Below, in pieces: positions 1 to 64,000 of a DNA stretch of 64,000 bases. Position 1 is the first letter of the stretch, and every line of letters begins with the position of its first letter. The notes under the pieces were generated by a model, which was given only the letters and a program-made list of their open reading frames with translations, was not told the origin of the DNA and did not search any database. The position numbers and the translations under genes are program-made. Origin of the DNA: a bacterium (GTDB taxonomy: Bacteria > SZUA-79 > Acidulodesulfobacterales > Acidulodesulfobacteraceae). The stretch covers positions 1 through 64,000 of the forward strand of contig DAHVNW010000001.1 of the NCBI GenBank assembly GCA_027319095.1, given 5' to 3'.

Positions 1-209
1 GGTCCTACCACCGTCAGTTCTATTTTATTTTCCAGAGCAAAAGAAAGCAGTCCTTCTATATCGTCTTGTTTTATCGGGATGTTTATGGCTATTTCGGACG
101 TTCCTCCGTTTCCCGGAGCGCAAAAAATTTCCGTGTTTTTACCCGATTTTTTAATTGCGGCGGCTATGGCGTGTTCCCTGCCGCCGGAGCCGATAACGAG
201 AATTTTCAT
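1..209 (-). CDS. purD: Phosphoribosylamine-glycine ligase, N-terminal part (cut by window edge)
   Basis: The first 69 residues of PurD (GAR synthetase), the ATP-grasp enzyme that joins phosphoribosylamine to glycine in purine synthesis. The ATG is the complement of 207-209 and the frame runs off the left edge. The Rossmann-like start MKILVIGSGGREHAIA carries the family GSGGREH signature at residues 7-13, followed by a CAPGNGGT segment near residue 30 that is typical of PurD. It lies downstream of purH on the same strand, a common purine gene order, but about 300 bases with a repeat element separate them. The rest of the enzyme lies outside the window. Confidence 0.93.
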   Translation of the reverse strand, partial: MKILVIGSGGREHAIAAAIKKSGKNTEIFCAPGNGGTSEIAINIPIKQDDIEGLLSFALENKIELTVVG

Positions 210-255
210 AATTGTTTAAATTATTGAATTATTTATTAATTAATTTAATGCCTTG

Positions 256-444
256 CCTTAATCCACCGTTAAAAATTATAAAAATTGATTAAACAATTTA
301 TAAATACTGGATTAGCTTCCAGTACTTCGTTTCCCGCGAAAACGTATAGAAACATACGAAGGCGGGCGTTTATAAAAGCAGAGCCTTTATGCCGGCCGAA
401 GTGCCGTTTATATAGAAAATTAATTTTCTATCGGTGGATTAAGG
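256..444. mobile_element. MITE-like element with 13 bp terminal inverted repeats (family C)
   Basis: A 189 bp non-coding block between purH and purD. It begins with CCTTAATCCACCG (256-268) and ends with the exact inverse CGGTGGATTAAGG (432-444). Next to the right end lies the palindrome ATAGAAAATTAATTTTCTAT. The first 50 bases closely match those of the element at 41931. It has no open frame and no clear target duplication. It fills most of the 296-base gap 210-505; nothing else is recognised there. The size and inverted ends suggest a miniature transposable element, which is an inference. Confidence 0.7.
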
Positions 445-505
445 TCTTATTATAAAATAGATTGAAATATAAATAAACTTATTTGTCTTTATCGAATATT
501 AATAT

Positions 506-2089
506 TTAATGTTTAAAATGCCTGATGCCCGTAAAAATCATAGGAACGTTTAATTTGTTTGCGGCTTCTATAACCTCGTCGTCCCTTATCGAACCCCCTG
601 GCTGGATTATGCCGCAGACGCCTATTTTTGCCGCGTATTCCACGGAATCCCTAAAAGGGAAAAAGCCGTCGGACGCCATAACAAATTCTTTGATTTCACC
701 AAAGGCGTTTTTCATTTTTTCGAACGCAAAAACGGCGGCGTCTATTCTTGACATCTGTCCTGCGCCTATACCCTTAGTAGCACCGTTCTTTGCATATACT
801 ATAGCGTTAGATTTTACATGCTTGGCAATTTTCCACGCAAATATGAGGTCGCATAAAACAGATTCCTCCATTTTAACGCCTGTTACGGTTTTAAAAAGGG
901 ACCGGTCATCCGCAAAATCGTCTTTTTCCTGCACGAGAAAACCTCCGCAAGAGCTTTTAAAGGACAATATTCCGCTGTTGTCCGATATAAAACCTTCGTT
1001 ATATTTTATTAATATCGTATTTTTTTTCGCCCCCAATATTTTTAAGGATTCTTCGGAATATTCGGGGGCTAAAATGATTTCTACGAAAAACGGTTTAATT
1101 TCGGAGGCGGTTTCCTCGTCCAATTTTTTATTGAAACCTATTATTCCGCCGTAGGAAGAAATTTCGTCGGTTTTCCTGGCAGAGAGAAAAGCGTCTTTCA
1201 AAGATTTTCCGCTGAGCGCCGCTCCGCACGGATTGGTGTGTTTTACTATTGTCGCAAAATAGTTTTTAGTCAAGCCGTTATTGAAATCCTTAATGATTCC
1301 GAGAGCAGAATCTATATCTAATAAATTATTATAAGATATATCCTTGCCCGAAAGTTTTTCGAAAGGCAAAGAACCGTCCGCCTTGTCCGTTCGATAAAAT
1401 GCCGCTTTTTGATGGGGATTTTCTCCGTATCTTAAGCTAAAAGTCTTTTTAAGGCTAAGGCCTATGCCCGGGCCGAGTTCTTTATTTCCGACTTTACCGG
1501 CGTTGTCCGGATTCAAAAAACCGGCTATAGCCGCATCATATTCAGCAGTGAGTTTAAATGTTTCGTAAGCGTAAAGTTTTTTAACGCGTTCCGGAATTTC
1601 CTGTTTATTTTTAAGGTATGAAATTATGTCTTCATAAAAAGATGGGTTTATAACTACAGCAACGTCTTTATAGTTTTTTGCGGCTGCTCTTAAAAGCGAA
1701 ACGCCGCCTATATCTATAAATTCTAATTTTTCGTCGTCCGCGATATTTTTGCCTGCCATTTCCTTGAACGGATATAGGTTTACAATGACGAAATCTATTA
1801 GATTTATTTCGTTTTTAATTAAATCATCCCCGTGGCTTTCATTATTTCTAATAGATAAAATTCCTCCGAAAATTACCGGATGTAATGTTTTTACCCTGCC
1901 TCCCAAAATTTCCGGAAAGCCGGTTATTTCGTCTATTTTTTTTAAATTCGCAATGCCTTCGGATTTCAAAAATTTGTAGGTGTTGCCTGTAGCTATTAGC
2001 GTATAGCCTGCAATTTCCAAATTAGAGGCTAATTCCGCTATTCCTTTTTTATCATAGACCGATATCAGGGCATATTTAATTTCAGGCAT
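506..2089 (-). CDS. purH: Bifunctional AICAR transformylase / IMP cyclohydrolase
   Basis: PurH carries out the last two steps of IMP synthesis: formylation of AICAR using 10-formyl-THF, then ring closure. The 527-residue length is the usual one. The N-terminal MGS-like IMP cyclohydrolase domain (about 1-190) starts KYALISVYDKKGI and contains the GGRVKTLHPVIFGGIL signature. The C-terminal transformylase domain holds SLRYGENPHQKAAFY near residue 220 and HTNPCGAA. The protein ends in TGIRHFKH, the typical PurH C-terminus. It is the first gene of a minus-strand purH-purD pair. The upstream region 2090-2287 is shared with a divergent lipoprotein gene. Confidence 0.97.
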   Translation of the reverse strand: MPEIKYALISVYDKKGIAELASNLEIAGYTLIATGNTYKFLKSEGIANLKKIDEITGFPEILGGRVKTLHPVIFGGILSIRNNESHGDDLIKNEINLIDFVIVNLYPFKEMAGKNIADDEKLEFIDIGGVSLLRAAAKNYKDVAVVINPSFYEDIISYLKNKQEIPERVKKLYAYETFKLTAEYDAAIAGFLNPDNAGKVGNKELGPGIGLSLKKTFSLRYGENPHQKAAFYRTDKADGSLPFEKLSGKDISYNNLLDIDSALGIIKDFNNGLTKNYFATIVKHTNPCGAALSGKSLKDAFLSARKTDEISSYGGIIGFNKKLDEETASEIKPFFVEIILAPEYSEESLKILGAKKNTILIKYNEGFISDNSGILSFKSSCGGFLVQEKDDFADDRSLFKTVTGVKMEESVLCDLIFAWKIAKHVKSNAIVYAKNGATKGIGAGQMSRIDAAVFAFEKMKNAFGEIKEFVMASDGFFPFRDSVEYAAKIGVCGIIQPGGSIRDDEVIEAANKLNVPMIFTGIRHFKH

Positions 2090-2145
2090 AATTCAGTTAT
2101 TTTTTTAGATTTAATTTAATTAGTTTGATTTTAAAATATTAGCTA

Positions 2146-2187
2146 TAGTAGAATATAGAGAAATTAGAATTTATTAATATTCTACTA
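2146..2187. promoter_or_regulatory. Inverted repeat in the divergent purH / lipoprotein promoter region
   Basis: TAGTAGAATA at 2146-2155 is repeated in inverse as TATTCTACTA at 2178-2187. A second nested pair, AAATTAG (2161) and CTAATTT (2185), overlaps it. It lies between divergent genes, where an operator could sit. No known purine repressor or riboswitch consensus was recognised, so this may be only an AT-rich cruciform. Confidence 0.3.
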
Positions 2188-2287
2188 ATTTTAGATATTA
2201 ATTTCAATACCTTAAGATTTAAAATTTATTGGATATGAATAATAGAAGACATGAATAATAAATAGCAAAAAGGAGAATTAAGGTTAA

Positions 2288-2452
2288 ATGAAAAAGATTA
2301 AAATCTTGGCTTTGGCGGCGATACTGTTTTGCGCTATAAATTTTTTAAGCGGATGTGCCCTTTTATTAGTCGGAGGACTTGCAGGCACGACCGGTTATCT
2401 TGCCGCAAAGCAGGGTTACGGAGTTCAGTCTCCCGTGACGAAAAATAAATAA
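2288..2452 (+). CDS. Small lipoprotein of unknown function, 54 aa
   Basis: Reads MKKIKILALAAILFCAINFL, then SGC, then a Gly/Ala-rich stretch (GGLAGTTGYLAAKQGYG) and a short polar tail. LSGC is a textbook lipobox for signal peptidase II, so the mature product would be about 33 residues anchored by Cys22. An AAGGAG ribosome site lies at 2269-2274, with a second GGAG-like stretch nearer the start. The Gly-rich part resembles small glycine-zipper lipoproteins of outer membranes. It starts a plus-strand run with the kinase, TPR lipoprotein and rodZ. Function unknown. Confidence 0.72.
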   Translation: MKKIKILALAAILFCAINFLSGCALLLVGGLAGTTGYLAAKQGYGVQSPVTKNK

Positions 2453-2464
2453 AATAATCAATTA

Positions 2465-3400
2465 ATGGGAAACGATAAAATGGCTGTTACCGTCGTAGGA
2501 TCGGTTGCAATAGACGATATAGAAACTCCTTTTAATAAAACGGGGGAAGTTCTTGGGGGTTCGGCGACTTATTTTTCGCTTGCCGCTTCGTTTTTAACGG
2601 ACGTAAAAATTATAGGAGTCGTGGGAAGCGATTTCGGCAGGGATTATTTAAAAATTTTTAAGGACAGGTCGATAGATGCTAAAGGAATAAAAATCGAAAA
2701 CGGGAAAACTTTCAAATGGAAGGGAAGATACGGTTACGACATGTCCGACCCGGAAACGATTGCGACCGAACTCGGCGTATTTTCGTCTTTCAAACCTAAA
2801 ATTCCGCATAATTCAAAAACCGATATGCTTTTTCTCGCAAACATAGACCCGGATATTCAATTCGACGCCTTAAAACAGATGGACGCCCCCAGGCTTACGG
2901 CTTTGGATACGATGAACTTTTGGATAAAAGGAAAAAAAGAAAAGCTTTATAAAGTCATAGAGCTTACCGATGTATTTATTATAAACGAATCGGAGGCAAG
3001 ACTGCTGACAGGGGAATCGTCCATATTTTTATGCGCCAAAACTATTTTAAAATCCGGCGCTAAAATACTAATACTAAAAAGAGGAGCTTACGGCGCGACG
3101 ATGTTCGCCGAAAATAAATTTTTTATGGTTCCGGCTTATCCGTTAGAAAACGTAATAGACCCTACCGGCGCCGGAGATTCTTTTGCCGGCGGGTTTTTAG
3201 GGTATATCGATAACACCGGCGATATGACCTTCGATAACCTTAAAAAGGCTCTTGTATTCGGCAATATCATGGCATCTTTTGCCGTAGAGGGTTTTTCCGT
3301 CGACAGGTTTTTATCGGTAAAAAACGGCGAAATTAAGGACAGGTTTAAAAAGTTTAGAGAAATAACTTATTTCGAGGAATTGCCGGAGGGCTTATTATAA
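2465..3400 (+). CDS. PfkB-family carbohydrate/nucleoside kinase
   Basis: Ribokinase/adenosine-kinase fold enzyme that phosphorylates a sugar or nucleoside with ATP. The N-terminal region has VVGSVAIDDI and a GGSATYFSLAASFL substrate-lid segment. The C-terminal PfkB signature DPTGAGDSFAGG lies at residues 232-243, with Asp238 the expected catalytic base. At 311 residues the length is normal. The start is uncertain: ATG 2465 has no Shine-Dalgarno, while the in-frame ATG at 2480 has a weak GGGA upstream and would still leave a complete fold. Substrate cannot be named from sequence; nearness to purine genes makes a nucleoside kinase possible but unproven. Confidence 0.88.
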   Translation: MGNDKMAVTVVGSVAIDDIETPFNKTGEVLGGSATYFSLAASFLTDVKIIGVVGSDFGRDYLKIFKDRSIDAKGIKIENGKTFKWKGRYGYDMSDPETIATELGVFSSFKPKIPHNSKTDMLFLANIDPDIQFDALKQMDAPRLTALDTMNFWIKGKKEKLYKVIELTDVFIINESEARLLTGESSIFLCAKTILKSGAKILILKRGAYGATMFAENKFFMVPAYPLENVIDPTGAGDSFAGGFLGYIDNTGDMTFDNLKKALVFGNIMASFAVEGFSVDRFLSVKNGEIKDRFKKFREITYFEELPEGLL

Positions 3401-3403
3401 AAT

Positions 3404-4198
3404 ATGTTTGTAAAAAATAAATTTCTTAAGCCATTTTCTTATATTTTTATTATTATTTTTCTTTTTACCGCATTATCTGGATGCGGGTTCTCGCAGGTTC
3501 CCAAAAAAAATAAACTTAAATCTAATTTATATTACAGGCTCGGCGTGGGTTTTTACCGGAACGGGAATTTTATAAAAGCCATGCAGGAGTTTATCAGGGC
3601 AAAAAGCTTCAATCCCCTTTCCGCAAAAGATTATAACGCCATGGGCATGGTTTATATGGAAACGGCAAGAGAGGGCAGGGCGGTAGAAAATTTTAAGAAA
3701 GCGGTAAGAATAAATCCTAAATTTTCGGACGCGTATTATAATTTAGCGATAATTTATATAAAGAAAAAAGATTATTTTCCAGCCGAAAATTATTTAAAGA
3801 AAGCGTTAAAAAATCCTTTTTATAACAGGCCGTACGAAAGTTACGACCAGTTGGCCAAAATATATTTAGCCGAAAATAAGCTTAAAAAGGCAAAAAAGGT
3901 TTTAACGGTGTCTAAACTTTTGGACAAGAAATATTTTTTAACCTATTATTATATCGGCAAATATTATCTCATTAAAGGCGCTATTAAAGGCAATCTAAAC
4001 AAAAGCCTGCAATATTTTAAAAAAACGTTGAATCTCGACATGTTTTTCCTACCCGCCATGTATTACGAAGGAGTTATATACTTTAAACAAAAAAAGTATA
4101 ATAAGTCTAAAAAGATTTTTTCTTACGTCTATAAACAAAACAAAACTAATAAATACGGTATAAAATCCCTGGGTTATATTAAAAAAATAGCGCCGTAA
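3404..4198 (+). CDS. TPR-repeat lipoprotein, PilF/PilW-like
   Basis: 264 residues. A signal peptide ends at the lipobox LSGC (Cys about 27), so this should be a membrane-anchored lipoprotein. The rest is made of tetratricopeptide repeats: KAMQEFIRAKSFNPLSAKDYNAMGMVY, EGRAVENFKKAVRINPKFSDAYYNLAIIY and later units around residues 55-250. The layout matches PilF/PilW pilotins, which help the PilQ secretin assemble. A pilus set with a secretin lies 2 kb downstream, which fits that role. It starts four bases after the kinase stop and is followed by rodZ. Other TPR lipoproteins look similar, so the pilotin role is an inference. Confidence 0.75.
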   Translation: MFVKNKFLKPFSYIFIIIFLFTALSGCGFSQVPKKNKLKSNLYYRLGVGFYRNGNFIKAMQEFIRAKSFNPLSAKDYNAMGMVYMETAREGRAVENFKKAVRINPKFSDAYYNLAIIYIKKKDYFPAENYLKKALKNPFYNRPYESYDQLAKIYLAENKLKKAKKVLTVSKLLDKKYFLTYYYIGKYYLIKGAIKGNLNKSLQYFKKTLNLDMFFLPAMYYEGVIYFKQKKYNKSKKIFSYVYKQNKTNKYGIKSLGYIKKIAP

Positions 4199-4236
4199 GA
4201 TAATGCCGTATTTAAGGTTTAAGACAGGAACGTTTT

Positions 4237-5004
4237 ATGGAAAAAGAATCGCCGGAAACCGTCGGGGAATATCTCGCAAACGCGAGAGAATCTTCCGGGC
4301 TAACCGTGGAAGATGTTTCTTCCGTTACCAAAGTCGCGCGGCGGTATATCGAAGCAATAGAAAACGATGACTTTTCGATGTTTTCCTCTCCTCAGCTATT
4401 GAGAGGATACGTAAAACTTCTCGCAAAAACGGTAAAAGCCGACGGCAAAAAAACCGCCTCCCTTCTCGAGGATGCAATAAGCAAAGATTTTAAAGGCAGG
4501 AATCCGGAAGATATAGTAGGAAAAAGATTTAAGGAAGAAAGGCAAAAATCGGAGGATTTTAAAAAAAAGTTTTTAATTATAATTTTTAGCGGCATTTTAA
4601 TTATAATTTTATCGTATGCGGCGGTTAAGACGAACGAATTTATCCGCTCAACCGGCGGAATTAGCATGTTAAAGCATTATATACCGCCGGCTATAAAATC
4701 CGAACCGCCAAAAATTAAAAAACAGGTTAACTACCGGAAACAAAATATTAAATATGCGGTAGTTTTAAAAGGAAAAGCCGTTCATAGAACGTGGGTCGCC
4801 GTTAAAATAGACCATGAACCGGCAAAGGCTTCAATGCTTCATGCCGGCAATACGGTAGCCTGGAAGGCAAGAAAAAGATTATGGATTAAAATAGGCAACG
4901 CCGGAGGGATTATTTTGAATTACAACGGAAAAAATCTTGGAAAACCTGGTACCGAAAGCCAGGTGGTTACTCTGAATTTTCCGTCTCCGGCTAAATTAAA
5001 ATAA
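4237..5004 (+). CDS. rodZ: RodZ-like cytoskeletal membrane protein
   Basis: RodZ links the MreB filament to the membrane and is needed for rod shape. The 255-residue protein has the expected three parts: an N-terminal helix-turn-helix (about 8-75, GEYLANARESSGLTVEDVSSVTKVARRYIEAIE), one transmembrane helix (about 110-132, FLIIIFSGILIIILSYAAV), and a periplasmic C-terminal DUF4115-type beta domain (about 170-255) with WVAVKID...WKARKRLWIKIGNAGGI. The periplasmic linker is short. Its partners mreB, mreC and mreD lie at 24.9-27.3 kb. It follows the TPR lipoprotein and probably shares its transcript. Confidence 0.85.
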   Translation: MEKESPETVGEYLANARESSGLTVEDVSSVTKVARRYIEAIENDDFSMFSSPQLLRGYVKLLAKTVKADGKKTASLLEDAISKDFKGRNPEDIVGKRFKEERQKSEDFKKKFLIIIFSGILIIILSYAAVKTNEFIRSTGGISMLKHYIPPAIKSEPPKIKKQVNYRKQNIKYAVVLKGKAVHRTWVAVKIDHEPAKASMLHAGNTVAWKARKRLWIKIGNAGGIILNYNGKNLGKPGTESQVVTLNFPSPAKLK

Positions 5005-5124
5005 AATGAGCCGAATCCCGGCAATCCCCATATTCGCACATATTATAAATCAAATCCATTATATTTTTTAAAATAATCCGCCGGCGGCTTTGTGTCGGCC
5101 ACGAAAATGTCTGCGATCCATAGT

Positions 5125-5886
5125 CTAATCGACGGGGGCGTGTTTATTTTTTGAAACGCTGTATCCTATTTTATCGGCTATCAAAGACGCCGTCAATAAA
5201 ATTAGCCCTATGACCGGTATAATTAAAGCAATATCGCTATCCTCTATGCCTGTTTTTAATCCTTGAAGCCCCCAGTATATTCCAAAGCTAAGAAGAAGAA
5301 CCGCCGCTATGCCTTTAATCCAGTGCGACGGGATTTTTTTGAAGTATTTTCTTAAATAGGCGGATAAAATTAGCACGATAACCGAACTTAAGACAAGAGC
5401 GGAAATTACCGCAAACCATTGATTTTCGGTAACGGCAAGCGGAACGGCTACGACGGCTACCTCGAATGCTTCGATTATAACTGCGTTTAAAGCGACGATG
5501 AAATGTTTAAGCGAGCATTTTTGATGTTTTACTACGGCCGTTTCCGCCTTTTTGAAAAGCGGTTTCCCCCCTAATTTCCGGGAAAAAGGGGTAAGATAAA
5601 ATACGAAACTTACGAGTTTATAAGAAAAATACAATCCGACCGCTATAAGAATGGCGCCTATTATTAATTTTACGGTGAATATAGGCACGGTTTTGATTAG
5701 GGCTATGCCGCCGCCGAAAAGAATAACGAGCGTTCCGATAAATCCGGCTATTCCCCCAGCTAAGGCGCTGGAAAATCCTATGTCTTCGCCTACGACGAAA
5801 ACTATTGCGGCAACTTCGCTAAGTTCGACTATTGCAACCGAAAAAACAGCTATAAATATTAAAACGTTAAAATTCATGTCAGGCAT
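5125..5886 (-). CDS. Multi-pass membrane protein with two ExxE motifs, unknown function (COG4280-like)
   Basis: 253 residues, mostly hydrophobic, with about seven predicted membrane helices. Two similar halves carry acidic residues inside helices: VELSEVAAIVFVVGEDIGF near residue 22 and IIEAFEVAVVAVPLAV near 140. A charged loop of about 20 residues links the halves. The ExxE-in-helix pattern recalls the FTR1 iron permease and GDT1/TMEM165 Mn/Ca transporter folds, but neither REGLE nor ExGD[KR][TS] is present. From memory it most resembles the uncharacterised COG4280 membrane proteins. A metal ion substrate is a guess. It stands alone on the minus strand, divergent from tusA. The ATG at 5886 or the one three codons later may be the start. 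Confidence 0.7.
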   Translation of the reverse strand: MPDMNFNVLIFIAVFSVAIVELSEVAAIVFVVGEDIGFSSALAGGIAGFIGTLVILFGGGIALIKTVPIFTVKLIIGAILIAVGLYFSYKLVSFVFYLTPFSRKLGGKPLFKKAETAVVKHQKCSLKHFIVALNAVIIEAFEVAVVAVPLAVTENQWFAVISALVLSSVIVLILSAYLRKYFKKIPSHWIKGIAAVLLLSFGIYWGLQGLKTGIEDSDIALIIPVIGLILLTASLIADKIGYSVSKNKHAPVD

Positions 5887-5928
5887 ATTATATCAAATCG
5901 TTTTAAAAAAAACGACAGAATTTTTCTA

Positions 5929-5957
5929 TTGACTTTTTAGCTGTTTAGTAATAATCT
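5929..5957 (+). promoter_or_regulatory. Possible tusA promoter
   Basis: TTGACT at 5929-5934 is a near-consensus -35 box. Seventeen bases on, TAATCT at 5952-5957 is a weak -10; AATAAT at 5950 is closer to consensus but at a short 15-base spacing. It lies about 90 bases before tusA, in the gap shared with the divergent membrane protein. Confidence 0.35.
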
Positions 5958-6048
5958 AAATAATGATTTCAGTAATAATATCTTAGTTCGAGAAAATGTT
6001 TATAATACTATTTTCTCTATTTTATTTAATTTAAAAGGGGGTAACATT

Positions 6049-6282
6049 ATGGCAGTATCGGCTAACAAAACATTAGACGCAAGCGGATTGTCTTGTCCGC
6101 TGCCAATCGTTAAAACAAAAAAAGAAATCGACGCTTTGACTTCCGGACAGGTTTTAGAAGTAATTTCGACGGACCCGGGTTCAAAAAACGATATGACGGC
6201 ATGGTGCAACAGGACGGGCAACAAACTGCTCGATTCCGCGGAAGAGGGCGGAAAGTTCAAGTTTTACGTTCAAAAAGCCTAA
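6049..6282 (+). CDS. tusA: TusA-family sulfur carrier protein
   Basis: A 77-residue SirA/TusA-fold protein that carries persulfide sulfur on a conserved cysteine. The signature LDASGLSCPLPIVKTKKEI puts the active Cys at residue 16 in the CPxP motif. A strong GGGGG-type ribosome site lies just before the ATG. There are no tRNA-thiolation partners (tusBCD, tusE) nearby, so it may serve sulfur trafficking for dissimilatory sulfur metabolism or cofactor synthesis; the sequence does not decide. It is a single gene with its own promoter region and a possible terminator downstream. Confidence 0.92.
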   Translation: MAVSANKTLDASGLSCPLPIVKTKKEIDALTSGQVLEVISTDPGSKNDMTAWCNRTGNKLLDSAEEGGKFKFYVQKA

Positions 6283-6304
6283 TTATATTTAAGCATATTT
6301 ACGA

Positions 6305-6345
6305 AGGGCGCGCGGATGCGGATAAAAATCCGTGCGCCTATGCCC
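6305..6345 (+). terminator. Possible hairpin terminator after tusA
   Basis: An imperfect GC-rich hairpin: GGGCGCGCGGAT pairs with ATCCGTGCGCCTATGCCC across CGGAT-AAAA-ATCCG. Only a short T-rich run (GTATTTATAAT) follows, so termination would be weak. Confidence 0.4.
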
Positions 6346-6373
6346 GTATTTATAATGCAAACCGATAATAATA

Positions 6374-6730
6374 ATGAAAAGAAAATTTAATTTTATAAAT
6401 TTTTTATTTATTTTATTTATTATTTTACCTCAATTTTTAAATGCGGATATCTGTTTTGGACTGAAAAATCCTTTCGTATCTCCCTTCAAGGCAAAGCAAT
6501 ATAAAAGCTTTAAAGAAAATCCTTTGAACGGGCTTAACCTTCAAGCTATCGTCAGCGGGTCGGATAACAACAAAAATATTGCTATTATTAACGGAAAGCC
6601 TTATTACGCCGGTTCCAGGATTATGCAAAAAGTCATTGTAGGCATTACGGATAAGGCCGTTATAATAAAGTTAAAAAATGGAAAAATAGTCAAGCTTATA
6701 TTGTCGAAATTTGAAGGATTTAAAAAATAA
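6374..6730 (+). CDS. PilP/GspC-like inner-membrane pilus or secretion protein
   Basis: 118 residues. A hydrophobic N-terminal segment (about 8-25) is followed by NPF and PLNGLNLQAIVSG, then a small beta domain with AIINGKPYYAGSRI...VGITDKAVIIKLKNG. This NPF / L-x-I / NGxxYxxG / V-x-L-x-x-G order is that of PilP, MshK and GspC homology-region domains, which couple inner-membrane parts to the secretin. It lies 25 bases before a secretin gene and near pilMNO, which supports a PilP-like role. It is shorter than most PilP proteins and has no lipobox, so MshK is an equal candidate. Confidence 0.65.
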   Translation: MKRKFNFINFLFILFIILPQFLNADICFGLKNPFVSPFKAKQYKSFKENPLNGLNLQAIVSGSDNNKNIAIINGKPYYAGSRIMQKVIVGITDKAVIIKLKNGKIVKLILSKFEGFKK

Positions 6731-6755
6731 TATTTAATAACGCGATAATAAATTT

Positions 6756-8111
6756 ATGGTTTTTAAATCCAGGCATAATATAAATCTTATTTTCTTTTTA
6801 TCCCCTGTTTTATTAACCGTTTTTTTTATTTTTTTCGGCTTTCCCACAACTTCCCGCGCTTTTAATTACGGTATAAGCGGCTTGTCGGTTCCCGGTATTA
6901 AAATCCCGAACGAAAAAATTACGATAGAGGGCAACGATATACCGTTAAGACCGTTAATAATGGGAATATGTCACGAATTCAGGTTGAATTACGTTTTAAG
7001 CAGTTCCGTGAACGGCAGCGTCACCCTGCATATAAGGCATATACCCCTGCCATATGCCCTTTCGATAATTTTAAAGGCGGGCAATTTAGGATACGGCGAT
7101 TTTAACGGAATTTTATTTATAGGGCCGCGTTCGTCGCTTAAAAATAATTATATCGATTACGGGATAAAATTAAAAAATATTCAAGCTAAAAATATTATTC
7201 CAGATTTGACGCCGGTTTTGCCGGCGGGGGCCAAGGCTTACGCTTCGCCGCACGGAAATTTTATATTTGTTTACGATATACCCTCTAATATAGGTAAAAT
7301 CAAACGCATTATTAAAAAATTAGACGTCAGGAAAAAGGTCGTTCTTTTGAACGCGCGGGTCGTGGACGTCACGGATAGTTTCGTTAGAAATCTTGGAATT
7401 GCATGGTCTTTTTCGCCGAATAGCAACAATACTATAATATCTACTTCTACTTTTCCGACTGGTTTTACCGGAGCGACGACGTCTACCGCCGGTTCTAACA
7501 CCCTAAACGTGAGCATGGGAACGGCATGGCAGAATTTCGGCATACTTTCCGCGCAGTTGTCTTTAGGTCAGCAGTTAGGCTGGGACAAAGTCGTCGCGTC
7601 TCCAAGCGTTTCGGTTGTGAGCGGACAGGCGGCTACCATAAACTCCGGCGTTACGCTATATTATGTCGCATATACGGCTTCGGGAGGAGCTTCGACGTCT
7701 AGTCCGTCATCGAGTCCGTCGGCCGGCGGCACGACGGTTATAACGCAGGAACCGGTTACGTCTTCTCTTCAGACTATTACGCTGGGGCTCACTCTGACGG
7801 TCACTCCGATAGTAGAAAGCAAAAATTCCATTATGCTAAGCATTAACGTGACTAATTCGCAGCCTGATTTCGGACAGGAGGTCAACGGATTTCCCTCCGT
7901 AAACAATAAAAGCCTTTCTACCGTAGTCACGGTCAAAAACGATTCCACTTTAGTTATAGGCGGCATTTTATACACCGATAAATCTCATTCTAACAACGGC
8001 GTTCCTATTTTATCCACCATTCCCGTAATCGGCTATCTTTTTTCTTCCAGGCAGAGGAGCGTTTCGAGGGAGCAGCTGATGGTGTTCATTTCTCCCAAGA
8101 TTGTAAAATAG
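6756..8111 (+). CDS. pilQ: Type IV pilus secretin, PilQ/MshL-like
   Basis: Outer-membrane channel subunit through which the pilus leaves the cell. The 451-residue protein has a signal segment (about 10-35), a short STN-like domain (about 55-125, ITIEGNDIPLRPLIMGICHE), a secretin N domain (about 130-190, IQAKNIIPDLTPVL...IKRIIKKLDVRKKVVLLNARVVDV) and the C-terminal secretin domain (about 195-451) with TPIVESKNSIMLSINVTNSQ and VVTVKNDSTLVIGGILYTDK. It is shorter than typical PilQ (about 700) and lacks AMIN domains, so MshL-like is apt. A Ser/Thr-rich loop (GGASTSSPSSSPSAGG, about 308) matches the variable secretin gate region. Confidence 0.9.
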   Translation: MVFKSRHNINLIFFLSPVLLTVFFIFFGFPTTSRAFNYGISGLSVPGIKIPNEKITIEGNDIPLRPLIMGICHEFRLNYVLSSSVNGSVTLHIRHIPLPYALSIILKAGNLGYGDFNGILFIGPRSSLKNNYIDYGIKLKNIQAKNIIPDLTPVLPAGAKAYASPHGNFIFVYDIPSNIGKIKRIIKKLDVRKKVVLLNARVVDVTDSFVRNLGIAWSFSPNSNNTIISTSTFPTGFTGATTSTAGSNTLNVSMGTAWQNFGILSAQLSLGQQLGWDKVVASPSVSVVSGQAATINSGVTLYYVAYTASGGASTSSPSSSPSAGGTTVITQEPVTSSLQTITLGLTLTVTPIVESKNSIMLSINVTNSQPDFGQEVNGFPSVNNKSLSTVVTVKNDSTLVIGGILYTDKSHSNNGVPILSTIPVIGYLFSSRQRSVSREQLMVFISPKIVK

Positions 8112-8136
8112 CTAATAAAAAAATAAATTTAGTTAG

Positions 8137-9000
8137 ATGGCCGGGACAGAAAAAGAAAAGAAAAAGGAAAACACAATCAAAACCGAAGCCAAAATGCCTT
8201 TCTTAGAGCATTTTTCGGAATTAAGGAAGAGAATATTTTATATATTTATTGCACTTGTCGTATGCATGGGATTTTCATGGCATCTTTCTTATAAAGCGAT
8301 AAATATTATAGAAACCCCATTAGAAAATCCGACTTATATAACGTATTTTTCCGGGTATGCAAAAAAAGTTATAAAAAAGAAAATTCCTTCGCTATATTAC
8401 ACTTTCGGATTAAATAAAACCCCGAAAAAATTCACGAAGCATATTTTGCATTATTCCAAGCCCCTGGAGCCCTTTTTTATGCAGGTTAAGGTGTCTCTAA
8501 TTCTGGGATTTATGATAGCCCTTCCTTTTATATTGTTCCAAATATGGCAGTTTATAAAACCCGGTTTGGAAAAAAAAGAAAGAATGTACCTATTGCCTTT
8601 TTTGATTTTCGGAACGCTTTTTTTTGGGTCTGGAGTTATTTTTATGGTTTTTTATATATGGCCTGCGGTTATTAACTTTTCGTTGAGTTATCAGAGCCCG
8701 AACCTGTCCCCGCTCATAAATCTAACCCATTATATTAATTTTGCCTTAAGGCTTGGGCTGATATTCGGCATAATATTTGAATTACCCCTGGTTTCCGCCC
8801 TTTTTTCGCTTGCAGGAATATTAAAATCCGGATTTTTAAAGAAATACAGAAAGTATGCGTTGATATTAAGCCTTATAATCGCCGCTTTTCACGCGGACAT
8901 AGTCACGATGTTTTTTATAGCTATTCCGCTTTATTCCATGTATGAAATAAGTATTATTATATCTTCCTTGATTTGGAAATTTAAGAAAAAGCCTTCATAG
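8137..9000 (+). CDS. tatC: Twin-arginine translocase subunit TatC
   Basis: TatC is the receptor for twin-arginine signal peptides in export of folded proteins. The hallmark MPFLEHFSELRKRIFY begins at about residue 21 after a Lys/Glu-rich cytoplasmic tail, and six membrane helices follow. Conserved TatC features include FLEHFSELRKR, FQIWQFIKPGLEKKER and IFGIIFELPLV. The first periplasmic loop is longer than usual, with a Lys-rich insertion (about 68-110). No tatA or tatB is in the window. It sits after the secretin gene, and its last 20 bases overlap the end of pilO on the other strand. Confidence 0.95.
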   Translation: MAGTEKEKKKENTIKTEAKMPFLEHFSELRKRIFYIFIALVVCMGFSWHLSYKAINIIETPLENPTYITYFSGYAKKVIKKKIPSLYYTFGLNKTPKKFTKHILHYSKPLEPFFMQVKVSLILGFMIALPFILFQIWQFIKPGLEKKERMYLLPFLIFGTLFFGSGVIFMVFYIWPAVINFSLSYQSPNLSPLINLTHYINFALRLGLIFGIIFELPLVSALFSLAGILKSGFLKKYRKYALILSLIIAAFHADIVTMFFIAIPLYSMYEISIIISSLIWKFKKKPS

Positions 9001-9577
9001 AAAACACATCGCCTCTTATTTCCGATTTAATATCGGGAAATAATTTTTTGCTTGCCTTGACCGAAACGTAATTTATTATTAGAATTCTTTTCATAGAATT
9101 TAAATTTTTTATAAATTCGATGGCTTTATTAAAGCCTCCGGTTATGGAAATATCGACCGGCAGGGTAGTTATGCCTTTATATTTAAACGGTTTTCCAATT
9201 GTAATGCCTTCTATCGCAAAATTATAGGCGGGTTTGCTTAAAGAAATATTTTTTATTAAACTTGCGACTTCAAGCGTTCCCGGAAGCATAATTTCGGCCT
9301 TTTTTAATTTTATTTTTAATTTTTTCGTCTGATTTTTAATATAATAAAGGCTGTTTCTTTCGCTCGAAATAGAGCGCGTGGAAAGTTTTACGGCTTTTAT
9401 CCTGTTTTTAATTTTAAGTATGGCTTTATTTTCGCCGGATATTTTTTTATTTGCGGAGTTTAAAAATATATCCCGGTTTATTAAATAAATAAGTATAAAA
9501 GCCATCAGTATGACCGCGGCGATTTTATTGGTCCTTAAATACGACGGCAATTTTTTTATTTCTTGGGTAATCTTCAT
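8981..9577 (-). CDS. pilO: Type IV pilus inner-membrane protein PilO-like
   Basis: 198 residues: one transmembrane helix (about 17-35, KIAAVILMAFILIYLI), a coiled coil (about 50-95, rich in Lys/Ile) and a C-terminal ferredoxin-like domain ending with VDISITGGFNKAIEFIKNLNSMKRILIINYVSVK, the typical PilO core. PilO dimerises with PilN and holds the PilM-PilN-PilP bridge to the secretin. The start codon overlaps the pilN stop by four bases (ATGA), showing translational coupling. The C-terminus overlaps the convergent tatC by 20 bases. Confidence 0.85.
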   Translation of the reverse strand: MKITQEIKKLPSYLRTNKIAAVILMAFILIYLINRDIFLNSANKKISGENKAILKIKNRIKAVKLSTRSISSERNSLYYIKNQTKKLKIKLKKAEIMLPGTLEVASLIKNISLSKPAYNFAIEGITIGKPFKYKGITTLPVDISITGGFNKAIEFIKNLNSMKRILIINYVSVKASKKLFPDIKSEIRGDVFSMKAFS

Positions 9578-10179
9578 TTTTTGTTTCTATATTTGTAATT
9601 AACGAGATTTAAAAGGGCTTTTAAATCAAAAGAATAAAACGTATTTCCGCTTATAATTTTTCTTCTTGCCCCGTTAAGCGTTATCTTCGTAAACAAACCC
9701 GTTTTTTTAAGATTATTTATATATGTAGAAATTCCCGACAGGGATACGCTGTTTCCATTCACCGCTACGACGCCTTTTTCTAAGGACAGTCCGTTCATCC
9801 AGACTCCGCTGGGAGAAGCGGCGACGATTTCGTTTATTTTTTCGTTCCAGGCGACTTTGAGATTTTTAAGGTCGTTAATAAGTTCGATTTTTTTCCGCAA
9901 ATCTTTCAAAAGAATTTTTCTTTTATCTATTGCGGATTCAAACGTTTCGTTTAAAATATTTTTTGTTTTTAGAACGTTCAGCCGCTGGTTCAATTGGGAT
10001 ATATAAGCTTTTTTATAGCCGTTGCCGACGAACGAGGCTAAATCCATCAAACATATAAAAACTATGTAGCCGGCAATTACCATAAAAATTATTAACCTTT
10101 TCTTGTTTCTTGCAATCCTGTTTTTATCTTTTGCCGGTAATAGGTTTATTCTTGTTTTTTCAAGAGGTTTACTTTTCAT
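9574..10179 (-). CDS. pilN: Type IV pilus inner-membrane protein PilN-like
   Basis: 201 residues. The cytoplasmic tip TRINLLPAKDK is the conserved PilN peptide (INLLP) that docks into PilM. A membrane helix (about 28-50, LIIFMVIAGYIVFICLMDLASF), a coiled coil (60-110) and a C-terminal domain with GVWMNGLSLEKGVVAVNG...ISTYINNLKKTGLF follow. These are the standard parts of PilN. It is followed directly by pilO but separated from pilM by 118 bases that contain a 77 bp repeat element. Confidence 0.88.
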   Translation of the reverse strand: MKSKPLEKTRINLLPAKDKNRIARNKKRLIIFMVIAGYIVFICLMDLASFVGNGYKKAYISQLNQRLNVLKTKNILNETFESAIDKRKILLKDLRKKIELINDLKNLKVAWNEKINEIVAASPSGVWMNGLSLEKGVVAVNGNSVSLSGISTYINNLKKTGLFTKITLNGARRKIISGNTFYSFDLKALLNLVNYKYRNKK

Positions 10180-10205
10180 ATGAGCTTTAATTTCTATTAT
10201 TTTTA

Positions 10206-10282
10206 GGAATTATGCATTTTACAAAGCAATATATTGCGGGTTCTTATTAAAATACTGTCCTGTTTTGCAAGCGCATAATTCC
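10206..10282. mobile_element. MITE-like element between pilM and pilN (family A/B, short copy)
   Basis: 77 bp bounded by GGAATTATGC (10206-10215) and its exact inverse GCATAATTCC (10273-10282). The similarity continues inward (CAAA about 16 bases from each end), giving imperfect ends of over 20 bp. A second, longer copy is at 27363-27489. Both are flanked by TTA(A)TTTTT-like sequence that might be a target site. It contains no gene and fills most of the pilM-pilN gap. Confidence 0.65.
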
Positions 10283-10297
10283 GTTATTTTTTTATGC

Positions 10298-11251
10298 CTA
10301 TCTGTTTACGATTAAACCGAAGGTCGTCCACATCTCGTCTAGGGGCCTAAAAAATTCGTAGTCTTCGATGCCACGGTTTTTTAATTTTTTTGACAGGTAA
10401 AACGAATATTTTTCTGATGTTATCAGGTTTAATAAGGAAACGGAATAAGCCCTTAGCATTACGGCTTCGGAAATTTTAGCGTCGAACCCCTTTTTGCCCG
10501 AAAAAATTCCGGTAAGAATAATTTCGTCTATTGGTGGGAGAGATTTTCCGGCAAAATAAAAATCTATCGTTCTTTTTAATTCTCCGGCTACAATATCGGA
10601 CGATTCTATAGAATTTTGAATTTCAAGATTTAATCCGTCCGCCGTTCTTTCGAAATTAATCGAATTATTGAGTATTATTACGATTTTTACGGTTTTATGC
10701 CCTATGTCGCATACAAGCAGGTGTCCGGTTTTGTTTTTTTTTAAGTATCTTATGCTGTTATAAACGGCAACCGTTTTGCATTCTATGGATTTTATTTTTA
10801 TTCCGGCTACGTCGAATATATTTTTAAAGTTATTTATATCTTCGTCTTTGGCGGCAAATGCCGTAACGTTTAGTAATGTTCCGTTTTCGGAACCGCCGTT
10901 TTTTTCCGTGTATATATAGTCGAAGATGCAGCGGGATATCGGAAAAGGAAGAACTTTTTTAAGTTCGTATTCGACTGCAAGTTTAAGGTCGGATGCCGGC
11001 ATATTCGGTAAAATAAAATTATAGCTGTTCGCCAAGTTTCCGTTAATAGAGGTCAGCACGTTTTTTTTATTTATTTTATTTTCGGAAAAAATTTTATTAA
11101 GGCTTATGGAAGCAGTGCGGGTGTCCTTATAATTTAACCCGTCCACGGCTAAATTTATAAAATTATTTAAAAAATAGCCGAAGCCTTTTTTGCAGATTTC
11201 CATAATTTTAAACCGGTTATAACCGATTTCTACAGCGGTAAAAATTTTCAT
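10298..11251 (-). CDS. pilM: Type IV pilus actin-like ATPase PilM-like
   Basis: 317 residues with an actin/FtsA-like fold. It opens with FTAVEIGYNRFKIMEICK, continues with VEYELKKVLPFPI (the PilM segment near residue 95) and then the phosphate-2 type motif HLLVCDIGHKTVKIVII near residue 175, where GH replaces the usual GA. PilM is the cytoplasmic partner of PilN. The last residues (FRPLDEMWTTFGLIVNR) match the PilM C-terminal pattern. It overlaps the end of recJ by four bases. The divergence is high but the gene context (pilM-pilN-pilO) makes the call secure. Confidence 0.85.
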   Translation of the reverse strand: MKIFTAVEIGYNRFKIMEICKKGFGYFLNNFINLAVDGLNYKDTRTASISLNKIFSENKINKKNVLTSINGNLANSYNFILPNMPASDLKLAVEYELKKVLPFPISRCIFDYIYTEKNGGSENGTLLNVTAFAAKDEDINNFKNIFDVAGIKIKSIECKTVAVYNSIRYLKKNKTGHLLVCDIGHKTVKIVIILNNSINFERTADGLNLEIQNSIESSDIVAGELKRTIDFYFAGKSLPPIDEIILTGIFSGKKGFDAKISEAVMLRAYSVSLLNLITSEKYSFYLSKKLKNRGIEDYEFFRPLDEMWTTFGLIVNR

Positions 11252-13242
11252 ATGAAATCCAGTATTTTTATATATCCGTTGAAAAATTCGAATATAATTC
11301 CTTCCACATTGATTTTATCGTTCGGTATTTTATTTTTATCCACGGCGTATAATTTTAAGATATTTTCCATTTCTTTGCGCCTGTTAAACATCATAGCTTT
11401 GTGTTTTGCGCAGTTGTTGTCATAATAAAAAGGCGAAGATTGCTCCCGGGAAAACTTTCCGGTATTTGCCGCAATATTTAACGTCCAGTAGCAGTTATGT
11501 AAACCGTTATTTTTTGAATTTTTATTTTTAAAGTCCCGTTTGTTTATATCTAAAAGCGTTATATTCCTTAGTAAAAATCTGGGTTTTTCGTTAAGCGGTC
11601 CAAAAGGCGATATTAATTTTATCATCTCGGATAACTCTTTGCCGGCAAGATAATCCAAGTTAATTTCCTCGTCGTATCCGCATTCGCTGGAAGCCGGGTT
11701 AAAATCGAGGCTTTTGATGTTGCCGGGGTTTGTTCCGCAGTGGTTGGAATCGTTTTCGGGCGCGCTTTGCCTTTCCGCATCCGATAATACGGCGGATATG
11801 AAATTATTTATTTCGCTTTCCTTTTTTATAGTCAAACCGCAAGCCATTTTATGTCCGCCAAACTTGATAAAAAAATTTTCGTACTTTTTTAAAAAAGCGT
11901 ATATGTCTATGTCGCCGCACGACCTTGCCGAACCGATATAAACGGCTTCCTTATATCCAGTAAGAAGCAAAACCGGTTTCTGCAATCGTTCCGCAAGCTT
12001 AGACGAGACTATGCCGATAACGCCTGGATGCCATGATTCGCCTTTAAGTATTATGACGGGGAGAGTTTCTTTGCCGTTTTTCAATTTTCCGTCTATAAGT
12101 TCCATCGCTTCGTTAAAACATTCGTCTTCGAACTGCTGCCTTTTTCTGTTAAACGCTTCGAGTTCCTGTGCAAGCTCAAAAGCCTCCCCGGGATTGGTCC
12201 GCGTTAAAAGTTCTACGGCGACCGAAGGATTTCCGACTCTGCCGGCGGCATTTATTTTAGGGGCTATTTTCCACGCCACGTCCGATTCGTTAATATTGTC
12301 GAAGCGAAGTCCGCATATGCGTCTTAATTCTTTTATTCCGGGCCTTGGATTGCAGTTGAGTATTTTTAGTCCGAAGCGGGTAAGAATCCTGTTATCGCCG
12401 TACATTGGAACTATATCGGCTATAATTCCGAGGCATACGATGTCTAAGTAGTCTTTGAGGTTAGGATAGGCAGACAGCAGTCCTTCCTTTACCAGATGTT
12501 TTCTGAGGGCTATACCCAGATTAAACGCTATGCCGACGCCTGGTAAAAATTTGAACGGAAATTTGTCGTCTTTGCGTTTCGGATTTAGTATTGCAAAAGC
12601 ATCGGGCAAAATTTCGTTTTCGCCGTCAAAGGGAACCTCGTGATGGTCGCATATTATTACGTCTATATTCTTGGAGTTTGCATACGCTACTTCTTTTACT
12701 CCGGTTATTCCCAAATCGACGGTTATCATTAAGGAAAGGGGTTTTCTTCCGCTTTCGTTAACAAAGGAATATATTTCGTCTATAGGCTCCATCCCAAGCC
12801 CGTAGCCGTCTTTTATCCGGTCGGGAAGCTTATAAAAAATAGGGCAGCCGGTTTCTCCTTGCTCCGGTTTAATAATCTTTTTTAATTCTTTTAAAAAGGA
12901 AACAAGAAAAGAGGTCGCCGTTATTCCGTCCACGTCGTAGTCTCCGTAAATGCATATCGACTCGTCGCAGAAAATAGCTTCGGTTATGCGGGAAACGGCT
13001 TTTTTCATGTCGGAGATAAGAAACGGATCGTTAAGGCATTTTAAGGAAGGATTAAGATAGTTGTCTATAAAACAGTCCAGTTTGCCTCCCGGTTCGTGAG
13101 CGTTTTTCGAAAATATTTTGGAATAAAAAGGGTCGAAATTAAGCTGGGAAATTATCCTTTTAAGTATTAAGGATGAAGCGGTATCGTTAAAATATATAGG
13201 AAGGCGTTCTTTTAGAAATCGGTTGACATATTCTTTTTCCAT
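11248..13242 (-). CDS. recJ: Single-stranded-DNA-specific exonuclease RecJ
   Basis: 5'-3' ssDNA exonuclease of the DHH phosphoesterase family, acting in recombination and mismatch repair. Seen in order: ICIYGDYDVDGITATSFL (about 97, motif I with metal ligands DYDVDG), MITVDLGITG (about 175), VIICDHHEVP (about 200, the DHH motif), GVGIAFNLGIALR (about 245) and the DHHA1 domain with GGHKMACGLTIK (about 455). The C-terminal OB region carries an unusual polar insertion (about 480-525, rich in Asn, Ser, Glu). 664 residues is slightly longer than usual. It overlaps pilM by four bases. Confidence 0.95.
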   Translation of the reverse strand: MEKEYVNRFLKERLPIYFNDTASSLILKRIISQLNFDPFYSKIFSKNAHEPGGKLDCFIDNYLNPSLKCLNDPFLISDMKKAVSRITEAIFCDESICIYGDYDVDGITATSFLVSFLKELKKIIKPEQGETGCPIFYKLPDRIKDGYGLGMEPIDEIYSFVNESGRKPLSLMITVDLGITGVKEVAYANSKNIDVIICDHHEVPFDGENEILPDAFAILNPKRKDDKFPFKFLPGVGIAFNLGIALRKHLVKEGLLSAYPNLKDYLDIVCLGIIADIVPMYGDNRILTRFGLKILNCNPRPGIKELRRICGLRFDNINESDVAWKIAPKINAAGRVGNPSVAVELLTRTNPGEAFELAQELEAFNRKRQQFEDECFNEAMELIDGKLKNGKETLPVIILKGESWHPGVIGIVSSKLAERLQKPVLLLTGYKEAVYIGSARSCGDIDIYAFLKKYENFFIKFGGHKMACGLTIKKESEINNFISAVLSDAERQSAPENDSNHCGTNPGNIKSLDFNPASSECGYDEEINLDYLAGKELSEMIKLISPFGPLNEKPRFLLRNITLLDINKRDFKNKNSKNNGLHNCYWTLNIAANTGKFSREQSSPFYYDNNCAKHKAMMFNRRKEMENILKLYAVDKNKIPNDKINVEGIIFEFFNGYIKILDFI

Positions 13243-13281
13243 ATCTTAATTTTAAATTTATATGCGCATTTTCTCAAGTAT

Positions 13282-14193
13282 TTATTTGTAATGTTTTTCA
13301 TTTAAAATAACCATTATGGGGCTTGCTATAAATATCGAGGAATACGTTCCGATTAATATTCCCAGCAATAAAGTAAACGCAAAATCGTGAAGGACTATTC
13401 CTCCCAGGAAAAACAGCGACAGCACGACGAGAACCACGGTTAGCGACGTGACGACCGTTCTTGTTAAGACTTCGTTAATGCTTATGTTTACGAGATTTTT
13501 TAAATCGATGTGCCTTGCTTTTTCGGTTTCGATTTTTAAATTTTCCCTTATTCTATCGAAAACGACGACCTTGTCTGTAAGCGAATATCCCGCCACCGTC
13601 AAAATGGCGGTAATAACAAGCAATGTTATCTCTTTTTGGAATATGAAAATGACGCCTAAGAGGGCAAGAATGTCATGCGCGAGGCCGATAGCGGCGGCAA
13701 GGCCGAACCTGAACTCGAACCTCCATGTAATATAAAGTATTATCGCGGCGATAGAAATAATAATCGCGATAACGGCGTCTTCGGAAAGTTTTTTGCCTAC
13801 GGAAGGGCCTATCATTTCGCTGCTTATAACTTTAGGCGGATTTGCTCTAAAGGCTTTTTTAATTATGCGCTTAATTTTAGCCGTATAAGCGTTCAAGTCT
13901 TTCGCCTCCGCTTTAGTCTGGACTATGATATCGTTTTTGCCCTTAATCTTGACTAATTTTACGTCTTTAAAGCCGGAAGGAAGAAATATTTTTCTGACGG
14001 AGGAAGTCGAAATTTTATGCTTGAACGCAAGTTCCATCGAAAGACCTCCCGTAAAATCTATGCCGATTTTAGCCGAGCCGGCTATCATCAATATTATTTC
14101 TATAATACCGAAAATAACGAGAATAGAGGATAAAACGAAAGAATATTTTCTTTTGCTTATAAAATTATAATGCGTGTTTTTAATAAATTCCAA
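13282..14193 (-). CDS. secF: Protein translocase subunit SecF
   Basis: Partner of SecD in the proton-driven RND-type auxiliary unit of the Sec translocon. 303 residues with six membrane helices. The first periplasmic domain follows IGIDFTGGLSMELAF, the SecF signature. The later helices contain SLTDKVVVFDRIREN and LTRTVVTSLTVVLVVL, the conserved SecF transmembrane core. The start is TTG at 14193, chosen because an AGGAG ribosome site lies seven bases upstream. It follows secD by 74 bases, the standard secD-secF order. Confidence 0.96.
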   Translation of the reverse strand: MEFIKNTHYNFISKRKYSFVLSSILVIFGIIEIILMIAGSAKIGIDFTGGLSMELAFKHKISTSSVRKIFLPSGFKDVKLVKIKGKNDIIVQTKAEAKDLNAYTAKIKRIIKKAFRANPPKVISSEMIGPSVGKKLSEDAVIAIIISIAAIILYITWRFEFRFGLAAAIGLAHDILALLGVIFIFQKEITLLVITAILTVAGYSLTDKVVVFDRIRENLKIETEKARHIDLKNLVNISINEVLTRTVVTSLTVVLVVLSLFFLGGIVLHDFAFTLLLGILIGTYSSIFIASPIMVILNEKHYK

Positions 14194-14267
14194 TTCTTTG
14201 CTCCTTTTTATAACGACTTATAACAACAATAATTTTGCGATGCAGCCGAATAAATTCCGGTACATGG

Positions 14268-15845
14268 TTAAATGCTTAATTTATTAAGTTCTTTTTTGTT
14301 GGATATTATATCGAATATAACTTTCGTTCCGACTAAAGAGGTAAACAGGTTAATCATTATGCCGAGAGAAAGCGTGACGGCAAAACCTTTTACAGGACCA
14401 GAGCCGAAATAAAACAGGACAGCCGCGGTAATAAGCGCCGTAACGTGGGAATCTAAAATAGTAAAAAAGGCTTTATTGTATCCGTTTTCTATGGCTATAA
14501 CCACAGGTTTCCCTTCCCTGAGTTCTTCCCTTATTCTTTCGAATATAAGGACATTAGAGTCCACCGACATACCGATTGTCAGAATAATTCCCGCAATGCC
14601 GGGGAGGGTCAAAGTTGCGCCGAACAAGGAAAGAGCCGCCATAAGAAAAAGGACGTTTTCGAGCAGCGCGAAATCGGCGATTAAGCCGGAAAGCCTATAG
14701 TAAAAAATCATAAATCCGATAACAAGAATAGTTCCTACTATTGCGGCAAGTATGCCGTCGTGAATGGAATCCGCGCCAAGCGTGGGCCCAACGGTATTGT
14801 CCTGTATTATTTTTACCGGAGCGGGCAGCGCGCCTGAACGGAGGGCGATAGCGAGATTATTTGCCTGCGCCATAGTGAAACGTCCCGAAATGGAAGCGTT
14901 TCCCCCAAGAATAGGTTCTTCTATCACCGGAGCGGAAATAACGTTGTTATCGAGTATAATGGCGAGCCTTTTACCGGTATATTTCGTCGTAATATTGGCA
15001 AACCGCTTAGTTCCCGCCGTGTTCAGGGAAACGCCGACGACCGGCTGGTTATAGCGGTTCATCTGGACGTTGGCGCTAGAAATATCCGCCCCGCTCATCA
15101 ATACGGCTTTTTTAATAAGATAAGGTCTTTTCGCCGTTTTATGGGTATATTTATTGTACGTGATATGATAAAGAATTTCGTCGCCGCGCTGAATTTTCCC
15201 TTTTAAAGCGTTTATGATGCTGTGCCGGTCGTCGACTAACTTGAAGGTGAGCCTTGCGGTTTTGCCTATGAGCTTAATAGCCTGCTTGACGTTTTTTACG
15301 CCGGGCATTTCGACGACGATTAAATCTTTTCCCTGCCGCGCAATTTTTGGGGCTACGAGTCCGAACTGGTCTATCCTGTTTCTCATAACCTCGACGGCGC
15401 CGCTCACGGCTTCTTTTTTATAGGTAGAGACGAAAGACGGCTTAAAATTTATTATACTGCCGGTTATCCGCAGCGAAACGTGATGGTTTTTGAGATAATT
15501 TTTAAGCGCGGAAACGGCCGTTTTATTTTTTAAGATACCGTCGCTTAAGATTATGTTGCCTTTTTTAAAGGTTAAATCTTTGACTTTTCCGATTTTTTTT
15601 GTTTTCATGAAAGATTTTATGTCGGAATAATCTTTATATAATTTTTCTTTTACCGCCTTGTCCGATTCCACTTTTTCGACGAGATAAACGCCGCCTTGAA
15701 GGTCAAGCCCCAAGCGCATTTCGGTATTTCCGATTATAGCTTTCCACCAGCCCGGCGTACCAGGGTAGATAGAAGGAATTATCGAAAAAAAAGATATAAA
15801 AATAAATGCTATTATTAAAATTACGCGAGTTTTAACCGGTTTCAT
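14268..15845 (-). CDS. secD: Protein translocase subunit SecD
   Basis: 525 residues. Membrane helix 1 (KTRVILIIAFIFISFFSIIPS) is followed by LGLDLQGGVYLVEKVE (SecD motif), the large periplasmic P1 domain with AVEVMRNRIDQFGLVAPKIARQG, and the C-terminal membrane part with GMSVDSNVLIFERIREELREG. The start was put at ATG 15845 because GGTGGGGA lies just before it; an upstream in-frame TTG at 15872 has no ribosome site. It follows yajC closely, and works with SecF to pull secreted proteins out of the SecYEG channel. Confidence 0.96.
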   Translation of the reverse strand: MKPVKTRVILIIAFIFISFFSIIPSIYPGTPGWWKAIIGNTEMRLGLDLQGGVYLVEKVESDKAVKEKLYKDYSDIKSFMKTKKIGKVKDLTFKKGNIILSDGILKNKTAVSALKNYLKNHHVSLRITGSIINFKPSFVSTYKKEAVSGAVEVMRNRIDQFGLVAPKIARQGKDLIVVEMPGVKNVKQAIKLIGKTARLTFKLVDDRHSIINALKGKIQRGDEILYHITYNKYTHKTAKRPYLIKKAVLMSGADISSANVQMNRYNQPVVGVSLNTAGTKRFANITTKYTGKRLAIILDNNVISAPVIEEPILGGNASISGRFTMAQANNLAIALRSGALPAPVKIIQDNTVGPTLGADSIHDGILAAIVGTILVIGFMIFYYRLSGLIADFALLENVLFLMAALSLFGATLTLPGIAGIILTIGMSVDSNVLIFERIREELREGKPVVIAIENGYNKAFFTILDSHVTALITAAVLFYFGSGPVKGFAVTLSLGIMINLFTSLVGTKVIFDIISNKKELNKLSI

Positions 15846-15880
15846 CAATCCCCACCATATTAAAAATTTCAAAAAAGATA

Positions 15881-16243
15881 TTATTTGTTAGTTTTGGCGG
15901 CTATGGCGCTTTTCGCAATTTTTATTTTTACGTCTTTCGCGATTTCTATGGTAAAGACCTGGTCCGCAATTCCGTTTATAATACCGTATATTCCGCCGTT
16001 AGTAAGGATTTCGTCCCCGACTTTAAGGGATTCTATCATTTTTCTATGGTCTTTAGTTCTTTTTTGCTGAGGGAGTATAACTAAAAGGTAAAATATTACC
16101 ACTATTGCGATAAGAGGCGCAAAATTTATTAAGGTCGCCTCCCATCCGCCGCCCTGGGAAGAAGCTGTGCCGGAAGAGGCCGCCTCCGCCGTTTTAGCCG
16201 CAAAAATATTAAATAAATTAGATAAACCCGGGATAATTTTCAT
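15881..16243 (-). CDS. yajC: Preprotein translocase subunit YajC
   Basis: 120 residues. A Ser/Gly-rich N-terminus precedes one membrane helix (about 42-60, FAPLIAIVVIFYLLVILP), then the YajC signature PQQKRTKDHRKMIESLKVGDEILTNGGIYGII and a basic C-terminus. YajC associates with SecDF. An AGGAG site lies just upstream of the ATG. The N-terminal extension before the helix (about 35 residues, low complexity) is longer than in E. coli YajC. It belongs to the tgt-yajC-secD-secF run, but a repeat element lies between tgt and yajC. Confidence 0.94.
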   Translation of the reverse strand: MKIIPGLSNLFNIFAAKTAEAASSGTASSQGGGWEATLINFAPLIAIVVIFYLLVILPQQKRTKDHRKMIESLKVGDEILTNGGIYGIINGIADQVFTIEIAKDVKIKIAKSAIAAKTNK

Positions 16244-16327
16244 TTCTTCTCCTTTATTATAAAATTTGTTAATTTTAATATATTATATTTATATTTAAAG
16301 AAAGTCAAAGCAAAGATTCGTCCAAAA

Positions 16328-16418
16328 TCCCGATTTAGAAAATATTTATAAGTTTTACGCTAAATAACGCTTATAAACCGCATGCCGCTTATGCAGAAAA
16401 TAAATTTCTAAATCAGGA
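16328..16418. repeat. Palindromic dispersed repeat between tgt and yajC (family E)
   Basis: 91 bp with imperfect inverted ends TCCCGATTTAGAAA (16328-16341) and TTTCTAAATCAGGA (16405-16418). Inside is a second hairpin TTATAAG (16346-16352) / CTTATAA (16370-16376). The block 16387-16410 matches 42189-42212 in 23 of 24 bases, so it is a dispersed family. The tgt stop codon (16420-16422) lies in the flanking palindrome CTAAATC-AG-GATTTAG. It could also act as a processing or termination site, but no long T run follows. Confidence 0.6.
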
Positions 16419-16419
16419 T

Positions 16420-17571
16420 TTAGTCGTAGTTCTTATAAAATTCGTAAAAATTACCGTTTTCTATAGATTTGCGTATCTGCATGATAAGGTTTTGATAAAA
16501 ATGCAGGTTATGAACGGTTAAAAGCCTCTGCGAAAATATTTCCCTGCTCATGAAGGCATGCCGGACGTACGCGGCGCCGAAGTTTTTACAGCAAAAACAG
16601 GAACATTCAGGGTCTATAGGCAGGGTTTCCGATTTATAAACGGAATTTTTAATGTTTACCGTGCCGCGCGACGTAAAAACGAAACCGTTTCGCGCATTCC
16701 TCGTCGGCAGGACGCAATCGAACATATCTATGCCCAGAGCCACCGCTTTTACGATGTCCGCGGGAGTTCCTACGCCCATAATATAGCGCGGTTTCGTTTC
16801 CGGAAGATTTGAAGCCGATATTCCGAGCATTTCAAGCATAGTTTCTTTCGTTTCCCCCACGGCTAAGCCTCCTATGGCATAGCCGTCCGCGTCTAATCCG
16901 GACATTATGCGCGCGGATTTTTCCCTTAAATCTTCGAAAAAGTTTCCCTGAGTAATAAGAAAAAGCAGGTTATCCTTTTCGGCTTCGTATCGGGCTTCGT
17001 TTCCGGTTCCGGTTTTGCGCTCCGTCCGCCGGTTAAAAACGCCCGTTTTTTTTGCTTCGATAGATTTTTCCGCCCACCTTAAAGTCGTATCCAAATCTTT
17101 TTCGGCCCTTTCTTTTTTTACACCGTGACCAGAAAAGACGTCCAGCTGCATCATTATATCGGAATCTAAGATTTTTTGAATTTCTATTACGCGCTCGGGA
17201 GTAAAAAAATGGGTTTCCCCGTCTATATGGGACATAAATTCGACGCCGCCGTTTTTAATTTTGGCAAATTTTGCAAGGCTGAAAATTTGAAATCCGCCGG
17301 AATCCGTAAGAATGGATCCGCCGTAGCCGGTAAATTTTCTCAGCGAGCCGAATTTTTCTATAACGTCCGTTCCAGGTCTTAAAAAAAGATGATAGGCGTT
17401 GGAAAGCATAATTTTAAACCCTTCGCCGTATATCTCGAAAGGAGAAAGCGATTTCACGGTTCCTATAGTTCCTACCGGCATAAAAACCGGAGTTTCTATC
17501 GTCCCGTTTTTCGTAGTAAGCAAACCTAATCTTGCCTTAGTCCCGGAATCTTTTTTAATTATCTTAAACAT
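16420..17571 (-). CDS. tgt: tRNA-guanine transglycosylase
   Basis: Swaps guanine 34 of GUN-anticodon tRNAs for preQ1 in queuosine synthesis. The 383 residues hold SNAYHLFLRPG, LTDSGGFQIFSL (active-site Asp in the DSGGFQ motif, about 92), a second Asp in GIDMFDCVLPTRNARNG (about 280), and the zinc site CSCFCCKN...H (about 318-350). A charged insertion (EAKKTGVFNRRTERKTGTGNEARYEAEKDN, described here by position about 173-202) is not typical. It follows queA by nine bases, so both queuosine steps are co-transcribed with the Sec genes. Confidence 0.97.
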   Translation of the reverse strand: MFKIIKKDSGTKARLGLLTTKNGTIETPVFMPVGTIGTVKSLSPFEIYGEGFKIMLSNAYHLFLRPGTDVIEKFGSLRKFTGYGGSILTDSGGFQIFSLAKFAKIKNGGVEFMSHIDGETHFFTPERVIEIQKILDSDIMMQLDVFSGHGVKKERAEKDLDTTLRWAEKSIEAKKTGVFNRRTERKTGTGNEARYEAEKDNLLFLITQGNFFEDLREKSARIMSGLDADGYAIGGLAVGETKETMLEMLGISASNLPETKPRYIMGVGTPADIVKAVALGIDMFDCVLPTRNARNGFVFTSRGTVNIKNSVYKSETLPIDPECSCFCCKNFGAAYVRHAFMSREIFSQRLLTVHNLHFYQNLIMQIRKSIENGNFYEFYKNYD

Positions 17572-17579
17572 TATAGTTA

Positions 17580-18674
17580 TTATATATTATACAGATACAT
17601 GGCATCGCCGTAGCTAAAAAGAGAGTAGCCGTTTTTTAACGCTTCTTCGTAAACCGCCCTTGTTTTTTCTATGCCTATCAATGCGCAAATCATTATGTAA
17701 AGAGAGGATTTAGGCTGATGAAAATTAGTAATCAGGTTTTTAGTTATTTTAAATTTATATCCCGGATAAATATATAACGAGGTTTCGAGGTTTCTTCCGC
17801 AAGCCGCCTTAACGCCTCCGCCATCGGCGGAGGCGGAGGACTCTAGACATCTTACGGTGGAAGTGCCGGTCAATATAATTTTATTTCCCGATTCTATCGC
17901 GCCGTTTATAATATCCGCCGTTTCTTTCGAAATAGAATAGGTTTCTTTATGCATATCGTGTTCTTTTATGTTTTCAGTCCTTACGGGAAGGAATGTTCCA
18001 AGTCCTATATTCAGTGAGACCGGTGCGAAAACACCGCCCCTGGATTTTATATTTTCTATAGTCTTGCCGGTAAAATGAAGTCCGGCGGTCGGCGCGGCTA
18101 CGGAAAAACCGCCGGTTCCAGTCCCGTCGGCGTAAACGGTCTGATAGTATATTTCGTCGGCTTTACCTGTGGAACGCTTAATATAAGGCGGAAGAGGAAT
18201 TTGGGCGCATTTTTCGAATATGCAGTCGTAATCTTTTTTGGTTTGCATAGATATTTCGAAGTTTCCGCCGCCCAGTTTTTTAAGTATTTTAATAAAAACG
18301 GGGATGTTTTCGGAAACGCCCCCGCCGCGCCCTGCAACAGCTATTTCTTCAGATTCTTTAACTGATTTATGCGATTTTACCAAAGCGTTTAATTTTAGAG
18401 GAAAAGATATATCCTGCGGGAATTCGGTTATAAATATTTCGACTTTGCCGCCGGAAGCCCTGCTTCCTAATATTCTGGCTTTTTTTACGAAGGAATTGTT
18501 TACGGCCACGACGTCGCCTTTGCCTATGTATTCCGAAATTTCATAAAATTTTTTATGCCCGATTTTAAAATTTTGTACGTCCACAGCTAAAAGTCTCGCT
18601 TTGTCCCTGTCTTTTTTAGGGTATTTTGCTATTAGTTTATGGTCGAATTCGTAATCGAATAAATTTATATCCAT
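17580..18674 (-). CDS. queA: S-adenosylmethionine:tRNA ribosyltransferase-isomerase
   Basis: QueA adds the ribosyl part of SAM to preQ1 in tRNA and forms epoxyqueuosine. 364 residues with FDYEFDHKLIAKYPKKDRDKARLL at the N-terminus, DVVAVNNSFVKKARILG, the central SVAAPTAGLHFT motif (about 205) and C-terminal NLITNFHQPKSSLYIMICALIG, all hallmarks of the family. ATG 18674 gives the usual N-terminus. It is the first gene of the minus-strand queA-tgt-yajC-secD-secF run, divergent from holB with only about 85 bases between them, where both promoters must lie. Confidence 0.97.
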   Translation of the reverse strand: MDINLFDYEFDHKLIAKYPKKDRDKARLLAVDVQNFKIGHKKFYEISEYIGKGDVVAVNNSFVKKARILGSRASGGKVEIFITEFPQDISFPLKLNALVKSHKSVKESEEIAVAGRGGGVSENIPVFIKILKKLGGGNFEISMQTKKDYDCIFEKCAQIPLPPYIKRSTGKADEIYYQTVYADGTGTGGFSVAAPTAGLHFTGKTIENIKSRGGVFAPVSLNIGLGTFLPVRTENIKEHDMHKETYSISKETADIINGAIESGNKIILTGTSTVRCLESSASADGGGVKAACGRNLETSLYIYPGYKFKITKNLITNFHQPKSSLYIMICALIGIEKTRAVYEEALKNGYSLFSYGDAMYLYNI

Positions 18675-18759
18675 AACGCAGGCTATTATAACAAATTTTT
18701 CGATGCTTGCAAAACTTCGGCGTATCGTATAAGCTATGAATATATTGAGGTACCGATAT

Positions 18760-19986
18760 ATGGAATTGATTTATAATAATAGTACAAAAAATAATTACGA
18801 TTGTTCGACGGTAATCGGACACGAAAAACAGCTGAATTTTTTAAAAAGCTTATATGTCTCCGGCAGAATACCGCCTGGACTTTTGTTTCACGGTCAAAAA
18901 AACATAGGAAAAAAATTTGCGGCCATAGCATTTGCCGCCTCCGTTTTATGCGAAGATTATGCCCTAAATTTTGCTTCCGTCGGCAGAGAAGGCAAGGAGG
19001 ACGCCGGAAGCGATAATTCTTTAAGGTTTTGCGGCAAATGTCCGTCGTGTTCCGCGGTATTAAACGGAATAAGCCAACATTTTTTAATTATCGAGTCTTC
19101 CGCCGGTTCCATAAAAATTGACGATATTCATAAAGCCGCGAAGTTTTTAAGCCTTGCTCCAGCATATCCGGGGTACCGGTTCGTTATTATTGGAGAGGCT
19201 TCGCATATGAATGCGTCATCCGCAAACGCTCTTTTAAAAATTTTAGAAGAACCTCCCGAAAAAACGGTTTTTATTTTAATAACTTCATCTGCGGGCATGC
19301 TTTTGCCGACTGTTATATCGCGGTGTCAGCTGACGGGTTTTCATCCTGTTCCCGAAGAAACGCTCTTTAATTACTTTAAAGCCGAATTTCCAGATATCGA
19401 AAACGTAAAGCTCAAAGTTTATTCAAAGCTTGCAAGAGGAAGTTTCTCGGTTTTTCGCGCACTAATCGAGGGAAATTTTTTTGAAAGAAGGCATTTTTTA
19501 ATTAATTCGCTCTTTAAACCGTTGTTCGAAGGAACAAAAAATTTCTACGACATATCTTCGCAGTTCGGCATTATCGAAAAAGCGGCAAAAGATGCCCTAA
19601 AAAAGAAAGTGAAGGAAAAAGAAGCAAGCAAAGACGGCGATATTGATATGTCTTCCGTTTTTGAATCGATTTTGCTTATTTTTAGGGATATTTATATATA
19701 CTTTGTGTCAAAAAACGAAAAATTATTATATAATGAAGATATAGCTGAGGAAATAAAAGAATTGGCATTATCGCTTAATCGTGATTTTAAAGGAAGCGCC
19801 GATAAGCGATTGAACTGGGACGGCAATGCGACGGAGAGAATGGAACGGATGGAGCGCATAATCGAAAATATGATGGATTATACCGCAGAATATATAGAAA
19901 AAATAAACGGCTATAATCCGAATAAGTCTATTGCCTTGGATTCATATTTTTCTAAGCTTTTTGACGAAATGAACAATAAACGATAA
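18760..19986 (+). CDS. holB: DNA polymerase III clamp loader subunit delta prime
   Basis: AAA+-fold clamp-loader subunit. It shows VIGHEKQLNFLKSLYVSGRIPPGLLFHGQ, a degenerate P-loop (GQKNIGKKFAA), a zinc-binding cluster CGKCPSC, HMNASSANALLKILEEPPEKTVFILITS and the SRC motif in VISRCQ. These fit delta prime rather than DnaX. ATG 18760 was preferred because TTGAGG lies nine bases upstream; an in-frame ATG at 18736 has no ribosome site. The C-terminal third (from about residue 260) is poorly conserved. It starts the holB-ricT-metG-tatD run known from many bacteria. Confidence 0.9.
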   Translation: MELIYNNSTKNNYDCSTVIGHEKQLNFLKSLYVSGRIPPGLLFHGQKNIGKKFAAIAFAASVLCEDYALNFASVGREGKEDAGSDNSLRFCGKCPSCSAVLNGISQHFLIIESSAGSIKIDDIHKAAKFLSLAPAYPGYRFVIIGEASHMNASSANALLKILEEPPEKTVFILITSSAGMLLPTVISRCQLTGFHPVPEETLFNYFKAEFPDIENVKLKVYSKLARGSFSVFRALIEGNFFERRHFLINSLFKPLFEGTKNFYDISSQFGIIEKAAKDALKKKVKEKEASKDGDIDMSSVFESILLIFRDIYIYFVSKNEKLLYNEDIAEEIKELALSLNRDFKGSADKRLNWDGNATERMERMERIIENMMDYTAEYIEKINGYNPNKSIALDSYFSKLFDEMNNKR

Positions 19987-19997
19987 ATAATAAATAA

Positions 19998-20684
19998 ATG
20001 AGAATAGCAGAAGTAAAAATACCAGAAATGGGTTATATTTTGGAATGCATCGTAAAGGTTCCGGAACTCTCATTAAACGACAGGGTGCTCGTCGAGCGGA
20101 AAAATATTATTTATGCAGGGACCATCTCCGGAGAAATCAAAGTTTTAGGGGATAACGGTCAAATTCCAAACCCGCCGCCGGATTCTTCCATAATTAGAAA
20201 ACTTTTTCCTTTCGAAAGCGCCGATAAATTTATGCATTATAAAATTGAAAACGAAGGTTTCGATTTTTGTAAAAAAAATGTGGAAGACTTAAAACTTGAG
20301 ATGAAATTATTGCTGGTTAAATATATGCCCCAGGAAAATAAGCTGTTATTTTACTACAGCGCCGAAGACAGGGTCGATTTCAGGGAACTCGTAAAAATAC
20401 TTGCGACAAAATTTCATTTAAGAATAGAAATGCGCCAGATAAACATTCGCGACGAGTGTAAAATATTAGGCGGCATAGGCGTTTGCGGTAGAGTCTGCTG
20501 CTGCGCCTCGGTGGTAGGCGAAATGAGCGCGGTTACCTCCAAAATTACAAAACTTCAATGCCAGAATACAAGCAAATTCATAGGTTATTGCGGCAGGCTT
20601 CTTTGCTGTATCGCTTTCGACCCTCCTGACGAGGAAGAAGCTGACCAATGTCAATGCAAAATCAATGAGAAAATTAACGAATAA
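19998..20684 (+). CDS. ricT: PSP1-domain protein, RicT/YaaT-like
   Basis: 228 residues with the PSP1 C-terminal domain (about 60-145: VEDLKLEMKLLLVKYMPQENKLLFYYSAEDRVDFRELVK) and a Cys-rich end (GVCGRVCCCASV, IGYCGRLLCCIAF, CQCK). In Bacillus, RicT works with RicA and RicF as an Fe-S complex that steers RNase Y. Here the cysteine clusters are kept, consistent with Fe-S binding. Its place between holB and metG matches the conserved holB-yaaT-metS neighbourhood. Without ricA or ricF in view, the role in this Gram-negative organism is uncertain. Confidence 0.9.
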   Translation: MRIAEVKIPEMGYILECIVKVPELSLNDRVLVERKNIIYAGTISGEIKVLGDNGQIPNPPPDSSIIRKLFPFESADKFMHYKIENEGFDFCKKNVEDLKLEMKLLLVKYMPQENKLLFYYSAEDRVDFRELVKILATKFHLRIEMRQINIRDECKILGGIGVCGRVCCCASVVGEMSAVTSKITKLQCQNTSKFIGYCGRLLCCIAFDPPDEEEADQCQCKINEKINE

Positions 20685-20687
20685 AAT

Positions 20688-22250
20688 ATGAAATATTTTT
20701 ATGTTACCACGCCTATTTATTATGTAAACGATAAACCTCACGTAGGACACGCTTATTCCACCGTTATAGCAGATTGCGCGGCAAGATTTAAAAGGTTATC
20801 GGGCTATAAAGTATTTTTTCAAACCGGAACCGACGAACACGGGTTAAAAATCGAAAAAGAAGCTGATGCCAGAGGGATTGCCCCAAAAGAACTTGCCGAC
20901 TCGATGCATATTAAATTTAAAGAACTTTTTTCGGACTTAAATATATCTTACGACAGGTTTATCAGAACTACCGATGCCGACCACGTCCAAACCGTCAGGA
21001 CCGCTTTCGAAAAATTATTAAAAAACGGAGACATATATTTGTCGGAATACGAAGGTTGGTACTGTACTCCATGCGAAACGTTTCTTACGGAAAAATCTCT
21101 GTCGGAAGGCGGAAAATGTCCTCAATGCGGAAGGCCGGCTTCAAAAGTTAAAGAAGAAAGCTATTTTTTAAAATTAGACAAATACGAGAAAAAACTTTTA
21201 GATTTTATAGAAAACAATTCCGGTTTTATAAAACCGGAATTTAGAAAAAACGAGGTATTGTCTTTTGTAAAAGAAGGATTAAAAAATTTAAGCATATCGA
21301 GAACGTCTTTTAAGTGGGGAATTCCAGTGCCCGGAGACGACAATCACGTAATATACGTCTGGTTCGACGCTCTTTTAAACTACCTGACGGGGTTGGGGCA
21401 TGAAACTTATCTGGAAGGCAGGAATCCAGATTTCGAACGTTTTTTAGAATCTACGAATCATATAGTAGGTAAAGATATTCTTAAGTTTCATGCGGTTTAC
21501 TGGCCTATTATGCTTTTTGCGCTGGGACTTAGGCCGCCTAAGACTATACTGGCGCACGGATGGTGGCTTATGGACGGCGCTAAGATGTCTAAGTCGCTCG
21601 GAAACGTTATAGACCCTAAGGTTATAGTCGAAAAATTCGGCGCCGATGCCTTAAGATATTTTCTTTTAAGCGAAATTACGATAGGTTTGGACGGAGATTT
21701 TAATACCGGCAGTTTTACCGTAAGATATAATTCCGGGCTTGCCAACGACCTAGGAAATTTAGTTTCCAGGACAGCCGCAATGTTAAGAAAATATGCGGAC
21801 GGAAAGATTCCGGGTAAGAACGCTGGAGAAGACGCCGCCGTGCTAAACGAAGCTCTCGTTCTTTTGAACGGTTTAGGCGAAAGGTATGACAGATACGATT
21901 TTGCGAAGATTTTGGAAGATATATTCAGGTTTATAAACATATTAAACAAATATATAAACGATTCCGCCCCATGGAAATTAAATATAAACGAGCCCGAAGA
22001 CAGGAGTAATTTATTTAAAATCCTTAAAACCGCGGCGGTTTCCATTTACTACATTTCTTATTTTATATACCCTTTTATGCCGGAAACTTCTGGCAAAATT
22101 AATAATATGTTAAATATAAAGCCGTTCGATTTACCGGGTTTTTCGCTTGATCCCGGAGATGCGGCGGATTATTGCGAAAAGTTATTTAAAAACGGATTTA
22201 GCATTGCCGAAAAAAGCGAAATTCTTTTTCCCAGAATAAAATTCGAATAA
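20688..22250 (+). CDS. metG: Methionine-tRNA ligase
   Basis: Class I synthetase charging tRNA-Met. 520 residues: the HIGH-type motif in PIYYVNDKPHVGHAYS (about 10-20), the zinc knuckle CTPC...CPQC (about 127-147), the WFDALLNYLTGLG tunnel and the KMSKS loop in DGAKMSKSLGN (about 300). The anticodon-binding helical domain occupies about 360-500. It ends at about residue 520 and lacks the C-terminal EMAP/Trbp tRNA-binding domain found in longer forms. It starts three bases after the ricT stop, and the TatD fusion follows by five bases. Confidence 0.97.
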   Translation: MKYFYVTTPIYYVNDKPHVGHAYSTVIADCAARFKRLSGYKVFFQTGTDEHGLKIEKEADARGIAPKELADSMHIKFKELFSDLNISYDRFIRTTDADHVQTVRTAFEKLLKNGDIYLSEYEGWYCTPCETFLTEKSLSEGGKCPQCGRPASKVKEESYFLKLDKYEKKLLDFIENNSGFIKPEFRKNEVLSFVKEGLKNLSISRTSFKWGIPVPGDDNHVIYVWFDALLNYLTGLGHETYLEGRNPDFERFLESTNHIVGKDILKFHAVYWPIMLFALGLRPPKTILAHGWWLMDGAKMSKSLGNVIDPKVIVEKFGADALRYFLLSEITIGLDGDFNTGSFTVRYNSGLANDLGNLVSRTAAMLRKYADGKIPGKNAGEDAAVLNEALVLLNGLGERYDRYDFAKILEDIFRFINILNKYINDSAPWKLNINEPEDRSNLFKILKTAAVSIYYISYFIYPFMPETSGKINNMLNIKPFDLPGFSLDPGDAADYCEKLFKNGFSIAEKSEILFPRIKFE

Positions 22251-22255
22251 TAAAA

Positions 22256-23749
22256 ATGATTGATTCGCATTGCCATCTAGAAATGCGGGAGTTCGACCCC
22301 GATTTAAAGGACGTTTTCGAAAGAATGCCGGAATACGGAGTTACCCATGCCGTTTCGATAGGTTCTTTAGCCCAAAACGAAAGAATAGAAAAAACGCTCG
22401 AAATTGCCGGTTCGCACGATAATATTTATACTACCCTCGGAGTGCACCCCAAAAGTAGCTATAAAAGTTTTGACGATATATCGGAACTATTTCAAAAATA
22501 TTATTTCAAAAACAAAAAAAAAATAGTGGCCGTCGGAGAAATAGGATTAGATTATTTTTTTCAGGGACAGTTTCAAGGGCAGCCTCATAAAACTTCCGAA
22601 AGCTTGGAAAAAATTAAAGGGGCGCAGAAAGAATTATTTAAATTTCAGCTGGGGCTTGCTTCCGCGCACAGGCTTCCAGTAATAGTCCATATTCGAGATG
22701 CATATGAAGATGCCATAGAAATTTTAAAAGAATACGCTAAGAACTCCGACGGGTTTTTCGGGGGCGTTATTCATTGTTTTTCGTCTGCCGAGCCTGCCGT
22801 TGCCGCCGAATTTTTAAAACTGGGTTTTTTTATATCTTTTTCCGGGAACATAACTTATAAGAAAAACGACGGACTAATGGCCTCCGCTAAATCCGTTCCG
22901 GACGAAAAGCTGCTGATAGAAACCGACAGTCCGTACCTTGCGCCTAACGCTTTCAGGGGAAAAAGAAACGAGCCTTCGTTTATTCGTTTCGTTTTGGAGA
23001 CTATTGCCGCGGAAAAAAATATAGGCAAGAAAAAATTGGACGGTTTAACCGTCCAAAATACCGTCAATCTTTTTTCGTTAGAAGGAGTCGAAGGTTTCTA
23101 TCCGGCCGTCGCATATCAAATTAGAAATTCGGTTTATATAAACCTTACCAATAAATGCACTAACAGATGCACGTTCTGTCCTAAATATCAGGGAGGGAAA
23201 AATAATTTTTGCGTAAAAGGATACAATCTTAAGTTAAAAAAAGAGCCCTCGTCCTCCGAGGTAATTTCGTCAGTTTTTCGCTACTATAATTTTAACGAAA
23301 TAGTTTTTTGCGGATTGGGAGAACCGACTTTGAGGATAGAAACGCTTAAAGAAGTTGCAAAAGCCATTAAAAATAAAGTCAAAGGCGAAAACATGGAAAC
23401 AAAACCGGTAAAAATAAGATTGGATACCGACGGTCTCGCTAATGCCGTTTACGGGCGCAATATAGCTGCGGAATTAGAAGGGCTCGTGGACAGCGTGAGC
23501 ATAAGCCTAAACGCTCAAAACGCCGAAACATACAATGCTTTATGCGAGCCCGGGTTGATAAATAAAATAGACAAAAAAACAGGCGCTTACGAGGCGGTTA
23601 TAGATTTCGTCAAAGAGTCGAAAAAGTATATAAGGAACGTAACGGTTACGGCTATAGACCTTCCTGGCGTCGATACGGAATATATCGAAAACATTGCGAA
23701 AAATATCGGCGTTAACTATAAAACAAGGCATCATAACGACGTAGGATAA
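22256..23749 (+). CDS. TatD-family nuclease fused to a TatD-associated radical SAM domain
   Basis: 497 residues, two enzymes in one chain. Residues 1-280 are a TatD metal-dependent DNase/amidohydrolase: MIDSHCHLE, LGVHPKSS, VAVGEIGLDYFF, PVIVHIRDA, GVIHCFSS and LIETDSPYLAP are the metal-ligand motifs in order. Residues 291-497 are a short radical SAM domain: CTNRCTFC (Cys301, 305, 308, a CX3CX2C cluster site), FCGLGEPTLR and SISLNAQNAETYNALCEP. Radical SAM proteins encoded beside TatD are a known but uncharacterised group; here they are fused. It ends about 90 bases before the YhaM-like gene. Function of the SAM half is unknown. Confidence 0.88.
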   Translation: MIDSHCHLEMREFDPDLKDVFERMPEYGVTHAVSIGSLAQNERIEKTLEIAGSHDNIYTTLGVHPKSSYKSFDDISELFQKYYFKNKKKIVAVGEIGLDYFFQGQFQGQPHKTSESLEKIKGAQKELFKFQLGLASAHRLPVIVHIRDAYEDAIEILKEYAKNSDGFFGGVIHCFSSAEPAVAAEFLKLGFFISFSGNITYKKNDGLMASAKSVPDEKLLIETDSPYLAPNAFRGKRNEPSFIRFVLETIAAEKNIGKKKLDGLTVQNTVNLFSLEGVEGFYPAVAYQIRNSVYINLTNKCTNRCTFCPKYQGGKNNFCVKGYNLKLKKEPSSSEVISSVFRYYNFNEIVFCGLGEPTLRIETLKEVAKAIKNKVKGENMETKPVKIRLDTDGLANAVYGRNIAAELEGLVDSVSISLNAQNAETYNALCEPGLINKIDKKTGAYEAVIDFVKESKKYIRNVTVTAIDLPGVDTEYIENIAKNIGVNYKTRHHNDVG

Positions 23750-23832
23750 GCGAAATAGAAAATTACCCGGTTCGTTAATACGGTTCGCTAATGCGTTGAT
23801 TTTTTAAGAAAGATTTGCTAATATTAAGTTCT

Positions 23833-24819
23833 ATGGAAAAAATTTTAGTTTCAGATATAGAGGACAACCAAAAAGTCGAATCTATATTCCTCGTCAAAAG
23901 CAAATCGCAGGCTACCGGAAAAACCGGAAAGCCTTATATATATTTGAAATTAGCGGATAAAACAGGAGAAATTAAAGGTTATGTATGGGATAACGCGGAA
24001 AAGTTTTCGCCTCTTTTCGAAGTGGGGGACATAGTCAAAATCAGGTCCAGGACATCCATATTTCAAAACGAAATTCAGCTCGGAATTTCCGAAATAGAAA
24101 AAATTCCTTATGAAAGCCTCGACGAAAAAGAAATAGGATTGTTTTTTAAATCTTCTGCATACGATATCGATACCATGTTCGGCGAGCTTAAATTAATTTT
24201 AAAAGAAAATTTGACCGACGAATACGTCGTGAGACTAACCGATAAATTTCTTGGCGATGGCGAGTATGTTAAAATTTTAAAGCTGATTCCTGCTGCAAAA
24301 TCCATTCACCACGCGTATTTCGGGGGATTACTCGAGCATACGTTAAGCATGCTTAAAATAGGCGTTTTTCTTTCCGAACATTATAAGAGGCATGTTATAA
24401 AAGACGTTCTTTTATCTTCGATATTTCTTCACGACGTAGGAAAAACGGAAGAGCTTAGAATTAAAAACAACGTAGCCGAATATTCCGACGAAGGAAGATT
24501 ACTCGGCCATATAGTGCTCGGAGCAAACGCTGTCAGCGCAAAAATTTCGGCAATACCCGGTTTTCCAGAAAATTTAAAACTGCTTATTCTTCATTCCATA
24601 ATTTCTCATCATGGAGAACTTGAATACGGTTCGCCAAAAAGACCTAAAACTACTGAGGCTTTTCTTCTGCATTATATCGACAATATGGATTCTAAAGAAA
24701 ATCAATGCGCCGATTTCATGGATAACAATAGCATCCTTTGGAGCCAATATTCAAAGTCGTTAGACAGGTATCTGCTAAACTCGGGACTATTTTTCCCAAA
24801 AAAGAAAAACAGTTGCTAA
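23833..24819 (+). CDS. OB-fold / HD-domain 3'-5' exoribonuclease, YhaM-like
   Basis: 328 residues. The N-terminal OB nucleic-acid binding domain (about 8-90, FLVKSKSQATGKTGKPYIYLKLADKTGEIKGYVWD) is followed by an HD metal phosphohydrolase domain (about 150-290) with HHAYFGGLLEHTLSM, FLHDVGKTEEL and HHGELEYGSPKRPKT. This order is that of Bacillus YhaM. ATG 23833 gives the standard MEKILVSDI start; an in-frame TTG at 23815 is possible, and neither has a clear ribosome site. A terminator lies about 35 bases after the stop, closing the holB run. Confidence 0.88.
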   Translation: MEKILVSDIEDNQKVESIFLVKSKSQATGKTGKPYIYLKLADKTGEIKGYVWDNAEKFSPLFEVGDIVKIRSRTSIFQNEIQLGISEIEKIPYESLDEKEIGLFFKSSAYDIDTMFGELKLILKENLTDEYVVRLTDKFLGDGEYVKILKLIPAAKSIHHAYFGGLLEHTLSMLKIGVFLSEHYKRHVIKDVLLSSIFLHDVGKTEELRIKNNVAEYSDEGRLLGHIVLGANAVSAKISAIPGFPENLKLLILHSIISHHGELEYGSPKRPKTTEAFLLHYIDNMDSKENQCADFMDNNSILWSQYSKSLDRYLLNSGLFFPKKKNSC

Positions 24820-24853
24820 TTTATAGCATATATTATAACATTTAGAAAAAGGT

Positions 24854-24879
24854 ACGGATTTTAAATCCGTTTTCTTTTT
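24854..24879 (+). terminator. Rho-independent terminator between the YhaM-like gene and mreB
   Basis: ACGGAT (24854-24859) pairs with ATCCGT (24865-24870), extended by A/T pairs, and is followed by TTTCTTTTT. It separates the holB run from the mreB run. Confidence 0.7.
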
Positions 24880-24917
24880 CTCAAAATAAAACAAAAAGTA
24901 TGACAAGTATAAAGTAA

Positions 24918-25970
<1,053 letters not shown>

Positions 25971-25975
25971 GTCAA

Positions 25976-26800
25976 GTGAGTAAATTTATAAAAAACTTAA
26001 AGTTAAAAAAACATAAAGACGCCTTAATCCTTCTTATAATTATTATAATTTCCGTGTCCGTTTATGCGCTTTCATTAAAAGGCGTTAAATTCGGAGGCTT
26101 ATTTTCCGATTTTATCGGCGGCGCCGTTTACCGCGTCTATGAAATAATAGATTATCCGATTGGCGGCGCCGAAAAACTTTATAAAAATTACGTCAATCTT
26201 TTATCCGTTAAGGAACGGAATGAAAAGCTTAAACGCGAATTAAAAACAATAAAGTTTAAACTAAACCGCTACGAAAACTACGGAATAGAGAATAATAACC
26301 TGAAAGCGCTTCTTTTTTTAAAAAGCTCGATAGTCAAAAGATCCATTCCGGCCGAAATCCTGTTTCACGGCATAGAAGACTGGTTTTACAGCCTGTATAT
26401 AAACAAAGGAACTAAAGACGGGATAGAAAACGGAGACGGCGTTATTTCTTACGACGGTGTCGTAGGGCGCGTCGTTTATGCCGGACGGACTGGTTCAAGG
26501 GTTATTCCGGCTACAAATCCTAAATGCGTTATCTCGGTTATAGACGCAAATACCGGAACTATGGGCATTGTGCAGGGAACCGGCAACGGCTATCTTAAAA
26601 TGAGGTTCGTATTTAATTCCAAAAAAATAGGGAAAGGCGACAAAATTTTAACCTCCGGCCTGGGAGGCGTTTTTACCTCGGGGTTATATGTAGGCAGAGT
26701 AGTTTCTGTCGTCAGGAAAAGCTACGATATATTTCAGCGCATAACCGTAATTCCGTATAAAAATTTATTTAACGTCAAATATGTCCTTGTCGAGAAATAA
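25976..26800 (+). CDS. mreC: Rod shape-determining protein MreC
   Basis: 274 residues starting with GTG. A short Lys-rich cytoplasmic end, one membrane helix (about 16-34, ALILLIIIIISVSVYALSL), a coiled coil (about 70-105) and the double beta-barrel periplasmic domain with GTKDGIENGDGVISYDGVVGRVVYAG and GDKILTSGLGGVFTSGLYVGRV, the MreC signature. It links the MreB filaments to PBP2. mreD begins 20 bases before its stop. Confidence 0.94.
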   Translation: MSKFIKNLKLKKHKDALILLIIIIISVSVYALSLKGVKFGGLFSDFIGGAVYRVYEIIDYPIGGAEKLYKNYVNLLSVKERNEKLKRELKTIKFKLNRYENYGIENNNLKALLFLKSSIVKRSIPAEILFHGIEDWFYSLYINKGTKDGIENGDGVISYDGVVGRVVYAGRTGSRVIPATNPKCVISVIDANTGTMGIVQGTGNGYLKMRFVFNSKKIGKGDKILTSGLGGVFTSGLYVGRVVSVVRKSYDIFQRITVIPYKNLFNVKYVLVEK

Positions 26801-27323
26801 TATTTACAAATATTTTTACTTATCCGGTTTATTTTTGCTTTTAATCATACTATCGCTTATTTTAAACGATAATTTTAATTTAGGTTCGTTCCGTATATTT
26901 CCCAATATGGAAGTAGCCGGCTTAGTCTTTATTTCGGCTTATTTGGACATATATGCCGGATGGTTCATCGTTTACGCGTTATTTTATATATACGGCGCAA
27001 TGACTCCTCTAAACCCCGCAGTTTTCGGATTGACCGGAACGGTTGCGTATGCGGCTTCATATGTTATTTGGCGTAGAATTCCTTACGATAACGCAATTAC
27101 GGAAATCCTTATAACATTTATAGCGTCGCTGATTTATTACTGCGTTCTTTTTTTCGTCGTTTTTTACGGTTTCGGCATACATTTTATATACTGGAATTTT
27201 TTAATTTATTACGCTTTTCCAGCATCGGTTTCTACCTCGGTAATTTCTCCTGCCGTGTTTTTCTTATTTAAAAAAGCCGGTTACAAAAATTTTTTAAATA
27301 AAAATAAATTAATTTATTTATAA
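26781..27323 (+). CDS. mreD: Rod shape-determining protein MreD
   Basis: 180-residue membrane protein with five or six predicted helices. Sequence in this family is poorly conserved; the call rests on size, hydrophobicity, the segment VAGLVFISAYLDIYAGWFIVYALFYIYGAMTPLN, and its place directly after mreC with a 20-base overlap. It completes mreBCD. No ribosome site is evident, so translation is probably coupled to mreC. Confidence 0.88.
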   Translation: MSLSRNNIYKYFYLSGLFLLLIILSLILNDNFNLGSFRIFPNMEVAGLVFISAYLDIYAGWFIVYALFYIYGAMTPLNPAVFGLTGTVAYAASYVIWRRIPYDNAITEILITFIASLIYYCVLFFVVFYGFGIHFIYWNFLIYYAFPASVSTSVISPAVFFLFKKAGYKNFLNKNKLIYL

Positions 27324-27362
27324 AGTTATAAAATTATGTTAGAATGTTTATATTTATTTTTC

Positions 27363-27489
27363 GGAATTATTAAATCGACAAAGCCGGATTGCTTCGCTTC
27401 GCTTGGCTCGCAATCCCGATACAGAAGCAGTCTATTATAGGTTCTTATTAATTAAAAATACCATATTGTTTTGTCGAATGCATAATTCC
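27363..27489. mobile_element. MITE-like element (family A/B, long copy)
   Basis: 127 bp. The right end GCATAATTCC (27480-27489) and the 28 bases inside it match the ends of the 77 bp element at 10206 when inverted. The left end GGAATTAT (27363-27370) is more worn. Both copies share GGTTCTTATT internally. The long copy also holds a hairpin, GGATTGC (27386-27392) / GCAATCC (27410-27416), with a CTTCGCTTCGC loop of the type seen in common bacterial intergenic REP sequences; that part is absent from the short copy. It fills the mreD to ppiD-like gap. Confidence 0.6.
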
Positions 27490-27515
27490 TTAATTTTTAA
27501 GGAGTTTTAATAGGC

Positions 27516-28562
27516 ATGCTTGATTTTTTAAGAAGGTTTTATGCCCATACGGCCGGAAAAATTATCACTATAGCAGTAGGACTGTTGTTTATCGTAGGCT
27601 TTAGTTTTCTTCCTTACATAATCGGTTCGGGCGGAAGAGTTTCCCCCGGCGATGTCGCTATGGTGGGAGGCAAAGGAATTTCGCCGAACGATTTAGATAA
27701 TTATTACGCCAGATTGGAAAACGAATACGAAAAGCTTTACGGAAACAAATTAACGCAGAAAGAGTTGGCCGGATTGGATTTAACGGCCTCCGCTCTTTCG
27801 TCCCTTATTGCGGACAGAGTTCTCGAATCGAGAAAAAACGTCTTCGGGATCAACATTTCCGACAGGTTTATCGCAAGAAATATAGCGTCGTTTCCAGTAT
27901 TTCAAAAAAACGGAAAATTCAGCAATAAATTATTTAAAGCCGCTTTGCTTTATAACCATGCCACTCCGGCAGGTTTCGAAAAACAATATAAAGAGCGTAT
28001 CGGAAGAGCCTATATAAGAAGAATAATAGAGGAATCTTACAGCGTCGCAAAACTTCAATTTTTGAACGATTATAAAATTAAAAACAAAGCCGTTTCTTTT
28101 AAAATAGCCGTTTTTAATTCGAAGAACAAAGCGGACGGATTTCTGAAAATTGAAATATTAGGCGGCAAAAACTTTTCTGCGCAGGCAAAAAAATATGGCG
28201 GGAGTATTGGGGAAATCCCTCTTTTCTCGGAGGCGGGCCTTGTAAAATCGACTTTCTTTAAAAAATATTCGCTTAACGGAAGCATATTAAAATCGATATT
28301 TTCTATCGGGCAGGGGGAAACGGCCGCAAATGTTTTTCCGGTAGGCCGTAAGTATGCCGTCCTTAAAATATTAAGGGTAAATTTTCCAGAATATATTCCG
28401 GGTTCCAAACTTAAAAACGGCGGGAAAGCCCTAATAAAGCAAAAAGAGTTTTACGATTTTCGGAAAGAGCAGGAATTTTTAGATTATTACGTTAACTATC
28501 TCGAATCTAAATCAAACGTTAAAATTAACAGAAGCGCTTTATCGGCGTTTCATCCTTACTAG
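27516..28562 (+). CDS. PpiD/SurA-like periplasmic chaperone, membrane-anchored
   Basis: 348 residues. The N-terminus MLDFLRRFYAHTAGKIITIAVGLLFIVGFSFL is a PpiD-type signal anchor; the SurA_N/PpiD chaperone region follows (about 45-185) with VAMVGGKGISPNDLDNYYARLENEYEKLYG. A shortened region about 220-285 (FSAQAKKYGGSIGEIPLFSEAGLVKS...FSIGQGETA) resembles the core of a parvulin domain but lacks its first strand and helix. It probably helps outer-membrane or cell-wall proteins fold. AAGGAG lies 11 bases before the ATG. It sits between mreD and mrdA. Confidence 0.78.
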   Translation: MLDFLRRFYAHTAGKIITIAVGLLFIVGFSFLPYIIGSGGRVSPGDVAMVGGKGISPNDLDNYYARLENEYEKLYGNKLTQKELAGLDLTASALSSLIADRVLESRKNVFGINISDRFIARNIASFPVFQKNGKFSNKLFKAALLYNHATPAGFEKQYKERIGRAYIRRIIEESYSVAKLQFLNDYKIKNKAVSFKIAVFNSKNKADGFLKIEILGGKNFSAQAKKYGGSIGEIPLFSEAGLVKSTFFKKYSLNGSILKSIFSIGQGETAANVFPVGRKYAVLKILRVNFPEYIPGSKLKNGGKALIKQKEFYDFRKEQEFLDYYVNYLESKSNVKINRSALSAFHPY

Positions 28563-28649
28563 TATTAAATAATAATTACGTAATAATTTAATAAGCGATG
28601 CGAGCTTAAAGGCGGAGAGGCGTAAAGTTATCTTATTTTTGGGTTAGTT

Positions 28650-28699
28650 CGGGGTTATTTTGCGGTTAGTTTCGTCAGGGACTGCGAAAATTATCCCCG
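28650..28699 (+). other. Imperfect hairpin before mrdA
   Basis: CGGGGTTATTTT (28650-28661) faces AAAATTATCCCCG (28687-28699) with one bulge. It sits in the 230-base gap before mrdA. No T run follows, so it is not a normal terminator; it may be an RNA processing or regulatory hairpin in the mrdA leader. Nothing else is recognised in the gap. Confidence 0.3.
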
Positions 28700-28792
28700 C
28701 ATAGATATTTATAAAAAAGAATATTCTATCCAGGCGGCTTAATTTGCGACGAAATGCCGGAAATTTTGCGTAAGTAAAAGAAAAAATGAAAT

Positions 28793-30706
28793 ATGTCGTC
28801 GTTATATAGCGAAAATGGAATATCGAAAGAGCAGAAAAACAGGATTAATATAATCGCGATTATAGTTACGGCACTTTTTTCTATTTTAATAATAAGGTTA
28901 TTTTACCTGCAGATTATAAAGGGCGGATATTACCATGATTTGGCTAAAAACAATGCCACCAGAGTGATATATCTTGCCGCTCCAAGAGGCGACATACTCT
29001 CCGGCGGCGGGAAAATTTTCGTCGATAACGAATCTTCCTTTAATGTGGCGGTTACTCTGTCCCGCGTAAAAAAACTTAAAACCGAGCTTGGATTTCTTTC
29101 GGGCTTAATGCGTAAAAATTATAAAAATCTATTAAAAAAAGTAAATAAAGAAAAATTTTTACCGCCTTACGAGCCGATTATCCTTATACGCAATATTTCC
29201 CTTAAGGAGCTGTCGAAATTCGAGGTCAACAAGCTATTCCTTAAAGGTTTTTTTATAGCAAAGATTCCCATAAGGCATTACCCTCATAAAAAAATGGGAG
29301 CGCAGATTTTCGGATACGTAGGTCCCGTATCGCCTAAAGAACTGGAAGAAAAAAAGTACGGCTATTTAAATTCTTCCGATATTATCGGAGAAACCGGACT
29401 CGAATATTATTACCAAAAATACCTGCACGGAAAAGACGGAGAGAAAAGGATAGTGGTTAATTCTAAAGGCGAGCCTATAGGAAGGATAATCGTCAAAAAA
29501 CCGGTTATGGGAGCAAATTTATATACGACCCTGGATTTTTCTTTAGAAAAGCTTGCATATAAACTTATGAAAAAGAGGGAAGGCGCCGCAATAGCCGTGA
29601 ACCCTGAAAACGGAAAGATTCTTGCAATGGTCTCTACCCCTTCGTTCGACCCGTTTTATTTTTCGGAGGGCATCAGCCAAAAACGGTGGAGAGCGATTAT
29701 AAACAACGACGAGCATCCTTTGCAAAATAAAGCTATTCAAAATGCTCTCGCGCCTGGTTCGACCTTTAAGGCGGTAGCCGCCCTTGCGGCGCTGTCCCTG
29801 CATTTAATCAAGCCTGAGGAGAAAGTTTATGCCGGACCGACTTTTAAACTAGGCGATGCCGTATTTTACAACTGGAACCCGTATCAGAACTCCAAGGTAA
29901 ATTTATACAGGGCTATCGCCGAATCGGTCGACACATATTTTTATTCGATAGGCGTCAGGATAGGCATAGACCGGCTTGCGGCTTACGCCCGCAGATTAGG
30001 CCTCGGAGAAAAAACGGGAATAGACCTTCCAGGCGAAAATCATGGATTTATACCTACAAAACGCCTGGTTTACGAAAGATATCACCGCCGCTGGTATAAA
30101 GGCTCGACTCTTTCCGCCATCATAGGGCAGAGCTACGACCTTGTTTCGCCCATACAGCTTGTTATGGCTTACAGCGCTATCGCCAACGGCGGGAATCTTT
30201 ACAGGCCTTTCATGCTTAAAAAGATAGTTTCCTGGAACGGAAAGCTGTTGAAAGAAATGAAGCCTAAATTTATCAGGCGTATAAATATCAGGCAAAAATA
30301 TATTAATGCCGTCAAAAAGGGGCTGTGCGAGGTGGTTAGCAAAGATTACGGGACGGCCGTGAACGCCAGGATTAAAGGAATAAAATTTTGCGGCAAAACC
30401 GGAACGGCGCAGGTCATATCTAAGACGTATTCTATTTACGATATAAAAAATATACCGAGAAGATACAGGGATAATGCTTGGTTTGTGGGATTCGCCCCTC
30501 TGAAAAATCCGAAAATAGCCGTAGTAGTGCTTGATATGCACGCAAAATTTCTCGGAGCGAATGCTGCGGTTATCGCCAAAAAAATCGTCGAAAAATATTT
30601 AGAACAAAAAGGTTTATGGAAGCCTCCGGTCCGGAAAAAAATCAATAATAAAAACGGCAAAAAAAGAAAGAGCACACTGCCGAGTTTTATTTATACAAGT
30701 TTTTAA
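28793..30706 (+). CDS. mrdA: Penicillin-binding protein 2, elongasome transpeptidase
   Basis: 637-residue class B PBP that cross-links peptidoglycan during cell elongation. One membrane helix (about 20-40), a dimerisation/pedestal domain, then the transpeptidase: APGSTFK (SxxK with the nucleophile Ser, about 323), SVD (about 384) as the second motif and CGKTGTAQV (KTG, about 522). A basic tail ends the protein. No clear ribosome site precedes ATG 28793. rodA follows by ten bases and supplies the glycosyltransferase. Confidence 0.96.
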   Translation: MSSLYSENGISKEQKNRINIIAIIVTALFSILIIRLFYLQIIKGGYYHDLAKNNATRVIYLAAPRGDILSGGGKIFVDNESSFNVAVTLSRVKKLKTELGFLSGLMRKNYKNLLKKVNKEKFLPPYEPIILIRNISLKELSKFEVNKLFLKGFFIAKIPIRHYPHKKMGAQIFGYVGPVSPKELEEKKYGYLNSSDIIGETGLEYYYQKYLHGKDGEKRIVVNSKGEPIGRIIVKKPVMGANLYTTLDFSLEKLAYKLMKKREGAAIAVNPENGKILAMVSTPSFDPFYFSEGISQKRWRAIINNDEHPLQNKAIQNALAPGSTFKAVAALAALSLHLIKPEEKVYAGPTFKLGDAVFYNWNPYQNSKVNLYRAIAESVDTYFYSIGVRIGIDRLAAYARRLGLGEKTGIDLPGENHGFIPTKRLVYERYHRRWYKGSTLSAIIGQSYDLVSPIQLVMAYSAIANGGNLYRPFMLKKIVSWNGKLLKEMKPKFIRRINIRQKYINAVKKGLCEVVSKDYGTAVNARIKGIKFCGKTGTAQVISKTYSIYDIKNIPRRYRDNAWFVGFAPLKNPKIAVVVLDMHAKFLGANAAVIAKKIVEKYLEQKGLWKPPVRKKINNKNGKKRKSTLPSFIYTSF

Positions 30707-30716
30707 TCTTAATTTT

Positions 30717-31829
30717 ATGAAAATATTAGACAATAAGTACGCGAAAAATTTCGATTTTATAATGTTTTTTACAGTGATAGCTATTTCTGCGCTCGGCATT
30801 ATAAATCTTTACGGTTCGCTCGGCGCAAACCATAAAGATTTTTTCGACCCTTACGTAATAAAGCAGATTGTCTGGTTTATAATAGCCTTTTTTATAATGT
30901 TCGTTATCATAACCATAGATTATAATACCATTATAGAAGCCGCATATTATATTTACGGTTTTATATTAATGCTGATTACCGTCGTCCTGGTAAAAGGCAG
31001 AATTACGCACGGGGCGGCAAGGTGGATTTCTCTGGGAACGTTTTCTTTTCAGCCTTCGGAATTGATGAAAATAGGCTTGATATTTGCGCTCGCCAAATAT
31101 TTTACCGCTTACGAAAATAAAAAAGGTTATTCTCTTAAAGCCATTATATTACCGTTTGCCATAATTATTATTCCGGCGCTTTTGATTGCAAAAGAACCCG
31201 ATTTAGGAACGTCGCTGATAGTTTTATTTATAGGCTTAATAATTGTTTTTATCGCCGGAATTAAAAAAAGCGCGATGGCCGTTCTTTCGGTTGCGGCTCT
31301 AATCGCAGGTCCTCTTTTGTGGTTCAGGTTGAAATCTTATCAAAAAAGCAGGATACTGATATTTTTGCATCCTGCCAAAGATTATCTGGGGGCGGGATAT
31401 AATATAATACAGTCGGAAGTTGCCGTAGGCGCGGGAAGATTCATCGGGGCAGGTTTCGGGAACGGTTCGCAAAGCACGCTGGATTTTCTGCCGGCTAAGC
31501 ACACGGACTTTATATTTTCCACGTATATGCAGCAGTTCGGTTTTCTTGGCGGGTTACTCCTGATAGCGTTATATTTTATTATTATAATAAGAGGATTCAA
31601 GATAGTTTACAGGGCAAAAAAATTACAGGGATTCCTGCTTGGCGGAGGCGCCCTCGGCATTATTACCCTTCATGCCTTAATTAACATGTTTATGACGGTA
31701 GGCCTTTTGCCGGTGGTAGGCGTGCCGCTTCCTTTTTTCAGCTACGGAGGAACGTCCTTAGTCGTAGATATGTCCGCCGTCGCCGTACTTTTAAATATTT
31801 CGATGAGGCGTTATAAATTTCAGTCTTAA
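30717..31829 (+). CDS. rodA: Peptidoglycan glycosyltransferase RodA
   Basis: 370-residue SEDS-family membrane glycosyltransferase, about ten helices. The signatures HGAARWISLGTFSFQPSELMKIGLI (about 98-122) and VVGVPLPFFSYGGTSLV (about 336) are intact. The large periplasmic loop holds HTDFIFSTYMQQFGFLGG. It acts with PBP2 (mrdA, just upstream) to build side-wall peptidoglycan. The following pgpA starts 52 bases later. Confidence 0.97.
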   Translation: MKILDNKYAKNFDFIMFFTVIAISALGIINLYGSLGANHKDFFDPYVIKQIVWFIIAFFIMFVIITIDYNTIIEAAYYIYGFILMLITVVLVKGRITHGAARWISLGTFSFQPSELMKIGLIFALAKYFTAYENKKGYSLKAIILPFAIIIIPALLIAKEPDLGTSLIVLFIGLIIVFIAGIKKSAMAVLSVAALIAGPLLWFRLKSYQKSRILIFLHPAKDYLGAGYNIIQSEVAVGAGRFIGAGFGNGSQSTLDFLPAKHTDFIFSTYMQQFGFLGGLLLIALYFIIIIRGFKIVYRAKKLQGFLLGGGALGIITLHALINMFMTVGLLPVVGVPLPFFSYGGTSLVVDMSAVAVLLNISMRRYKFQS

Positions 31830-31881
31830 AATATGACGGATAACCGGTTTAAAGCCGGGTATCGGATAAGAGGTAAAAAAT

Positions 31882-32400
31882 ATGAAAAATTATGAAAATC
31901 TTAATGCCCGTAATCTTCCGGTTTTCGTCTCTTCTTTCTTTTTTATCGGTTTTTTCCCTTACGGGCCTGGAACGGCGGGGTCGGCCGCGGCGTTTTTGCT
32001 GTATATATTTTTATTAAGATTTTTGACTATGCCTTACTATCTCGGCTTATGTTTTATTATATTTATTTTCGGGATTTACTTTTCGTCTAAAACCGAAAAA
32101 ATATCCGGCATAAAGGATCCGCCTTTCGTGGTTATAGACGAAGTCCTCGGATATCTTCTGACGGTTATATCGGGCTTTTCATTCGATCCGTTCAGCCGCT
32201 TATCCATTTCCGGCATCATTTTATACGCTTTTATCGGACTCATATTATTCCGGTTTTTCGACATATTAAAACCTTATCCGATACGGGCAATAGATGAAAA
32301 AGTTCCGGGCGGCTTAGGCATTATGCTTGACGATGCCGTCGCCGGAGTTTTTTCTTTTATCGCCCTTCGCCTTATAATCGTTATTGCAGCCGGACTATAA
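31882..32400 (+). CDS. pgpA: Phosphatidylglycerophosphatase A
   Basis: 172-residue membrane phosphatase that makes phosphatidylglycerol from its phosphate. The family residues are seen in YGPGTAGSAAAF (about 23), PPFVVIDEVLGYLLTV (about 78) and FRFFDILKPYPIRAIDEKVPGGLGIMLDDAVAG (about 120-150). Four membrane helices are expected. It lies 46 bases before the cinA-like gene; pgpA-cinA-recA is a common gene order. Confidence 0.93.
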   Translation: MKNYENLNARNLPVFVSSFFFIGFFPYGPGTAGSAAAFLLYIFLLRFLTMPYYLGLCFIIFIFGIYFSSKTEKISGIKDPPFVVIDEVLGYLLTVISGFSFDPFSRLSISGIILYAFIGLILFRFFDILKPYPIRAIDEKVPGGLGIMLDDAVAGVFSFIALRLIIVIAAGL

Positions 32401-32445
32401 AAAACAAAAAATCAAAAAAATATATAAAAATGTTAAAATATAAAA

Positions 32446-33735
32446 ATGGAAACTAAAGACGCAGATTATAGAAACATTAAAATTTTAGCGATAGCCGGGG
32501 ATAATAATTTTGCCGCGGCGGGAGAGGTAATAAAGGAACTTTCCGAAACGCTTTCTAATTACGGCTTGGGGTTTAAAGAGGCGGTAATTATGCCTGAAAG
32601 CCAAAACGACGGCGTATCCAAAATATTGTCGTATATGGCGTCAGGCGACTCTTTGGTTATAACGTGCGGAGGCATTAAAGAAGGAGTCTCCTTAATAAAC
32701 GAAACCGCCGCCGCGGTTTTCAAAAAAAACTTAGTCAGAAGCAAAGACGCGGCAGACTTAATGGCGTTAGTTTATGAATCCAATAAAAAACCTGTAAGTC
32801 CGGATAGGGAAAAGGCCTGTTATTTCCCGGAACATTCATTTATAATTCCGAATCAGAATTCGGGCATATCGGGTTTTTATTTGACCGAACCGGTATTTTT
32901 AGCCGCATTTCCCCTCGAGCCTGAAAATGTCGTCAACATGTTTAAAAATCATATATTGGGAAAAATGCTCGGAAAGCTCGGCATTAATTATTTTATCAGA
33001 TTAAGGAAATACAAGCTGTTCGGTTTAAAAGAAAAAGAATTTCAAATTCTTTTCGAAAAGCTTAAGGCAAATGCAGAATGCAGTCCGGGATGCAGTTTGA
33101 ATTACGAATTTTCATACGGGGAATTTATTATATCCGCTGCCGTAAACGGAGTTTCTACCCAGAAACTGAGCGAAAACATTAAATCATTAGACAATAAAGC
33201 GGTGGATATTTTTAAAAATTATCTCTACGGTTTCGATGACGACGAACTTCATACCGTATGTTCATATATGCTCAGGGAAAACGGCATTAAAATTGCCGTC
33301 GCGGAATCGCTTACGGGAGGCTATATTTCCGATAAACTTACGGATCTTCCTGGAGCATCTTCATATTTCCTTTACGGAGGCATAGCATATTCCAATTTTG
33401 CAAAAACCCAAATCATAGGGGTCGATGAATCCGTAATAGAAAAAGAAGGCGCCGTTTCGGGAAGCTGTGCAGCCGAAATGGCGGATAAAGCGAAAGAAAG
33501 AGCCAAAGCCGATATAGGCATTGCCGTTACCGGATTTGCAGGGCCTAAAACCGAATACGATAACTATCCGGTAGGCACGGTTTTTATAGCTCTTTCCAGT
33601 TCGAAGGTAAAAGAGGTAAGAAAATATTTTTTTCCAGGTTCGCGTTTGGATATCAAAGCATGGACGGCAAAAATGGCTTTATTTTGGATTTACCGGTTTG
33701 CCGCCGGAACGTCCCCGTCGCCCGCTTCCAAATAA
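32446..33735 (+). CDS. cinA: CinA-family protein with divergent N-terminal domain and intact NMN amidohydrolase domain
   Basis: 429 residues. The C-terminal CinA domain (about 275-425) is well kept: IKIAVAESLTGGYISDKLTDLPGASSYFLYGGIAYSN, IEKEGAVSGSCAAEMA, and IGIAVTGFAGP, matching PncC enzymes that turn NMN into nicotinate mononucleotide in NAD recycling. The N-terminal half has the shape of the MoCF/COG1058 domain but is worn: GGIKEGVSLINETAA replaces the usual GGLGPTxDD, so the acidic catalytic pair is lost. It precedes recA, as in many bacteria. Confidence 0.88.
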   Translation: METKDADYRNIKILAIAGDNNFAAAGEVIKELSETLSNYGLGFKEAVIMPESQNDGVSKILSYMASGDSLVITCGGIKEGVSLINETAAAVFKKNLVRSKDAADLMALVYESNKKPVSPDREKACYFPEHSFIIPNQNSGISGFYLTEPVFLAAFPLEPENVVNMFKNHILGKMLGKLGINYFIRLRKYKLFGLKEKEFQILFEKLKANAECSPGCSLNYEFSYGEFIISAAVNGVSTQKLSENIKSLDNKAVDIFKNYLYGFDDDELHTVCSYMLRENGIKIAVAESLTGGYISDKLTDLPGASSYFLYGGIAYSNFAKTQIIGVDESVIEKEGAVSGSCAAEMADKAKERAKADIGIAVTGFAGPKTEYDNYPVGTVFIALSSSKVKEVRKYFFPGSRLDIKAWTAKMALFWIYRFAAGTSPSPASK

Positions 33736-33827
33736 TTTAACTTGATAATATTTCTTTTTTGATATATAACTTTTAATAACTTAATTAAATAATTAAACGA
33801 ATAAACAAAAAACCAAAGGGTATCGTT

Positions 33828-34874
33828 ATGACCGTAAAATCAGGCGACGTTAAAGAAAACCGTAAAGAAGCCAGTCCTTTGCAGGAGCAAAAAATAAAAG
33901 CGTTAGACCTTGCCATAGCCCAAATAGAAAAACAGTTCGGGGCAGGCGCCGTCATGAAGCTGGGAGGAAAACCCCCTGCCGAAGATATACAGTCGATTCC
34001 CACCGGGTCTCTGTCTTTGGATATAGCTCTCGGCATAGGCGGGATACCGAGAGGCAGGGTTATAGAAATATTCGGTCCGGAATCTTCCGGGAAAACTACC
34101 CTTACGCTCCAAATAGTGGCTCAGGCTCAAAAAAAGGGCGGGATTGCCGCGTTTATCGACGCCGAGCATGCCTTGGACTTGAAATACGCAAAAAAAATAG
34201 GCGTAAATGTCGACGAATTAGTAGTTTCCCAGCCGGGAACAGGCGAAGAAGCGTTGGAAATTGCCGATTCGCTTGTCAGGTCGGGTTCCATCGACGTTTT
34301 AGTTATAGATTCCGTTGCCGCCTTAGTTCCCAAGGCCGAAATAGAAGGGGATATGGGCGACGCGCATATGGGGCTTCAGGCGCGTCTTATGTCGCAGGCG
34401 CTCAGGAAACTTACTTCGGCTATAGCAAAATCTAATACTTCGGTAATATTTATCAACCAAATCAGAATGAAGATAGGCGTTATGTTTGGCTCTCCGGAGA
34501 CTACTACAGGCGGCAATGCCCTTAAGTTTTATGCTTCCGTTAGAATAGACATAAGGAGGGTGGGCGCGATTAAAAGAGGAGACGAGGTGGTCGGTTCCCG
34601 CACTAAAGCAAGAATAGTTAAAAATAAGGTTGCTCCCCCGTTTAAAGAAGCTGAATTCGATATAATTTACGAAGGCGGAATATCTTTGGAAGGCGATATA
34701 GTAGATATAGGTTCCGACAACGGCATAATAGAAAAGTCTGGAACATGGTTCAGTTACGGAAAAGAAAGGTTGGGACAGGGGAGGGAAGCGGCAAAGGAAG
34801 CGCTTAAAAATAATTCTGCCCTTCGGGACGAGATATATTCTAAAATTATGGAGAAATTTAACCTGAAAGCATAA
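33828..34874 (+). CDS. recA: Recombinase RecA
   Basis: 348 residues, full length. Strand exchange and SOS coprotease. Walker [10 protein letters not shown] (about 85), the LDxxYA segment [15 protein letters not shown], Walker [22 protein letters not shown] (about 160), L2 loop [32 protein letters not shown]. No SOS box of the E. coli or Bacillus type was recognised in 33736-33827, which holds only AT-rich sequence. pilT starts 13 bases after the stop. Confidence 0.98.
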
Positions 34875-34887
34875 TTAAATTACGAGT

Positions 34888-36075
34888 ATGAGCGAACAAT
34901 CTATTAAATTAAGCCAAAATACGCATGCCGGCGCCGTGTCATCGCTTTTAGAAACCATATTAAGGACGGCGGTAGGTCTCAGGGCTTCGGATGTTCACCT
35001 TAAAGTGAATACGCATCCTGTATTCAGGATAGACGGCGATATTTACCGTCAGGAGAATTTCGGCATAATGTCTAAGGATATTACGGAAAAAATTGCCGAA
35101 AATATTATGGATAAGCATCAGTTTCAGGTATTTCAGGAAAACAGGGACGTAGATCTCGCATACAGTCTGGAAGGCGTAGGAAGGTTCAGGGTAAATATAT
35201 ATTCGCAGAGAAACTCGTTAAGCATTGTCATGAGATATATTCCGTTCACGATTCCCGCTTTCGATTCCCTTAATCTGCCGAAAATAATTAAATCAATCGC
35301 GCTTAAAGAAAGGGGCCTCGTAATCGTTACCGGGATTACCGGAAGCGGAAAATCGACGACGCTTGCCTCGATGATAGACTATATCAACAACAATAAGCCC
35401 GTTAATATTATAACCATAGAGGACCCTATCGAATATCTTCATAACGATATAAAAGCGGTAATAAATCAGCGGGAACTCGGCATGGACGTCTATTCTTTCT
35501 CGCACGGATTAAGAGAAGCGCTAAGACAGGACCCCGACGTCATACTGGTCGGCGAGATGCGAGATTTAGAGACGATAGAAACCGCCATAACAGCCGCCGA
35601 AACCGGTCATCTCGTTATGAGCACGCTTCATACGCTCGATGCCCAGGAAACTATTAACAGGATTATCGCCGTCTTTCCCCCTTACCAGCAAAAACAGATA
35701 AGAATCCAACTTGCTTCCGTTATTTCTGCCGTTATATCGCAGAGGCTTATAATCAAGGCGGATAAGAAAGGGCGGCTTCCGTCTATCGAAATTATGATTG
35801 GAACGGAAACGATAAAAGAATGTATAGCAAACGAAGATAAGACGGCAAGCATTAGGGACTATATAAAAAGCGGAAATATACAATACGGAATGCAGACTTT
35901 CGACCAGTCGCTCTATAATTTTTATAAAGCCGGACTGATTACCTACGAAGACGCTTTAGCCGAATCCACGTCCCCCAACGACCTTGCATTGCTAATTTCC
36001 GGCGTGAATGCTTCAGATGAGGAAACCTTAAGCCAGGGCGGCGCATCCGTGGCATCTTCCGCGTACAGCGTTTAA
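34888..36075 (+). CDS. pilT: Type IV pilus retraction ATPase PilT
   Basis: 395-residue hexameric ATPase that pulls pili back. SDVHLK (about 35), Walker A TGITGSGKSTTLASM (about 150), Asp box TIEDPIEYLH, Walker B ILVGEMRDLETIETA (about 215) and His box GHLVMSTLHTLDAQETINRI are present; the AIRNLIRE-like C-terminal motif of PilT is replaced by ASIRDYIKSG. With pilMNO, pilP-like and pilQ elsewhere it shows the cell makes retractable type IV pili. No pilB or major pilin is in the window. Confidence 0.94.
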   Translation: MSEQSIKLSQNTHAGAVSSLLETILRTAVGLRASDVHLKVNTHPVFRIDGDIYRQENFGIMSKDITEKIAENIMDKHQFQVFQENRDVDLAYSLEGVGRFRVNIYSQRNSLSIVMRYIPFTIPAFDSLNLPKIIKSIALKERGLVIVTGITGSGKSTTLASMIDYINNNKPVNIITIEDPIEYLHNDIKAVINQRELGMDVYSFSHGLREALRQDPDVILVGEMRDLETIETAITAAETGHLVMSTLHTLDAQETINRIIAVFPPYQQKQIRIQLASVISAVISQRLIIKADKKGRLPSIEIMIGTETIKECIANEDKTASIRDYIKSGNIQYGMQTFDQSLYNFYKAGLITYEDALAESTSPNDLALLISGVNASDEETLSQGGASVASSAYSV

Positions 36076-36094
36076 TGATTTCGGAGCATTTATC

Positions 36095-36601
36095 TTGAAA
36101 ATATCGCAGGAAAATATTTCCAAAAGAAATTCTAAAACTAGAATATCGGCGCAAGATTATTCTTTAAAGTTAATTTCCGCCAGATCTTATTCCGAAAAAC
36201 AGGTTGCCGGAAAACTTATAAAAAAGGGATTTTCGACGGAAGATACCGGCAGGGCCATTAAAAAATTAAAGGAATACGGCTATTTAAACGACGAATCGTT
36301 AGCGGAGAGATTTATAGAAAACGGCAAAAACAGGCTTATAGGCAGGATAAAATTAAGCTACGAATTATATAAAAAGGGGTTTAATAAAAGCCTTATAGAC
36401 GAACTTATTCCAAGATTTTATTCAGATGAGGAAGAACATACAGTCGCATTTAAAGCAGTCGGTAAAAAAAAAATTTCTTTAATGAAACATATGGAAAACG
36501 AGCTGAAATATAAGAAGAAACTTTACGATTTTTTGCAAAACAGGGGTTTTTCTTCTAATATAATAGAAGATATTCTTAAAATTGACAATAGAGAAGTTTA
36601 A
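36095..36601 (+). CDS. recX: Regulatory protein RecX
   Basis: 168 residues starting with TTG at 36095, with a CGGAG site upstream. The RecX three-helix repeats are seen in ALKLISARSYSEKQVAGKLIKKGFSTEDTGRAIKKLKEYGYLNDESLAERF-type sequence (about 28-75) and RIKLSYELYKKGFNKSLIDELI. RecX blocks or trims RecA filaments. The recA-pilT-recX order, with pilT inserted, is unusual compared with the common recA-recX pair. alaS follows. Confidence 0.88.
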   Translation: MKISQENISKRNSKTRISAQDYSLKLISARSYSEKQVAGKLIKKGFSTEDTGRAIKKLKEYGYLNDESLAERFIENGKNRLIGRIKLSYELYKKGFNKSLIDELIPRFYSDEEEHTVAFKAVGKKKISLMKHMENELKYKKKLYDFLQNRGFSSNIIEDILKIDNREV

Positions 36602-36758
36602 AATATTTTAGGGGCATATAATAAGACCCTGGTTCCCCGCCATAATTTGCCTCCATATGCGACATGTGCCGATGAACGCAGGCAAATAACATGCGGGACG
36701 GCATTATTAATTAAAATTAACTTCAGTGTATTAAACGCAAGGGAGAATAAGAAAAGTT

Positions 36759-39455
36759 TTGAGAGCGTTATCATCCGACGAACTAAGAGAAATATTCGTT
36801 AAATATTTCACCGGCAAGGGGCATACGCTAGTTCCAAGTTCTTCCCTGATTCCTGCCGGCGACGATTCGATTATGTTTACCAATGCCGGAATGGTTCAGT
36901 TTAAAGATTACTTTACAGGCGCGGTTGCGCCTGCGATGTCCCGCGCCGTAACGGTTCAGAAATGCATGAGGGCTGGAGGCAAGCATAACGACCTCGAAAA
37001 TGTGGGTAAAACTTCCCGCCACCATACGTTTTTCGAAATGCTCGGAAATTTTTCTTTCGGGGATTATTTTAAGAAAGATGCCGTGCTGTTTGCCTACGAA
37101 TTTTTAAAAGACGTTTTGGAACTAGATTTTGAAAGGATTTATATTACGGTAAACGCCGGGGACGAAGAAGGATATAATATTTGGAAAAACGATGTGGGCA
37201 TAAGAGCCGATAAAATTTATAAACTCGGAGACGAAACTAATTTTTGGCAGATGGGGGAAACCGGTCCTTGCGGCTATTCGAGCGAGATATTTTTCGATAC
37301 GGGATATTCCGAAGCCGGACATAAAGACTGCGGTATAAATTGCGACTGCGGCAGATATTTGGAAATATGGAATCTCGTCTTTATGGAATTTAATAAAAAA
37401 GGGGGAGAGGAAGGAGAAAAGCTTGTCAAGCTCCCTAAGCCTTCAATAGATACGGGGATGGGACTCGAAAGAATGCTCAGGATTTTACAGAATGTCAGGT
37501 CTAATTACGATACGGACGTTTTTATGCCCTACATCAACGAAATAGACGGAATAACAGGAAAAAAATATAATGCAGGCGACGAAAATTACGATACCGCGGT
37601 AAGGGTCATAAGCGACCATATAAGAACGTCCGTGTTCTTATCCGCGGAGTACGTATTTCCTTCCAACGAAGGCAGGGGTTATGTATTCAGGAGAATATTA
37701 AGAAGGCTTATAAGATATTCTTTAGAGCTGAATATAGGCTTGGAAAATTTAATCTATCTCGGAAATACCGTCATAATAGTTATGGGAGGATTTTATCCGG
37801 AATCATTGGACGGCCTTGCCGTTTTAGAGAAAACCATCTCCGAAGAGTACGAAAAGTTTACCGATACCGTAAGGCAGGGAATTAAGCTTTTAAACGAAAA
37901 AATTGCAGGGATAAAAAATAAAAAAGGCAAAATAGTCCCCGGCGATTTTGTATTTAAGCTATACGACGAAAAGGGTTTTCCGGTCGATTTGGCAGTAGAT
38001 ATTGCTGAAGAAAACGAGCTTTCCGTGGATTTAAAAACGTTCGACGAATTGATGGACATCCAGAAAAAAGGCTCTAAACAAAAAAAAGAAAAGCACGGCA
38101 TTCCTAATATAACCTTCGGTCTGCCCAAAACGGATTTTACGGGATATAAAAATATAGAAAAACCGGTTTCGGCAAATATCACGGGAATATTCGACGGCCA
38201 CGGAGAACCGGCGGCTGATATAGAAAGCGGAGATTTTTATTATATCTCGGCAGATTCGACGCCTTTTTATCCGGAAGGAGGGGGTCAGACGGGCGATAAA
38301 GGAACTATAAAATGGAGCTCCGGCGGCGCATCTTTTTCGGCGTCCGTGTCCGAGGTTTATAAGACTAAAAATGGCGTAATTATTCATCACGGCAGGGTTT
38401 TTAAGGAAGGAGAAGCCTTTTCTTCCTTGACTTTTCCGGTAAAGGCAGATTTTGCGGTAGAAATAGAAAGCAGGAGAAAAACATCCGCTAACCACAGCGC
38501 CATCCATCTTTTGCAGGCGTCTCTGAGAAAAATCTTCGGCAGCCGCGTGTCTCAACAGGGTTCGTATGTCGATTCCGAAAGGCTAAGGTTCGATTTTTCA
38601 TACGGCAAGTCCCTTTCGGACGAAGAAATCAGAAAGATCGAAACTGCCGTCAACGAATATATTTTTGCGGATATAAATGTCCGCATCGACGAAACGGACG
38701 TTAAAACGGCTTTAAACTCCGGCGCGCTGCACTTTTTCGACGAAAAATACGAGGACAAAGTCAGGATAGTGTCCATGGACGAAGTATCCAAAGAATTTTG
38801 CGGAGGAACACATGTTTCAAGAACCGGAGAAATAGGATTTTTTAAAATTTTGGGAGAGTTTTCCGTAGCGTCAGGCATAAGGCGCATCGAAGCCATTACA
38901 GGCTTAAATTATCTTAATTATTTATACGTCGGGGAAGACAACATAAATAACATAGTAAAATTGTTAAACTGTTCTAAAGCCGATGTATATAATAAAATAA
39001 TTAAACTGCATTACGATTACGAATTTTTAGAAAAGGCAAACGCGGAACTTCAGTCTAAATTAAACTCTTTCGAAGCGGAACGCCTGGTTAAACAGTTTAA
39101 AACGACGAACGGAGGCACAAGTTATTTAGCGTCTAAATTTCAAAACGTTTCCGTCGAAGAATTAAAAGAGCTCGCAAATGCTCTTAAAATGCGCCATGAT
39201 TTTCCTCGGGGCGCCGCCGCCGTTGTTTTTGCCTCTAATTTAAACGGAGAAAAATTGGTTTATATAGTTTCCGCCTTTGGCGGCGCGGACGCTTCCGGTA
39301 TAATAAAGCGCATAAATTCGGAATTCGGCGGGAAAGGGGGCGGTAAAAAAGACTTTTCTCAAGGAGGATCCGCCGATGTTTCTAAATTCGAAGGCTTCGA
39401 AAAAATCGCCGGAAATATTATTTCGGAGGAATTATTTGCAAAAGCGAAAATATAA
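36759..39455 (+). CDS. alaS: Alanine-tRNA ligase
   Basis: 898-residue class II synthetase. TTG start at 36759. Catalytic core (1-250) with FTNAGMVQFKDYF and RHHTFFEMLGNFSFGDYFK; tRNA-recognition region (250-460); editing domain with HSAIHLLQASLR (HxxxH, about 589) and CGGTHVSRTGEIG (about 687) as zinc ligands; C-terminal DHHA1 part ending GGGKKDFSQGG. All functional parts are complete. The last 20 bases overlap the next lipoprotein gene. Confidence 0.97.
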   Translation: MRALSSDELREIFVKYFTGKGHTLVPSSSLIPAGDDSIMFTNAGMVQFKDYFTGAVAPAMSRAVTVQKCMRAGGKHNDLENVGKTSRHHTFFEMLGNFSFGDYFKKDAVLFAYEFLKDVLELDFERIYITVNAGDEEGYNIWKNDVGIRADKIYKLGDETNFWQMGETGPCGYSSEIFFDTGYSEAGHKDCGINCDCGRYLEIWNLVFMEFNKKGGEEGEKLVKLPKPSIDTGMGLERMLRILQNVRSNYDTDVFMPYINEIDGITGKKYNAGDENYDTAVRVISDHIRTSVFLSAEYVFPSNEGRGYVFRRILRRLIRYSLELNIGLENLIYLGNTVIIVMGGFYPESLDGLAVLEKTISEEYEKFTDTVRQGIKLLNEKIAGIKNKKGKIVPGDFVFKLYDEKGFPVDLAVDIAEENELSVDLKTFDELMDIQKKGSKQKKEKHGIPNITFGLPKTDFTGYKNIEKPVSANITGIFDGHGEPAADIESGDFYYISADSTPFYPEGGGQTGDKGTIKWSSGGASFSASVSEVYKTKNGVIIHHGRVFKEGEAFSSLTFPVKADFAVEIESRRKTSANHSAIHLLQASLRKIFGSRVSQQGSYVDSERLRFDFSYGKSLSDEEIRKIETAVNEYIFADINVRIDETDVKTALNSGALHFFDEKYEDKVRIVSMDEVSKEFCGGTHVSRTGEIGFFKILGEFSVASGIRRIEAITGLNYLNYLYVGEDNINNIVKLLNCSKADVYNKIIKLHYDYEFLEKANAELQSKLNSFEAERLVKQFKTTNGGTSYLASKFQNVSVEELKELANALKMRHDFPRGAAAVVFASNLNGEKLVYIVSAFGGADASGIIKRINSEFGGKGGGKKDFSQGGSADVSKFEGFEKIAGNIISEELFAKAKI

Positions 39456-40212
39456 ATATAATCCGTTTCTTATATTTACATTGTTTATAATAGGCGTATC
39501 GTTGGGTTTAAGCGGGTGCGCTTCATATGTCCGGACGGCGGCAAAGACGGCTTATGCGCCCGTAATGTCATACGAAAGCAGGTCGGAAGTTTTAGCGGGA
39601 CTTAACCGCAATTACGGACGTTTCGAAGGCATATCCGGAAGGATAAGGATTACTGCCCAAAGCGGCGGTTTTTCTTTCGAGCAGGCTGGGCTTTACAGAT
39701 ATATCGTCCGAAAATATATGCAGTTTACCATTTTGGATATATACGGAGACGTCCTGTTTTACGCCAAGATATCGAAACAAGGCAAAAAAGGCGATAAGGC
39801 GGTTTTTTTCTACGGTAAGAGCCGCGGAATTCAATCTATAAACCTTAGTAAAAAATATACGGGAAAAAAGTTATCGAACGAAAGGCTGTTTAAGGTTTTT
39901 AAAATATTTTTAAACATGGACGATTTGCATAAAATTAAAAAAGCGTCTTTATTCTATAATACCGGTAACGGTTTTTTCTTCGAATACCGCCGGCGCGGGA
40001 AAAATGCCGCGGATTACTATATATACGTTACCAGAACTTACCTTGTCCATAAGATAACCGAAGTCGAACATAAAAAAATTACAGGCTTAATCCGATTTAA
40101 AGACTACGTTTCCAAAGGCGGCAGCAAGGTGCCGCTAAAAATTTATGTTGACGATTATTTATATAATGTTAAAATAAAAGTGGCGCTTTCTAAAGGAAGC
40201 AAGGTAATTTAA
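39436..40212 (+). CDS. Outer-membrane lipoprotein of LolB/LolA-like type, unknown role
   Basis: 258 residues starting with TTG at 39436; a perfect CGGAGGA site five bases upstream decides this start, and earlier in-frame starts would only read alaS sequence. The signal peptide ends in LSGC. The mature part (LNRNYGRFEGISGRIRITAQSGGFSFEQAGLYRYIVRKYMQFTILDIYGDVLFYAKI-like, about 45-110) has the pattern of LolA/LolB or DUF4292 lipid-binding beta barrels. It is next to bamD, so a role in outer-membrane assembly is plausible. The family call is from pattern only. Confidence 0.75.
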   Translation: MQKRKYKYNPFLIFTLFIIGVSLGLSGCASYVRTAAKTAYAPVMSYESRSEVLAGLNRNYGRFEGISGRIRITAQSGGFSFEQAGLYRYIVRKYMQFTILDIYGDVLFYAKISKQGKKGDKAVFFYGKSRGIQSINLSKKYTGKKLSNERLFKVFKIFLNMDDLHKIKKASLFYNTGNGFFFEYRRRGKNAADYYIYVTRTYLVHKITEVEHKKITGLIRFKDYVSKGGSKVPLKIYVDDYLYNVKIKVALSKGSKVI

Positions 40213-40236
40213 AGTAGCTCAAAATAAAAAAATAAT

Positions 40237-41007
40237 ATGACTAACTATATAGAAATAAACGGAAAAAAAAAGTTTTCGTTTTTGACGGCAGTTATATTTG
40301 CCGCAGTCCTGGCAATTTTTTCCGCTGCGCTTTCGGGGTGCGGCAAAAACGTTAAGAAAAATATACTGCCCCCCGACGTTTACTATCAAAAAGCTCTAAG
40401 CGATTCTCAAAACCATAATTATGGAACAGCCGCAAAAAATTTTAAATCCCTTATCGAAAATTATCCTACCTATCGCAACACGAGGAAGGCCGAATTAAAG
40501 CTCGGCGACATTTACTATCTCGAAGGAAAATATATCGAATCGCAGGGGGCATACTTAGATTTTATTCATTTGCATCCCCGTTCTAAATATGTGCCTTTTG
40601 CTATGTTTTACGAAGCCGTATCCTTTTATAAAAGAAGGGAAGCGGTCGGAAGAAGCCAGAGACCCCTTAAGCGTGCAAAAACCGTTTTCGAAAAACTTAT
40701 ATCGAAATACCCTTACTCAAAATATGCGAAAAGAGCTTTTAAATATATCAGGCTTATCGATATAAGGCTATCGGAAAATACTTTTTTTACCGGACTCTAT
40801 TACTATAACGCAAGCATTTGGAAACCGGCTATATATATGTTTAAAACCGTTTTAAAGCAATACGGAGGAGACAATGTTCCTATTATTCCGAAAACTCTTT
40901 ACTATCTCGCCGCCTGCTATAAAAATACCGGAAATAAAAAAATGGAAGCCCGTTATATGAATATGCTTAAATCAAAATATCCGCAAAGCAAAGACGCGGG
41001 AAAATAG
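40237..41007 (+). CDS. bamD: Outer membrane assembly lipoprotein BamD
   Basis: 256 residues. Signal peptide with lipobox LSGC (Cys about 35), then TPR-like helical pairs: PPDVYYQKALSDSQNHNYGTAAKNFKSLIENYP, RKAELKLGDIYYLEGKYIESQGAYLDFIHLHP and FAMFYEAVSFYKR. The order and the VYYQKAL...YPxS...DFIxxHP pattern match BamD, the essential TPR partner of BamA. It lies downstream of the LolB-like lipoprotein. The infC promoter starts just after its stop. Confidence 0.88.
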   Translation: MTNYIEINGKKKFSFLTAVIFAAVLAIFSAALSGCGKNVKKNILPPDVYYQKALSDSQNHNYGTAAKNFKSLIENYPTYRNTRKAELKLGDIYYLEGKYIESQGAYLDFIHLHPRSKYVPFAMFYEAVSFYKRREAVGRSQRPLKRAKTVFEKLISKYPYSKYAKRAFKYIRLIDIRLSENTFFTGLYYYNASIWKPAIYMFKTVLKQYGGDNVPIIPKTLYYLAACYKNTGNKKMEARYMNMLKSKYPQSKDAGK

Positions 41008-41036
41008 TTGACACGGCTTTTAAATTATGCAATAAT
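41008..41036 (+). promoter_or_regulatory. Sigma-70 promoter of the infC-rpmI-rplT genes
   Basis: TTGACA (41008-41013, exact -35) and AATAAT (41031-41036, five of six -10 bases) with 17 bases between. Transcription would begin near 41043, after the first ATG at 41040, so that ATG would not be in this transcript. Confidence 0.75.
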
Positions 41037-41072
41037 TTAATGCTAAACTATTTAAAAAAGGGAGAGGTTAAT

Positions 41073-41678
41073 ATACAGAAAAATACTAAAACTCATATCA
41101 ACGAAAGCATCAGGGCTAAAGAAGTCAGGGTTATCGACGAGGACGGCAAGCAGGCCGGCATAATGCCTTTGTACGACGCCGTCAAGCTTGCAAAAGAAAA
41201 ATTTTTAGACCTCGTGGAAGTTTCGGAAGAAGCAAAACCCCCTGTTTGCAGGATAATGGATTTCGGCAAATTTAAATACGAACAAAGCAAAAAGGCTCAG
41301 GAGGCTAAAAAAAAGCAGGTCGTTATCCATCTAAAAGAAATTAAATTCAGGCCTAATACGGACGAGCACGATTATCAATTCAAATTAAAAAATACTCTAT
41401 CTTTTCTTAAAGAAGGCAACAAAGTAAAATTAACCGTTACGTTTAAAGGCAGGGAGCTTGCCCATACCGAACTGGGCATAAAAGTTATATTAAGGGCGAT
41501 AGAGGATATTAAGGAATTTGGCGTTCCGGAGTTTCCTATAAAGCCTGATGTCAAAAGAACTTTCAGCACCGTAGTAGTTCCGGTAAAGGCTAAAAAGACC
41601 GGCGACAGGGATAATAAAAAAGAAAAAGCCGGAGAAAACGCCGGAATAAAAGAACAAGCGAGCGAAAAATATAAATAA
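41073..41678 (+). CDS. infC: Translation initiation factor IF-3, probable AUA start
   Basis: IF-3 guards start-codon choice on the 30S subunit. N-domain INESIRAKEVRVIDEDGKQAGIM and GKFKYEQSKKAQEAKKK linker, C-domain KEIKFRPNTDEHDYQFKLKNTLSFLKEGNKVKLTVTFKGRELAH. The chosen start is ATA 41073, five bases after GGGAGAGG (41060-41067), giving the usual short lead before INE. The in-frame ATG at 41040 has no ribosome site and lies upstream of the predicted transcript start. IF-3 genes often use rare starts (AUU in E. coli) for self-control. A Lys/Glu-rich tail (about 175-201) is longer than normal. Confidence 0.93.
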   Translation: MQKNTKTHINESIRAKEVRVIDEDGKQAGIMPLYDAVKLAKEKFLDLVEVSEEAKPPVCRIMDFGKFKYEQSKKAQEAKKKQVVIHLKEIKFRPNTDEHDYQFKLKNTLSFLKEGNKVKLTVTFKGRELAHTELGIKVILRAIEDIKEFGVPEFPIKPDVKRTFSTVVVPVKAKKTGDRDNKKEKAGENAGIKEQASEKYK

Positions 41679-41714
41679 TAATTTCGATAAACAATAAAAT
41701 AACGGAGCACAAGG

Positions 41715-41918
41715 ATGCCAAAAATAAAAGTAAAAACAAAAAAAGGGGCAAAAAAGAGATTTAAAGTAACGGCTACCGGTCTCGTAATCCATCATAAGGC
41801 AAATAAAAGCCACATATTGACTTCAAAAAAACGCGGCAGAAAGAACAGGCTTAAAAAAGGAACCGTCGTTAATCCGGTAGATGCAGGTAACGTTAAAAGG
41901 CTTATTCCGTATTTATAG
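41715..41918 (+). CDS. rpmI: 50S ribosomal protein L35
   Basis: 67 residues with the L35 pattern PKIKVKTKKGAKKRFKVTATG and SHILTSKKRGRKNRL, very basic. It follows infC by 36 bases, as in most bacteria. The usual partner rplT is 332 bases further on, beyond a non-coding repeat block. Confidence 0.96.
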   Translation: MPKIKVKTKKGAKKRFKVTATGLVIHHKANKSHILTSKKRGRKNRLKKGTVVNPVDAGNVKRLIPYL

Positions 41919-41930
41919 CGTAATAATTAT

Positions 41931-42212
41931 CTTAATCCAACATTGTAGATTATAAAAATTGATTTAACAAATTATAAGTATCGGCGTTTTGTCTGTGTAG
42001 AATATATGATTAGTTTATTAAGACATGTCTTTAATCAAGACGGAAATGAGCATCTTTTAGGTTAAAACCTGAATTCCAGCGCAGTCATTTCCGCGCAGGC
42101 GGGAAACGAAGTACAGCGAAGCTAAACGAAGTATAGCATATCTTTGCTTGCATGCTTTAAAAAACATTGTTCTTTAGCAAACAAAGATGCTTATACAGAA
42201 AATAAATTTCTA
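41931..42212. repeat. Composite non-coding repeat block between rpmI and rplT (family D)
   Basis: Holds pieces of several repeat families in the 332-base gap. The first 50 bases (from CTTAATCC at 41931) match the left end of the element at 256. A GGAAATG / CATTTCC pair near 42051 and 42086 and an imperfect TTTCCGC-GCAG-GCGGGAAA hairpin follow. Then comes a 55-base palindrome at 42136-42190, repeated at 50041. The end, 42189-42212, matches 16387-16410. There are no matching outer inverted repeats, so it may be a stack of worn insertions. No gene seen. Confidence 0.65.
42136..42190. repeat. Dispersed palindromic repeat, copy 1
   Basis: GCATATCTTTGCTTGC (42136-42151) pairs with GCAAACAAAGATGC (42177-42190). 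The loop contains TGCTTTAAAAAACATTGTT. The same unit is at 50041-50094, so it is a mobile or amplified hairpin. Confidence 0.7.
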
Positions 42213-42250
42213 GTAACATATATTAAATAAAGATAAAAAGGAGATATAAA

Positions 42251-42604
42251 ATGCCGAGGGTAAAAAGAGGTATTTTAACCAAAAAAAGACATAAAAGGGT
42301 ATTAAAGGCGGCTAAAGGTTATTACGGTGCGAGAAGCAGGCTTTTTAAGTCTGCGCAGGAAGCCGTTAATAGGGGGCTTAATTATGCCTACAGGGACAGA
42401 AAAGTCAAGAAAAGAGAGTTCAGGGGCATGTGGATAGTAAGGATTAGCGCAGCATGTAAAGAAAACGGAGTTTCCTATTCGAAATTCATGGGCGCTTTAA
42501 ACAAAAAAGGAATAGAACTAAATAGAAAGGTTTTATCAGAAATAGCCCTTTCCGATAATGAAGCGTTTTCAGGTTTAGTCAAGGAAGTTCTTGCTACGGC
42601 ATAA
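42251..42604 (+). CDS. rplT: 50S ribosomal protein L20
   Basis: 117 residues: PRVKRGILTKKRHKRVLKAAKGYYGARSRLFKSA at the N-terminus and RKVKKREFRGMWIVRI, both typical of L20. AAAAGGAG precedes the ATG. L20 often represses its own operon from a site in the infC-rpmI leader; no such pseudoknot could be assigned by eye. pheS and pheT, often next, are not here; ihfA follows instead. Confidence 0.97.
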   Translation: MPRVKRGILTKKRHKRVLKAAKGYYGARSRLFKSAQEAVNRGLNYAYRDRKVKKREFRGMWIVRISAACKENGVSYSKFMGALNKKGIELNRKVLSEIALSDNEAFSGLVKEVLATA

Positions 42605-42679
42605 CTGCGGGATAACTTAATTAACTGAAACAAACTTAACCAACTAAAATAAAAACCTAAATTGGAGTTTTTATAAAAC

Positions 42680-42988
42680 ATGGCTTTAACCCGGGCAGAT
42701 TTAACGGCTAAAGTTCGTTCGAAAGTCGGCTTACCCACAGCCGAATCGGCTTCTTACGTAGCGTCTTTTTTCGGTCTCATTAAAGAAGAAGCCGAAAAAT
42801 CGGGAACTATAAAACTTAACGGTTTCGGAAATTTTACGGTTAAAGAAAAGAAAGCAAGAAGGGGTAGAAATCCGCAGACAGGCGAATCCATTATTATCGG
42901 AGAAAGAAAAGTCGTAAAATTTAAGCCGTCGGTCGTTTTGAAAGCCGGAATAAACAAAAAATATAAAAATGGAACCAAAGGCAGATGA
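42680..42988 (+). CDS. ihfA: Integration host factor alpha / HU-family DNA-binding protein
   Basis: 102 residues. ALTRADLTAKVRSKVGLPTAESASYVASFFGLI and the DNA-arm segment GFGNFTVKEKKARRGRNPQTGESIIIGERKVVKFKPS. The position just after the L20 region and before a MerR regulator matches IhfA in proteobacteria, where pheST usually comes between. DNA bending protein. The MerR gene starts 20 bases before the stop. Confidence 0.9.
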   Translation: MALTRADLTAKVRSKVGLPTAESASYVASFFGLIKEEAEKSGTIKLNGFGNFTVKEKKARRGRNPQTGESIIIGERKVVKFKPSVVLKAGINKKYKNGTKGR

Positions 42989-43355
42989 TATAGATAAGAA
43001 ATATTATTATAAAATAGGAGAAGCCGCAAGGAAAATAGGCGTAGAACCATACGTAATAAGATATTGGGAAACCGAATTTTCTTTTTTAAAGCCTTATAAG
43101 TCCAAGAGCAGCCACAGGCTTTATTCCAAAGCCGACGTAGAAAAGCTTTTGCTTATAAAAGATTATCTGTATAATAAAAGATTTACGATAGAAGGGGCAA
43201 AAAAAGCGATAAAGTCGAAGCCGCAGGAAAATGTTTCCCGCAATATCGCCGAAATTAAGAATATTAGTGCGGACAGCGTGGAATTCTTAAACGACCTCAA
43301 AGAAAAATTAAATTCCGTTAAATCCCTTTTGTCGTCAAGAAAATCGAAGAATTAA
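42969..43355 (+). CDS. MerR-family transcription regulator
   Basis: 128 residues. The winged-helix HTH (about 10-80) reads YKIGEAARKIGVEPYVIRYWETEFSFLKPYKSKSSHRLYSKADVEKLLLI-like, close to the MerR regulators found beside ihfA in many deltaproteobacteria. The C-terminal part is a short coiled coil with no metal-binding cysteines, so a metal sensor is unlikely. It overlaps ihfA by 20 bases and is probably co-translated. Target unknown. Confidence 0.9.
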   Translation: MEPKADDIDKKYYYKIGEAARKIGVEPYVIRYWETEFSFLKPYKSKSSHRLYSKADVEKLLLIKDYLYNKRFTIEGAKKAIKSKPQENVSRNIAEIKNISADSVEFLNDLKEKLNSVKSLLSSRKSKN

Positions 43356-43368
43356 CGAGGAATTAAAC

Positions 43369-44190
43369 TTGAATATACTTCTTTCCAATGACGACGGCGT
43401 CTATGCTACCGGGATAAATATTTTATACGAAGAACTAAAAAAAACCTCCGACGTCGTAATAGTCGCTCCAGACAGGGAACGTAGCGCAAGCTCGCATTCC
43501 CTTACTATCGACAGGCCATTAAGAGTCAACGAAATAAAACCCAATGTATATTCGGTGGATGGAACGCCCACGGATGCCGTAAATATCGCCGTTCATTCAA
43601 TTCTAAAAACCAAGCCGGACCTTGTAATTTCCGGCATCAATTACGGCGGCAATATTTGCGACGACGTAATTTATTCCGGGACGGTTTCCGCCGCAATGGA
43701 AGGGGCGATTATGGGGATAAAATCGATTGCGGCTTCTTTAGTCGTCAATAAAGGCGGCGGTTATCTACCCAAAGACGCGTCTTTAGAAGAAGACCTGGAG
43801 GCTTCTTTCGAAAAAGCGGCGCTGTTCATGTCCAACCTTGCCTCGGTATTCGAAAAGAGCGGCTTTTCGGAAAATACTCTTTTAAACGTTAATATTCCGC
43901 AGACCATAATCAAGAAAGAAAAAAACCAGTTTGAATACCGTATAACTAAACAGGGCAAACGTTATTTCGAGGATTTCGTGGTAGAGAAAATGGACCCGAG
44001 AGGCAGAAAATACTACTGGATATGGGGCAAAAATATCAGGTTCGACGATATTTCAGGGAGCGATTACGAAGCCGTCCATAACGGGCTTATTTCCGTTACC
44101 CCGATTCATCTCGATATGACGAACTACAAAGCTATCGAAAAACTAAGAAATATCGATTTATCTTTAAAATACGATAATATGATAATATGA
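43369..44190 (+). CDS. surE: 5'/3'-nucleotidase SurE
   Basis: 273 residues, TTG start with GAGG nine bases upstream. LLSNDDGVYATGI (Asp pair that binds metal), VVIVAPDRERSASSHSLT, SVDGTPTDAVNIAVHSI and VISGINYGGNICDDVIYSGTVSAAMEGAI are the SurE signatures. It hydrolyses nucleoside monophosphates and short polyphosphate. The surE-pcm-sigma factor run that follows is the stationary-phase survival cluster known from proteobacteria. Confidence 0.96.
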   Translation: MNILLSNDDGVYATGINILYEELKKTSDVVIVAPDRERSASSHSLTIDRPLRVNEIKPNVYSVDGTPTDAVNIAVHSILKTKPDLVISGINYGGNICDDVIYSGTVSAAMEGAIMGIKSIAASLVVNKGGGYLPKDASLEEDLEASFEKAALFMSNLASVFEKSGFSENTLLNVNIPQTIIKKEKNQFEYRITKQGKRYFEDFVVEKMDPRGRKYYWIWGKNIRFDDISGSDYEAVHNGLISVTPIHLDMTNYKAIEKLRNIDLSLKYDNMII

Positions 44191-44840
44191 ATAAAAAGCT
44201 AACGGGCAGTCTTATTTCTAAAGGTGTAGATAATAAAGCCGTCCTTGGAGTTCTTGGGAAAATCCCGCGGGAAAAATTCGTCGAACAGCCCTTTAGGAAT
44301 ATCGAAATTTGTTATGGAGATTCGCCTCTTCCAATAGGTCATAGTCAGACCATTTCCAGCGTTTATACCGTGGGCTTGATGACGCAGGCCCTTAGTTTGA
44401 ACAAAGAGCATAAGGTTTTAGAAATAGGAACGGGTTCAGGTTACCAGGCTGCCGTTCTTTCTTTTCTTTGCGCCTCGGTTTTTACAATAGAGCGTATCAG
44501 GGATTTATCGTTAAAGGCAAGGGTCGTTATTGAGTCTTTAGATATACGTAACGTAACTTTCATCGTAGGCGACGGTTCGATCGGCTTCGGAGAATACGCT
44601 CCTTACGACAGGATTATTATAACCGCATGTTCTCCCGATATTCCGATGCCCCTGTTTAACCAGCTTAGCGAAGGAGGGATAATGGTAGTTCCGTTAGAGC
44701 GGGACGGTTTCCAAAGCATTTGCTCCATAGAAAAGAAAAACGGAGAGCCGGTTTCGAAAGACATCGCTCCAGCAAATTTCGTTAAACTTATAGGGAAAAA
44801 CGGTTATGAAGCGCAAACGCTCAATCGGTGCGGTTTCTGA
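44187..44840 (+). CDS. pcm: Protein-L-isoaspartate O-methyltransferase
   Basis: 217 residues. Repairs aged isoaspartyl proteins with SAM. Found: PIGHSQTISSVYTVGLMTQAL, VLEIGTGSGYQAAVLSFL (SAM motif I), ERIRDL, GDGSIGFGEYAPYDRIIITA and the C-terminal EGGIMVVPL. It overlaps surE by four bases and the next sigma factor by 35 bases, so the three are translated as a coupled unit. Confidence 0.95.
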   Translation: MNKKLTGSLISKGVDNKAVLGVLGKIPREKFVEQPFRNIEICYGDSPLPIGHSQTISSVYTVGLMTQALSLNKEHKVLEIGTGSGYQAAVLSFLCASVFTIERIRDLSLKARVVIESLDIRNVTFIVGDGSIGFGEYAPYDRIIITACSPDIPMPLFNQLSEGGIMVVPLERDGFQSICSIEKKNGEPVSKDIAPANFVKLIGKNGYEAQTLNRCGF

Positions 44841-45750
44841 CGAAAATGTTTTCGACATTGCCGACAACGATTTCGGAACGGGAAAAAGAACGTTCGTCAA
44901 ATCCGAAGACAATACGATTTCGAACCAATATCTTAAGCTTCTCAAAAAATATCCTCTTTTGACTAAAAAACAAGAGTACAATCTTGCGCTTAAAGTCAGC
45001 GAAGGCGACGAAAAGGCCAGGGACCTGATGATAAAATCCAATCTCGGCCTCGTTATAAGCGTTGCAAAAAGGTTTCTCGGAAGGGGGCTTTCTTTCGAAG
45101 ACCTCATAATGGAGGGGAATATAGGACTCATAAAAGCGGTGGAAAGATTTAAGCCCAAAAAAGGATTCAGGCTTTCTACATATGCCATATGGTGGATAAG
45201 ACAGACTATTGAGCGAGGCATATTAAATTCGGGCAGGGTTGTAAGGCTTCCAATCCATGTATCCGAAAATTTTTATAAATATACGAGAGCCGTAAAGGAA
45301 GTTACCGGCGAAGTTAAGAGGAAGCCGAATTTCGGCGAAGTAGCCCATCATATGGGCATTAAGGAAGCTAAACTCGAAAAGATTCTCGGCTTTATCGGCA
45401 ACATTTATTCTTTGGATTCTCATTATCCTCATAACGGCGACGAAGACGATGCGGGCGCTTCTTTTTCTAATTTGATTAGAGCGGACGAATACGATGCATC
45501 CGCTTTAGAAACCTTAGATAAAATAGAAACTTTAAACCTTCTTAACGAATGGCTTTATAAGCTTCCGGAAATAGAAAGAAAAGTTATAATTTTAAGATAC
45601 GGGCTTAATTACGAAAAAACGCGGACGCTTAACGAAGTCGGCGTTATTTTTAATCTTACCAAAGAGCGCATAAGGCAGATAGAGGTCAAAGCCATAAAAA
45701 AACTTAGAAAAATGGCAAGAGATGCCGGTATATCAGGCATAGAAGGGTAA
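44806..45750 (+). CDS. rpoS: RpoS-like group 2 sigma-70 factor
   Basis: 314 residues without region 1.1. Region 1.2-2: NQYLKLLKKYPLLTKKQEYNLALKVSEGDEKARDLMIKSNLGLVISVAKRF and FEDLIMEGNIGLIKAVERF (core binding), RLSTYAIWWIRQTIERGIL (region 2.3-2.4). Region 3 follows VRLPIHVSENFYKY. Region 4.2: RTLNEVGVIFNLTKERIRQIEVKAIKKLRK. Its place after surE-pcm matches RpoS, though nlpD is missing. It could instead be a related stationary or stress sigma factor, hence the modest confidence in the symbol. Confidence 0.85.
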   Translation: MKRKRSIGAVSDENVFDIADNDFGTGKRTFVKSEDNTISNQYLKLLKKYPLLTKKQEYNLALKVSEGDEKARDLMIKSNLGLVISVAKRFLGRGLSFEDLIMEGNIGLIKAVERFKPKKGFRLSTYAIWWIRQTIERGILNSGRVVRLPIHVSENFYKYTRAVKEVTGEVKRKPNFGEVAHHMGIKEAKLEKILGFIGNIYSLDSHYPHNGDEDDAGASFSNLIRADEYDASALETLDKIETLNLLNEWLYKLPEIERKVIILRYGLNYEKTRTLNEVGVIFNLTKERIRQIEVKAIKKLRKMARDAGISGIEG

Positions 45751-45755
45751 TCCCC

Positions 45756-47636
45756 ATGCGTGACGAAAACGAAAATACGGAACGTTCTTGCGGAGATTCC
45801 GGCGCAGGTCCTGTAGCCGGTATTATTAACGGCGTCGAAAAGATTATCGAAACTCATATATCGAGAGTTTATATTACCGAAAAATTTGCCTATAAGCAAA
45901 AAAAACCGGTAAACTTCGGTTTTGTCGATTATACTACTCTCCAAAAAAGAATATTTTTTGCAAAAAAAGAACTTTCCCTAAATAGAAGGGCATGTTCGGG
46001 CGTTTATTTAGATTTGGCGGAATTACGGCAAAAAAAGAATAAGATTTTTACCGGGTTTAAAGGCGGCAGGCTGATTGACGTCCTCGTCAGGATGAAGCGG
46101 GTAGAAAATAAAAACTTTCTCGATAATATATTAAAAAATGACGATAACGGCGGTTTCGCAAATGAAAAAACATTAAAAAAGATTGCAAAAAAAATATACC
46201 TTTTCCATACAACGGCTCGGACTTCCAAAAGAATTTCCAGGTTTGGCGATAAGAAGATATACAAGGCGAACTGGGACGATAATTTCCTAATAATCAAGGA
46301 CGAAAAGGAAAAGAATGAAAAGGAAAAAAGGGGGGGGACAGATTTATTTTTTGCTTTGCAAAAAAAAATATCTGTCCCCCATTCCGCCGACCGGGTAGCC
46401 GCATCCTATTCCTCTTTTCTTTCATCCGCGCTTTTTTCCGAATTTACCCATCTGCGCAAAGAGGGCGGTTTTATCAGGGACGTTCACGGGGATTTAAGAA
46501 TGGAGCATATAGCGGTATTGGACGCGCGCCGCATAAGCGGCATATGCCTTATGGACTGCGTAGAGTTCGACGAAAGATACAGATGTCAGGACATATATTT
46601 AGATATTGCTTTTTTACTAATGGATTTTGAATTTAACGGCTATTTTTACGAATCCGTTTTATTTTTCGGCTTTTACAAGGAATGTTTTAATTACCTTAAA
46701 TTTATAGCGCCTTTCGGGAAATACGAACCTTCCGTCATCCCTTTTTTTAAATCCTACAGGGCGGTAGTAAGGACTAAGATTTCCTTGCTGCATTCTGGAG
46801 AAGATACGCGGGCGAAAGCGCGCAGGTATTTTAATCTTGCCGCTTTTTATCTTGCGTTGGCGGCAAATAAGGTCGTTATACTTAACTGCGGCTTATCCGG
46901 AAGCGGCAAATCCTTGCTTTCGTCTTTTCTTTCCAGTTATTTTTACGCGCCCGTTTTTTCTACGGATAAAATAAGGCAAAATTTATTCGGGGAAGCGGAT
47001 AAGCCAGTTAAATATTCGGCTGAGGCAAATAGTAAAGTTTATGAAGCCATGTTCGAAGAAGGCCTGAAAGAATTTGAAAACAAAGCCGGCGCGGAAGACG
47101 GCAGGCATGTGGATGGCGGAGACGGCAGCGGCTTCATAACCCGCGGCAGTTTAGACGGTCGCTATGGTGGCGTAATATTCGACGCAACGTTTTTGAAGCG
47201 CTCTCAACGCGCAAAAATAATTAATAGTTTTTTTAATAAAAAAAACTGTATTTTTATATTCGTATATTCTAAAATATATGAAGGAAAAGAAGAAATTGTA
47301 CTTAAAAGACTTAAGGGCAGGTTCTGCGGAAGTGGAGCGAAAGAAAATTACGAAGCAGCAGTGGCCGAAGCGAAATCGGTAGAGGCCGGCGGATTTACAG
47401 GGCGAACCGGCGATGGGGGCGCTAAGCGCGGCAGTTTAACAGCTGATTATTCTGAAGCGGACGAAGCGGTTTATTTCAATCAGAAAAAATTTTTCGAAGA
47501 GCCTTCAGAATCGGAAATCAAGAGATTCACAGAGGCTTTTCCGATTTCTTCGTCAATATTCGTTCAAATAGACGCTTCTTTAGAATTAAAAGACAGATTT
47601 AACGAATTAATGAAAAATATAGTCGAAAAATATTAA
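45756..47636 (+). CDS. Fusion of aminoglycoside-phosphotransferase-like and P-loop kinase domains
   Basis: 626 residues. N-terminal half (about 40-370) is like the COG2187 phosphotransferase family: FVDYTTLQKRIFFAKKELSLNRR, DVHGDLRMEHIAVLD (catalytic loop, about 246) and ISGICLMDCVEFDERYRCQDIYLDIAFLLMDFE-type sequence. C-terminal half is an AAA-like kinase with Walker A GLSGSGKS at 379-386. Such two-domain proteins are known but their substrate is not. Residues about 193-208 are coded by an in-frame REP hairpin, and Gly/Asp-rich inserts interrupt the kinase half (about 445-465, 528-560). Confidence 0.8.
   Translation: MRDENENTERSCGDSGAGPVAGIINGVEKIIETHISRVYITEKFAYKQKKPVNFGFVDYTTLQKRIFFAKKELSLNRRACSGVYLDLAELRQKKNKIFTGFKGGRLIDVLVRMKRVENKNFLDNILKNDDNGGFANEKTLKKIAKKIYLFHTTARTSKRISRFGDKKIYKANWDDNFLIIKDEKEKNEKEKRGGTDLFFALQKKISVPHSADRVAASYSSFLSSALFSEFTHLRKEGGFIRDVHGDLRMEHIAVLDARRISGICLMDCVEFDERYRCQDIYLDIAFLLMDFEFNGYFYESVLFFGFYKECFNYLKFIAPFGKYEPSVIPFFKSYRAVVRTKISLLHSGEDTRAKARRYFNLAAFYLALAANKVVILNCGLSGSGKSLLSSFLSSYFYAPVFSTDKIRQNLFGEADKPVKYSAEANSKVYEAMFEEGLKEFENKAGAEDGRHVDGGDGSGFITRGSLDGRYGGVIFDATFLKRSQRAKIINSFFNKKNCIFIFVYSKIYEGKEEIVLKRLKGRFCGSGAKENYEAAVAEAKSVEAGGFTGRTGDGGAKRGSLTADYSEADEAVYFNQKKFFEEPSESEIKRFTEAFPISSSIFVQIDASLELKDRFNELMKNIVEKY
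46333..46380. repeat. REP-type hairpin inside the phosphotransferase-kinase gene
   Basis: GGGGGACAGAT (46333-46343) and ATCTGTCCCCC (46370-46380) are exact inverses, and TTTTTTGC/GCAAAAAA inside also pair, so the whole 48 bases form one hairpin. GGGGACAG...CTGTCCCC hairpins are known from genomes carrying REP-associated tyrosine transposases. Here it is read in frame as part of the protein. Confidence 0.8.
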
Positions 47637-47641
47637 AAATA

Positions 47642-49390
47642 TTGTTGAAAGATACGAAAAATTTTTACGGTCATATTTTGGATTTATCAGGCAGATTCAA
47701 ATACGAAATATATCTTATTATATTATCGGTATTTGCCTTAATAGTCCACATTCATCTCGCCTCGACCCTTAATCTCGGAAATGATGAAGCCCATTATTAC
47801 GTCTGGTCTTTAAAACCGTCTTTAGGCTATCTCGACGACGCCCCATTGGCAGGCTGGATTATTTATGCCTTCGACGGGCTTTTCGGCAAAAGCCAGCTCG
47901 ACGTCAGGCTCGGCGCCGTCATATTTTCATTTTTGGACGGATTTTTAGTATATTATCTTACTTATACATTGTTTAAAAGCAAAAGGACGGCTTTTTTTGC
48001 ATTTTTGTTTTTCCTTTCAGCCGTAATCTTCGGCATGGTTTTATCGGTCATGATGCTCCCGGACGCCCCGCTTTTATTTTTTAGCTTATGTTTTTTAATA
48101 TTTTTTTATAAAGCCGTAGAGGCTTCCCAAAAGATGACAGATTTTAAACCTGCCGCCTTTTACCATTCCTATTGGCTCTTAGCCGGTATTTCCCTCGGCT
48201 TTGCATTTTTAAGCAAATACACCGCTGCGCTTATTCCCCCAGCCGCTTTATTATATCTGCTAGTTTCTAAAAAAAACCGGCGTTATCTTAAAACTCTTTA
48301 TCCTTATGCGGCTCTTTTAATTGCGCTTTTTATTTTTTCGCCCGTAATTTATTGGAATTTAACGCATAATTTTATATCCTTTCGCTTTCAGCTTTCCCAC
48401 GGTTTTTCTCATCCAAAACCAGGTTTTCCGCTTTTAGCCGCCGGCTGGCTCGGCCAGGTTGCCGTTATAACGCCTTTAATTTATATATTTTTAATTGCGG
48501 CTTTTTTGTATTTGCCTTTAAAAAGGCGCAAGCAGGGCTTCGGAACCGCCGGCTCTTCCTTTTCCGGGCATATCTTGTTTTCGGCATGTTTTTCCCTTAG
48601 TATTTTATTATTTTTTATTATAAACGGCTATTCCCATAGAATATTGGTCCACTGGCCGGATATAGGCTATCTTTCGGCTTTTCCTATTATGGGTTTTACG
48701 GCCGACGCTTTAACGCGGAAAAAGCGAAAAAAAGGCGAAAAAAAAATTAGCGTATTTTTTAACGGCATGGTTAAATACGGCGTTTATTTTACGATATTTT
48801 CCGGTTTATTTTTGTCTTTTATCCTGTATAACCAGATTTATTATAATTCTATACCTGTAGGCAAAATAATACGCTATATCGATAAAGAAAAACGGCTTAA
48901 AAAAGTGGGAATATTTTCTATAATACCGCATATTCCAGGCAGGCCTTCGACCGCCGACATAACCAACGACCTTTTCGGGTGGAGGCATAGCGCGCGATAC
49001 ATAAGCATGGTTTATAAAGGATATAAAACAGCCGCCCGCCCGCTTTTTATACTCACGCACCATTATGCCATAGCGGACGAACTTGTTTACTACGGAGGCT
49101 ATAAGCCTGCGGTAAATATTTACAACATATCTGGTTTCTTAAATCAATACGACTTCTGGCAAAACCTGAATAAAATAAACGGGAAAAACGCGCTGTTCGT
49201 GATGGACGATAAATATATGCTCAATCCTGTCAAAGAATATGCGCCGTTTTTCAAATCGGTAAAAAAAATAGGCAGATTAGACATATATGTAAGGTTTAGG
49301 CTGGTCAGGATATATTACCTTTATCTAATGACAGGCTTTAATGCGGCTAAGGCGCTTAACAGTTTCGGCAAATTCGGCAGGATGTATTGA
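47642..49390 (+). CDS. PMT/ArnT-family membrane glycosyltransferase
   Basis: 582 residues, about 11 membrane helices. The first periplasmic loop carries LGNDEAHYYVWSLKPSLGYLDDAPLAGWIIYAFDGLFG, the GT39/GT83 pattern with acidic catalytic residues (NDEAHYY). Later helices hold LMMLPDAPLLFFSLCF-type sequence. Such enzymes move a sugar from a polyprenyl carrier to protein or lipid A. TTG at 47642 or 47645 starts it, five bases after the previous stop. The last part (about 400-560) is a soluble periplasmic domain. Substrate unknown. Confidence 0.87.
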   Translation: MLKDTKNFYGHILDLSGRFKYEIYLIILSVFALIVHIHLASTLNLGNDEAHYYVWSLKPSLGYLDDAPLAGWIIYAFDGLFGKSQLDVRLGAVIFSFLDGFLVYYLTYTLFKSKRTAFFAFLFFLSAVIFGMVLSVMMLPDAPLLFFSLCFLIFFYKAVEASQKMTDFKPAAFYHSYWLLAGISLGFAFLSKYTAALIPPAALLYLLVSKKNRRYLKTLYPYAALLIALFIFSPVIYWNLTHNFISFRFQLSHGFSHPKPGFPLLAAGWLGQVAVITPLIYIFLIAAFLYLPLKRRKQGFGTAGSSFSGHILFSACFSLSILLFFIINGYSHRILVHWPDIGYLSAFPIMGFTADALTRKKRKKGEKKISVFFNGMVKYGVYFTIFSGLFLSFILYNQIYYNSIPVGKIIRYIDKEKRLKKVGIFSIIPHIPGRPSTADITNDLFGWRHSARYISMVYKGYKTAARPLFILTHHYAIADELVYYGGYKPAVNIYNISGFLNQYDFWQNLNKINGKNALFVMDDKYMLNPVKEYAPFFKSVKKIGRLDIYVRFRLVRIYYLYLMTGFNAAKALNSFGKFGRMY

Positions 49391-49409
49391 TTTTTGCTAT
49401 ATTTTGCTA

Positions 49410-49439
49410 TTGACAAATTACTTGTTCTGAATATATAAT
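49410..49439 (+). promoter_or_regulatory. Consensus sigma-70 promoter of apt
   Basis: TTGACA (49410-49415) and TATAAT (49434-49439), both exact, 18 bases apart. Transcription would start about 49446, only about four bases before the apt ATG, so the mRNA would be nearly leaderless. Confidence 0.75.
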
Positions 49440-49449
49440 TAATTTCCAT

Positions 49450-49968
49450 ATGGATTTAAAATCGTATATAAGGGAAATCCCGGATTTCCCGAAAAAAGGA
49501 ATTAACTTTAAGGATATTACGCCGCTTCTCGCAGATGCAAAAGCGTTTGCGTATGCGGTGGACGCGCTGGTAGATTCTTGCGTTTCAAAAAATATAGGCT
49601 ACGTTGTCTGCATAGAAGCCAGAGGTTTCGTGGTCGGCGCGCCGATAGCTTACAGGCTCGGCGCAGGCGTCATAATGGTCAGGAAACCCGGCAAACTTCC
49701 TTACGAATGTTCGTCTTTGAGCTACGACTTGGAATACGGAAGCGCAACCTTGGAAATACACAAAGACGCGTTAAAGGAGGGCGACAGGGTTATCGTTGCC
49801 GACGACGTTCTTGCTACCGGCGGAACGGCTCTTGCTACCATAGGGCTCGTACAAAGTTACGGGGCGGAAGTCGCAGGCACGGCTTTTCTTGTGGAGCTTT
49901 CGTTCTTGAAGGGGGCGGATAAAATCAGGCCGCATGCCGTAAACGCTTTAATGAAATTCGATTATTGA
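49450..49968 (+). CDS. apt: Adenine phosphoribosyltransferase
   Basis: 172 residues. Salvages adenine to AMP. MDLKSYIREIPDFPKKGINFKDITPLL is the standard N-terminus, VCIEARGFVVGAPIAY follows, and the PRPP loop VIVADDVLATGGTALA (about 116-131) is complete. The ATG has no Shine-Dalgarno and sits next to a consensus promoter, suggesting leaderless translation. Flanked by a PMT glycosyltransferase and a cytochrome gene, it stands as a single-gene unit. Confidence 0.96.
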   Translation: MDLKSYIREIPDFPKKGINFKDITPLLADAKAFAYAVDALVDSCVSKNIGYVVCIEARGFVVGAPIAYRLGAGVIMVRKPGKLPYECSSLSYDLEYGSATLEIHKDALKEGDRVIVADDVLATGGTALATIGLVQSYGAEVAGTAFLVELSFLKGADKIRPHAVNALMKFDY

Positions 49969-49985
49969 CGTTTAAAGCTCGTTTT

Positions 49986-49997
49986 AACCTGCAGGTT
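49986..49997. other. Short palindrome after apt
   Basis: AACCTGCAGGTT is a perfect 12-base palindrome 18 bases after the apt stop, extended by A/T pairs. It could end transcription weakly or bind a dimeric protein; no T run follows. Confidence 0.25.
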
Positions 49998-50040
49998 TAA
50001 TTTAAGCATATCCCATGCGCAGGCAAAAATGCGAAGGACG

Positions 50041-50094
50041 GCATATCTTTATTTGCCTGCTTTAAAAAACATTGTTTTTAGCAAAAAAAGATGC
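50041..50094. repeat. Dispersed palindromic repeat, copy 2
   Basis: GCATATCTTTATTTGC (50041-50056) pairs with GCAAAAAAAGATGC (50081-50094). The loop shares TGCTTTAAAAAACATTGTT with the copy at 42136. It is in the gap before the cytochrome c gene. Confidence 0.7.
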
Positions 50095-50220
50095 TAATCC
50101 GTTGTTTATATATCTGAAGCTATTTTCTTAAACGTTCCTGTCGGCAATTTTTGGTATATATTGGTATATAATAAATATAATAAATTTTAATTCAATATAT
50201 TTTCAGGAGGGGGTTTTTTT

Positions 50221-50610
50221 ATGAAAAAAGGTTTAACGGTCGTTTTTATCGTTCTCGTAATAGTTTTAGGATACGTTGCGGTTCACGCCCTTACCGCGCC
50301 CGTCAAATTATCAGCAGCTCAACTCGGCGGACAGCTTATTCATTCCAATAAAAAAGGCATAGATTGTCTTGCATGCCATACGATAGGCAAAAAAGGCGGA
50401 AACGTCGGACCAGATCTTTCCAAAGAGGGAACGCTGAAACATTCGGTTAAATGGATAGAAGTCCAGATAGCTACTCCGGCAAAGCATTTTAAAATGGGGC
50501 AGATGGTAAAAATAAGCGGCAAAAGCTATATGGCTATCATGCCCGACCACAAGATGCTTTCGAAGAAAGAGCTTTTTGATTTAGCGTCTTATTTGGATTC
50601 GCTTAAATAA
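50221..50610 (+). CDS. Small monoheme c-type cytochrome, membrane-anchored or secreted
   Basis: 129 residues. N-terminal membrane/signal segment (5-25, LTVVFIVLVIVLGYVAVHAL) without a clear cleavage site, so it may stay anchored. One heme site CLACH (Cys49, Cys52, His53) is followed by GPDLSKEG, and the C-terminal YMAIMPDHKMLSKKELFDLASYLDSL gives the distal Met in the class I pattern. A very strong AGGAGGGGG ribosome site lies upstream. About 320 bases downstream is a Cyc2-like porin-cytochrome; this small cytochrome could accept its electrons in the periplasm (inference). Confidence 0.9.
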   Translation: MKKGLTVVFIVLVIVLGYVAVHALTAPVKLSAAQLGGQLIHSNKKGIDCLACHTIGKKGGNVGPDLSKEGTLKHSVKWIEVQIATPAKHFKMGQMVKISGKSYMAIMPDHKMLSKKELFDLASYLDSLK

Positions 50611-50740
50611 CGGCATGATAAAAGATAAAAACTTCCGGCATATCAATATCCGGTATTATATGTAATTAAGCGATGGGGCTTTTAAAGATTGCGCATAAAA
50701 TTGCGGATTAAAGAAAAAAATAAAAAGAGGAATTTATATG

Positions 50741-50769
50741 TTGACAATCGTCAATTTTAGATATATATA
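50741..50769 (+). promoter_or_regulatory. Promoter with embedded palindrome before the Cyc2-like gene
   Basis: TTGACA (50741-50746), 17 bases, then TATATA (50764-50769). The -35 box begins the palindrome TTGAC-AATC-GTCAA (50741-50754), a possible operator. It sits in the 316-base gap 50611-50926. The gap also holds strong ribosome-site-like runs (AAGGAGGTGAAGGAGG, about 50813) that precede a possible 20-codon frame from ATG 50843; this small frame is unproven. Confidence 0.5.
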
Positions 50770-50926
50770 TTAATATATATATAATAAATGAAAATAGTAT
50801 AAAAATCTTTTAAGGAGGTGAAGGAGGAAAGAGATTTAAAGCATGCGGTTTGCAGTAGGTTGTAAAAACTTGTCTTATTATTATCTAATTGGTTTTCAAT
50901 TTTAAATTTGAAGAGAGAGGAAAATT

Positions 50927-52333
50927 ATGAAAAAGAAACTAATAATAACCATGATTGCTTTGTTCGTCCTGGCGGCTTCCTTTGCGATGGTTCCCAGAAA
51001 AGCGAACGCAATCCCGGCTTTTGCACAAAAGTATCATTTTTCATGCGCGGTTTGCCACACGGTTTTTCCAAATCTTAACCCGTTTGGAAGAGCATTTTGG
51101 AGAAACGGTTTCAGGCTTCCGGATACAGACGGAACTCCTTCGGACGCAACTCAGATTACCGAAGGCTTAAGCCTTCCAAATCCTTGGCCTATACCTGTAA
51201 TGGTCGAGCCTATAATCGGATATACGCATGTAACCAATGAGAATGTCAGCGCCAGCACCGATGCATTCAGTTCGGAATTTGACTTCGTTGCCGCAGGAGC
51301 TTTTAAAATATATACCCCGTTTGCAAATTCGATTTCGTTTTACGTACATGCAAATACAGGCAGCGGCACAATGAAACAGAAACAGGTATTTGCGTCCATT
51401 AACGGTTTAGGTTCTGGTTTTGGCGTTGCGTCCCACTTGTTTAATTTGAAACTCGGACAGGTTACGACCGCAAGTCCTTATTTCTACAGGCAGATACCGT
51501 TCTATACCATCGGCCCTTCCAGCGGCGGACCGGTAGGAAACGGACAAGGATTAGATGTCGGACTTGACGGCGAATCCGGCGCCCTTATTCATTCCAGAAA
51601 CGCAGGCATTGCTCTTTACGGAACGCCGGGCTATCATTTATGGTATAAAGTAACGGTTACTAATGATAATCCATCGACGCCGACATATTCAGGATCTTCT
51701 CCATATGGTGAGGCAACGGGTAATTCTGCTAGCAACGCAATGGAATATTCTTATCAGTTAAAGGAATATTACCAGGTTCCCGTAGGACAGCTTGAGTTCG
51801 GTTATTACGGCGCAACGATAGGCGAGCCTATAACGGTTCCCTTAAGTACTACCGCCAGTACTACCTGGACGGACGGCATTCAAATTAACGGCGTGGACGT
51901 CGACCTTGCAAACGACATTTACGAACTTGGTTTGACTTACATGCAGCAGCACGATTCCAATCCTTACGATAATACCAGTTACGATGGCCATTCGACAAAC
52001 GGCTATAGTAATTTCGAGGTTTACGGAAGATATTTAATGCCGCAAATCGGACAGGGCTTAATGCTAATGGCCGATTATGCCACATATAGCTGGATGCACA
52101 AAGGCGCGGAGGAAGCGTTTAACGGTACCGTAACCAGCTGTTCCAACGCCGGATTATACGAGTTTGGAACATACGCTTCTTCTAACGGCTGCACCAACGA
52201 AGGCATAAAGGATGCCTTCGCAATTCAGGCCGAATACAACTTGGCTTATAATGCGCATCTTTATCTTGCATATATATTTACCAACAAATCGCAGGACAAC
52301 TCGCTCGGTACCGGTCTCGACTTTGCTTTCTAA
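50927..52333 (+). CDS. Cyc2-like fused monoheme cytochrome and outer-membrane porin
   Basis: 468 residues. Signal peptide 1-28 (cleavage after KANA), then one heme site CAVCH (Cys40, Cys43, His44) in the context IPAFAQKYHFSCAVCHTVFP followed by LNPFGRAFWRNGFRL. The remaining 400 residues are rich in Gly, Ser, Tyr and alternating aromatic residues, as in beta barrels, and end in Phe (GLDFAF), the usual outer-membrane assembly signal. This layout is that of Cyc2, the outer-membrane Fe(II) oxidase of iron oxidisers, and of related cytochrome-porins whose roles are unknown. A strong terminator follows. Iron oxidation is an inference. Confidence 0.78.
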   Translation: MKKKLIITMIALFVLAASFAMVPRKANAIPAFAQKYHFSCAVCHTVFPNLNPFGRAFWRNGFRLPDTDGTPSDATQITEGLSLPNPWPIPVMVEPIIGYTHVTNENVSASTDAFSSEFDFVAAGAFKIYTPFANSISFYVHANTGSGTMKQKQVFASINGLGSGFGVASHLFNLKLGQVTTASPYFYRQIPFYTIGPSSGGPVGNGQGLDVGLDGESGALIHSRNAGIALYGTPGYHLWYKVTVTNDNPSTPTYSGSSPYGEATGNSASNAMEYSYQLKEYYQVPVGQLEFGYYGATIGEPITVPLSTTASTTWTDGIQINGVDVDLANDIYELGLTYMQQHDSNPYDNTSYDGHSTNGYSNFEVYGRYLMPQIGQGLMLMADYATYSWMHKGAEEAFNGTVTSCSNAGLYEFGTYASSNGCTNEGIKDAFAIQAEYNLAYNAHLYLAYIFTNKSQDNSLGTGLDFAF

Positions 52334-52364
52334 TCCGGTTCGTATAAGTTAAACCAAAAATTAC

Positions 52365-52392
52365 GGCGGGGGCATCGACCCCCGCCTTTTTT
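52365..52392 (+). terminator. Strong rho-independent terminator after the Cyc2-like gene
   Basis: GGCGGGGG (52365-52372), loop CATCGA, CCCCCGCC (52379-52386), then TTTTTT. It is the clearest terminator in the window and isolates the cytochrome gene from the polysaccharide cluster. Confidence 0.93.
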
Positions 52393-52597
52393 ATTTCGTT
52401 ATTTCGTGGAAAAAAGATAAATTCTTTTTTCCTATAATTTATAATTATAAATTCAATAAATGAAATAAAAATAGCCGGTTTATTTTTATTGTTTTAGGTA
52501 TATAATTAAATGTTAGAAGATTTAAAATTTTAATTTTAATATAAATATAAATTCAATTATAATATAGGAATTATTCATAGCGCTAAGTAAAAATCGT

Positions 52598-53374
52598 ATG
52601 ATCGAAGGATTTAAAATACTCTTTAAATACAGGTATCTCATATGGGTTTTATCCCTCAAGGAACTTAAGGCGCAATACAGGGGTTCTTACTTAGGCTTTT
52701 TATGGTCGCTCACGAATCCTCTTTTACTTCTCATAATTTATACGTTTTTGTTCGTAGTTGTATTCCATAACCCGTACAAGGCATATCCGGTTTATATTTT
52801 TTGCGGGATACTTCCTTATACGTGGTTCCAGAATTCGGTTATAATATCTACGAGTTCGATATCGAATGCAGGGGGCCTCGTGTCGAAATCGCTTTTGCCT
52901 CCCGAAGTGATAGTGATGTCCAAGATAGGTTCCAATTTGTTAAATTACCTGCTTTCCGTGCCGATACTCATTTTATTTGTTTATATATTTAAAATGAGGC
53001 TTGGGCTGCAAATAGTATATTTTCCCTTAATGGTCGTTATAACTTTTTTTCTTATAGCCGGCATCAGTTTGTTTTTTGCCGCGCTCAACGTTTTTTACAG
53101 GGACATTCAGTTTATCATACTTAATCTTACCACTTTTTTATATTTTTCAATGCCAGTTATGTATTTCGACAAACAGCTTCCCGTAAAACTGAGGCACATA
53201 ATTTATTTGGACCCGGTAGCTTACGCTATGAAATGTTTTCAGGATATTTTTTATTACGGGATATTTCCGCGCTACTATTACGTTATAGGGGTTTTATTGG
53301 TTTCGGTTGCGGTATTCGTCGCCGGTTATTCTTACTTTGCCTCGAGAAAGGAGCTTTTTAGTGAATTCGTTTAA
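52598..53374 (+). CDS. wzm: ABC-2 type polysaccharide exporter permease, Wzm-like
   Basis: 258 residues, six membrane helices. The amphipathic start FKYRYLIWVLSLKELKAQYRGSYLGFLWSLTNPLLLLIIYTFLF is typical of Wzm/TagG/RfbA permeases, with NVFYRDIQFIILNLTTFLYFSMPVMY and DPVAYAMKCFQDI later. It forms a pair with the ATPase that overlaps its end by 14 bases. The pair exports lipid-linked O-antigen or similar glycans. Confidence 0.93.
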   Translation: MIEGFKILFKYRYLIWVLSLKELKAQYRGSYLGFLWSLTNPLLLLIIYTFLFVVVFHNPYKAYPVYIFCGILPYTWFQNSVIISTSSISNAGGLVSKSLLPPEVIVMSKIGSNLLNYLLSVPILILFVYIFKMRLGLQIVYFPLMVVITFFLIAGISLFFAALNVFYRDIQFIILNLTTFLYFSMPVMYFDKQLPVKLRHIIYLDPVAYAMKCFQDIFYYGIFPRYYYVIGVLLVSVAVFVAGYSYFASRKELFSEFV

Positions 53375-54194
53375 CGGCAATATTAGCAATATTAATAATA
53401 TTAGTATCAAAGACAGCTCCGGTTATGCAATCGAGGCGGAAAACATTACTAAGGTTTTCAGGAGGCTTTCTTCGCACACAACCCTTAAAAAAGCCTTTAT
53501 AGATTTAATAACCTTCAATAAAAATAAGCAGGTCAAGGTTTTAAAATTTACCGCCCTAAAAGACGTCAGCTTTTCGGTAAAACGTGGAGAAACTTTCGGC
53601 ATAATAGGTCCGAACGGTGCAGGCAAAAGTACCCTTTTAAAGATATTGTGCCGCATAATGAAGCCCACTTCCGGCAAAATCGCAGTGAAAGGCAAACTTT
53701 CCGCACTTCTTGAACTCGGCACCGGTTTTCATCCGGAATTTACCGGAAGGGAAAACATTCTTATAAACGGGCTTATTTTAGGCTTGACCAAAAAGGAAAT
53801 AGCCGCTAAATACGACGAAATAATAGAATTCAGCGGAGTTAAAGACTTCATAGACGAGCCGGTCAAGACTTATTCGAGCGGAATGCAAGTAAGGCTTTCA
53901 TTTTCGGTAGCCGTAAACATAAATCCAGATATTTTAATACTCGATGAGGTTTTAACCGTGGGCGACGCAGAGTTTCAGGCAAAAAGTAAAAAGAGGATAG
54001 AAGAATTCATTAACGGCGGCAAGACGGTCTTATTAGTAAGCCACGACAAAAATGCAATATTAAACTACTGCAACGAAGCTATGCTGTTGTATAAAGGCGG
54101 GGTAATTGCCGTGGGAAAGCCCGAAGAAACTATTGCCAGATACGAAGAAATCGAAAAATCCCATTCATTAAAATTGTATAATTTTAATATTTAG
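53361..54194 (+). CDS. wzt: ABC exporter ATPase, Wzt-like (short form)
   Basis: 277 residues. GTG at 53361 was chosen because AAAGGAG lies seven bases upstream. Walker A GPNGAGKSTLL, Q-loop region, LELGTGFHPEFTGRENILING (Wzt/TagH-type segment), signature YSSGMQVRLSFSVAV, Walker B ILILDEVLTVGD, H-loop LLVSHD. It ends after the ATPase domain and lacks the C-terminal glycan-binding domain of long Wzt, so export probably does not need a capped chain end. Confidence 0.93.
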   Translation: MNSFNGNISNINNISIKDSSGYAIEAENITKVFRRLSSHTTLKKAFIDLITFNKNKQVKVLKFTALKDVSFSVKRGETFGIIGPNGAGKSTLLKILCRIMKPTSGKIAVKGKLSALLELGTGFHPEFTGRENILINGLILGLTKKEIAAKYDEIIEFSGVKDFIDEPVKTYSSGMQVRLSFSVAVNINPDILILDEVLTVGDAEFQAKSKKRIEEFINGGKTVLLVSHDKNAILNYCNEAMLLYKGGVIAVGKPEETIARYEEIEKSHSLKLYNFNI

Positions 54195-54295
54195 CTTTAT
54201 AAATCTATTTATTTTTTAATATTTTAGATATATAATCATATAAGTATTAAGATTAAGAATCACATTTAATTTAAGTTCTTTTTGGAGAATAAACC

Positions 54296-54376
54296 ATGCA
54301 ATTCCATATGAGTTTTAGGTATAGGGATATTATACAATTACAACAAAAAGATAAAACCGCTAATGCAAACAAATAA
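54296..54376 (+). CDS. Possible 26-codon leader peptide before the flippase gene
   Basis: An open frame of 26 residues (MQFHMSFRYRDIIQLQQ...NANK) starts at ATG 54296 nine bases after TGGAG. Its TAA (54374-54376) directly touches the ATG of the flippase at 54377, which has no ribosome site of its own. This suggests translational coupling, though the peptide itself may have no function. Confidence 0.45.
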   Translation: MQFHMSFRYRDIIQLQQKDKTANANK

Positions 54377-56038
54377 ATGGGAACGATCCCCCAGTCTTCT
54401 CTTACCTATAAGCAAAGGTTTATAAAAAACTTAAGCCTCCTTTATCTTGCAACCCTCATTTCTAAGGTTTTTGCGCTCGCAATAAACATAATCCTCGTTA
54501 GGAAACTCGGCGCTTCCGTTTACGGAGATTACGGCTTCGCGCTTACTTTCGTTACTTATTTTACGCTGCTTGCCGATTCCGGCCTTTCCGCTTACGGTGA
54601 AGCCGTCATAGCGAAAAGCGGCGGTTTAAGCGGAGACTTAAAAGAAGGGGGCGTAACAAAAATTGCCGGAGATATTTTTTCGTTTAACCTTTTTTTATCG
54701 ATAATTTCAGGCGTTATATTGGTTATTTCTGCGGTTTATATTTTAAGGTTCGGAAAGGTTCAAACGGATATGCTGATATTGGTCTCGGCTGCGCCTTTGG
54801 CATATGTATTCGGCTTTAACTACGTTATAAAAGCTTTGGAAATAAACCAGATAACGGCATTATCAGTTTTTTTGGGCCGGCTTGTTTATTTTGCGGGAAT
54901 AATATTATTCGTCGCAAAAAAAAGCGACTATTTATACTCTATACTTTTTTTTATCATAGGAACGCTTATTACTTCTTTAACGCAATTCGGATACGTTATG
55001 AGGCTGATCGGACGGCTAAGGCTGAATTTCAGCCTTAAAAACTTTAAGCTCCTTGCCGTTAACGGAATGCCCTTCGGAATAGTATCCGCGCTTCTTATTT
55101 TTTATGCCGGCCTGCCCGTTTTGTTTTTAAAGATACTTACCGGCAATAAAAATGTAGGCTATTTTTATATGGCGGGCAGATTAGTATTTTTCGTTTCGTC
55201 GTTTGTGGGCTTAATTATGGGAGCGTTTATTCCAATATTGTCGGAGGCGGTTAAAAACAGGGATTTAAAGAGGCAGTCTTCCATTATGGCCGAACTTTTA
55301 AGGTTTAATTATACGTTTCTGATTCCGGTCTGCGTTGGGGGAGTTGCATTAAGCGGGAGGATAATATCGGTTTTTTTCGGCCAAGGGTATTTGACGAGCG
55401 CGGGAGTTTTAGATATTATGATATGGTCCATTTTGTTCATAGGGATTTCCGCCGTGTTTAACGGTTATTTAACCGTTCTGCAGGACAGGAAAAAATTAGT
55501 AGCTGGAGCGGCGGCGGCAAGCGTTGCCGGGATTTTAACGACGCCTGTATTGATTAAACTCTACGGGGTTTACGGAGGCGCGGCGGCAAGCGTATTCATG
55601 GAGTTCGTTACGGCTTTTACTCTTATAATATTTGTGTTAAAGGCTGGAGGTCGCAGAAATACCGTAGGCGGAGGCGGGTTTTCGGGCGGCGGCAGAACCG
55701 GGGACAATGGAGGACCTGCGGGCAAAGAGGCCGGCAGGTATGAATATAACGGCAAAACTGAGGGTAATTTAAAGCGCGAATCGGAAAGTAAGCCGGACGG
55801 CAGATTGAGCATTAAGGTCGATTGGCTGAATTTTATAAAGGTATTGGCGGTATCCGCGACCATGGGCATTATAGTCGGCGTTTTAAACGCCGTAATGAAT
55901 TTTAAGCCCGTTATCGACCTTTCCGTTTCTATTGCGGCGGGAATTTTTATTTATTTCGCTTTATCTGCGGTTTTAGGGACTCTGAAGAAAGAAGATTTAA
56001 CAGAGCTGCGTGGAATGCGGGGAATGTTGAAAAGATGA
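54377..56038 (+). CDS. Polysaccharide flippase, Wzx-like (MOP superfamily)
   Basis: 553 residues with about 14 membrane helices. The N-terminus KNLSLLYLATLISKVFALAINIILVRKLGASVYGDYGFALTF has the Polysacc_synt pattern. It would flip lipid-linked oligosaccharides across the inner membrane. A hydrophilic Gly/Arg/Glu-rich insert at about 424-480 (GGGGFSGGGRTGDNGG and onward) splits the last helices, is richer in G+C than its surroundings, and is not a normal part of the family. The next gene overlaps its stop by four bases. Confidence 0.87.
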   Translation: MGTIPQSSLTYKQRFIKNLSLLYLATLISKVFALAINIILVRKLGASVYGDYGFALTFVTYFTLLADSGLSAYGEAVIAKSGGLSGDLKEGGVTKIAGDIFSFNLFLSIISGVILVISAVYILRFGKVQTDMLILVSAAPLAYVFGFNYVIKALEINQITALSVFLGRLVYFAGIILFVAKKSDYLYSILFFIIGTLITSLTQFGYVMRLIGRLRLNFSLKNFKLLAVNGMPFGIVSALLIFYAGLPVLFLKILTGNKNVGYFYMAGRLVFFVSSFVGLIMGAFIPILSEAVKNRDLKRQSSIMAELLRFNYTFLIPVCVGGVALSGRIISVFFGQGYLTSAGVLDIMIWSILFIGISAVFNGYLTVLQDRKKLVAGAAAASVAGILTTPVLIKLYGVYGGAAASVFMEFVTAFTLIIFVLKAGGRRNTVGGGGFSGGGRTGDNGGPAGKEAGRYEYNGKTEGNLKRESESKPDGRLSIKVDWLNFIKVLAVSATMGIIVGVLNAVMNFKPVIDLSVSIAAGIFIYFALSAVLGTLKKEDLTELRGMRGMLKR

Positions 56039-57609
56039 CGGATACTGATAATACGGATAATACGGCGTATAAAGCAGGGGCGGAGAACGGCGGGGCAAGG
56101 TATATTTATATAGATATTACGGATACATATCTTAACGGTTTAAATACAGGAATCCAGAGGGTCGTGCGCAACATCGCGAAAAGGACGGACATAATAGAAA
56201 AAACTACTGGAATGAAAGTCTTACCGGTTATCGTTAAAAACGATAAATTAATAAAAGCTGAACGGGCCGTCTTTAAAAATTATCAAAATAAAATAAAAAG
56301 AATATACCTTAAATCGGAAAATTTAATAAATTTATATTTAAGCAAATATAAGCATAAATTTAAAAATAAAAATAAAATAAAAAGAAAAAATTCAGCGGCT
56401 GCCGGAACAGGGACTGGCGCGGGTGCGGGGGAAAACATTGTAAATCCAAGTGCTTGCCGGCGTATAAGGCATCTTTTAAAAAAAATATTTATTTATTCCG
56501 CCTATTTAAGTTTAAGGTTAAAAGGAACGACGGGCGAAGAGATTGTGCCTAAAGAAGGCGATATATTATTTTTTCCAGATGTTTTTTGGACGCCGTTTTA
56601 CGATATAAACGAGGTCGTAAATAAATATAGGGCGTCTAAAGTCAGGATAGTCCCGTTAATACACGATATTATCCCCGTCATGTTTAAAGATTATTGCGAT
56701 GCGGATTTTGCTTCCTTATTCCGCTCAAAATTGGACGGGCTGTTGGAATCGGCGGACATGGTTATAACCGTTTCCAAGTCTGAAAAAAACAATATAGAAT
56801 CATATATAAGAAGCGCGGCAGAAAGCAGGACGGGGAAAGCGGCTAAAGCCATGGACGTCAAAACAGACGGGTCATCCGAAGCAGTTTGCGCAGGCAAAGC
56901 AGCCGAAACAGATATTGCAGACGCAGCAGGATTAACAGGTTTGCCGGTGGATTATTTTTATCCCGGATTCGACCATCTGGCTAATAATTATAATAAAAAA
57001 AATAAAAATGCAAAACGTCACGCAAGGAGCTATTTTGAGAAATTTTCGGATAAAAGCCGCAATACGTTTATTATAGTAGGAACGATAATTCCGGCAAAAA
57101 ACCATATTTTCGTCGTAAACGCTTTCGAAAGGTTATGGCGGGAAGGTTTAGACGCGTCCTTAGCCGTGGTCGGAAAGGCGGATAAAGCCCCGCCTGAAAT
57201 ATTGTCTAAAATAAAAGACAGCATATTTTTTAATAAAAATCTCTTTTTTTTCGACGATGCGGCGGACGAAGAGCTGGATTTATTGTATCGCAATTCCAAT
57301 GTTTTAATCATCGCCTCGGTCGCGGAAGGGTTCGGGCTGCCTCTTATAGAGGGGTTAAGCAGAAATTTAAAGATTATAGCCTCTGATATACCGGTATTTA
57401 AAGAAATAGCATGCGCGGCGGGAGAGAAGAAAGACCTGGTTTGTTATTTTAAGGTTGATGACGAAGACGCCTTTATAAATGCCGTTAAGAATGTCGCAGC
57501 GGCGATGTATAATATAGATATAAACAATAAAGACAATGAAGACGATAAAGAACGCTGGATTACATGGGATATGTCCGTAGAGATGCTTTCAAAAAAATTA
57601 ATAGTTTAA
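56035..57609 (+). CDS. GT4-type glycosyltransferase
   Basis: 524 residues. N-terminal GT-B half begins YIYIDITDTYLNGLNTGIQRVVRNIAKR and includes VRIVPLIHDIIPVMF; the C-terminal half has FIIVGTIIPAKNHIFVVNAFERLW and the EX7E-type donor site SVAEGFGLPLIEGLS. Two low-complexity inserts break the N-terminal half: a Lys/Asn-rich then Ala/Gly run (about 100-140) and an Ala/Thr-rich stretch (about 260-305). The whole protein is a paralogue of the C-terminal two thirds of the next gene product. Sugar unknown. Confidence 0.88.
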   Translation: MTDTDNTDNTAYKAGAENGGARYIYIDITDTYLNGLNTGIQRVVRNIAKRTDIIEKTTGMKVLPVIVKNDKLIKAERAVFKNYQNKIKRIYLKSENLINLYLSKYKHKFKNKNKIKRKNSAAAGTGTGAGAGENIVNPSACRRIRHLLKKIFIYSAYLSLRLKGTTGEEIVPKEGDILFFPDVFWTPFYDINEVVNKYRASKVRIVPLIHDIIPVMFKDYCDADFASLFRSKLDGLLESADMVITVSKSEKNNIESYIRSAAESRTGKAAKAMDVKTDGSSEAVCAGKAAETDIADAAGLTGLPVDYFYPGFDHLANNYNKKNKNAKRHARSYFEKFSDKSRNTFIIVGTIIPAKNHIFVVNAFERLWREGLDASLAVVGKADKAPPEILSKIKDSIFFNKNLFFFDDAADEELDLLYRNSNVLIIASVAEGFGLPLIEGLSRNLKIIASDIPVFKEIACAAGEKKDLVCYFKVDDEDAFINAVKNVAAAMYNIDINNKDNEDDKERWITWDMSVEMLSKKLIV

Positions 57610-57638
57610 TAATAATTGATAATAGTTTAAAGGATTAA

Positions 57639-60398
57639 ATGCTAATTTCCTCTAATAGAATAAAAAAAATTCTGTATTATATTAAAAAAGGCAGATTTAA
57701 CGTTATTATAAACGCCGTCAGGCTTTATTTTTTTTATAGCTTTTCCGGCGGTCTTTTTTCCGGAGCTTCCGCGTTTTCCCCTGGCTTAAATGCGCCAACC
57801 GCCCTTGCCGTTCCTGTCTTTCCAGGCACCACTCTGGTTTCGATTATTATCCCCGCATATAACCAGTGGAATTATACATACGCCTGCATTAAATCCATTT
57901 TAGAAAATACGGAAGACGTAAACTATGAGATAATCGTTGCCGACGATAATTCTTCGGACGATACGGTTAACATAAAAAAATACGTAAAAAACTTTAAGCT
58001 GATAAGAAACGAAGTTAATCTCGGCTTTTTAAAAAACTGCAACAATGCGGCAAAATACGCGTCGGGGAAATATCTGCTGTTTTTAAACAACGATACTAAG
58101 GTAAAAAAAAGCTGGCTTAAAAATCTTCTATGCGTACCGGAAAACGATGAAAACGTCGGAATGGCAGGGCCTAAATTTATATACCCTAACGGCGTTCTTT
58201 TGGAAGCCGGCGGAATAATATGGAAAGACGGTGAAACATGGCAATACGGAAGGTTTGACAGCGCCCGCAGTAGGGAATACAATCGCGAAAGGGAAACCGA
58301 CTATGTTTCCGGCGCGTGTTTGATGATAAGAAAGGATTTATTCGATAGAATCGGCGGGTTCGACGAAAGGTTTGCCCCGGCTTATTACGAAGACGCGGAT
58401 ATAGCGCTTGAGGCAAAAAAGGCCGGGTATAAAGTGGTTTATCAGCCCGCTTCCGTCGTTATTCATTACGAAAATATTACTTACGGTCATAAAAAAGGAA
58501 AAAAATGGAATAAAAATAATAATTATGAAGAAAACAAAAAAAGGTTTATAGAAAAATGGCGGAATACTTTGGAAGAAAAGCATTTCAAACATATGGAAGA
58601 CGCTTCGAGCGCCGTTTACGGACCCAAGGGGGAGAGGCGGTACGAGCGAGTCGATAACGACGCGGCGTCGAAGGAGCGTTGCGGCTGGAACGCTTTTAAT
58701 ATTAACAGGGTCTTAATAGAATGTTCGGATACTTATTTAGAAAACCTCAATACCGGAATTCAACGTGTGGTAAGAAACATAGCGGGGCGCTCCGCCGTTA
58801 TGCGCGAAAAGTCAGGCGTGCCGGTTATTCCGATAGTTTTGGATAATGATAAGTCGGGTTATCTCGAATTAAAATTAAATAATATCGGCCGTCATAATGA
58901 TAGCGATGGCGATGACGATAAGCATAAGCTTAGACATAAGCATAATTATAATGAAACGGGCGGATACGGCAACCGGAATGGCGATGAAACGCATCGCGGT
59001 TTTAAAAGTACGGGAGAGCGGATAAAAATAATTCTGAAAGAAAAGTTTAAAATAAAAGAAACCGGGGGCGGTTTTAAATTTTTTAAAATTATATTGCATC
59101 TGCTTAAAAAATTTAAGTATTTTTGCGTTGGGTTAATCCAGATTTATAAATCAGGATTAAATAGAAGCCATAATATAGAAAATGCTAAAGATACTAAAGG
59201 GGAGCCGGTTTTCCCTGAAGAAAACGATTTATTGATTTTAGCGGACGGTTTTTGGAATTACCCTTACAATATTTATTTCGATAATTTTTGCAAGAAGATA
59301 AAAAAAAATGGCGGCATAATTATTGCCGTAATATACGACATCATACCTTTAACCGAACCGGAGTTTTTCGAGATAGACCTCGTTGCGAGATTTAAGAGTA
59401 AAGTTAATAAATTTAACGGCTTAATCGACGGCATTGTAACTATTTCCAAGAGCGAAAAGGAAATTATCGAGGAGTATCTTAGAAAAAGGCTAAATATCGA
59501 AGATAAGCCTGTAGCGTATTTCTATCTTGGCTGCGATATTAAGCTTAGGCGCAAAAATCGCAACATATTGAGCGGGAATGAAGAAAATAACAGGGAAGAC
59601 GTTGCCTGTGCCGTTGCCGGAGTTACCGGTTATACCGAGATAAATGAAGGCGTGCGCAAAGCCGTTAAAAAAATCGCAGGGTTAAAAGTTTTGCCGCCTC
59701 AAACATCACGGCTATTGCCGTCGATGCAGTTGCGGGATACCCGTCTATCGCACTTGCCGCCTTTGCCTGCAAAGCTGTATTTGATGGTAGGTACAATTGA
59801 ACCGAGAAAAGGTTACGGTTATGCGGTAGAAGCATTCGAAGACATGTGGAAAACAGGTTGGGACGGCATTTTAATTATTGCGGGCAAAATCGGATGGAAA
59901 GTGGACGAATTGATTGAAAAAATCCGCCGCTCCGAATACCTGGATAAAAAACTTTTTATATTTAACGATTTAAGCGACGAAGAACTGTGTTATTTTTATA
60001 ATAACGCAGATGCGCTCATATTTTCTTCCTTAAGGGAGGGCTTCGGCCTGCCGTTAGTAGAGGCCATGAATTACCGTCTGCCGGTTATTGCAAGCGATAT
60101 TCCGGTATTCAGGGAAATAGCCGGAGATAAAAATTATCCGATAATGTTTTTTTATCCCGATAAAAACGGTTTAATAAACGCCGTAAATAAATTTGAAGAT
60201 AAACCTTTTTATGGCGATAATCCGGATAAAACTATCGAAGGAAGTATTTCCTGCAAAACGAGCTCTAACCGTCTTATTACATGGGATGAATCCGTAAATG
60301 ATTTTTCCGACGCCGTATTCGAACTTCTAAAAATTATTAGAAGGGATACAAAGAATAGCGAAGCTCATCCGGAAAATAAATCTCTAACGGCGGATTAA
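57639..60398 (+). CDS. Fused GT2 and GT4 glycosyltransferase
   Basis: 919 residues, two enzymes. Residues about 67-310 are a GT2 (GT-A) domain: VSIIIPAYNQWNYTYACIKSIL, IIVADDNSSDDT, LLFLNNDTKV (metal site), VSGACLMIRKDLFDRIGGFDE and YYEDADIALEAKKAGYKVVY. Residues about 355-905 are a GT4 domain like the preceding gene: LIECSDTYLENLNTGIQRVVRN, YLMVGTIEPRKGYGYAVEAFE, SLREGFGLPLVEAMN. Between these are His/Lys/Asp-rich inserts (about 415-445). A two-step sugar addition by one protein is likely. It ends convergent with the GT9 gene, six bases apart. Confidence 0.9.
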   Translation: MLISSNRIKKILYYIKKGRFNVIINAVRLYFFYSFSGGLFSGASAFSPGLNAPTALAVPVFPGTTLVSIIIPAYNQWNYTYACIKSILENTEDVNYEIIVADDNSSDDTVNIKKYVKNFKLIRNEVNLGFLKNCNNAAKYASGKYLLFLNNDTKVKKSWLKNLLCVPENDENVGMAGPKFIYPNGVLLEAGGIIWKDGETWQYGRFDSARSREYNRERETDYVSGACLMIRKDLFDRIGGFDERFAPAYYEDADIALEAKKAGYKVVYQPASVVIHYENITYGHKKGKKWNKNNNYEENKKRFIEKWRNTLEEKHFKHMEDASSAVYGPKGERRYERVDNDAASKERCGWNAFNINRVLIECSDTYLENLNTGIQRVVRNIAGRSAVMREKSGVPVIPIVLDNDKSGYLELKLNNIGRHNDSDGDDDKHKLRHKHNYNETGGYGNRNGDETHRGFKSTGERIKIILKEKFKIKETGGGFKFFKIILHLLKKFKYFCVGLIQIYKSGLNRSHNIENAKDTKGEPVFPEENDLLILADGFWNYPYNIYFDNFCKKIKKNGGIIIAVIYDIIPLTEPEFFEIDLVARFKSKVNKFNGLIDGIVTISKSEKEIIEEYLRKRLNIEDKPVAYFYLGCDIKLRRKNRNILSGNEENNREDVACAVAGVTGYTEINEGVRKAVKKIAGLKVLPPQTSRLLPSMQLRDTRLSHLPPLPAKLYLMVGTIEPRKGYGYAVEAFEDMWKTGWDGILIIAGKIGWKVDELIEKIRRSEYLDKKLFIFNDLSDEELCYFYNNADALIFSSLREGFGLPLVEAMNYRLPVIASDIPVFREIAGDKNYPIMFFYPDKNGLINAVNKFEDKPFYGDNPDKTIEGSISCKTSSNRLITWDESVNDFSDAVFELLKIIRRDTKNSEAHPENKSLTAD

Positions 60399-60404
60399 GG
60401 CAAA

Positions 60405-63014
60405 TTAACCGGCATCATAAAGTTTTGATTTAATTTTTTCTATAATTGTTTTAGGTTCTATAGAATACATACATTCAGCGGTTTTTAAACCGCGAGGGCA
60501 GGTATCCATCCAGTCGTCTATGCTCCACCAGCAGTTGCCGCACAGGTTAGGAGCAATGTTTATGTTGCCTTTATAGGAACAGTAGGCGGCGTTTGTCGGA
60601 CCGAAAAGGACGGCGGAAGGCGTGCCGAGACAGGCGGCTATATGGACGAGACCCGAATCCGTGTCGATGTGAAGAGTCGAGGACGAAATAATCGAGGCGG
60701 CTTCTTTAAGCGTAGTTTTGCCTCGAAGGTTAATGTCCGCGCCGTCTATATTAGAGCCGTTGCCGAGACCGCCGAGTTGAACGATTAAATATTCAGGAAA
60801 ATCTATCTTGATTAATTTTACCAACTCGGCCCATTTTTCCGGCGGATAAGATTTTGTCGATACGCCGGTTTTATTTTTAGTCCTGGTATTTTCGTCCCAG
60901 CCGTCATGAATGGTAATAAATTTAATGCCTTCTCGGTTAAGGTTAAATTTTGAAACTTCGGATGGATGTATCGATAACTGCAAGCGGTTGTAAGGCATAG
61001 ATGAGAAAATGGGCACTGATTTTGAGGAAACGGCATTTATTTCTTCATTGCCCTTCAAACCTGCCGCATAGTTTAAATAAGTTTCGCGGGAAAGTCCCAT
61101 TAAGGTTACTTTGTCTGCAAGTATGCCTTCGCTGAAAGGACGGGTTTTTATATATTTTTCTATATTTTTTTGATTGTTTTTTATGTTTTCGATAATTTGA
61201 ACTAGAGCCGGAAATTTCGCGGAAACTTTATATTGTGATTTTTTGCGTATTTTTTGGCTGACCAAAAACGCGTTTAGCCTAAAATCCGCATCGTAAAAAT
61301 TTCTAAAATAATCGTATTCATTTAAATTCATAACGCTTCTTATAGACGGTTCGGCTTCCGTTATAAATTTTATGGATTCTGGCGTTCTGTAGAAAACGTT
61401 GAATACAAGTTTCGAACCGCTTATTTTATTTTTATTTATACGGTACGCCATATCTCTTATAAATCTTACGGCTACTATTGCGTCGCCTATTCCGGCGTTG
61501 CCTATATTAACCGCAATATAGCATATATTTTCATCGTTTCCGAAATATTTTCTTTTAATAGCGTTTTGCCGTGAAATCGTCCATGTTTTTATAAACGGAA
61601 ACACCAAAAAATAGGACAGGGCGTATTGAAAAAATTTACGTGCGGGCATGCCGTAATTTAAAAGATATTTTACCTTTTTAATTTTTCTTTTCAAAGAAGA
61701 AGCCGCAAGCGTTTCTATCTCGGAGAGTCTTGCGGATTTTATTTCGTGAAGGTTAAAATTATAATTTTGACGTTTTGTGTTTTTTGCTTCAGGCAAAAAT
61801 TTGCCGTTTCTCATTAAGAAACGTCCGGAAAGGTCGTCCGCTACTTTATTTACGTCTATCATACCCATGCATTCCAGCGTTTTGCAGCCGCTTATGCGGT
61901 AGAAGGAGCAGGGAGCGCAGGGACAGGAGGCGGAAAAATAGCCTATATTGTTAAATGGAAGCGAGTTTAAAGGGCTGGAATAGCCGAACAGGCAGTATGT
62001 GTCGGAGTTGACTATTGATGACAGGTGCATTAGGCCCGAATCTATGCATATGTTGAAAAGCGAGCCTTTAAGAAGTCGCAATGCGTCGATAAGGCTTTCC
62101 GTGCGTTTAAGAAAGACTTTTTTACTAAGGTGCGGTTTAAGCCTAAGGCCGGTTATAAGAGATTCCAGATAAGGGTAGTCTTCGGGGCCGCCGAGCAGGT
62201 ATAACGGGGAGTCCGCAAAACGCTCGGAAAGCAGTTCGAGGAGGAGCGACGCGTTTGCCGTAGGGAGCTTCCTGCCCATGTTGCCGCCGCCTCCGCTGGA
62301 AAGGACGAGGCATATGTGGCGGCCGTTTGCCGGAAGTTCGAAGAGATTAATATTAGAGGTATCAGGGGTTCTTGCAGGAATAGCCGTTCCGGCCTTGGAG
62401 TTTCCGATTCCGGCGGCAAAGTTTTCCGGAAAGCCGTCCGGTACTAAGGTAAACTTTTTTTCGGAAGAAATGTGGAAAAATATTTCCGTCAATTTCAGAT
62501 AGTTGTCGAATATATGTATTCCTGGATCTATATCGGTGCGGAAGTCGTAGGTTTCCCGCCTAAGTTCCGTGGATGAGAAGCCGGCCTTGAAAGTTTTTAC
62601 GAACAAAAGCATTAGCGGAATGTTGACGGGCATTCCTGTCATGTCGAACACGGCGTCGTAACCGGCCGCGCCTATATCCTTAACCGCGCGAAAATAGCTT
62701 AAAGGGTTTAAGGGCTCCAATGTTTTTACGCCGAACCTGAGGCATGCCGCGGGATTGTCGAATATCCGGAACAGCGGGTTTCTGGCCGTAGTAAGCACGT
62801 CAATTTCGACGGAAGGGTATGCGGCTTTCAGCCTTTTAATTATTTCCAGGATATAGACGGAGTCTCCTATGCCTTCTAGCTTTATAAATAATATTTTTTG
62901 CGGAAGGGAGGAAGGAAAAGGATTCCGAGACGGCTTGATAAGGCGCAGCGCCGTTATGACAGGACGGCTGTTTAAAATCTTCAGAAAAAATTCGTTTATA
63001 TGTTTAGTATTCAT
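60405..63014 (-). CDS. Tandem GT9 (heptosyltransferase-like) glycosyltransferase
   Basis: 869 residues made of two GT9 domains. The first (about 35-410): KILFIKLEGIGDSVYILEIIKRLKAAYPSVEIDVLTT, VLSSGGGGNMGRKLP, CIDSGLMHLSSIVNSDTYCLFG, then a Cys cluster. The second (about 490-865): ICYIAVNIGNAGIGDAIVAVRFIRDM, HIDTDSGLVHIAACLGTPSAVLFGPTNAAYC and CGNCWWSIDDWMDTCPRGLKTAECM. Both have the DSGLxH donor motif, so both may be active. GT9 enzymes add heptose or similar sugars to LPS. ATG 63014 was used; an upstream TTG at 63080 is in frame but lies beyond the hairpin. Confidence 0.88.
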   Translation of the reverse strand: MNTKHINEFFLKILNSRPVITALRLIKPSRNPFPSSLPQKILFIKLEGIGDSVYILEIIKRLKAAYPSVEIDVLTTARNPLFRIFDNPAACLRFGVKTLEPLNPLSYFRAVKDIGAAGYDAVFDMTGMPVNIPLMLLFVKTFKAGFSSTELRRETYDFRTDIDPGIHIFDNYLKLTEIFFHISSEKKFTLVPDGFPENFAAGIGNSKAGTAIPARTPDTSNINLFELPANGRHICLVLSSGGGGNMGRKLPTANASLLLELLSERFADSPLYLLGGPEDYPYLESLITGLRLKPHLSKKVFLKRTESLIDALRLLKGSLFNICIDSGLMHLSSIVNSDTYCLFGYSSPLNSLPFNNIGYFSASCPCAPCSFYRISGCKTLECMGMIDVNKVADDLSGRFLMRNGKFLPEAKNTKRQNYNFNLHEIKSARLSEIETLAASSLKRKIKKVKYLLNYGMPARKFFQYALSYFLVFPFIKTWTISRQNAIKRKYFGNDENICYIAVNIGNAGIGDAIVAVRFIRDMAYRINKNKISGSKLVFNVFYRTPESIKFITEAEPSIRSVMNLNEYDYFRNFYDADFRLNAFLVSQKIRKKSQYKVSAKFPALVQIIENIKNNQKNIEKYIKTRPFSEGILADKVTLMGLSRETYLNYAAGLKGNEEINAVSSKSVPIFSSMPYNRLQLSIHPSEVSKFNLNREGIKFITIHDGWDENTRTKNKTGVSTKSYPPEKWAELVKLIKIDFPEYLIVQLGGLGNGSNIDGADINLRGKTTLKEAASIISSSTLHIDTDSGLVHIAACLGTPSAVLFGPTNAAYCSYKGNINIAPNLCGNCWWSIDDWMDTCPRGLKTAECMYSIEPKTIIEKIKSKLYDAG

Positions 63015-63036
63015 AAAAAAATAACCCGTTCTTTTT

Positions 63037-63068
63037 AAAATCGCTCCGTTATAAAACGGAGCGATTTT
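63037..63068. promoter_or_regulatory. Perfect 14 bp hairpin between divergent GT9 and PAS-sensor genes
   Basis: AAAATCGCTCCGTT (63037-63050), loop ATAA, and AACGGAGCGATTTT (63055-63068). It lies just upstream of the GT9 start, so as RNA it would be in the GT9 leader; both arms are flanked by A/T runs, so it could also stop transcripts or bind a regulator. Confidence 0.55.
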
Positions 63069-63172
63069 AAAACATCTCAAAATGACTTTTATAATGGTTA
63101 ATGATATAATAATAAAAAATTAAAAAATAGTAAAATCATAGTTAAAATTTGAATTTAGACTTGCCGTAACTT

Positions 63173-64000
63173 ATGGAAACAACGGAAGATTTTAACGTTA
63201 AAAGCCTTGGCGGGTTCGTTGACGCCCTGTTCCATTCAAAGATGATCGGGGTCTTTATTTATCAGGATAACTGCAGAATTGTCCGTTCAAATGAAACATT
63301 CAGGGAATTTATAGGCTATTCGGAAGAGGAGCTAAGCCGTTTGACCCCCTACGATATAATAACCGGCGAATACAGGCATGAAGTAAAAAAATTTGCCGAA
63401 AGAAGGATAAAAGGAGAAGTTTTTGCCGCAGAACAAATAACCTATATGCATATAACGAAAGAAGGCGTTTTTAAGCCCACCATTATTTTTGCATATACCG
63501 TTTCTTATAAAGGCAAACCCGCCGGCTTGGTTATGGTGACCGACGTTTCCAAGCAGAAAATGTACGACGGACTATTTCTCTCCTTCAGGTCGCTTCAAAT
63601 GATGTATGCCGTGCTTTCCGAAGTCAACCAGCTGATAATAAGGGCAAAAAACGAAAATTCTTTATTTCTGGAAATATCCAATGGAATAGTTCGGAAGGGA
63701 TTATTCGTAAATGCTTTCATCATACTCCTGGACCAGGACCTTAATATAAAATCTTTTTTTTCTTACGAAAAAAGCGATTATCCCGATTATTTAAAACAGC
63801 ATCTTAATAAGCCCGAAGCAAAAAAAGGACCGCTTATTACGTCTTTTCTAAAATCAAAAATAATAATTAACAGCGATACATTAAAAAATCCTTCTATGCT
63901 GCCTTGGAGAGAAGAACAAGTAAAAAGGGGCTATCTTTCAAGCGCCGCCGTGCCTGTCATAAAAAAAGGCAAAACGATAGGCGTTCTTTCTTTATACGCC
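63173..64000 (+). CDS. PAS-GAF signalling protein, N-terminal part (cut by window edge)
   Basis: 276 residues visible, frame open at the right edge. Start METTEDFNVKSLGGFVDALF at ATG 63173. A PAS domain (about 20-125) has MIGVFIYQDNCRIVRSNETF, EFIGYSEEELSRLTPYDII and ending GLVMVTDVSKQK. A GAF domain begins at about 140 (LSEVNQLIIRAKNENSLFLEISNGIV) and continues to AAVPVIKKGKTIGVLSLYA at the edge. Such proteins usually end in a histidine kinase, GGDEF or EAL output domain; which one is not visible. Divergent from the GT9 gene. Confidence 0.85.
   Translation, partial: METTEDFNVKSLGGFVDALFHSKMIGVFIYQDNCRIVRSNETFREFIGYSEEELSRLTPYDIITGEYRHEVKKFAERRIKGEVFAAEQITYMHITKEGVFKPTIIFAYTVSYKGKPAGLVMVTDVSKQKMYDGLFLSFRSLQMMYAVLSEVNQLIIRAKNENSLFLEISNGIVRKGLFVNAFIILLDQDLNIKSFFSYEKSDYPDYLKQHLNKPEAKKGPLITSFLKSKIIINSDTLKNPSMLPWREEQVKRGYLSSAAVPVIKKGKTIGVLSLYA

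Follow-up and report, generated by a model that had tools for sequence, protein, structure and literature searches.

Introduction

As a marker gene, Cyc2 is taken to indicate iron oxidation by microbes. Its published signature combines AxPxFAR[Q/K][T/Y], CxxCH and PxL (Keffer et al. 2021, PMC8406198), and the Cyc2 proteins that have been tested biochemically oxidize Fe(II), with the authors of that survey also regarding additional functions as possible (PMC8406198). In Acidithiobacillus ferrooxidans, the accepted Cyc2 oxidation chain ends in cytochrome c oxidase. Cyc2 of this organism has also been proposed as a terminal Fe(III) reductase (PMC7735108, PMC8790237), and a stand-alone two-gene cluster, Cyc1B/Cyc2B, rises during anaerobic Fe(III) respiration (PMC7735108). 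Closer to the organism described here, Tan et al. (2019) reported cyt572-like genes in all four of the Ca. Acidulodesulfobacterales genomes that they described (AP1–AP4) and inferred Fe(II) oxidation from them; in AP4, one such gene ranked within the 20 transcripts of highest abundance, and nifU, iscS and sirA-like genes also appeared in the list of top transcripts (PMC6776010).

The window (the whole 64,000 nt stretch of DNA analyzed, from contig DAHVNW010000001.1) belongs to an uncultured acid-mine bacterium of Ca. Acidulodesulfobacterales (SZUA-79), an order now placed in its own phylum (NCBI). It carries a small cytochrome gene followed by a gene for a Cyc2-like cytochrome-porin, and the features of this locus are as follows.

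50205–50211, plus strand: ribosome-binding site AGGAGGG of the small cytochrome gene (sequence)
50221–50610, plus strand: class I monoheme cytochrome c, 129 aa, with CLACH and a signal peptide or anchor (PF00034)
50741–50769, plus strand: promoter-like TTGACA-17 nt-TATATA upstream of the porin gene (sequence, relatives)
50803–50837, plus strand: leader element, a small A+T-rich stem with AAGGAGGTG in the loop (sequence, relatives)
50927–52333, plus strand: Cyc2-like fused cytochrome-porin, 468 aa (sequence, alignments, profile match, model, fold search)
50927–51010, plus strand: signal peptide MKKK...AMVPRKANA, with cleavage expected before IPAF (judged from sequence reading)
51044–51058, plus strand: heme-binding CAVCH, residues 40–44, with AIPAFAQKYHFS before it and TVFPNL after it (sequence)
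51197–52324, plus strand: porin part, 16 predicted beta strands, residues 91–466 (AlphaFold2 model)
52365–52392, plus strand: intrinsic terminator GGCGGGGG-CATCGA-CCCCCGCC plus T run (sequence)

The Cyc2-like porin

The original prediction described a 468-aa protein with a signal peptide, a single CxxCH and a terminal Phe, and all of these are present in the sequence. The one CxxCH lies within IPAFAQKYHFSCAVCHTVFPNLNPFGRAF, near the N terminus of a protein whose secretion was judged by sequence reading, and is invariant across three alignments (A1, A4, A5). The block around it, AIP[AS]F[AS][QE]KYHFSCAVCHTxFPNLNPFGR, is almost invariant among 25 aligned orthologs, and every one of these ends in Phe. 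A PxL follows four residues past the CxxCH (CAVCHTVFPNL), and the length of 468 aa is well within the range given for Cyc2 (at least 365 aa). The protein thus shares with Cyc2 of A. ferrooxidans and Mariprofundus ferrooxydans PV-1 the signal peptide, the single CxxCH near the mature N terminus, the position of PxL, a length of more than 365 aa and a predicted 16-strand porin.

The strict AxPxFAR[Q/K][T/Y] motif is absent. The host sequence is AIPAFAQKY, and in all 25 aligned orthologs the arginine is replaced by glutamine (glutamate in one), so the family reads AxPxFAQKY where the published description of Cyc2 has arginine. Since the change occurs in every ortholog, a strict application of the published Cyc2 filter would reject the whole clade. 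The same strict motif is found in 13 of 19 distant Cyc2-like proteins sampled. When the family profile was aligned with a profile of these 19 proteins (hhalign), the match had a probability of 99.9 and an E value of 2.7e-33, and it covered 295 columns, extending well into the barrel. Searches of Pfam, NCBIfam and PDB sequences gave no useful match for the 468-aa protein, and plasmid records gave only weak, N-terminal matches, in Methylocystis and Caballeronia. In a phylogenetic tree, the porin sequences of the order group together with full support at the end of a long stem, a point of difference from Cyc2, but the exact neighbors of the clade are unsure because the tree contains several long branches.

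The AlphaFold2 model (mean pLDDT 68.4, pTM 0.67) has 16 strands, predicted with moderate confidence and consistent with a 16-strand outer-membrane porin domain, and in the PDB, Foldseek matches it best to general porins, OmpU and PorB among them (lowest E value 5.7e-12; TM about 0.6 when normalized by target length; rmsd near 7). A 16-strand barrel holding a heme had been expected of the structure; the strands appear in the model, but the heme segment (residues 22–87) is modeled at low confidence (pLDDT <50). Motif, length, signal peptide, predicted strands and profile match all point the same way, and there is little doubt that the protein is a Cyc2-like outer-membrane heme porin, as originally proposed. 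The label Cyc2-like cytochrome-porin is preferred to Cyc2 in the strict sense.

The small cytochrome and its linkage to the porin

The upstream gene had been described as a small class I cytochrome with a very strong ribosome site, and both points hold: AGGAGGG precedes the start codon, and the product matches PF00034 over the Pfam cut-off (E 4.9e-7). Orthologs in the host family share 68–85% identity with it. SoxX was considered as an identity for this protein and rejected, the score against TIGR04485 being 35.7 bits where the cut-off is 61. A second copy of the neighborhood, reaching up to apt and the small cytochrome and of lower identity, occurs on another contig of the same assembly (C129, L092); since this syntenic block is of lower identity and stops at the contig edge, it is probably a homologous contig that another strain or species contributed to the metagenome-assembled genome (MAG).

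Both open reading frames lie exactly at 50221–50610 and 50927–52333 on the plus strand. In all 20 loci of named relatives that hold both genes, they have the same order and the same strand, with identities of 74–85% for the cytochrome and 62–82% for the porin. This conservation, together with the terminal Phe of all the aligned porin orthologs, argues that the pair is more than a chance arrangement. The gap between the genes is 262–389 bp in 11 of the 20 loci and 2.4–3.7 kb in the other nine, where iscS-, iscU- and tusA-like genes (names from sequence reading) are located in the gap. Because the porin gene has its own promoter, and about half of the relatives have the longer gap, the two genes are linked neighbors and not a strict operon, and the two-gene locus first envisaged is to be corrected in this respect. 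The 129-aa cytochrome is likely the periplasmic partner of the porin, a functional partnership that we infer from the linkage of the genes. The arrangement resembles Cyc1B/Cyc2B of A. ferrooxidans, compared here by description, in being a stand-alone pair of cytochrome and Cyc2, and differs from it in that the partner here is a monoheme class I cytochrome encoded upstream of the porin gene. Unlike Cyc2 of A. ferrooxidans and PV-1, the host porin has no adjoining rus, cup or cox.

The promoter-like sequence ahead of the porin gene is not listed by a consensus scanner because its second hexamer ends in A; TTGACA-17-TATAAA is found at this place in 11 of 21 relatives. Within the promoter-to-start region (50741–50926) there is a leader of about 150 nt, containing AAGGAGGTG about 100 nt before the porin start codon. 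This sequence is a perfect anti-SD complement and is the sole copy in the window. Of 22 loci, 21 have GGAGG[TC]G ahead of the porin gene, and the stem is found mainly among close relatives. The element could be an mRNA stabilizer or a ribosome standby site. Rfam detected no RNA family within the locus. The strong terminator said to close the locus was borne out, with a hairpin of eight GC pairs at 52365–52386 followed by TTTTTT.

Distribution and paralogs in the order

Porin matches were found in 28 of the 30 genomes of the host family; most are full length with 65–77% identity, and several shorter ones are truncated where the contig stops. Among the carriers are Candidatus Acididesulfobacter diazotrophicus AP1 (L118, SGBB01000015) and SZUA-79 (L135). 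The AP1 genome has a single member of the porin family, so the cyt572-like gene reported for AP1 by Tan et al. is very probably the ortholog of the 468-aa porin. Relatives of the porin gene have therefore already been reported in this lineage, and the idea of iron oxidation is not new there. The AP1–AP4 genes come from the same order as the host, and the AP1 ortholog lies in the conserved neighborhood, but the species are different and the inference of Tan et al. was of Fe(II) oxidation only. Outside the lineage, Cyc2-like proteins were detected in 38 of 290 sampled unrelated genomes.

Some relatives carry additional Cyc2-like paralogs. One lies beside multiheme cytochromes, with genes for Rieske and cytochrome b coming next (L102, G004:C1, 1225–14001), and another is beside a TtrABC/NrfD-like cluster, among cytochromes with several heme motifs (L057, G010:C25); such a setting may represent a larger extracellular electron transfer cluster. 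In L101, the paralog lies between bd oxidase and NO reductase genes. A further paralog type, with the altered heme segment CAVCHINGYGGGASLNPFGRA, is found in L131 and L132 (also L097 and L098), where its neighbors are a class I cytochrome of 112 aa and a two-component system.

Respiratory genes of the genome and family

No oxidase or quinone complex is present in the ORF list of the window, in agreement with the original prediction. At the genome level, neither a cytochrome c oxidase nor a bd oxidase was found in the 97% complete MAG (168 contigs), from which an oxidase could be missing through incomplete assembly. The only full-length COX1-family protein of this genome, of 764 aa, was considered as an oxidase and rejected, as it is a quinol NO reductase (PDB 3ayf, E 1.2e-177). 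No cytochrome c oxidase was found in 27 of the 30 family genomes, AP1 among them, and cbb3 (ccoN plus a FixO/CcoP-type cytochrome) is present in the remaining three (G012, G019 and G022). The lack of a cytochrome c oxidase is thus repeated across relatives and goes beyond a single 97% draft. Of 19 family genomes tested for bd oxidase, 16 gave a match, which in one case is a fragment, and Tan et al. also take bd to be the terminal oxidase in their bins.

Cytochrome b is encoded in 25 of the 30 family genomes, including that of the window, where its gene lies on contig C81 next to those for Rieske and for a membrane protein that carries a single heme motif. This membrane protein (L140, 8800–10332) has 510 aa and no family match, and probably forms the c-type subunit in what would be an unusual bc complex. 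The genome also encodes a diheme c cytochrome, about ten class I cytochromes and, on contig C96, the large subunit of an uptake-type NiFe hydrogenase. On contig C44 (L089, 8509–19857; L090, 568–1308), a cytochrome d1-domain protein is encoded within a TtrABC-like Mo enzyme cluster, which may be an alternative outlet for cytochrome c. Its TtrA-like molybdopterin enzyme has a CxxCH and is accompanied by NrfD-type and 4Fe-4S subunits, and the cluster further holds a radical SAM-like protein and several class I cytochromes.

Direction of electron flow

The anatomy of the porin, its conservation across the family and the gene linkage are computed observations, as is the failure to detect a cytochrome c oxidase. 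The partner of the porin is very likely iron. The locus had been put forward as a path for taking up electrons from outside the cell; this is not established, since the known oxidation chain relies on a cytochrome c oxidase, an enzyme that the host genome was not found to contain. That absence favors Fe(III) reduction over Fe(II) oxidation. Given a bc complex and c-type cytochromes but no cytochrome c oxidase, the most sensible path is outward, to Fe(III), and we hold this at about even confidence to be the main role of the porin in the host organism. Donors such as H2 or reduced sulfur would reduce quinone, the bc-type complex of contig C81 would pass electrons to c-type cytochromes, the 129-aa cytochrome would carry them to the porin heme, and the heme would then reduce Fe(III) outside the cell. 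Several points count against this: the heme domain is modeled poorly and the motif departs from that of Cyc2 at one position, the MAG is incomplete, three relatives have cbb3 and most have bd, and cytochrome c has other potential outlets, such as the cluster on C44.

The opposite direction is a serious but less probable reading, in which Fe(II) would pass electrons to the porin heme and on through the small cytochrome and the periplasmic cytochrome pool to an inner-membrane acceptor, while some are driven energetically uphill by way of bc for NADH formation. Quinol is the electron source of bd oxidase, and at low pH electrons from Fe(II) reach quinol only by uphill transport. The quinol potential is far below that of Fe(III)/Fe(II) at low pH, so bd is no possible sink for this chain, and a cytochrome c oxidase was found neither in the genome of the window nor in that of AP1. 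Fe(II) oxidation is nevertheless the function of characterized Cyc2 (PMC8406198), which also counts against outward use, and three relatives have cbb3. Further support comes from the cyt572-like genes in four bins, the high transcript level in AP4 and an abundance that correlates with ferrous iron (PMC6776010), but the last of these would be equally expected of an Fe(III) reducer. Reversible exchange, with Fe(II) oxidized in those strains or at those times that have cbb3 and oxygen and Fe(III) reduced under anoxic conditions, would fit the retention of the same porin where cbb3 is patchy in the genus and family, and dual use has been proposed for A. ferrooxidans as well; the host's own genome shows no sink for the oxidation branch, and this reading is unlikely. 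If the heme porin had no respiratory role and instead, for example, sensed or transported metals or other redox substrates, this would fit the occurrence of Cyc2-like proteins in unrelated genomes and the additional functions allowed by the survey authors (PMC8406198). This reading is very improbable given the near-universal conservation in a lineage of iron-rich acid mine drainage, the cytochrome neighbor and the high cyt572-like transcription in AP4 (PMC6776010).

Implications

Returning to Fe(III) reduction, its extension beyond the host is more tentative: in most of an order that is abundant in acid mine drainage, a Cyc2-type porin might serve as the terminal Fe(III) reductase, at the end of an anaerobic chain running from quinol through the bc complex and the small cytochrome to the porin, in organisms without cytochrome c oxidase. 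If this is true, Cyc2-like genes in metagenomes could not be used as markers of Fe(II) oxidation. The R-to-Q change would drop the lineage from the published sequence filter. A lineage with a near-universal Cyc2-like porin, and mostly without cytochrome c oxidase, provides a clean case in which to examine whether the marker may stand for the opposite reaction.
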